Source: Ptychodera flava (Eukaryota > Hemichordata > Enteropneusta > Ptychoderidae). Taken from it: DNA of 64,000 nt. Location: positions 38,636,437 through 38,700,436 of the forward strand of contig NC_091930.1 of the NCBI RefSeq assembly GCF_041260155.1, in the 5' to 3' direction. How positions within the stretch are numbered: the first letter of the stretch is position 1; every line of letters begins with the position of its first letter. Of the stretch, positions 1 through 64,000 are shown one piece after another. Both the position numbers and the translations under genes were made by a program. The notes under the pieces were generated by a model that worked only from the letters and a program-made list of their open reading frames with translations, ran no database searches and had not been told where the DNA came from.

Positions 1-183
1 TTCACCAAAATAGTTCTCTGTGACTCTACCAAAAGAAACCTGTAACCGCTGACGTCTTTGAGCCAGTGCGCTGTCATGTAACTTCAAGGGCACGAGCCTT
101 AGCTATGTCCCCGTCACGTGATTAATCTGGCAAATCATGGCACTGAACATCTCGTGTTATATAATTTTTGTGGTTGATTTCAG

Positions 184-1107
184 AAATCCAAACCTATCTT
201 CGAACTATGAATCCCAGGATGAAGAATGGGCTTTGTTTACAGTTCCCGGATTAGCGTACAAAGACTGGTCAGTTGACATGGAAACCAAGTATGGCCATAA
301 AACCAGAGAATGTGTATTCTGGAACGATTATATTCCAAGCCTGATCAAACGAACAGGTATGTTGAATTTTGGGCTGTAACGTCCATAAAACTCTTTCTAA
401 TAAAGATCTTTAGCACTATCTTCAACAAAGCTCTAAAAACATTGCTTCAATATATGCAATTGCAGTATAGCGTCCATTTTCCGTAACCGTGCTGTCGGAC
501 TCTCACTTTGTTGCCGTTTTCATTCCATTACCCGCAAGAAAACCCTCCCGACGATTCCCTTCCAATCACAAAAGCGCCTCTCTGTCATCTCCCAACTAAA
601 AAAGCTCGCCCATTCTTCTCTCGATGAACCGCAGTTTTTCCTCTCTACAGATTGGCAAATAAACTTATATATCCTTCTTTCTACCAGAGAGTCGACTTAC
701 GTTTGCTCAAGGAGAAAAGAAAACAAATCCCTCCCTGCAACGATGAAAATTGCCTATCCGCAGATCGTTCGCCAGCCGTTACTGACTAAAGCGTCAAACT
801 CTGCGCAAAAGATGCTACAAAGATTTTTTCGCAAACACTTTTGCTGGCTCGTTCCGTTTGTATTATCAGTATTATCAGTTGTGCAGTTCTCAACTGCAAA
901 CAGATGACTGGGTCTGACTTTCGCGAAAATACAAGTTCATACGCCACAAATGTCAACTGTGTGTACGTCATCATTATGAACATCTCTTCTCTTTCAGAAA
1001 ACTGTAATGAGTGCACGAGTGCCGCCCAAGACATCAAGGCCTCGATGAAAGTTGTCGGTTTCTTGACGCTTATCCTCTGCAAAATCCTCGATTTCGCATT
1101 TAAATAA
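184..1107 (+). CDS. Gene A: type-B carboxylesterase (cholinesterase-like), last two exons only
   Basis: This is the 3' end of a secreted alpha/beta-hydrolase esterase; the rest lies left of the window. Exon 184-356 follows a TTTCAG acceptor and ends at a GTATGT donor. It encodes NPNL, then VPGLAYKDWS and CVFWNDYIPSLIKRT, which matches the final catalytic-domain segment of cholinesterases (FAKTGNPN and FWNQFLPKLL in Torpedo AChE). Terminal exon 998-1107 follows CTCTTTCAG. The split codon g|aa joins the exons in frame to give ENCNEC, a short spacer and a hydrophobic tail (VVGFLTLILCKILDF), then TAA. The two Cys and the tail suggest disulfide pairing and membrane or GPI anchoring, which is inference. 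Exon lengths (173 and 110 bp) equal those of genes B and C. Catalytic residues lie outside the window, so activity cannot be judged. Confidence 0.85.
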
Positions 1108-2892
1108 GAACAGTTTTGCAAACGAGAATGTTACATTTTCTAGGGCAATCATGTTCCTTGATCCATTTTCGAATCACACCGACGAATTATGTATATATTT
1201 CATATTTCTTGTGCACTTTTTTACATATATTTACTAGGGAAACATCACAAAGACCAGTGATTGCAGTGATTTGGGTTGAACCGTTGGATGTAGTCAAAGT
1301 AGTATCACCAGTTCCGCACAATCCTCGTAACTTTGCAAATGATGCGTTCTTGGCATTTTATAGGGAGATGTGTGTGGAGTTGTCTTGACTACGTCTGACC
1401 TCCTTCCACGGACAATGTTTCAACTTTTACACAGTTGATTTCTTCGAGATCGACTGAAAGTACCGCCTAGACGATAAAATTACGCTTGACAGTGTTGGTA
1501 ACTCCTTAATTTAGACAGTATGCCTGGTTCCTGTAAAGCCAACTGTTAACGCAACGGCGCGTACCATCTGTATTTTGCAGCAGTGTAATATCAAATGCAT
1601 GTCAGGTGCCATAACTGTATGCTAATGAGCACTTAAACCCGGACTTGTTTGTAAACAGCGAGTATCTCTTAAGCAAACCGAAAAGTATTGTATATAAGCT
1701 ACACTTCTTCACAATGAAGGAATATATCTAAGAGAGTAAAATCACAGTTCTTAAAGTTTTGGTATATTTTAACAAGTGTTTTCTTTGTTGCTCATATGTC
1801 TACTGTGTAAAGATTTAGCACAAACCCTTTTAATTATGAATGAGTAGGTATTTGCTATACTCTTTCCCGCTATGATTGCAACGAAATGTTTGAAGTTTAG
1901 CGGGACCTGTTCTGAGAAATACAAGAACCTTTATAATTTTATCCAATCAGAACTAGGAGAGTGGCATAAGTAGCCAATGAGAAAGTTAATGACATCATCG
2001 TACATCAAAGCAAATTTAAAGTAGGAATTTAATTGGCAGATATCATTCTGCCAAATTTCAGACGTCAAAACGCGTCGTACCGGGTATCACTGTGTTTGTG
2101 TTTCCGTTTCAACAACATGGCGAGGCAGAGCAAGCACGACGTGCTCAAGGTATTTGCAATCGGGTGCCTGCGGTGTTATCTGCTCTCATATCATTCGCTA
2201 GACGCCTGTTCAGGGACGACCGCAGAATACCGCAAGCACTCAAGCAAATACCCGGGTACATCGCACTTCCACTGTCTCACCATGGCGGTTCTGTGATGTT
2301 ATTCTACGTTTTATAAAGGTCAAATCTTTGATAACTGTGCTCCGTGCAAACCCTATAAATACTAGACAACCGTCAAAATAAATCATATTTGTTCATGGCG
2401 TGCTTTGTTGTAAGTGTGAATGATATATCACTATGTATATGTATGTGTAGATAAGTAAGAAGGTAGGCAGTCAGGCAGGTAGGTAGGTAGGTAGGATGTA
2501 TATATGTAGGTATACGGTGGAAAGCGACAGTTAAAGCAGAAAATCGTTAAAGCGGTAGACGCGTTATTTCTGGCGAAGTGATGATTTTGTGTCCTGTAGG
2601 TGAGGGCGCACTAATTTTGAACCTTAAAAGACCTTGAAAGTATCAAGTCACTACTTGCCAATACAAATTACAATGGATGTTGCTCGACAAGGGACAGATT
2701 CACATTCGAAGTTGCGTCACGTCTAACTGTCGGCCTGGAGTATATGTAGTCGTTGTCGTCGAATGGGTTCGGGTTATTAACTAGGTCACCAAGAAGGGCC
2801 GGCAAAAGGTAACCGCTCTCGCCCTGTCAGTAGTTTTATCCTGTGAACCAAGCAAGCAGACTACAAATAACTGGGAAAGGCACGCCGGTTTG
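1108..2892. other. Intergenic stretch of tandem unit 1
   Basis: No gene is supported here. The stretch aligns by eye along most of its length with 11168-12941 and with 21292-21551 plus 23540-25294, so it belongs to the tandem unit. Positions 1960-2400 are a well-kept block: CCAATGAG, GACATCATCGTACATC, then an ATG-containing stretch. It may hold upstream control sequence for the D-type first exon that follows. The open frames in it are not conserved between the three copies. Confidence 0.6.
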
Positions 2893-3347
2893 ATGTCGTC
2901 GTTGGTATAAGCTTCCGTGTCTTTGGCATGTCTTTGTTTTGTTGCATCCGAAGACCCGCCGTTAGAAATCGTTTCGGGAAAACTGATCTGCGAGTCGGTG
3001 GAATATTCGCACAGGGACGTCGAAATTGTGCGCGAAGTACAAATTCAGGGGGTGTACCGAATCCCAAACCGTCCGGTTGCGGGCCTGCGATTTTGACCAT
3101 CCCAGACCGACGTTCGATAGGATGGTGTATAATGAGGAGACTACTTTTTGGATCAGCTTGTATTCAAGCCTACGATCCGTTGGGAACCGCAGACATTTGA
3201 CACGTCGCTTCGCGATCGGCTCTCTCTCTCTTTACTGTGAATCAGTACCGATCGAAGCGACATGTCAAGTGCCTCTGGTTGGAACCCATCGCTGAAATCA
3301 AGAAGACTGCCTATACCTGAGCGTATACGTACCGGAAACGACCGATG
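2893..3347 (+). pseudogene. Orphan decayed D-type esterase exon 1 (unit 1)
   Basis: This matches exon 1 of gene D (25295-25651) over its whole length: the signal-peptide region, the region of EDP..EI, the FRG(V)P region, and the 3' part around GSACIQAYDPL, which is still readable. Frames are broken by several indels and stops, and a hAT-like MITE sits at 3189-3278. The splice donor reads GCAAGT where gene D has GTAAGT. No exons 2-8 of a D-type gene follow; the next exon is the B-type exon 1 at 4251. It is therefore a single-exon relic left by tandem duplication, not a processed copy. Homology to gene D continues about 80 bp into intron 1 and stops near 3430. Confidence 0.8.
3189..3278. mobile_element. 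hAT-like MITE inside orphan exon (copy 1)
   Basis: A segment of about 90 bp is absent from the matching place in gene D exon 1 and is flanked by near-identical 8-9 bp repeats, TTGGGAACC (3180-3188) and TTGGAACC (3279-3286). Gene D has a single TTGGAACC there. The ends are inverted repeats: CAGACATTTGACACGTCGC on the left, and CAGAGGCACTTGACATGTCGC-like on the right when reversed. An 8-bp duplication and CAG-type termini fit hAT elements. It is too short to code for anything. Confidence 0.7.
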
Positions 3348-4250
3348 CAAGTTTTTGGGTCACGAGCACCTCGATTTCTTCCCATCCGGATGCATCATTA
3401 AGCTCCGTGCTAATTAATGCTGCAGTCAGTTAAACGTAAAATATGAGTGGTGATTACTTTATCACTATCATGGAAGTTTTCAATAATGTAACAATTGAGT
3501 TATCAGTTACCCTGACGTTTCCGATCCCTGGCTTACAGATCGACTGTGCAGCTTCGTGGCGATTTTCAAAATAGATTGAGATACTATACCCTTATTGGTC
3601 TATGGGCTTCTTGGTTTTTCGTACCCTTAAGTTAACCTTCAGCCAGTCGTATCACCTGACAATGCGATTGTGAAGACAAATAAAAATTCGGTCAAAATTG
3701 TCTTCTGGTCAGAAATGGAGGGTTAAAGAATTTCTTTGGTAACAAAAGATTATTCAAAATCTTCACGTTAAATATCCCATTCTGGAATAGTGATATGCAT
3801 ATTAAACCGACTGGTTATGAAACCACTCAAAAAGCAAGACTGGTAGGTAGATTGGGAGAGAAATTACTGACTGAAAGAGTTGCTTTCCGTTTGTGTTTTA
3901 CAGGACACAATTCAATGATTTGGTTAATTCTTTGTTGACTTTATAAATCAATCTGAGCATTCTCGCTAAATGAAACAACGTGAGTTCTCGGCTGCAAAAA
4001 TAATGTTTACGTCATCTGAATCGTTCTCAAGTTTGAGCCCCACCCTATAAACGACTGCTGACCTGTGGACAGTCAGTCATATGTTTACAGTATGTCCCAT
4101 TCACTGCGAATGATCCTATTCGACACTTCAAGATTTTCTGTACTGATATGCAAATAGGCTATATTTTGTCAGACTTGTGTCACCTGTCATCTCAGACCCG
4201 TGTCTGAGTCTGTATCGTGAGGACACTGTTCTCCGCTTGCAGGATAAATT
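3348..4250. other. B-type gene upstream flank (unit 1/2 junction)
   Basis: The D-like intron homology ends near 3430. After that the sequence matches the flank of gene C (about 13740-14522), for example GTAACAAAAGATTATTC and CCACCCTATAAACGACT. It is probably the 5' flank and leader of gene B. No TATA box or start site can be assigned with confidence. Confidence 0.5.
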
Positions 4251-11167
<6,917 letters not shown>

Positions 11168-12941
11168 GAACAATTTTCGCAAACGAGAATGTTACTCTTT
11201 CAAGGGAAATCATGTTCTTTGATCCATTTTCGAATCACATCGACGAATTATATATATTTTTTATTTCTTGTGCACTGTTTTGCATATATTTACAAGGGAA
11301 ACATCGCAAAGACCAGTGATTACAGTGATTTACGTTGAACAGTTGGAAGTAATCAAAACAGCGCCACCTGAACCGCACCATCCTCGTAACTTTGCAAAAG
11401 ATGCGTTCTTTGCATTTAAGGAGGTGCGAGTGGTGTCGTTTTGACTACGTCTGACCTCCTTCCATAGACAATGTTTCAACTTTCACAGAGTGAAGTTCTT
11501 CGAGATCGACTGAAAGTATCACCTAGACGATAACTACGCTTGACAGGGTTGGTAACTCCTCAATTAGACAGTATTCTAGTTCCCGTAAAGGGAACGGTTT
11601 AACGGAATGGCGCGTACCATCGGTATTTTGCAATGCAGATTAATATCAAATGCATGTCAGGTGCCATAACTGTATGCCAATGAGCAATTTAACCCGGACT
11701 TGTTTGTAAACAGCGAGTATCTCATAAGCAAACCGAAAAGTATTGTATATAAGCTACACTTCTTCACAATGAAGAAATATATCCAAGAGAGTTAAATCAC
11801 AGTTCTTAAAGTTTTGGTATATTTTAACAACTGTTTCCTTTGTTGCTCATATGTCTACTCTGTAAAGGATTTAGCACAAACCCTTTTTGTTATGAATGAG
11901 TGTAGCTATTTGCTATATTCTTTCCCGCTCTGATTGCAACGAAAAGTTTGAAGTTTAGCGGGACCTGTTCCGCAAATACACGAACCTTTTTAATTTTATC
12001 CAATCAGAACTAGGGGAGTGGCATAAGTAGCCAATGAGAAGTCAATGACATCATCGTACATCAAAGCAAATGTAAAGTAGTAATTTAATTGGCAGATATC
12101 ATTCTGCCAATTTCAGACGTCGAAACGCGTCGTACCGGGTAACACTGTGTTTGTGTTTCCGTTTCAACAACATGGCGAGGCAGAGCAAGCACGATGTGCT
12201 CAAGGTATTTGCACTCGGGTGCTTGCGGTGTTATCTGCTCTCATAACATTCGCTAGACGCCTGTTCAGGGACGACCGCAGAATACCGCAAGCACTCAAGC
12301 AAATACCCCGAGTATATCGCACTTCCACTGTCTCGCCATGGCGGTTCTGTGATGTTATTCTATGTTTAATAAAGGTCAAATCATTGATAACTGTGCTCCG
12401 TGTAAATCCTTATAAATAGACAACCGTAAAAATAAATCACATTTGTTCATATCGTGCGCTGTTGTAAGTGTAAATGATATATCACTGTGTATATTTATGT
12501 GTACTGGGTAAGTAAGTCGGTAGGCAGTCAGGTAGGTAGGATGTATATATGTAGGTGTACGGCGGAAAGCGACAGTTAAGGCAGAAAATCGTCAAAGCGG
12601 TAAACGCGTTATTACTGGCGAAGTGATACTTTGTGACCCTCGGTGAGGGCGTACTAATTTTGAAACCTAAAAGACCTTGAAAGTATCAAGTCACCACTTG
12701 CCAATACAAATTACAATGGATGTTGCTCGACAAGGGACAGATTCACATTCGAAGTACTAGTTGCGTCGTGTCTAACTATCGGCTGGAATATATGTAGCCA
12801 TTGTCGTCGAATGTGTTCGGGTTATTAACTAGGTCACCAAGAAGGGCAAGCAAAAGATAACCGCTCTCGCGCTGTCAGTAGTTTTCATCCTGTGAACCAA
12901 GCAAGCAGGCTACAATTAAATGGTAAAGATCACGCCGGTTT
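11168..12941. other. Intergenic stretch of tandem unit 2
   Basis: Copy of 1108-2892. It includes the conserved block at about 12000-12430 with CCAATGAG. No gene is supported. Confidence 0.6.
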
Positions 12942-13398
12942 GATGTCGCCGTTGATACAAGCTACATGGCATGTCTTTGTTTTGTTGCATCCGAAGACCC
13001 GGCGATAGAAATCGTTTCGGAAAAAACTGCCCTGCGAGTCGGTGGAATATTCGCACCGGGATGTCGACATCGTGCGCAGAGTAAACATATTCAGGGGTGT
13101 ACCGTAGGCCAAACCACCGGTTGGTGACCTGCGATTTCGACCACCCCAGACCGACGTTCGATGGGATGGTGTATGATGAGGAGACTACTTTCTTTGGATC
13201 AGCTTGTATTCAAGCCTACGATCCGTTGGGAACCACAGGCATTTGACACGTCGCTTCGCAATCGGTTCTCTCTCTCTCTTTACTGTGAATCAGTACCGAT
13301 CGAAGCGACATGTCAAGTGCCTCTGGTTGGTACCCATCGCTGAAATCAAGAGCGAAGATTGCCTATACCTGAACGTATACGAACCGGAAACGACCGAT
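12942..13398 (+). pseudogene. Orphan decayed D-type esterase exon 1 (unit 2)
   Basis: Second copy of the relic at 2893-3347, closer to it than either is to gene D exon 1. It shares the same internal MITE (13235-13326) and the same GC in place of the GT donor. The 3' half still reads SEDCLYLNVYEPETTD in one frame. No D-type exon 2 follows; gene C exon 1 is next, at 14523. Homology to gene D persists to about 13490. Confidence 0.8.
13235..13326. mobile_element. hAT-like MITE inside orphan exon (copy 2)
   Basis: Same insertion as 3189-3278, flanked by TTGGGAACC and TTGGTACC. It is shared by descent, so it inserted before the unit was duplicated. Confidence 0.7.
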
Positions 13399-14522
13399 GC
13401 AAGTTTTTGGGTCACGTGCACCTCGATATCTTCCCATCCGGATGCATCATTAAGCTCCCTGCTAATCAATGCTACTGTCAGTTAAACGTAAAACATGAGT
13501 GGTGATTAATTTATCACTCACAACACGATTGGAACTTATTCGAGATAATTGGATGGTGAAGTAATGTCGATTTAATCTACAAATGTAATCTCATATGCTT
13601 TTCTTTTTATAATACACACTTGTTTTTATGAGTAATTTGCACTATTGCAACATTCAGCTATATGGCACCTAACACTTTGAGAAATTTGAAAAACAAAGAA
13701 AATCCATTTATCCAAAATTAGTTCCAATCGTATTTCACATGGAAGTTTTCAATAACGTAACAGTTGAGTTACCAGTTACCCTGACGTTTCCGATCCCTGG
13801 CTTACAGATCGACTGTGCAGCTTTGTGACGATTTTCGAAATAGACTGAGATACTATACCCTTATAGGTCTACGGGCCTCTTTGTTTTTCGTACCGTTAAA
13901 TTCACCTACAGCCAGTCATATCACCTGACAATGCGATAGTAAAGATTCAAATAAACATTCAGTCAAAATTGATTTCTGATCAGAAATTGGAGCGTTAAAG
14001 AATTTGTTTGGTAACAAAAGATTATTCAAAATCTTCCCGTTAAATATCCCATTCTGGAATAGTGATATGCATATTAAACCGACTGGTTATGAAACCACTC
14101 AAAAAGCAAGGCTGGTAGGTAGATGGGGAGAGAAATTACTGACTGAAAGAGTTGCATTCCGTTTGTGTTTTTACAGGACACAAATCAATGATTTGCTTAA
14201 TTCTTTGTTGACTTTATGAATCCATCTGAGCATTCTCTAAATGAAAACAACGTGAGTTCTCGGCTGCAGAAATAATGTTTACGTCACCCGAATCGTTCTC
14301 AAATTTGAGCCCCACCCTATAAACGACTACTGACCTGTGGACAGTCAGTCATATGTTTACAGTGTGTCCCATTCACTGCGAATGGTCCTATTCGACACTT
14401 CAAGATTTTCTGTACTGATATGCAAATAGGCTATATTTTGTCAGACTATTGTTGACTGTCATCTCAGACTCGTGTCTTAGTCCGTATCGTGAGAACTCAG
14501 TTCGCCGCTTGCAGGGGATATT
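13399..14522. other. B-type gene upstream flank (unit 2/3 junction)
   Basis: Apart from the MITE at 13523-13735 this matches 3348-4250. It is the likely 5' flank of gene C. No start site is assigned. Confidence 0.5.
13523..13735 (+). mobile_element. MITE family 1 copy
   Basis: About 213 bp, with inverted termini ACGATTGGAACT / AGTTCCAATCGT extending imperfectly to about 30 bp. The unit 1 flank (near 3455-3470) is the empty site. Two other copies lie at 16463-16674 and 25779-25991. Confidence 0.75.
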
Positions 14523-15276
14523 ATGCATATCTATATCGTAATCGGCGTCGCGTTTTTTAGCTGTGTTGCCGCTGATGCCCCCGTGGTTGAGGTCACCTCG
14601 GGAAGAGTAGCCGGCACAGCTGTTGAATTCACCCACCCCGACGTCGTCATTCAACGTACGGTCAACATCTTCAGAGGGATACCCTATGCCGAGCCACCGG
14701 TAGGCGAGCTGAGATTTCAGCCGCCAAAAAGTAAAACTCCATGGGCAGACGTTTACGATGCCACGGAGTTTCGCTCCATTTGCCCTCAGCCGGTGTACAA
14801 TTTACTGCCTGGATCTGAACCGCAGAGCGAGGACTGTTTATTTTTGAATGTTTACGCGCCGCAAACACAGGTAAAGGCAATTCCCTTCAGTAGATATTTC
14901 TGAGCTTCAGCTAAATCACCTTTAAAACAATAGTAAATGTACAAGAATGGCACACGACACTATTCAACGGCGGTCCTGTATAAAGTATAGCATGAGAAGC
15001 AAAGAAGAACTGCGAAGTACAGAAGTTACTTTGAACGGCACACAGAGGCCGTTAGGTCATAAAAAAGTAATGTAAGTCAACAATGACAAGTTTTCCTTCG
15101 CGGGCGCGTAGGGTGATAGCCAGCTTTCTCAAGCGAGGAGATAACCTTTAAGCCTTTCACTTGCTACTGAAGTGTCTTTTTCCCTCGCTCGCACCTACCT
15201 ATGTGTCTGTCTGTGTGTAAATCTCTTTACGTGTCTCTTGTTATGTATTTCTGTCTCTATGTCTCTCTCTCCCTAG

Positions 15277-15495
<219 letters not shown>

Positions 15496-16462
15496 TAGGC
15501 TTCACAAAGGAAGAGAGTGGAATTGAAGGGACATTAGCTTGAACACGACAATAACCAATGAGTTGTGCTTTTGTTTGCGAAATGCAAGTGCAACTGACTG
15601 ACGCAAGTATTTACGAGTTGTGGTCACTCGTTTGAGTTACCATTTATTGCGGATGACTCATGATAATATATGTGACCATTGTTATTTATTCCATACGCCT
15701 GCAATTTGATAAGCATATATAGTCAGCAGATATATATAGTTAATTCATCATGGCAACATTATCATCATACTGCAGGTGACGAGCACGCCACTGGTAACTA
15801 TGGGCTGCTCGACCAGATAGCAGCATTGGAATGGGTACAGGACAACATAGCAGGTATGACTCACCGAGCTTCGATTATGTACTGAGAAGGTATAAAAATA
15901 TTATTTAGGACTCAGCCCTTGGCGTAGCACCAGACGTTAAATAATAAATTTTATTTCCTCTGAAAATGCAATGTCGACAACTTGAGCGGCTTTACACATG
16001 AGAGGGGCCACTTATTGCGTAAACTTTAAATTCAAACACCCAGTTTAGCCCTCTAGTGAAAACAGTACACGCTTTGTCACACCCCAGTAGGTATAGATTT
16101 TCTGTTTAAACTGTCAAAAAGTTTGACATAAGTTGGCAATTTTTACCATATGAGCAACCAAATGTCTTTAATAAGGGACGTATTGTGCATTGGTGGCGAT
16201 AGCAACTGTACTGCCCAACTTCCAATTGCAAGCTGATAACCACCGTTCCATCTAACAATTTTAACACCTAGTTATTGATACAGAAGACACTTTTCTAAAT
16301 TCTATCCCAGCATTCTTGGCATGTGTCCTCGTTCTAATGCAAAACAATTTTCTCTCTCAATTCTACTTTTTAGGCGTGATGGCAATGATACCTTGTATCA
16401 ATTAAGAGGGGGGGGAATTAATATGACAGTGCTATATTTTTCTAATGGCGTGTTAAAGAACA

Positions 16463-16674
16463 ATATACCAATTGGAACTAATTTGGGATTATTGCTGAAG
16501 TAATGCCGATGTAATGTACGAATATAATCTCATCTGCTTTGCTTTTTACATTTCACACTTGTTTTTATGAGTAATTTGTATCATTGCAACACTCAACTAT
16601 CTTGCACCCAGAACTTTTGAGAAATTTGAAAAATATGAAAATCCAATTATCCCAAATTAGTTCCAATCGTGTTT
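16463..16674 (+). mobile_element. MITE family 1 copy in gene C intron 3
   Basis: Same orientation as 13523-13735. Gene B intron 3 has the empty site near 6385-6395 (TAATATACTTTGC). Confidence 0.75.
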
Positions 16675-17269
16675 ACTTTGCATATTTCGTATTTGTTTCT
16701 TTACAAGCTTTCAAAAATGGCAGCTCTCGTAAATTTGGTTTCTTGAACTTTCGCTAACTAATATCTTGAACCAGCAAATGCATAATCAGTTAGCTGCTGG
16801 CGCGTCTATAAGTAAGGAAAAGTGTTTGTCGAGTAATACAATCACTCATTTGTCACAGGACAGCTTTCATTGATAAACGAACTATTTATTTTTGGTTTTA
16901 AGGCGCCAGGAACACATAGCGACAACGATTGCTTTGCCTTGGTTCTTTAGTCTAAGTAAGGGTCGTATGTTTTCCCCGTAGCAGATTGGGGATGACGGTA
17001 TGCATTAATCTTCAAGAACAGATCATGTGTGCATGGAAGCATATCAGCCTACTGATATAGAAGCAAACAAATAAACAAAACAAACCTTGAAAATTCAATA
17101 ATTCCATTAATTTATGAAGTAATGAAACAATGATTGAATTAACGAATGAGTTAGTATAATGAATTAATTAATACATTATTTTTAGGTGAATGAATAATTA
17201 AACTGATTAATTAATTAATGAATTGTACTTCAAAAATAAATTCATTGATTAACGAATAAATTAATCAAT

Positions 17270-17270
<1 letters not shown>

Positions 17271-17317
<47 letters not shown>
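17271..17317. repeat. (CT)n microsatellite
   Basis: About 23 CT units with one interruption, in gene C intron 3 upstream of exon 4. Confidence 0.9.
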
Positions 17318-17320
<3 letters not shown>

Positions 17321-17671
17321 ACTTTATCACAGTCATAGTTCCTCTCTACTTAAACCCCTTCACTTAACATCAAGGCATACGCAAAATGTTCACATTGTCC
17401 TGATAATACTAGTGCTAATCTTTATTATCTATCTCGATAGCATTTGGGGGAGATGCCAACACAGTGACAATATCTGGGCAAAGCGCCGGGTCAATCAGCG
17501 CCGATCTCTTGTTGTTTTCGCCACTGGCGGAGGGACTCTTCCACCGGGCAATTATGAAGGTAAGCTCAAACGTTGAACATTCAAAATTGTTAGTATTTAT
17601 TTGCTTTCGTTAGCCTCTAGCCTTTACAATTCCGGTCCTTCAAAATGATGAAAGTTTTATCCATGATATGT

Positions 17672-17875
17672 ACCTACCTACCTACCTACCTACCTACCTA
17701 CCTACCTACCTACCTACCTACCTACCTACCTACCTACCTACCTACCTAGCTACCTAGCTACCTAGCTACCTAGCTACCTACCTACATACATACATACCTA
17801 CCTACCTACCTACCTACCTACCTACCTACCTACCTACCTACCTACCTACCTACCTACCTACCTACCTACATACAT

Positions 17876-17918
<43 letters not shown>

Positions 17919-17937
17919 GGACAGACAGACAGACAGC

Positions 17938-17968
<31 letters not shown>
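17672..17968. repeat. (CCTA)n then (GACA)n compound microsatellite
   Basis: About 300 bp of tetranucleotide repeats with short variant runs (CTAG, CATA), in gene C intron 4. It occupies the paralogous place of 7344-7461 in gene B, whose motifs are different. Its minus-strand frames give Cys/Ser/Val-rich nonsense, not a protein. Confidence 0.93.
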
Positions 17969-19952
17969 AACAGACTGACTGACATGCTGACATACATACA
18001 AATTACATACTGACTTACTGATATATACTGACAACATACTGCATATATACATACATGCAGCAGAATTACAGAGGATGACAGACGTAAATACTGACTTACT
18101 GACATACATACAGACAAATATACTGACACAGATACATTGATACCGACATGCATTCATACTAACATACAGGCATTATTAACTACAATATTGTTTTAGTAGT
18201 ACATAAGGAAGTTTTAAGTAGACTTGACAAGGCTCACTTTGCATTTGAAAAGTGACGTGTGTTAATTGTAATTATCAATCTATTTTAAGCGTTAAGGATG
18301 AATATAATTACTAATTTTTAGTCCTCTGTATGATGAAGACGGAAATGAGTTAATATTGCAAACATATCTTCAGTTTCCGATTTACGAAAAAGCGCTTTAT
18401 TCCTCTAAGATCTGAGGATGTACACGTCAATTTTGAACTGTCATTATGATCGGTTCTTTTTAAAATCGAAACAATTACACAATTAAGGAAATACACCGGC
18501 TTTAAAATTGTCCTTTTTCATTCTCCATTCTCTCTGAGTAAATGTATACATTTTCAGTTAAATGGTTCTAATATATATGACATGTGATAAATTACTGTGT
18601 AAAGCTATATATACATGCATGCATACACAGGACATATAGCTAATTCGTTTCTCTTAGCATTAATTCAGCAATTAGCATGTTCAAATAAGACATTGTAAGC
18701 GTAACAAGTCAGCACAATGAGACGTTTTAAGTCCAGTAAGTCCGCACCATGTTCCAAAATATCTCGCACTTATCTTCACAGAGTGGAACAGCTACAATAC
18801 CGACCTTTCCACTGACGGATAAGGCGTTACAAAGCAAGATCGCCCATGGTCTCGGCAAAGTGCTTGGATGCGAGAAGGAAACATCGGAGGAACTTGTCAA
18901 GTGTCTCCGTACCGTGCAAGCTGAAGACTTCAATGATCCAAGCAACCCAGCTACGGTGAGTGAATCATGAATAATCCTATAAGACTTACTTTTTAATTTA
19001 TTTAGTTTTATTTCATTTTATTTAAAAATAGAATTGTTTTCCTTTTCATGTTTATTTTGTTTGCAATCGTATCTCTTGTTTCGATTTTCTTTGAATTTAA
19101 TATCAATTAATTTTCTAAAATCAGCCTTTGAATTAATTCTTAACATAAAATAACCATACTAACAATTTTGACCTATTTTTACCATCGGCAACCACCATTT
19201 TGCAACACATTTTATACATAGTTCGTCCCAAAAGGCTTCACAAAACTCTACGCCTCTGACCTAAATGCCTTCACCATTTCTTCTTTGTAGAATATAATAT
19301 CAGATGCAATCGGAGAGCAGCTGGAAGAAGGGCCGTTTTCTCCCTTTGTTGACGAAACAGTCTTGCCAGAAAACCCCAAAGAGGTCGTTGCCGAAGGGCG
19401 CTTTTCCCGAACGAGTATTGACATACTGATGGGTGCAAATGCTGACGAGGGTACGTTCATGCTGGCTGATATATTACCTTACACGGTGAACCAGACTAAG
19501 CCCACAGTGAGTAAATCTCAATTCGAGGAGTCCTTGCCAGATTTCCTCTTCGGCCCCGCGAAAAGGAACCCGGCTGCACACGACGCCGTCAAGCTAATGT
19601 ACGTGGACTGGGCGAAAGAGGGCTCTGATGATGCTAACTACGCCGAAGCGTTGTCTTAGATGATCGGCGATCAAATGTTTGTTTGTCCTACGGATTTGTC
19701 AGCCCGGGCGTACAGCGAAGCAGGTAGTAAGGTCTATAGGTATTTCTTGACCCATGTACCGGCTTCAACATTTTGGCCTATGCCTTGGATGGGTGCAGCA
19801 CATGGTGAAGATATCCAGTTTGTGTTTGGTTATCACTTCTTGAACTACACCATAATGCCACAAGAAGAGATAAACATGACACTCCAGATAATGAAGTACT
19901 GGACAAACTTTGCAAGAACAGGGTAAATTAATATAGACATATGTACACATAC

Positions 19953-20077
<125 letters not shown>

Positions 20078-21551
20078 ATATTACATCAATAGACCCGGAC
20101 TTAACATGTGAGCTTAGATATAGACGTACCATAACAAAAAACAGTAAGACAGCCAATGTATGAGTCGATATAAGCATATAATAATTGTGAACAGAAAGGT
20201 CTCTTTTTATATGTTCCCATTTCGTCAGGTTTCTCAAAGTTCTTCGCTGATCAAATACAAAATTTCAGCCAGGTTGCAAGGACCTCGTCGTTCATGGTGC
20301 TTTGGCCACCTGCCACCTTGCAAGACGACACCACCATATATGGTCACGCGACGAGGTCCTCTTTCACCAAAATAGTTCCCTGGGAATTTACCACAAGGAA
20401 CTTGTAACCTCTGACGTCGTTGTCCTCATGCCAGTGCACCATGAATGAACTTCAAAGGCACGAGCCTTATCTACGTCCCCACCACGTGATTAATGTGGCA
20501 AATCATGGCACTGAACATGTCGTGTTATCTCATTCTATACGGTTGAATTCAGAAATCCAAACCTACCTCCGAGCGATGAATCCCAGGACGAAGAATGGGC
20601 TTTGTTTACAGTTCCCGGATTAGCGTACAAAGACTGGTCAGTCGACATGGAAACCAAGCATGGCCATAATACCAGAGAATGTGCATTCTGGAACGATTAT
20701 ATTCCAAGCCTGATCAAACGAACAGGTATTGACATTTAGGCTGATACGTCCATATAAATCTTTCCAATAAAAATCGTTAGCACTGATCTTCAAAGAAGCT
20801 TTTAAATATCGCTTCAATAAATCTCAATGGCAGTATAGTGTCAAATTCCAATTATTCTGACGGACTCTCACTTTGTTGCCGTTTTCATTCCATTGCCCGC
20901 AAGAAAACCCTCTCGTCGATTCCCTTCCAATCACAAAAGCACCTCTCTGTCATCTCCCGCCAGTACTGGCTAAAGCGCCCAACCTACAACAAAAGATTCC
21001 ACAAACATTTTTTCGCAAACACTTTTATTGTATTTCCGTTTGGTATTATCAGCACCAGGCGTGTAGTTCTCACCTGCAAGCAGAAAATTGTGTCTGACTT
21101 TCGCGAAAACACAAAATTCACACGTCACATATGTCATATGAGTACACTTCATCATTATACATATTATCTCTTCTCTTTCAGAAAACTGTAATGAGTGCAC
21201 GAGTGCCGGCCAAGACATCAAGCCCTCCATGAAAGCTGTCGGTTTCTTTACGCTCATCCTTTACAAACTTCAGGATTTGGCACTTTATTAATTACAATTT
21301 TCGCAAACGAGAATGCCACTCTTTCAAGGGAAATAAGGTTCTTTGATCGATATCCGAATTTTATATATATTTCTTATTTCTTCAACACTTTTTTGCATAT
21401 ATTTACAAGGCAAACATCGCAAAGGCCATCCCTGTGGTTTGTTTTGAACCGGCAACTTGGAAGTAGTCCAAACAGTATAACCTGAACGCCCAATCCTCGT
21501 AACTTTGCAAATGATGCGTTCTTAGCATTTAGAGAGATATGTGTGGTGTTG

Positions 21552-23530
21552 CTTTTTTATATATTGGTATTTTATTTCAAATGCTTTGGCCTCAGCCCAT
21601 CGCAAAATATGTATACACCTGAACAGAGAGATGGGAAAAAAGTGAACAATTCCTAATGTCGATCAGTCGTAAGAAGAAACTCTTCTTGCACTTTAAAAGA
21701 TCTATGCACATATAGAGACAATTTGTACTGAACAGAATGATTTTTGAAGATAACAAAGCAATAAATTTATCGTGAGTGGGATACAGTCGAAATTTTTCTG
21801 GTATCAATTCTATTCTGTGTTGCTGATACAAAGGGCAGAACAATACAAAATGACACTCATCCTCCAAAATTTCGATACATTTACTCTTACAGAAAGTACA
21901 GAATCTTTGCACAACTGGAACGACTGGTTTACTGTGACGACCTGTTTTGATTGCTAAATTATGGTTTGATGTACGAAGTTTTGCCAAGTCAGATTTAAAT
22001 TTCATAATAGTAATTGAAGATAAATACATTTCAGGTTCTAGTTAAGATTTGAATAATCTTTACATTTAATTTTACACATTTTCTTAAATTGATTTCTACA
22101 ATGTATATAATTTTGCAGATCATCCACACTGTTTGAAGCTCGGAATTTATTGAGATACTCAAATTTTCTTTTCCCACAGTTAAAACATTCATCGTCCCAC
22201 CAGGATTTTGTGGTGTCTCTATAGGACGTACTGTCTAATTTTGCGCAACAAATTTCATTTTTTAACTGCTCTTCGAAGGACATTACTCAAAATTTCTACC
22301 GCATTGTTGATGTCATTGAGTTGAACTGAGTACAAAAAAATCACCAACTCCTTTCTGTGAGACACCATCATGTAAGTAGCCAGTAAATTCAGGCAGAAGA
22401 TTCTGCTTCCATGTATACTTTTCCCATGTGTTTTGATCAATTGAGTCAACTCTTTCCATATTACCATTTACAATATCACCTTTTACACAATGTACAGTCA
22501 ATCGGAAAATGATCTGACAAATCATTGGAGCCCACAGTAAAATCACTTATGTATTCAAATAATGAAGTGCTAACTATTATACAATCAACTACACTTGCCC
22601 CGTTATTTGTGCAACAGGTGAAATTACCATCACTGTCACTTTGGAAACGTCCATTTAGAAAATGTAAGTACGAACGGCAACAAAAATCAATTAAAGTACG
22701 ACCTTAATTAATTATTTACAGTACTATCTCGAGAATTTCTGTTCATACAAAAATCGTCAATCTCATAATCCAGATGATGTATTTCAATAGACCAATCACA
22801 TAAGTTACCCGTTCTAGCGTTAAAATCACTCACTAGTTTGAAATCGGGATTGGGATACCTTGCTTTAAGCTCTGTAATATAATTTTCTAAACGGACAATA
22901 CCATTAGATTGATCATTATAAGTTGATGCGCCCTCGGGGGGTACATATATACTTCCCAAAATGATGTCATTTGGTGTATGAAATGCTTCTTTTCTGATTT
23001 GAAGAAATACTGCATCATCAAAATCACCATGAACTCTTGTAATATAATTGTTTAGATTATATGACAAAAAAACGCAAATTCCACCAGAGTACCTACCACT
23101 TTTACGGACTCTTTTTTCTAAAATTGGAGTAAGGTTTATAAGTGGGTTCAAGCCAATTTGTGAAATCACCAGTTGTCTTAGCCCATGTTTCGCAAATACT
23201 GACAATAGAAAATGAGGAAAATGACGCTTCAATAAGCAATTTTGAATGTGCGACTTTAAACCTCTGGCGTTTTATGTTACTTTAGTATTGGACACATTTT
23301 GGTTAATACTGATACCTGGATTATCTCTCTGAATATTATACAGATGCCGGGCCTGGCCACACCTCTATATGCCCACCAAGTTGTTAGTTTCAGCATTGTA
23401 TTTGTACGTGTTGCCGTCAATAACTAGTTTATCATAACTTAAATATGATAGTTTTTCTTCTTTTCGCGCTTTCATCATGAACGGAATCAAGTTCTTTCTT
23501 GTGCGTCGCACTGTACGCGGAAAGTCTTCC
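21552..23530 (-). mobile_element. Non-LTR retrotransposon (LINE) copy lacking its reverse transcriptase
   Basis: Read on the minus strand. An APE-type endonuclease part (22708-23232) has GSIYVPPEGA and a DFNARTGNL motif. Next comes the linker (22038-22283) with WWDDECF, then directly the C-terminal Cys/His part (21592-22029; CTFCKSKC, then ECHFVLFCPLY). The reverse transcriptase that should lie between linker and C-terminus is missing near 22030. The minus-strand 3' end is A-rich at 21552-21560. Target duplication GTGGTGTTG is present at 21543-21551 and 23531-23539, and units 1 and 2 carry one uninterrupted copy (about 1375 and 11430). The 5' end is truncated. The Jockey/CR1 group is likely; the clade is uncertain. 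Confidence 0.82.
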
Positions 23531-23771
23531 GTGGTGTTGTTTTGACTACGTCTGACCTCCTTCCTTACAATGTTTCAACTTTCGCATAGTTGATTTGTCC
23601 GAGATCGACTGACAGTACCCCCCTAGATAATAGTTACACCTGAGATTGTTGGCAACTCCTCAATTTAGACAGTATATCTAGTTCCCGTAATTGAAGCCAA
23701 CGGTTTAACGCTAACTAATATTACTTAGCTACCACAGTTTACTTGCCATCGCGCGTACCATCGGTATTTTG

Positions 23772-23774
23772 CGC

Positions 23775-23806
<32 letters not shown>
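23772..23806. repeat. (CA)n microsatellite
   Basis: About 17 CA units. The equivalent place in units 1 and 2 has no such run. Confidence 0.9.
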
Positions 23807-23808
<2 letters not shown>

Positions 23809-24637
23809 TTGCCATAACCACATGAGTACTTTAACCCGCACTTGTTTGTAAACAACGCGTATCTCATAAGCAAACCGGAAATTATCGTCTACAAGCTGCA
23901 CTTCTTCACAAGGGAAATATCCATATGTTCGGCATGAGTAATTTCTCAGACAATGGACATAACGAAGCTTACTGTATATTTTTTACCAAAGAGAGAAAAT
24001 AATAGTTCTTAAAGTTTTGATATATTTTAAACAAATGTTTTCTTTATTGCTCATATATCTATCGTGTAAAGGATTTAGCACAGACCATTTAAATGATGAA
24101 TGAGTAGCTATTTGCTCTGTTCTTTCCATCTTTTATTGCAGCGAAAAGTTTGAAGTGTATCGGGACCTGCTCTGCAAATACACGAACCTTTATAACTTTA
24201 TCCAATCAGAACTAGGGGAGTGGCATAAGTAGCCAATGAGAAGTCAATGGCATCATCGTACATCAAAGCTAATTTCAAAAGTAGGAACTTGACAGATATT
24301 ATTTTACCTAACTTCAGAAGTCGAAACACCTCGTCCCGGGTATCACTGTGTTTGTGTCTCCGTTTCAACAACATTGCGAGACACAGCAAGCAAGCAAGAC
24401 GAGATCGGGGTATTTGCTCTAGGGCTTGTGGTGTATTCTGCTGTCGTGAGATTCGCTAGGCGCCCGATCAGAGACGACTGCAGACAACCGCAAGCACTGA
24501 TATGATTCAGTTTGATAAATGACAAATCATTTATAACAGTACTCTGTACAAATAAAGCCTTATAAATAGACAACCATAAAAATAAATAACATTTTTTTCA
24601 TGACTTGCTTTGATGAAAGTCTAAATGACATATCACT

Positions 24638-24770
24638 ATGTATGTATGTATGTATGTATGTATGTATGTATGTATGTATGTATGTATGTATGTATGTATG
24701 TATGTATGTATGTATGTATGTATGTATGTATGTATGTGGAGGGAGGTAGGTAGGTAGGTAGGTAGGTAGC
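24638..24770. repeat. (TATG)n and (GTAG)n microsatellite
   Basis: About 25 TATG units followed by GGTA units, where units 1 and 2 have only a short GTAG run (2460-2500, 12520-12540). It is a lineage-specific expansion. Confidence 0.9.
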
Positions 24771-25294
24771 AAGTTATTTGGTAGCATGGAGATGGATGGA
24801 TTGAGGGACAGAGGGATTGATCGATGGATGTATGCATTATAGTATGTATTCATGGATTCATGCATATATGTATGTATTTGCAAATGTGTTGGTGACTAGG
24901 TAGGTATGTAGGTATAAGGCGGAGAGCGGCAGTTAATGCAGAAAACCGTCAAAGTGGTAAAAGCGCCATTACTTGCGAGGTACGAAGTGATACTTTGTGA
25001 GGGCGCACTAATTTTGAACGTTGACGACATAACCCTAAAAGACCCTGAAACCATCCAGTCCCCATAAGGTCAATAGAGTGAATGTTGCTCGACAGGGGGC
25101 AGATTCACAATCGAGGTCGCGTCACGTCTAAACTGTCGGGCTGGCGTTATCATTGTTGTCAAATGGGTTTGAGTTTACACTAGGTAACTAGGAAAGGCCT
25201 GCAAAACGTCATCGTTCTTCGCCCTGTCTGTGGTTTTCATCGGGTGAACAAAGAAAGCAAACTACAAATAAGTGGTAAAGGTCACGCCTGTGTG

Positions 25295-43029
<17,735 letters not shown>

Positions 43030-43849
43030 ACATGCATCTGACACTGGACTCGCAGAAGGATTGGCAGTCACTTTTCAAACGCACTAAATGAAGGCTAACA
43101 CTCTTTTACACCTTTATATCTCACACATCATGCTGCACGGGACCGAAGCCTGCATGGACTACTTTGTGATGGAAACAGGCTGTACATTAAAAATGTGGAT
43201 TGTGACTCATCACACTGGGACAGAGAAAGTTGCAGTTGGATATTTTACGAATTCAAAACTCAGGAGTGACTCCTCATTCTTCGCAGGAAGTGGCCATAGG
43301 GGTATATTTTTTAGGTCCCAATTTAAATTTGATGAAAGTAGTTCGGGTCAAGTTGCGGTCAAATTGGGGCACGAAATGTTCTACATGATGCAAGTATAAA
43401 AAAGCAGAATTCAATTGTACTTGGTGAAAGAGGTATTTAATGCTTCAACATCAGTGATTACTTTTTTTCTGTTTAGATAGTTAAATGAAAATTCAATTAA
43501 TATTTCAAAACTAAGGGAGTGTTCAGTTATTATGGCCGGGGGTGTGCCGGCATATTCTTCCTGCGCATCAGTCAAAATAAGGGAACGCCACCTATTACAC
43601 CAAAAATTGATGACCCCCTTTTTAAGATGACAAAAACTTCATGATCCCCCCTCCACATTAATTAAGTAAAGCTGCACACACAAACAATTCTGGAGGGGGC
43701 GATAGAATAAAAAAAAATTCTCCGATTTTTTCAAATGAACCCCTTACAAACTCACAAGGTGTTAATGTTCAAATTTCCCCTTCTGACTTGCTATAATTTT
43801 GAAATTTCCCCTCAGAGGGAATGGACAGAAATTACAGGTTGATCGCAAT
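43030..43849. other. Gene D 3' flank
   Basis: No second gene is seen. The 103-codon frame at 43088-43399 has no recognised motif and is probably 3' UTR or flank. Near 43500, GTGTTCAGTTATTATGGCC and runs of CCCCC resemble the end of an interspersed element that may enclose the satellite. Confidence 0.45.
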
Positions 43850-45080
43850 ATTTTTGTGCAAGCGTGTGTGTACAAAATTTTGATATTTGGATTTAATTGA
43901 TAATCAGCTGTTGATAATGTTGATTTCACTATACATTGTGGTCTATGAGAAAACTATGTAAAACGTTTTCAATATATAAGTATATCTATGCATTTATATA
44001 TATTTGATAATTGACATGAACGTACATAATTGGAATAGGGTTGTTACAACTGGTTTGACTTTAAACTTTCACCAAAAATGTTTATCCACTATACATGGGA
44101 GTCTATGATAAAATTGTTATACAATTGTTAAACTTGTTTTACTTGTGCATATACAGACGTTGGATAATCAACGTTATTGTACTTCATTAGAAAATGATGC
44201 TTAAAGATGCGTATTAAGAGTACAAGAAATCTGATTTTGGAATGTCACTGAAAATGGTCATCCACTGTACATGGTAGTCTAAGAGGAAACTGTAAATAAT
44301 GTTTTCCTTATACAAAACAAGCTAAATCTGTGTATTTATAGTCCTTTGATGATGTATCTTAATGTACTTTATTAGACTAGGGTGGTAACAAATGGGCATG
44401 TGCACCAGAAATTGGATTTTGGAATTTTACCGAAATGTAGATTCACTGTACACGGGAGTCTATGAGGAAACTGTGAATAATTTTTTCCAATACAAAAGTA
44501 GTTAAATCTGTGTATTTATGTACTCTTGATTATTCATATTAATGTAGTTGATTAGACTAGGGTGGTTACAAATGCATATGTGTGTAAGAAATCGGGTTTT
44601 AGAATTTCACCGAAATATTGATTCACTATGCATGGTTGTCTATGAGGAAACTATGAATAATTTTTCTCCAATACAAAATCTGTGTATCTCTAGATGTTTG
44701 ATAATTCATTTCTAACTACTTAGTTAGACTAGGATGGTTAAAAGTTGATATGTGTGTGCAAGAAATTGGATTTTAGAATTTCATCAAAATGTTGATTCAC
44801 TATAGATTGGAGTCTATGAGAAAATTTTTTAACGATGCTAAACTAACTTAATCTGTGCTTTTATAGGTGTTTGACAATTAATACAAATGTACTTGCTTCA
44901 AATAGGGTGTTTGAAAGTTCAGATGTGGACAATAATTATGATATTAGAATTTCACTTAAAAGTATAATTTTACTTTTCATGGTACTAGTAGTCTACAGGT
45001 AATTGTTACATATTTTCCATGACAAAACTTGCTATATCTCTAATATGTCATTAATATGAATTGTTCATTGCCCTCAGTGA
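43850..45080. repeat. Diverged tandem satellite, period about 175 bp, seven units
   Basis: The landmark CACTRTACATGGGAGTCTAT recurs near 43927, 44087, 44263, 44444, 44624, 44798 and 44971 (spacings 160-181 bp). Shared secondary landmarks are GAATTTCACCGAAAT and TTAGACTAGGGTGGT. Units differ by substitutions and small indels. Confidence 0.8.
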
Positions 45081-45289
45081 GCTCTATTGACAATAAGACA
45101 AGCTTCAGAGCCGCCAAGCAAGATGTTCATGTGACAGATAATTATACTTTTGTTCAGATTTATAGTGAAATGATTTCAGAGAATGAATCATGTAGCGAAT
45201 GATTTTTATTTCGCAGAATATTTCTGAACACTGAAACTGCTTTCTGACAGGACGGATACTGATGAAAATTAAGCGACTCCCCTGTGAGC

Positions 45290-46060
45290 TGTTTGAAAAA
45301 TACATGACCCCCCTCTTTGCAGTTTTCATATTTAAGGTGACAATAACACTTTTCTGTTATACCTTTTGTGAGTTTATTCTGATGTTCCTCGAGTAAGTTT
45401 ATTTTTTAGTCTTAGTTTTGCAAAAACATCGAAATTAAATGTTTTGCCATTTAGGTAACACAGGGCGGCGGCCATTTTGAACGTTAGATATCGGTAAATG
45501 TTAAATACATGTAATTTGTTTTCTATTACGAAACTCCTACGGTGTCCGTCGGTTTTTAATTTTTAGTTGGTAACAGTGTGATTGAAAGTGTTAAGACGTA
45601 CGTATGACCGTAACGTTGGTGACTCATTCGTGAAAAGGCACATGGATATCTTTGTAATTGAAAATTGGCAAACGTTAAGAGATTTTCAATTAAAAATGTC
45701 ACTATTACCACTTAGTTTCAATTGAAGATGTACATGGCAACCCAAAAGTGCGTTGTCGATTTGACATGGTAACCATAACAACACTTCAAGACGTTTTCAA
45801 TATCGTTGATGAATTTTGAAGCCAAAACTTTACATCAAATGTGGCTATTTGCCAAAGAGAAAAAATGTTACAACGTAAACTTTTCGACCATAATGCGCTT
45901 GTTATTATATGCAAAGGCAATTTTGACATGCAAATAATGCATACATTTTCCAACAACGGACGCTAGCACCTGATAAAAAGTTTTAACCCTTTTTATGATA
46001 GCAAGGCTTGCAGATTAGTACTCGTACATTTGAGAAACATTTCCCAATATTAGAGTAATA
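45290..46060 (+). repeat. Duplicated interspersed repeat, copy 1
   Basis: Matches 46540-46975 continued at 50700-50950. Landmarks: GTATGACCGTAACGTTGGTGA, CATGGCAACC, GTCGATTTGAC, AAATGTGGCTATT, CTGATAAAAAGTTTT. Confidence 0.65.
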
Positions 46061-46539
46061 ATAACGTACATTCTCATATGCGGTGTGTGCAATGTCGTGT
46101 AAATATTTGATCTGTCCTCAATTTATCTCGCTATTCATGTTTGCAAAAAAAAACAAAAACAGAATACATTGTTTTGTGTGAAGTTAATAAAAAATTGAAC
46201 AATTTCTTATCTGCAAAGATAAATAGTTATTCGTGTTGAGATTGCGCGCCTTGATGAAAATTTTAGCGATGTTTCAAAACTAACTAAACTTGAAGCGATC
46301 ACCAGTTCTATGCACAACAAATGTATCGTTCTTGTTTGATAAAAGGAACTACCCTAAATAGGAAACCATTTGAGCTACCTGATCAGAATGAAAAATGATG
46401 GGGTTTCCTCAAATTATCAAGTTTAATGAATCACTAAACTTCCTGCTTCTCAGCTGTCGCTTGTTGGAGTAGAACTTCCCTCACGGACAGAAATTCGGAC
46501 TTTAAAATGTTTAAATTGAGACTGTCCTTGTATACCATT

Positions 46540-46975
46540 GTGGGGCATAATTTGAAGCTCCCAGAGTAAGTTAACTTCTCTCTTCTAGTTTTTGCAAAAC
46601 TCGACATTTCATGTTTTGCCATAGTACTGGTAGTGTACAGAAGGGTGGTGGCCATTTTGAATTTTAAATATCTGTACAAATACATGTTAAAATACAATGT
46701 AATTTTTCTTGGGGAAAACTCATAAGGTATTCCTTGCTTTTATTTTTGATTTGGTAAGAGTGTGATTGAAAGTTTGCAGTTAAGAGGCATGTATGACCTT
46801 AACGTTGGTGATCCATTCGTGGAAAAGCAAATAGATATCTTCGTAATTAAAAGAACACCACAAGTTAAGAGATCTTCCTATAAAATGTTTATATTGTCAT
46901 TCAGTTGACAATTAAGGTTATACATGGCAACCGGACAGTGCGTCGTCGATTTGACGTAGTACCATAACGATATAC
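46540..46975 (+). repeat. Duplicated interspersed repeat, copy 2 (left part)
   Basis: The left part runs to about 46975, and the right part resumes at about 50700 with CGTTGATGAATTTT. The 3.7 kb between is an insertion: a LINE carrying a further element. Confidence 0.65.
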
Positions 46976-47451
46976 CACATTATTCATCTCAATATTCATC
47001 AACATATATTGAAAACGTTCTACTCTAGTCACATTGAAAGTGTAATTACCTTCTCATATTTGAGCTGGTGTGGAGGTCTGACCGTTTCGAACTTGAACAA
47101 ACTACATACAATTGTTAACACCTGTTCCAAAATCTATGGCCGTGAATGTAAGATCATGAAATCACTGAATGAGAACAGAGCTTTTGGCAAAGCTGTTAAA
47201 ATCATCGGGGATCCTTCCCATTCATTGGCTCAGCTTTTTGAGGAGCTCCCGTCAGGTCGTAGGTATAAAACTCTAAACACGTCATGCTCGACTAAGTTAT
47301 GTACCCTTTGCCCTCCAACTTCTCAATCAGAGAATGTCTTAAATCCACTCTCTGTTCAACACTTTTTGTAATTAGTTTTTTTTACGTAACTTCTATGTGT
47401 ATTATCCTTTTTATCACCGTTGTATTTTTAATGTTGGTTTGTCTGTGCCTA

Positions 47452-50400
47452 CGGCGCGCCAAATGTTTCAAAAATATTTATCATCATAGAGTAAAAATAA
47501 ACTGTCAATTTTTCTTTCTAAATAAAGTCTTAAACGTGTATGAATAATAAAGAAAAAATTGTTTCGTCCATATCATTTTATTTTATTAATGTACTTTTTC
47601 ACAAAAATAACATTCATTTGAAAATATGTGTCAATAAATATTTGAATGTGTCTGTACAGATAAAGATGACGTGAAACCGTCGTTTTCGATTGAAGTAAAA
47701 ATTAGATGGAATTACGGAAGAAAATAAACGAGAAAAGTATTATTGCAAAAAAGGGGAGAATGTTATGTAATACTTAATTGTAAAATACCCTTTAAACCGT
47801 AATGAGAAGATAAACTGTTTGCAAAAATGTGAAAATACCACAATCCCATACTTATTGACGTACATACACGTGTATTTGATATAAAGGTGCAATGAATGCT
47901 GATTATAAAGGAAAAAAGTAAAAAAAAAATCAAGCACACACAAAAAAATATTGAAATGCTTAAAAACAAAACCAAAAATAGTACTTTCACTACTACAAAA
48001 AAACAAAGCGAACCACCATCAGGTCTGACTAAAAAAAGAAAGAAAATCACAACTGAAAAGTCGACCGAGATCGCGCTGGCGCTGAGGCTGAAAAGAAACC
48101 AAAACGAGGTCAGCTTGAAAAAAGCCAAAACGAGGTTAAAAAAAAAAAAACAAAACGAAAACGAGGTTACCAAAAAAAAAAAAACCAGTAGAAAAAAAGA
48201 GGCCCGTTCGAGAAAAGAATTTAGAGTGGGACACCCCGCAGAAAAAGCCAAACATGTAAATTGAATAATTCTCAATCTGATTGTTAGAGTTTAGTGCCAG
48301 AGGGTTTTGGATCATCACACTCGGATGTTGGACAAGATATTTTGGGTACTTCAGCGATGACTCTCAGCTTCTAGTCTTCAATGTCATCTCATGGACGTCC
48401 AGTTACCGCACGTCCCATTCTATATTAAACAGTTACAAGTGGACAAAACATTCGTGGTGGTTCGTCGGCTGCCAGCGGTCCCCTCGCTCATGGCGTGCCT
48501 CAATGTACCCCTTTGAGATGGTAAGCTAGCGGCCGGCGGTCCCGTCGCTAGTACAGTACACGCCGCGCTGGCGACCAGCGATCCCTCACTGTACAGTGTA
48601 GGGCCGCCTCTCCCAAACCATAGACAGTCTGTGCCAAAGCCATGGAGTCCTACCCCAATAAAACGATGGCTAGCCGCCAGCCCACGGTTACGTGTGTGAT
48701 TCGATACATAGCGGCCGCCCGTGTGGGTATGCATAGTTGCATAGTAAAATTGCACGCGGCGGCCGCTATGTATCGAACCACGTGTAACCGTGGGTTTAGC
48801 CTCTAAACGGAGTGTGGCAAAGGAAAAAATACTCAGGCTAAAACACTCCGTTTAGATTCGAGGCAACGTTTTCAGTAGTACATGTAGAACGCGATCGCGC
48901 CCGACTTGACAAACACTGATCAAGCAGCCGCTATTTCTCTGTATAACTGATTAATGTAGCTGTGGGTGGCAGGGCTGTGTGCCGGCGTTACACGGCCAGA
49001 CCGTATAACGCCGGTAACTCACCGCCCTGGCACCCAGAGCTATGTATAAGCTACTGCACAAATATCGTAGCTCCATATATTGGACTGTGTGGAAATAAAG
49101 CTTTCTGCAGTGGGGATCGACATGTCGTGTATGTGCCGGTCTAGCCCTGCGAGTATAATGAGAGTGTCTGGCGTTGCGAAGGCCGGACACTCTCGCCATA
49201 CTCGTTAGGCTTGTGCCGGTCCTGAGGGATCGCGGTTGCATCATAGTGCGTGACACTGTTTATAGTTGCGTCGCTCGTCTTGTCGAATACGGAAAACGAT
49301 GGACGTTCTCTCAACACGCCGGCCGCTATGTATCGAACCACACGTAACCGTGTAGAAATCATATAACGGCGATGACAGAGCGGCTCGGTGCAAGGCCTGC
49401 ATATGCATGTGAGCCCCCTGCCGTATCGCACCTAAGGCATCCATATGTTCGCAGTGTTGCTATGAAGGGACATGGGTTGTACGTCTCGCTCGTGATCTGA
49501 ACTGTGGACTGTCTCAAATTGGCTCAGTTAACTTGACTCTCTGGAACTATTCACAGTTAACCTGGACGTTCTTTAGGTGATATTGCACTTCACTTCATCA
49601 AGTACGGTTTCAAGTAGCTCTGCTTGGCTGGGCCTAGCCAAACAGAGCTAGGATTCAAGATGTCAAAGTTATCACTGAAATGCTCAATTAATATTTCGTC
49701 AAACATTTGAGTATGTGGTGATCGAATTCCCGGCTGTTGGGTTTTTATCGATCGAAGGAAACGTGAACCATGAGTTTTTTGAATAAATTAATTGTAATCT
49801 CGCGCGTTTGTTTTTTTTTGTGTGTGTGGCGAGTGCTCGGGGTTTTTTTTGTTTTTTTTTTCTTTTTTTTCCGTTTTTTCTTTTTTTTTGCAGTGGCGAG
49901 TGCTCATTTGTTTTTCTTTCCACAGGCCCACGCGTTTTTTTTGTATTTGCTGTGTCCATGGCATTTTTTATTTTTTTATTTTTATTTTATTTTATTTATT
50001 TATTTTTAGTCAATGATGTCCACTTTTGTCTAGAGCCATCACTGCCGAATTTTTTCTGTGATTTTCTCTCTTTACTGTTAAAAGCGGCTGGTGGTTCATA
50101 TTATATTTTTGATTATCTACAATACGTTTTTTATGAGACGTACTGCTTTTTAATTTTCTTAGGTACATAAATAATTTTATGTATGCATGGCTTTTTTGTC
50201 TGATTCTTTTATAATGATTTTCTGTATGTGGTTCACATTTTAATTTTTGTAATTTTTTTCCGAGTGGTACTAGTGGTTTTTTAGTGATTTTCCTGTGATT
50301 TTTGTGTACGTACCACTGTAAACATCTTATACTTTTTTCGTAAAATCAGCACTAATTGCACCTTTTACGCGAACTATTATACGTGTATGTATGTCGATAG

Positions 50401-50632
50401 GTATGGATGTATGACTTTTTCAAATCGTTGAAAATTGTTTATTTCCTCATTACGCTTTAAAGAATATTCTCAAGTTAAAATGAAGTATTAAATGACATTT
50501 CTGTCTTTGGTTTTAATTATACTTTTCTTACTTATTTCTTTCCGTAATGACACCTAATTTTTATTTCAATCGAGAAAGACAGTTTATTTTTGCACTGAAT
50601 CGATAAATATTTTTGAAACATTTGGCGCGCCG
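47452..50632. mobile_element. 3.2-kb non-coding element: perfect 31-bp termini, long inverted arms, hairpin core
   Basis: The ends are exact inverted repeats for 31 bp, starting CGGCGCGCCAAATGTTTC, with TA on both sides (47450-47451, 50633-50634), so a TA target duplication is likely. Imperfect inverted arms continue inward for about 0.6 kb (to about 48055 on the left and 50055 on the right; the left arm has a 175-bp extra piece near 47505). The left arm is poly-A rich and the right arm poly-T rich. The core (48300-49690) is GC-rich and full of palindromes. No transposase is recognised; the Lys-rich frame at 47896-48264 comes from the A-runs. It resembles a foldback or non-autonomous TA-target DNA transposon, but I do not recognise the family. 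Confidence 0.7.
48470..49660. repeat. GC-rich array of successive hairpins inside the 3.2-kb element
   Basis: Clear stems: 48681-48718 with 48758-48794; 48799-48817 with 48842-48864; a nested stem of about 88 bp, 48956-49044 (core CCGGCGTTA / TAACGCCGG); 49150-49172 with 49181-49203; 49615-49631 with 49635-49651. The arm GGCCGCTATGTATCGAACCA occurs directly at 48761 and 49321 and inverted near 48700. A GCGGTCCC(C/G)TCGCT motif repeats near 48477 and 48535. Confidence 0.7.
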
Positions 50633-50950
50633 TACTATGCCATTGCCAGACAAGTTTCCCATTTTGTAGGCACAATAAAGTTTAATAATAATAATAATAT
50701 ATTTTCTATACCGTTGATGAATTTTCATGCCAAAGCTTTCCACCAAATGTGGCTATTGGCCGAAGACAAACAATATTACAACGCAAAATTTTCCGGCTAT
50801 TATTGCGGCTCTCGTTGTTTGTAAAGATGATTCGGGCACGTAAATAATGCAACAATGGACGGTAAAATCTGATAAAAAGTTTTCACACTTCTTTTCGCGA
50901 TAGCCAGGCATGCCGACAAGTACCAGTTAGAAATATGGAAAAAAACATCT

Positions 50951-51669
50951 TGTTATGATGATTTTAATATTTGTTCCCGATATGGAACTTCGAAGAACAA
51001 ATAATATACACGGTATTACATGAACAGTCAGTGCAACAAAGTAATCCAAAGAAAACCTACAGCAAGTGAAATTCGGTTATGGATGTAAAAAAAAGAGAGA
51101 TGGTTTGAGACCGATCGCGAGTTGTGAAATGTGCCCGAGTTTCTCTTTGTGCCGACTTGCCTTATGATTGGACAGAGTCGGATTTTTTTTCTTTGTTGGA
51201 GTTCGTCCAAAGTACGAACTGAGGTCAATTTGTATTTTAACCATATCGTCTTGAAAATCTAGAACCCAATGAGTCATATAGCAAGTCATAGCATGCATAG
51301 TCAAAGTGCACGCGGTTTCAGCGCTGACGGTCCATGACTGGTACTGATAGCCACTGATTTTTAAATCGTATTTGCACGCAGTGTTGAGCATTTATGTAAC
51401 TTATAAACATATGTTCTACTTCGTTTTGTTAATCTTCTGAAATGTCTCAAAGTTTTGGGTTTTTTTTCGTGTTGAAATTCTTCAAGACGAGAATTATCTC
51501 TTGGATACTTCTCTATGTAATATGTATGTTGCACCCTTGTTTATGGCCCAAGCCTGTTTCCAGGTCACTTGAAAATTCTTTGATTCGAAGCAATAAATGC
51601 CTTACCTATACGAGGTCGGGGGAATAGGGTTACCTCGCATAATCTGCCGACCAATAGTTCATATTCTCA
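50951..51669. other. Gene E upstream flank
   Basis: No gene or clear repeat is seen. Presumed 5' flank of gene E. Confidence 0.45.
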
Positions 51670-51677
51670 TGACGTCA
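51670..51677 (+). promoter_or_regulatory. Candidate CRE/ATF palindrome upstream of gene E
   Basis: TGACGTCA lies 66 bp before the gene E start. Gene F has TGACGTGA at 61682-61689, 45 bp before its start. It is the same kind of site at a similar place in two paralogues. Function and transcription start are unknown. Confidence 0.3.
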
Positions 51678-52092
51678 GACAACTCCATAGTCAACCGAAT
51701 CGACACCATGGCTGACGAGAGGGTGTTTGTCAACGATGAGTGCCGTACGAATCGCCGTGTTCGTCGCATTTCTGCTGGGTTCCATTGCTGCTGACGATCC
51801 GATCGTAGAGGTGAAATCGGGAAAAGTCGCCGGTAGAGTGGTGGAGTTCGCTCATGAAGACGTTGAGGTCAAACGTACGGTGTATGTCTTTCGAGGTATA
51901 CCCTTTGCCGAACCACCGGTAGATGATCTTAGATTCCGAGCACCAGAGCCGAAAAGCCCATGGGAAGGGGTTCACGATGCAAAGGAGCTTGGCGCGGCAT
52001 GCATGCAACCGCCGAGCCCAATTTTTCCGTTGGACGGCGAGTCACAAAGCGAGGACTGTCTATATTTGAACATATATGCACCACAGACTGGG

Positions 52093-52929
52093 GTAAGTCC
52101 CGGGCAAGTCAGCCAACACAGAATGAGACTCTGTCAATAAACAGGGTATGGGTCATTTGGGCAATTTTCGTTCCCAGTTTTAATAGGTTGGACATCTTAG
52201 AAAACCCTGCATTTCTTCATTACGTTATCTTATATATGCGACGGAATGTTCCGCTTCCTCGGTTGTGTTTAAGTCATTAAAGTTTAATGCAGTTATGCTT
52301 TCACCATCGCACTACAAGAAGCACGGTATTGGTTTACTACGGAATTCTCAAACGAAAAAAATACCTTACATCTTTTATAATTTTCTAGTTATATGATTAT
52401 GTTACATTTTTGGAGATACGTTTAAAGTTTCGCTTAATTAAGCTAGTAAAATGTACTCTTTTATTCAGTACTTTAGATAGTCAAAGGGGTCCAGGATAAA
52501 TATCTTTTTGTTTCTGGACTGTCCTTACATGAGTATCGACATTTTCCATTGATTTGTCAGCCTTCGACTTCAGAGAACAAATTATAACTGTTATAAAACT
52601 GCAGCGGGGGCTGAACTATTTTGTAGCTCATGTTCACTATATTTCTGATTGCCGTAGGTCACCCTTCCAGTTAAGTGACCAGGCAAAGGTTCACCGTTGG
52701 AGTTTATCAAAAGATGACCTTTGAGCAGGTGCAATTGTATCATCATGTTGAAAGCTTGCACGTCGACACTTAACAGCATGCACAGTGCCTGATACAAGCC
52801 ACAATTCGATTTAACTTGAACCAAAGGTGAAGGGAGTGGCAAAATTGGTATTGCCAACATGACACGGACACGCACCCTCTCGCCTCGCTTTGCCCATGGC
52901 CAATAGCGGCGAAACTCTATAGCTACCTT
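52093..52929. other. First part of gene E intron 1
   Basis: Nothing recognised apart from ordinary AT-rich intron sequence. Confidence 0.5.
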
Positions 52930-53282
52930 AAGGTAGATGGCGCCTCGGAGACAGATATTCGGACTCAAATTCTACAACTCTTTCTGATATACCACTTGAG
53001 GGGGCTCATGTTGAAGCTCTTGTAGAAAGAAAAACTTTCACCTCACCGGCTTAGTTTTCGAAAATCTAAATTTATATTTTTTTCTCCATAGTGTTAACAC
53101 ATGGATGGCGGCCATTTTGAATTTCAAATATTGGTAAATCTGGGTAATTTGGTTCTCTAGTAATACAATTTGCACGGTGACCCCTGATTTTTTATTCTGA
53201 TTTAATAAACAGAACGGTTGAAAGATTCCTTAAGGAAAGTTAAAGTAAAAGTCTTTCACTTTCGAGGCGTATACTACCTTAA
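52930..53282 (-). mobile_element. MITE family 2 copy, gene E intron 1
   Basis: Near full length, ends TAAGGTAGATGGCGCCTCGG and CGAGGCGTATACTACCTTA. The inside holds GGCGGCCATTTTGAATTTC and CACGGTGACCCCTG. Confidence 0.72.
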
Positions 53283-54006
53283 TGCTTGGCCCACAGAAGC
53301 CAACGGAGGGGCTGTGAAAGAATATTATTATACATTTTTGACAACCAAACAAAAAGGTTTGAAGGAAAACGGGAAATCCAAATGCCATCCTTTTCGCTAG
53401 TGAAATGCCAGCAATGATTATGGTTGAATTTTTCAGAATGTGAAACATGGAATGAGCGGCCTGGCTGCGACAAATTTTCTCAATAGCTTGCCTATTAAAG
53501 CATGGAGGGCAGCACACAGTGTGCTACCTCCACGGTTCAAAATGCCAGATCTGTGCAACTTCGCATATATCGACAAATGATTAAAGGGTGTGTCAGTCAT
53601 GTTTACCGGACATGTTCACTTAGAGAAAGGGAGCACAAAAAGTAATACGGCTTTTTATGTAGCCTCTCAATGAAGAAATATAGTGAATGACCATTATTAA
53701 CACAGGTTCTAGAAGAAAGAAAATTTCTTTGTCTTCTTCCTAAAGTATACTTGAAAGATGAAGTGTCGGCAACGTAGAACAATGTATCATACTGGATTGT
53801 AAAAATATTCGCAATGATAGTTTTGTGAGATCATGGTTGAGAATATAATTCATTTATTGGACAATGACATTGACATGAGAGACAAAATGTTGTGTTGACA
53901 AGATGAAACACCGAGGACAAGACAATGCATTTCATAAACGAACAAGAATAGCGGGAAAGACAACAGAGGTTATAGCTAAGGGTATTTGATATTTTTCACA
54001 CGACAG
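53283..54006. other. Rest of gene E intron 1
   Basis: No feature recognised. Confidence 0.5.
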
Positions 54007-54214
54007 GCTGATAAACTCCCTGTGATGGTATGGATCCACGGTGGCGGCCTCGTCATCGGCTCTGGGGGAACCGGCTACAACGGCACGGCTCTGGCTGCCA
54101 TTGGTGACGTCATCGTGGTGACAATCAATTATCGACTCGGTCCTTTCGGTTATTTGTCAACTGGTAAGTGCCACCAGAGCCATCTTAATAATGTCAACAC
54201 AGCGGACTTACATT

Positions 54215-54440
54215 TACATTTTCTCGGGGACAGGTATCCCGACTCTGAAATTTATTGAATACTCTTCTAGTCTACTGCTTTTTTGGGCGGGGGGGGGTGG
54301 GGGCTCAAAGCTCATGACGTAAGAAAAACCTTTTCACCTTATTAGTTTTTTCGAAAATTTTATTTTTCTCCGTACAGTTAATAGAGGGATGTCGGCCATC
54401 TTGAATTTTTAATAACGATAAATGTTATAACCTGTTTCTT
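54215..54440 (-). mobile_element. MITE family 2 copy, partial, gene E intron 2
   Basis: Begins TCTCGGGGACAGGTATCC and holds GTCGGCCATCTTGAATTTTTAA. The other end is missing. Confidence 0.55.
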
Positions 54441-54981
54441 TTGTAAAAAAAACTTTGCTCAGCTACTCCTAGTTTTCTTCTTGAAGTTGCAAGAGAACTG
54501 TTGAAACATTTCATTGAAGGATGTTTGAGTAGATACGTGTGGATGGGATGGATTAAACTTTGGGATTAAAAAAGCCTTGACGAAAAATTGTAAAAGGCCG
54601 CCCAAAATGGTTGCTTAAAGAGTAGGGAGGTTTGACCAATATTTTACTCAAATGATAGAAAACATACTGAAGGCCCTGAAAAAAACGACAACAATCGTTT
54701 ATCGATCAGGGATTTTCCAGAACTGACTATTTTGAGTGATCATAGTCCAGGACCATACACCATTCACTTCTGAAGAGACATCACACTATGATTGCCGGTC
54801 ACACAATCAAACGGCGGTGTTATCCACAACGATAGAGTCAAACACGGCTGACATGAAGTAAACTGTGCGATACTGGCAACATTGATCTTGGTCGGAGCCT
54901 CTTCAATGATTTCTCTGGGCTGTCGTTTTTAAACATCTATTGCGGCCGCCATATGTTCCCGCGAGCACATTTATTTTGTTT

Positions 54982-55303
54982 TAGGGTAGTATGAAACTCG
55001 AAAGTGAAGGACTTAAACTTTTGCTCACACTTTCCTCAATGAATCTTTCAACCATTACCTTTCAAAACCGAGAGAAATATCGGAGGTCACCGTGCATATT
55101 TTGGAGCTAGAGAAACAAATAACCCAAGATTTACCGATATTAGAAATTCAAAATAGCTGCCTTCCCTCTGTTAACTCTCTTGGGAGAAAATGTTTTGGAT
55201 TATCGAATAACTAAGATGGTAAAAAGTTTTTTCTTTCTCCAAGAGCTTTAAAATGAAATTTGAGAATCCGAGTATCTGTCCCCGATACGCGTTATACCTG
55301 AAT
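54982..55303 (+). mobile_element. MITE family 2 copy, gene E intron 2
   Basis: Begins AGGGTAGTATGAAACTCG and ends CGATACGCGTTATACCT, in the opposite orientation to the partial copy 540 bp upstream. Confidence 0.7.
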
Positions 55304-55769
55304 TATGATAAATAAACATATATGTGAAGTGTCTATCATGAGCTAAAACTGCACTCTCTGAATGTTGATTTTCATAGAAAACAGTTACATGAGTTGTTCT
55401 AGATTTTAAGAAAAGAAGGTTAGATGGGCACACAGTTTACAGTTTATTCTAAAACTAATACATAACATACATAACGGTATTTTATAAATCAACTGAGTGC
55501 TCGCTTGACCCATCATAAAATTGTAAGCGGCAATTTAGGTTACCGTGACACAAATGGTCGTAAACAATTTTGAATAGTCAGTTTGTCACGTAAAGACAGT
55601 CAGAAGTGTGGATAAGGAACCCATACACTCGTGACTAAAACCAATCTTGCTGTGATTGGTAATGACATGAGGTTCTAAGATGTTCCTTTTGATGTCCGCG
55701 TTCCACAGTGTGGAACCAACGGGAAGTGCCTCAGAATCAAGTAATTTCTATCTGTTTTTCCCCTTATAG
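55304..55769. other. Rest of gene E intron 2
   Basis: No feature recognised. Confidence 0.5.
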
Positions 55770-55917
55770 GTGATGAACACGCCACCGGTAATTATGGTTT
55801 CCTCGATCAAGTGTTGGCTTTGCAGTGGGTCCAAGACAACATAGCAGGTATTGATCTCATGTAAAATAGCTTTTCTAGATCCACTCTCAAGAATGCTATA
55901 CAATGTACTGATTCTAA

Positions 55918-56882
<965 letters not shown>

Positions 56883-56956
<74 letters not shown>
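56883..56956. repeat. (CT)n microsatellite forming the polypyrimidine tract of gene E exon 5
   Basis: About 37 CT units run straight into the splice acceptor (TCTCAG|AGTGGA at 56958/56959). Confidence 0.95.
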
Positions 56957-56958
<2 letters not shown>

Positions 56959-57132
56959 AGTGGAACATCGACCATGCCAGCGATCTTCTTAAGTGATAAA
57001 ACAAAGCAAAGCAGGCTAGCACATGGCTTTGGCAGACTGAGCAATTGTGAAAAAGACACTTCAGAAGAATTGGTTCAGTGTTTGCGTAGCGTGTCTGCTG
57101 AAGATCTTAAGGAAGCGGGAAATTTGCAAAGT

Positions 57133-57857
57133 GTAAGAATTAGTGGCTTTTGAGTGTATGTACAAGTATTGTACGGTGTGGTGGGACACGGAGTGGTGGT
57201 GGTGTCCGTGTGTGGCTTGTGAACTTTGTTAGACAACAGTTGCCCTTTTGTGGCGAATTTCGCTTGTTTTCAGATCTTCATTTTCTCGCAAGCGAGATGG
57301 CAAGTTGTCCACTACTATCTTGTTTGAGAATATAACCAGGCCTTGGTAAACCTGGGCCGTGTTGAAGGGAAGGTGCCGTAAATATAATTGCATTGCTTCA
57401 CCTCAGAGCATTTGTTAAATTGGATGGTCTGTCGAACAAAAATCCAAAAAAGCACATGAGGTAGCTCTGAACAACATTTAAATGTATTCAGTAAGCGAAT
57501 GACGATAGCCATGCCGTTTGCTCGTTTGATAAAATCTGTATATTCTATCACGGTTACTCTACAACACCTAGGAAATAATTTGATCTGCTATAAATAATGA
57601 ACTACACTCTAAAATACTGGAGTAGAATATAAAGTTACCCGCTTTGGCCAGGCATACTACTACGAATATGGTAAATAAGATCTGTATTGTATAAGCGAAA
57701 CGAAAGCTAACTTATGCAAGTTTATTTGAAAGTGTTGAAGTTTCCAGGTCGAAGATTAGCTTTTCACTTTTTTTATTAAACTGGTCTGTTAATATAACGA
57801 CAGCCATTGTTATGTATGGTAGAAAAATCTCTCCTTTATGTTGGATTCTTTCCATAG
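57133..57857. other. Gene E intron 5
   Basis: No feature recognised. Confidence 0.5.
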
Positions 57858-58847
57858 GGAAAACTGGCAAATATTACCGGAATTTCAGACCTTCTGATTC
57901 CATTTCCTCCGGTCGTTGACGGCAACTTCCTCACCGCGTCACCCGAGGGTCTCATTCGAGAGCGTAGTTTTCCAAAGAGAGGCACCGATATTATGATCGG
58001 AACAATGGCTGATGAAGGAAGGGGATTTCTGATTGTTTTCTTCGCCGATAAGGCCAATGACACCGAGATCTTCTTGAACAAGACATATTATAATGAAATA
58101 TTCTCTACATATTTGGGGAGTGACAAAAAATCCAACCCAGCTGTAGCGGACGCTATTAAGCAAATATATGTCGACTGGGAAGACGAAGATTCGGACGACA
58201 CCAATTACGTCGAATCGTTCAGTCAGACGCACGGGGACATGTATTTAGTTTGCCCCGCCGATCGATCAGCGCGGGCGCACTTTCTGGCTGGCTCCAAAGT
58301 GTACCTCTACCAAATGACTCACATACCTTCGCAGTCAAATTTAAGATTAAATGGTGAAAGCTATGCATGGTGAGGAAGTTCCGTTCGTATTCGGTTGGCA
58401 TTTTGACAGTGCTATGAACTGGACAATGCCTGATGATGACGTCATGATGACCTTGAAGATCATGAAGTATTGGACAAACTTCGCTAAGACAGGGTAAAAT
58501 AATGAAACAAAATTCATGTTTTAAACCCATATCATGACGATTATAATCATGACTTTATTAGCCAAGGCTTCGAGTTCGGTGACAGAAATTCAAAATCAGT
58601 TGTAATATTTCACAACCAGACAATGCTACTTAAGATAATGACTAAAATTCCCCTTTCAAAATTGCAATTCGAGGCACAGGTGAATTCTGTCCCTGTATTT
58701 CGTAATCGAGCAAATATCAACGATCAATATCCTTTCCAGTACACGGACGAAAAATTGTGCAACTTTCGATTTCACCTGGTATTAATATCAATCATAGCCA
58801 TTATCGAAGACATACGTACGTACGTAAGTACATATACATACATACGT

Positions 58848-58941
58848 ACGTATGTACGTACATACATACATACATACATACATACATACATACATACATA
58901 CATACATACATACATACATACATACATACATACATACATAC
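58848..58941. repeat. (CATA)n microsatellite
   Basis: About 24 CATA/TACA units preceded by TACG variants, 45 bp upstream of gene E exon 7. Confidence 0.93.
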
Positions 58942-60144
58942 TATGTACAGTCACATGTAAACATGACATTTTGAACATTTTTCAGAAATCCTAACTTATC
59001 TGATGGTGACGTAGAATTGACGGAAAATGAGAAGCAAACAGAATGGCCTCTCTTCAAAGTACCCGGATTAGAGTACAAAGACCTGTCACTAAAGATGGAA
59101 ACCAAACGAGCTCTGAAAGCCAAGGAGTGTGCATTCTGGAATGATTTCATTCCAAAGCTGATGAAACATACAGGTAACAGACATGCCTAAAAGATGTATA
59201 TCAGGCGTTTGTAATGATCTGTAGTGGTCGTCTATTCTGTGTATAGTTGTTTCTGACAACAAATGAGACTTGTTGAGCTTTAACAGATAGAATGTTTTTT
59301 CATGACATATTTTATCAACCCCAATCAGTTCATGAATAAGAAAAATAATATACATGAAATCTTGCACTCATTACTAACAAACGCACTTCATCAGATGCAT
59401 TATTACGTTGTGCTAAACACGATCATCGCATTTTGTGCTTCCTTGCAGAAGCTACACAACCATGTTCAAAGGAGGAGGAGAATGAAAAGTTGAAGTACAA
59501 AGAAGAAGAAAATTCTGATCTCCTCCTGATGCGCTACCTTGCCGACGCTGCACAAAAATCAAAGGAGGATGACCATGAAAAATTAAAGTACAAAGAGGAA
59601 GAAAACAGGCAGCCATAGCGGTGGTGTCAGAGCTGTCGTTGAAAATTTAGCATGCAATAGCATCAAGTACTAGTACCCGGAATGAACATGATCAGAGTAT
59701 TTGGGGAATTAGCCTAAGGGCCACGCCATTTAATGTTCAGATGGGGGTGACCAGCATGCTTATAATCAATAATGTTTTATTGAATCCAAAATTTTCTCAA
59801 TTACTCTGTTGTTTTCCGCAGTGGCCATTCTTTATCGGCTGACCTCGATGTGAATTGTTCTATTTCATCAATGGCATGGCTACTTAAAGTGGAAGTTTTG
59901 CTTTTTTAGGCTAGACCTTTCAGGGTCGATTTTTACCGTCGTTTTTCAAAACCATAGGAACATCACTAAATGCTACAAAATAATAGACAAATAAGTTTTA
60001 ATATGCTGACGTTGTAATGTTTTAAGAACTCACTATAAAGTCTGACATTCTGTCCCAACTATTCGTTTTTTATGTGTCTGTCATATCTTGTAATTCGTTT
60101 CCTGATTTTTGACTACTAGAATAACACAAATCGTTATACGCAAA

Positions 60145-60450
60145 GATAAAGTGCGCCTCGGGGACATATATTGGACTTTGTAATTTTTGAAATACTCCTC
60201 TAGTCAACCGAGTGCATGGCTCACTTTATGTCTTTGAATACGAAAAGTTTCACTGTCTTAGTTGTTTGAAAAACGATAATTTTATTTTACCCCATTTGGT
60301 TGAAACAGGGACGCAGAACGTTATTAAGCACTTTGTTTCTTATGTTTCTACGTTTACACAGTGACCCCTTAAAATTATTTTTTAATTAAGTTTGGTGAGA
60401 GAATGTTTGAACAATACACTTGCATTTACCTTCATGGCGCATACTGCATT
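60145..60450 (-). mobile_element. MITE family 2 copy, E-F intergenic
   Basis: Starts AGTGCGCCTCGGGGACATAT and ends near TTCATGGCGCATACTGCATT, both related to the family termini. Confidence 0.65.
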
Positions 60451-61681
60451 AATTCGACACAGATCAACATGCTTAGTAACAGTGCAACGTAGAAGTATGC
60501 ATAACGTTATACTCCGAGTTTTCGAGCGCACAGGCATACGATGTCAACGCAGAAAGAAGGCGCACATTGAATATAGCCGACGCACTTCGGAGGCGAACCG
60601 TGCCAGTTTGAGACTGCTTACATACCTTGTAGCACGCAAACTCCTAAGAGTGTCCAGGGAATAGAGCGTGATAAAATCCCATGTGCAATTGTATTGACTC
60701 AAAATCGTTGAAAACAGATTAAAATGTCTTCAGAAGTCTGCAAAGATCACTTATTGTCACCGTATTTCAACATTCTTTTGGCAGTAGAACGATAACTTGC
60801 GGTTGACATAAAAAATAAACATAACAATCATCAAAAGATAGCATTAATGGTCCCATAAACAGACAAAACCGGTTAATTTGTGTCTGTTCTAGCTAATTTA
60901 TACTACTTAAAGGTAAGCGTCATAATGTATGTTATTATTTTTATATGTACCTTTCATATTTGTAAAACCACAAGAACGACACATATGTCACATGTCATCG
61001 ATATTGGCCCGACATGGTTTTCAGCCGAGCTGGAAATTAAGCCGAAACTTCTTCCGCTCGCCGCTCGCCGTTGGTTTGGACCGGGCTGAAATTTCTATTC
61101 ATATTTTATTTCAGTCAAAGGGTCGCGACCCAAAAGTACGAAATGGGGTCTGCTTCTCGACGAGAGTGGCCCAGGTATATCAATGGCTGTCCTTATCTGT
61201 GAGTACTTCTCGATATATTGAACCCCGGGGTGAGTTGAAATAGTTGTAGTATCTCGGCGTTGATGACAAGTTCAAAAGTCCCAATGCTTACAGTACATGC
61301 TAAAAGACGCCAATTGTTAAATGTAAGTGGCGGTCATCTCAAATTTCCGATGATGCATATGAAAAAATGTATGTGTCTAACAAATATAATGACCAATACA
61401 AAGTAAGTAGTCTTTCAGACTACTTGTATCACTACCAAAGGCAGTTGTGCATTTGCTATCAAAACGACCCGTTTCTCAAATTCTGTTTTTTGTGTGTCGA
61501 ATTCAAGCTGCAACTGTTTTATCCCCATGAATACTAGTATAGGCAATCACGTGGTACCATTGTTTCATACCGAATCACTGAGTCTCTGATTGGACACAAT
61601 GAATGACTCACCTCTCTGAGGTCATGGATGTAGAGGTAACGCGAACTGCCAACTAAAAATAGTTAATATTCACCAGTATTA

Positions 61682-61689
61682 TGACGTGA
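61682..61689 (+). promoter_or_regulatory. CRE-like half-matching site upstream of gene F
   Basis: TGACGTGA, seven of eight bases of the palindrome found upstream of gene E. Confidence 0.25.
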
Positions 61690-61726
61690 CGGTACTTCTT
61701 GTTCGACAGCGTCGCAGAGAGGAGAC

Positions 61727-62089
61727 ATGTCTACGATGACCGCCGTACGCTTTGTCGTGTTTGTGGCTACGCTGCTTGTCTGCCATGCCGCCGACGATCC
61801 TATCGTAGAGCTGAAAGCGGGAAAAGTCTCCGGCAGAGTGGTGGAGTTCGCGCACACAGACATCGAGGTCAAACGCACAGTGCACGTCTTTCAAGGTATA
61901 CCCTTTGCTGAACCACCGGTCGATGGTCTTAGATTCCGAGCACCCGAGCCGAAAAGCCCTTGGCAGGGAGTTCGCGATGCTAAGGAGCTTGGCAACGCCT
62001 GCATGCAACCAGCAAGTCCATTACTCCCGATTGAAGAACCAAAGAGCGAGGACTGCTTGTACTTGAACATATTTGCTCCACAGACAGGG
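61727..62089 (+). CDS. Gene F: type-B carboxylesterase (cholinesterase-like), exon 1 only
   Basis: One exon of 121 codons ends at a GTAAGT donor (62090) in phase 0, as in genes B-E. A signal peptide (MSTMTAVRFVVFVATLLVC, then HAADDP) precedes GIPFAEPPVDGLRFRAP, a first Cys (NACMQP) and SEDCLYLN, the two Cys of the N-terminal disulfide loop. ATG occurs at both 61727 and 61736; I chose the first because it lengthens the signal peptide without harm. The nearest relative is gene E exon 1, so E and F form the second pair in the cluster. Exons 2-8 lie beyond the window or in the unseen rest of intron 1, so activity cannot be judged. Confidence 0.82.
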
Positions 62090-64000
62090 GTAAGTTCCTA
62101 ACATCAGTAACATGATACTGGCCGCCAAATTGACATAGAAGTTTAAAGAAATAGACAAACTGAATAGAGTTCTTTTTATGTTGAAATTTGACAACCCGAC
62201 CTATTCTCGGTCTACTGTTATATCAATGCTAAATAACCTTTCAACTCCTTGGTTATAAACGGGCAGGTTGTTTCAGCTTTGTCTCCAAGCAAATTGACAG
62301 TGCACAACTTACATGGGCTAAAATCACGTGAACAGTCAATGTCAAAAACCACTAATGCGAGAGTCAGGGATTGTGCTGCCCCTTCACATAACTACCATTA
62401 AGCCTGTCCCGTTTTTTCGTTTACATGACAAGAGTGTGGATTACTATGCAAGGGGCTAAAAATACAAAACACCTGCCCCACTTTACACTTTTCATAATTT
62501 TGAGATTACATGATAATTTTAGCAGATTTGCCTTTTGTTTTTCAGTATTGACAGCAAAAAGGGAACTTGCCAATGAATAATACATTTTAAGCCTACAGTG
62601 AAATGTCCTTCAAAGTATTGAAGTATGCCTTGCAGATCTCTTGCTTATAACTCCTCGACTTTAAAAATTAAAATTAGATGACTACCGCTAGGGCTGTAAA
62701 TTCTGTGACTCATTGTTAACGCAATTTCAATGACATTTATAGTACACCGTCCGATGTAAGGCCGGTTAGCGCTTTAAGAAGACGGCCAAAGTCTATAGAC
62801 AACTTTGAACAAAAGCAGTATTGTGTCAACACGTAGACTACAAAGCATGCACAGTGCTTGAAGTACGCCACAGTTATACGCGTTTTTCGTTGTCTGCTTG
62901 TATGTGTGTCTCGTGTACTTTGAACTCAAAGAATAGTTTCCTAACCTTTGATCACACGGTTTATCCTGGTTGTATTTTGAGTGAGAGAGAAATAGCCAAA
63001 GTTTCGGTCCCAACGACTTGTCAAGATGTCAAGATTGTTCAGTCTTTTCAGTCATGGCAACCATAAATTCATGCAAATTTTAATAATAGACATAATTTCA
63101 CTTTATAGATCAACGGCTAATTAGTCAATATCGGTGGAGCGTATTCATTTGCCAAATGTTGCGCACCATGTAGATCTCACAGCCTCTTATAAACAAAGAT
63201 AAAATTTCCAACATCATTGGCAAATAAAGTCAAATCTACAAAACTGTAAATATATTAAACACAGTACACATTATTGGTAGCCATTGTGCCTGAAAGAAAA
63301 CAATGGAAAATATCGATTGAATAATATCATCAACACCCGCTCATGTATTTGGGGTTTCGCTCATGTTAGTTTTTGCTGAGTCATCACAGCCAAAATTTAA
63401 TTATCAAACGAAAAGAATAACAGTATATTGCAGCACAGATACACCTACCAATAAGTCAAGCAAATATACCTTTAAAACGTTAATTTAGCTTATTATTCTT
63501 TTTGAATCAAAATCTAGTGTTTAATGACTCAGCAAGTACAAAATCAGCGAAACCCAAAATGCAGAGTGAGTGTTTATTATAGGAATGCTTTCAAGATGCA
63601 TCGTTTACGTTCAAGTCCGACGGGGCTTGAAAACAAGGTGATAACAATCATCAAAATGGTTCATTTCAAAATGAAACGCAATACACGAAAGATAGATAGC
63701 ATTTGATTAGCATAATATAGGATTGGAAGATAACTTTATTTCCATCAAGAGTAACTGAATTTCTCATATTCCAAATCGTTTACTTCACATGAGAAGCGAT
63801 ATTGTATAGAAACTATTTGTAGTTGTATTGTTTACATTTTTAATTTCTACTATTGCCAATTTTTTGGTATTTGCGTTGTTATTTATATTGTTTTCTGAAA
63901 AAAATAAGAAATAAATCTCTGCTAGATTTCTTTTTCATATTAACACTCAAATAAGAAGTGTTTCAGGTTTTCATTTTGGCCAAATGTATGCCGTTTCGCA
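62090..64000. other. Gene F intron 1 (runs off the window)
   Basis: No exon 2 (which should encode [11 protein letters not shown]) is found in any frame before the window ends, and no repeat is recognised. Confidence 0.6.

Follow-up and report, generated by a model that had tools for sequence, protein, structure and literature searches.

A probable foldback DNA transposon with exact, TA-flanked termini in the hemichordate Ptychodera flava

A 3,181-bp stretch of the Ptychodera flava genome is very probably one copy of a cut-and-paste DNA transposon, non-autonomous and with the long terminal inverted repeats of foldback architecture. It occupies positions 47452-50632 of the window, by which we mean the whole 64,000-nucleotide stretch analyzed (contig NC_091930.1, positions 38,636,437 to 38,700,436). 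The element ends in exact inverted termini, its long arms are inverted homologues, its core forms strong local hairpins, no gene was found in the open reading frames (ORFs) scanned, and the stretch that bears it is missing from a diverged duplicate of the host DNA. The arm homology, the core hairpins with their ~39-nt unit, the host duplicate lacking the stretch, and the stem spanning the flanks are additions to an earlier note on this DNA.

Features of the element and its insertion site (window coordinates):
46969-47451, plus strand: LINE-like fragment, portion left of the interruption, with an ORF that stops at 47371 and then 3' UTR (LINE identity presumed)
47450-47451, unstranded: left TA, presumed target-site duplication (sequence; the flank stem is weaker without TA)
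47452-47482, plus strand: left 31-bp terminal inverted repeat, beginning CGGCGCGCCAAATGTTTC (end comparison, 18-mer scan)
47452-48370, plus strand: left arm, rich in A-runs, GC 0.31 over 47452-48250, matching the right arm imperfectly in inverted orientation
48371-49656, unstranded: GC-rich core containing local hairpins, no gene detected (limits approximate, set by the arm alignments)
48681-48794, unstranded: strong hairpin, including 24-nt arms 96% complementary (z -12.6, 120-nt window at 48680)
about 48954-49045, unstranded: strong hairpin, predicted fold (z -7.0, 120-nt window at 48960)
49143-49211, unstranded: hairpin, ungapped 33-nt arms with 76% complementarity (z -4.1, 120-nt window at 49120)
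49314-49352, plus strand: third copy of the ~39-nt unit, 90% identical to 48754-48792
49657-50632, minus strand: right arm, rich in T-runs, GC 0.30 over 49761-50632 (inverted alignment to the left arm)
50602-50632, minus strand: right 31-bp terminal inverted repeat (end comparison, 18-mer scan)
50633-50634, unstranded: right TA, presumed target-site duplication (sequence)
50633-50701, plus strand: right part of the interrupted LINE-like 3' UTR, with AATAAA and a TAA-repeat tail (LINE identity presumed)

Termini and insertion site

The first 31 bases of the element are the reverse complement of the last 31 (CGGCGCGCCAAATGTTTCAAAAATATTTATC), and the identity breaks at base 32. A TA lies immediately outside each end, and the inverted match runs through it (47450 / 50634), so that counting the flanking TA it covers 33 bp. 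With up to three mismatches allowed, the 18-mer CGGCGCGCCAAATGTTTC is found in the 64-kb window at the two ends only (expected number 0.02), which gives one copy of the element in the window; none of 100 shuffled sequences contained two such matches. The AscI-type octamer GGCGCGCC is likewise confined to the two ends (expected 0.11; two matches in 0 of 100 shuffles). The coordinates, the exactness of the termini, the TA on either side, and the octamer had all been claimed in the earlier note, and all of them hold. The ends also carry GCGCCAAA (TTTGGCGC on the opposite strand) at 47456-47463 and 50621-50628. To us this motif resembles the E2F binding consensus; both chance and a link to S phase are possible.

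TA on both sides can arise by chance in AT-rich DNA. The flanks, ...TGTGCCTA on the left and TACTATGC... on the right, share no direct repeat beyond TA at the break, and a Mutator-type target-site duplication of 8-10 bp is absent. If a single TA is left between the joined flanks, TGTGCCTAC and GTAGGCACA pair in a stem that spans the break. Its predicted energy is -16.0; keeping two TA gives -17.5, and removing TA altogether gives -12.3. The flanks thus joined look continuous in the predicted fold, and TA seems to be part of the target because the stem is weaker without it. One TA and two TA cannot be told apart by the stem, which therefore does not prove a TA duplication.

The fragment interrupted by the element is presumably the 3' end of a LINE, having an ORF just upstream, AATAAA, and a TAA-repeat tail. 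Its 138-aa ORF had no Pfam match at E 0.001, and a BLAST search with the joined flanks revealed no relative of the 3' UTR spanning the break within the window. Of the earlier claim that the element splits a LINE 3' UTR, the clean interruption of another element stands, and the name LINE is kept as a presumption.

The LINE-like fragment in turn interrupts duplicated host DNA. The segment 45331-46040 has a diverged second copy, 46501-46968 plus about 50700-50936, 73% identical by BLAST; the host duplication is old and local. In the upstream copy, 1.2 kb away, the homologous parts almost adjoin (BLAST limits 45779 and 45794), and the stretch with the LINE-like fragment and the nested element is lacking. 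In the other copy, these parts are split by 46969-50701.

Elsewhere in the window, pieces of carboxylesterase genes are spread over 4248-62101, with the Pfam COesterase domain in the ORFs 51691-52137 and 57858-58370; other ORFs in this interval look carboxylesterase-like by eye. About 10 kb is duplicated in tandem at 1-20957 (1-10687 versus 10101-20957), with five long self-BLAST pieces that are 84-89% identical and some shorter ones of lower identity. Remains of retroelements lie at 29303-29854, 31388-33128, and 35505-39242, with an integrase core in 31388-32011 and a reverse transcriptase in 36964-38028 (Pfam), and include inverted copies such as 32627-33128 versus 38162-38639. At 33527-34224 lies a further palindrome, some 700 bp long and 79% self-complementary (best arms 33634-33822 / 33925-34113, 83%), possibly another foldback or palindromic element. 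Long inverted repeats of the size of those at 47452-50632 can promote rearrangement, a potential of some interest amid tandem pieces of carboxylesterase genes.

Arms, core, and gene content

The arms, about 0.92 and 0.98 kb long, are inverted homologues. The outermost segment, 47452-47526, matches 50560-50632 (61 identities, 12 mismatches, 2 gaps); 47674-47923 pairs with 50327-50585 (192 identities, 56 mismatches, 13 gaps; 77% identity, gaps excluded); and 48302-48370 pairs with 49657-49731 (53 identities, 16 mismatches, 6 gaps). Every one of these alignments scored higher than its 300 shuffles. The segment full of A/T runs, 47937-48198 with 49913-50185, did not rise above shuffles (score 97, with a maximum of 97 in 300). 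The first two alignments have the right-arm bases 50560-50585 in common, and the 147 bp of the left arm between them, 47527-47673, found no partner in the local alignments. Aligning the entire left half with the right half in reverse gave a score of 509.5, against a mean of 351.6 (sd 21.8, maximum 399) in 100 block shuffles. The element thus has what defines a foldback, long pairable inverted repeats around a middle domain, with three of the four arm segments above shuffles. We also looked for further copies of the end motif within the arms: 13 of 200 shuffles did at least as well as the best same-direction match in the left arm (score 13), as did 140, 149, and 15 of 200 in the other three tests, and such copies were rejected.

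The arms had been described as purine/pyrimidine arms with A-runs on the left and T-runs on the right. The runs are borne out by an AT skew of +0.47 at 47750-48249 and -0.48 at 49750-50249; the arms are strand-biased and not strictly purine or pyrimidine. Such a pattern of A-runs and T-runs is expected of mutually inverted copies. The contrast of a GC-rich core with AT-rich surroundings is also seen, with GC 0.51-0.54 in four 500-base windows (starts 48250 to 49000) versus 0.392 in the whole window. For CpG, the observed/expected ratio reaches 1.43 and 1.49 in the two arms, while the core has 1.05 and the window 0.88; the undepleted CpG of the element may reflect youth or lack of methylation.

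The hairpins claimed for the core are indeed strong and local. The segment 48250-49760 has a folding energy of -616.9, compared with a mean of -487.4 (sd 6.5) in 12 block shuffles. The structure is uneven: among 37 windows of 120 nt, compared with 30 shuffles apiece, four have z below -3.0 (-12.6, -7.0, -5.4, and -4.1), and the remaining 33 lie between -3.0 and +1.8. A unit of ~39 nt occurs in three copies in the core and forms the hairpin at 48681-48794.

The absence of an evident gene, also noted earlier, agrees with the Pfam results. The element is overlapped by 37 ORFs of at least 40 codons, of which 11 distinct ones were scanned, 47763-48287 at E 0.001 and 10 ORFs, one of which was scanned at both thresholds, with E up to 1; none of the 11 reached a Pfam cut-off. 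Seven of the 10 ORFs scanned at E up to 1 had no match, and the other three gave four matches, all below cut-off, the best with 17.4 bits (E 0.0035) versus a cut-off of 27. ARAGORN found no tRNA in the window. In 47000-51000, the sole Rfam match at E up to 1 was mir-3957 (22.3 bits, E 0.89), with a gathering score of 84.

Exact-word searches in viruses and prokaryotes gave no relatives among the matches listed. The 16-mer GGCGCGCCAAATGTTT occurs in 9 viral and at least 119 prokaryote stretches, where chance alone would give about 120 matches in 257 billion bases with even base use; the prokaryote number being a lower bound, there may be an excess over chance. Among the 89 matches listed, there was one match per stretch. 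BLAST of the element against retrieved loci with GGCGCGCCAAATGTTT (E limit 1) yielded alignments of at most 35 bases and exact matches of at most 21, which did not reach the arms. The core unit, a 21-mer from the inner terminus, and the LINE tail had no exact match in viral contigs. A literature search by the end octamer and nonamer showed no transposon family with these ends among the papers listed, those found with the nonamer dealing, by title, with transgenesis, vectors, or unrelated subjects; this is weak evidence, repeat libraries being outside the scope of the search. Among the matches listed for GGCGCGCCAAA, no title named a transposon family.

Origin of the element and alternative explanations

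A natural explanation is that the ends have been kept for transposition, as the earlier note suggested. With 19% divergence, 31 identical terminal bases would have a probability of 0.0015, and with 26% one of 0.00009. Thus, exact ends beside arms that are about 77% identical are unlikely without constraint. Together with the flank stem and the host duplicate lacking the stretch, this makes transposition the best fit, although mobility itself is something we infer. The combination of exact ends and diverged arms also suggests that the arms diverged in ancestral copies, before this one was inserted.

In the most probable scenario, the transposase would be supplied from another place in the genome. 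It would recognize the conserved 31-bp termini, cut the element out, and integrate it at a TA dinucleotide, with duplication of that TA. The landing site would have been the 3' UTR of the short LINE-like fragment, itself interrupting the duplicated host stretch among the carboxylesterase gene pieces. The arms would have drifted apart in the lineage of the source element, with transposition holding the ends identical, and inverted duplication during repair of excision gaps is the most likely source of the nested hairpins in the core.

TA duplication is a hallmark of the Tc1/mariner superfamily, and because it marks this superfamily, a Tc1/mariner-type enzyme is the first candidate for the mover; with TA as the one character pointing there, its chances are about even. 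To our knowledge, CGGCGCGCC is not the end of any Tc1/mariner element. A similar element could instead have been moved by an enzyme outside this superfamily, for example of the Mutator or P type, with TA being part of the element or present by chance, a tentative and rather unlikely reading. It would accommodate the inverted match that continues through the TA, and foldback precedents exist in Tetris, suggested to be a Mutator element, and Galileo, a member of the P superfamily; long inverted repeats are described for the two (PMC4079207, PMC4168063). The duplications reported are 8-10 bp for Tetris and 7-8 bp for Galileo, whereas the flanks here share TA only.

The folding energy of 48250-49760 and the low z-scores at 48680, 48960, and 49120 would be accounted for by a transcribed hairpin locus, a source of small RNA or of long hairpin RNA with its structure under selection, and not a mere transposon. 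However, inverted repeats fold well anyway, 33 of the 37 windows are unremarkable in z, the Rfam match falls far below its gathering score (22.3 versus 84), and perfect ends with TA flanks would be left unexplained; we consider such a locus improbable. Quite improbable, too, is a transposon group with a new terminal motif (CGGCGCGCC, TA target) whose core of conserved transcribed hairpins serves the element, for example by feeding or escaping small-RNA silencing. The palindromic organisation over a long range could have originated by inverted duplication through repair or template switching, with gene conversion making the ends identical. But the identity sits exactly at the outer boundary, is bounded by TA, and cleanly interrupts another element, and conversion would not be expected to favor the outer ends; hence this origin appears very improbable. 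Vector or synthetic DNA would explain the AscI-type GGCGCGCC at each end and the NotI-type sites in the core, such as GCGGCCGC inside the 48681-48794 hairpin. With arms that are AT-rich and diverged, and no match at E 0.01 (distant mode) among 72,556 plasmid and 50,697 phage records, its probability is negligible.

If other copies of the element exist, it would represent a family of repeats in the host genome, and its exact ends could be used for finding the transposase that moves it.

Comparison with known systems

Miniature inverted-repeat elements (MITEs) are commonly under about 800 bp, and the element, at 3,181 bp, falls outside this size class. As to copy number, which is high in MITEs, the 64-kb window contains this one copy. 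The nematode repeats with the Repbase name PALTA are palindromic, non-coding, and TA-flanked. The element can be likened to them in all three respects at the level of general description.

Foldback elements, characterized by long inverted repeats, may stem from different lineages (PMC4079207). Tetris of Drosophila virilis, for which a Mutator affiliation with 8-10 bp duplications is suggested there, has internal repeats of ~220 bp in its terminal inverted repeats (TIRs). Our element is similar to Tetris: it has long inverted repeats and a middle without apparent coding capacity, is non-autonomous, and its autonomous partner has not been found. It differs in having TA only and in that our repeat search revealed no array of the ~220-bp type. 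According to PMC4168063, Galileo has 7-8 bp duplications with the consensus GTATTAC, its TIRs are structurally variable, and one described copy consists of two extended TIRs only. The inverted repeats are long in both cases, but this element lacks a 7-8 bp duplication.

Another example is the LTIR group of Tc1/mariner elements in aphids, which, according to PMC5490172, have TIRs of about 460 bp, a DD40/41D transposase, and lengths over 2.3 kb; most lineages are reported there with TA duplications. The similarity to our element is one of general description, namely long inverted repeats and TA. The aphid elements encode a transposase, whereas none was detected here. In summary, the long-inverted-repeat architecture and the TA target are each already known, and the element is of an ordinary kind.
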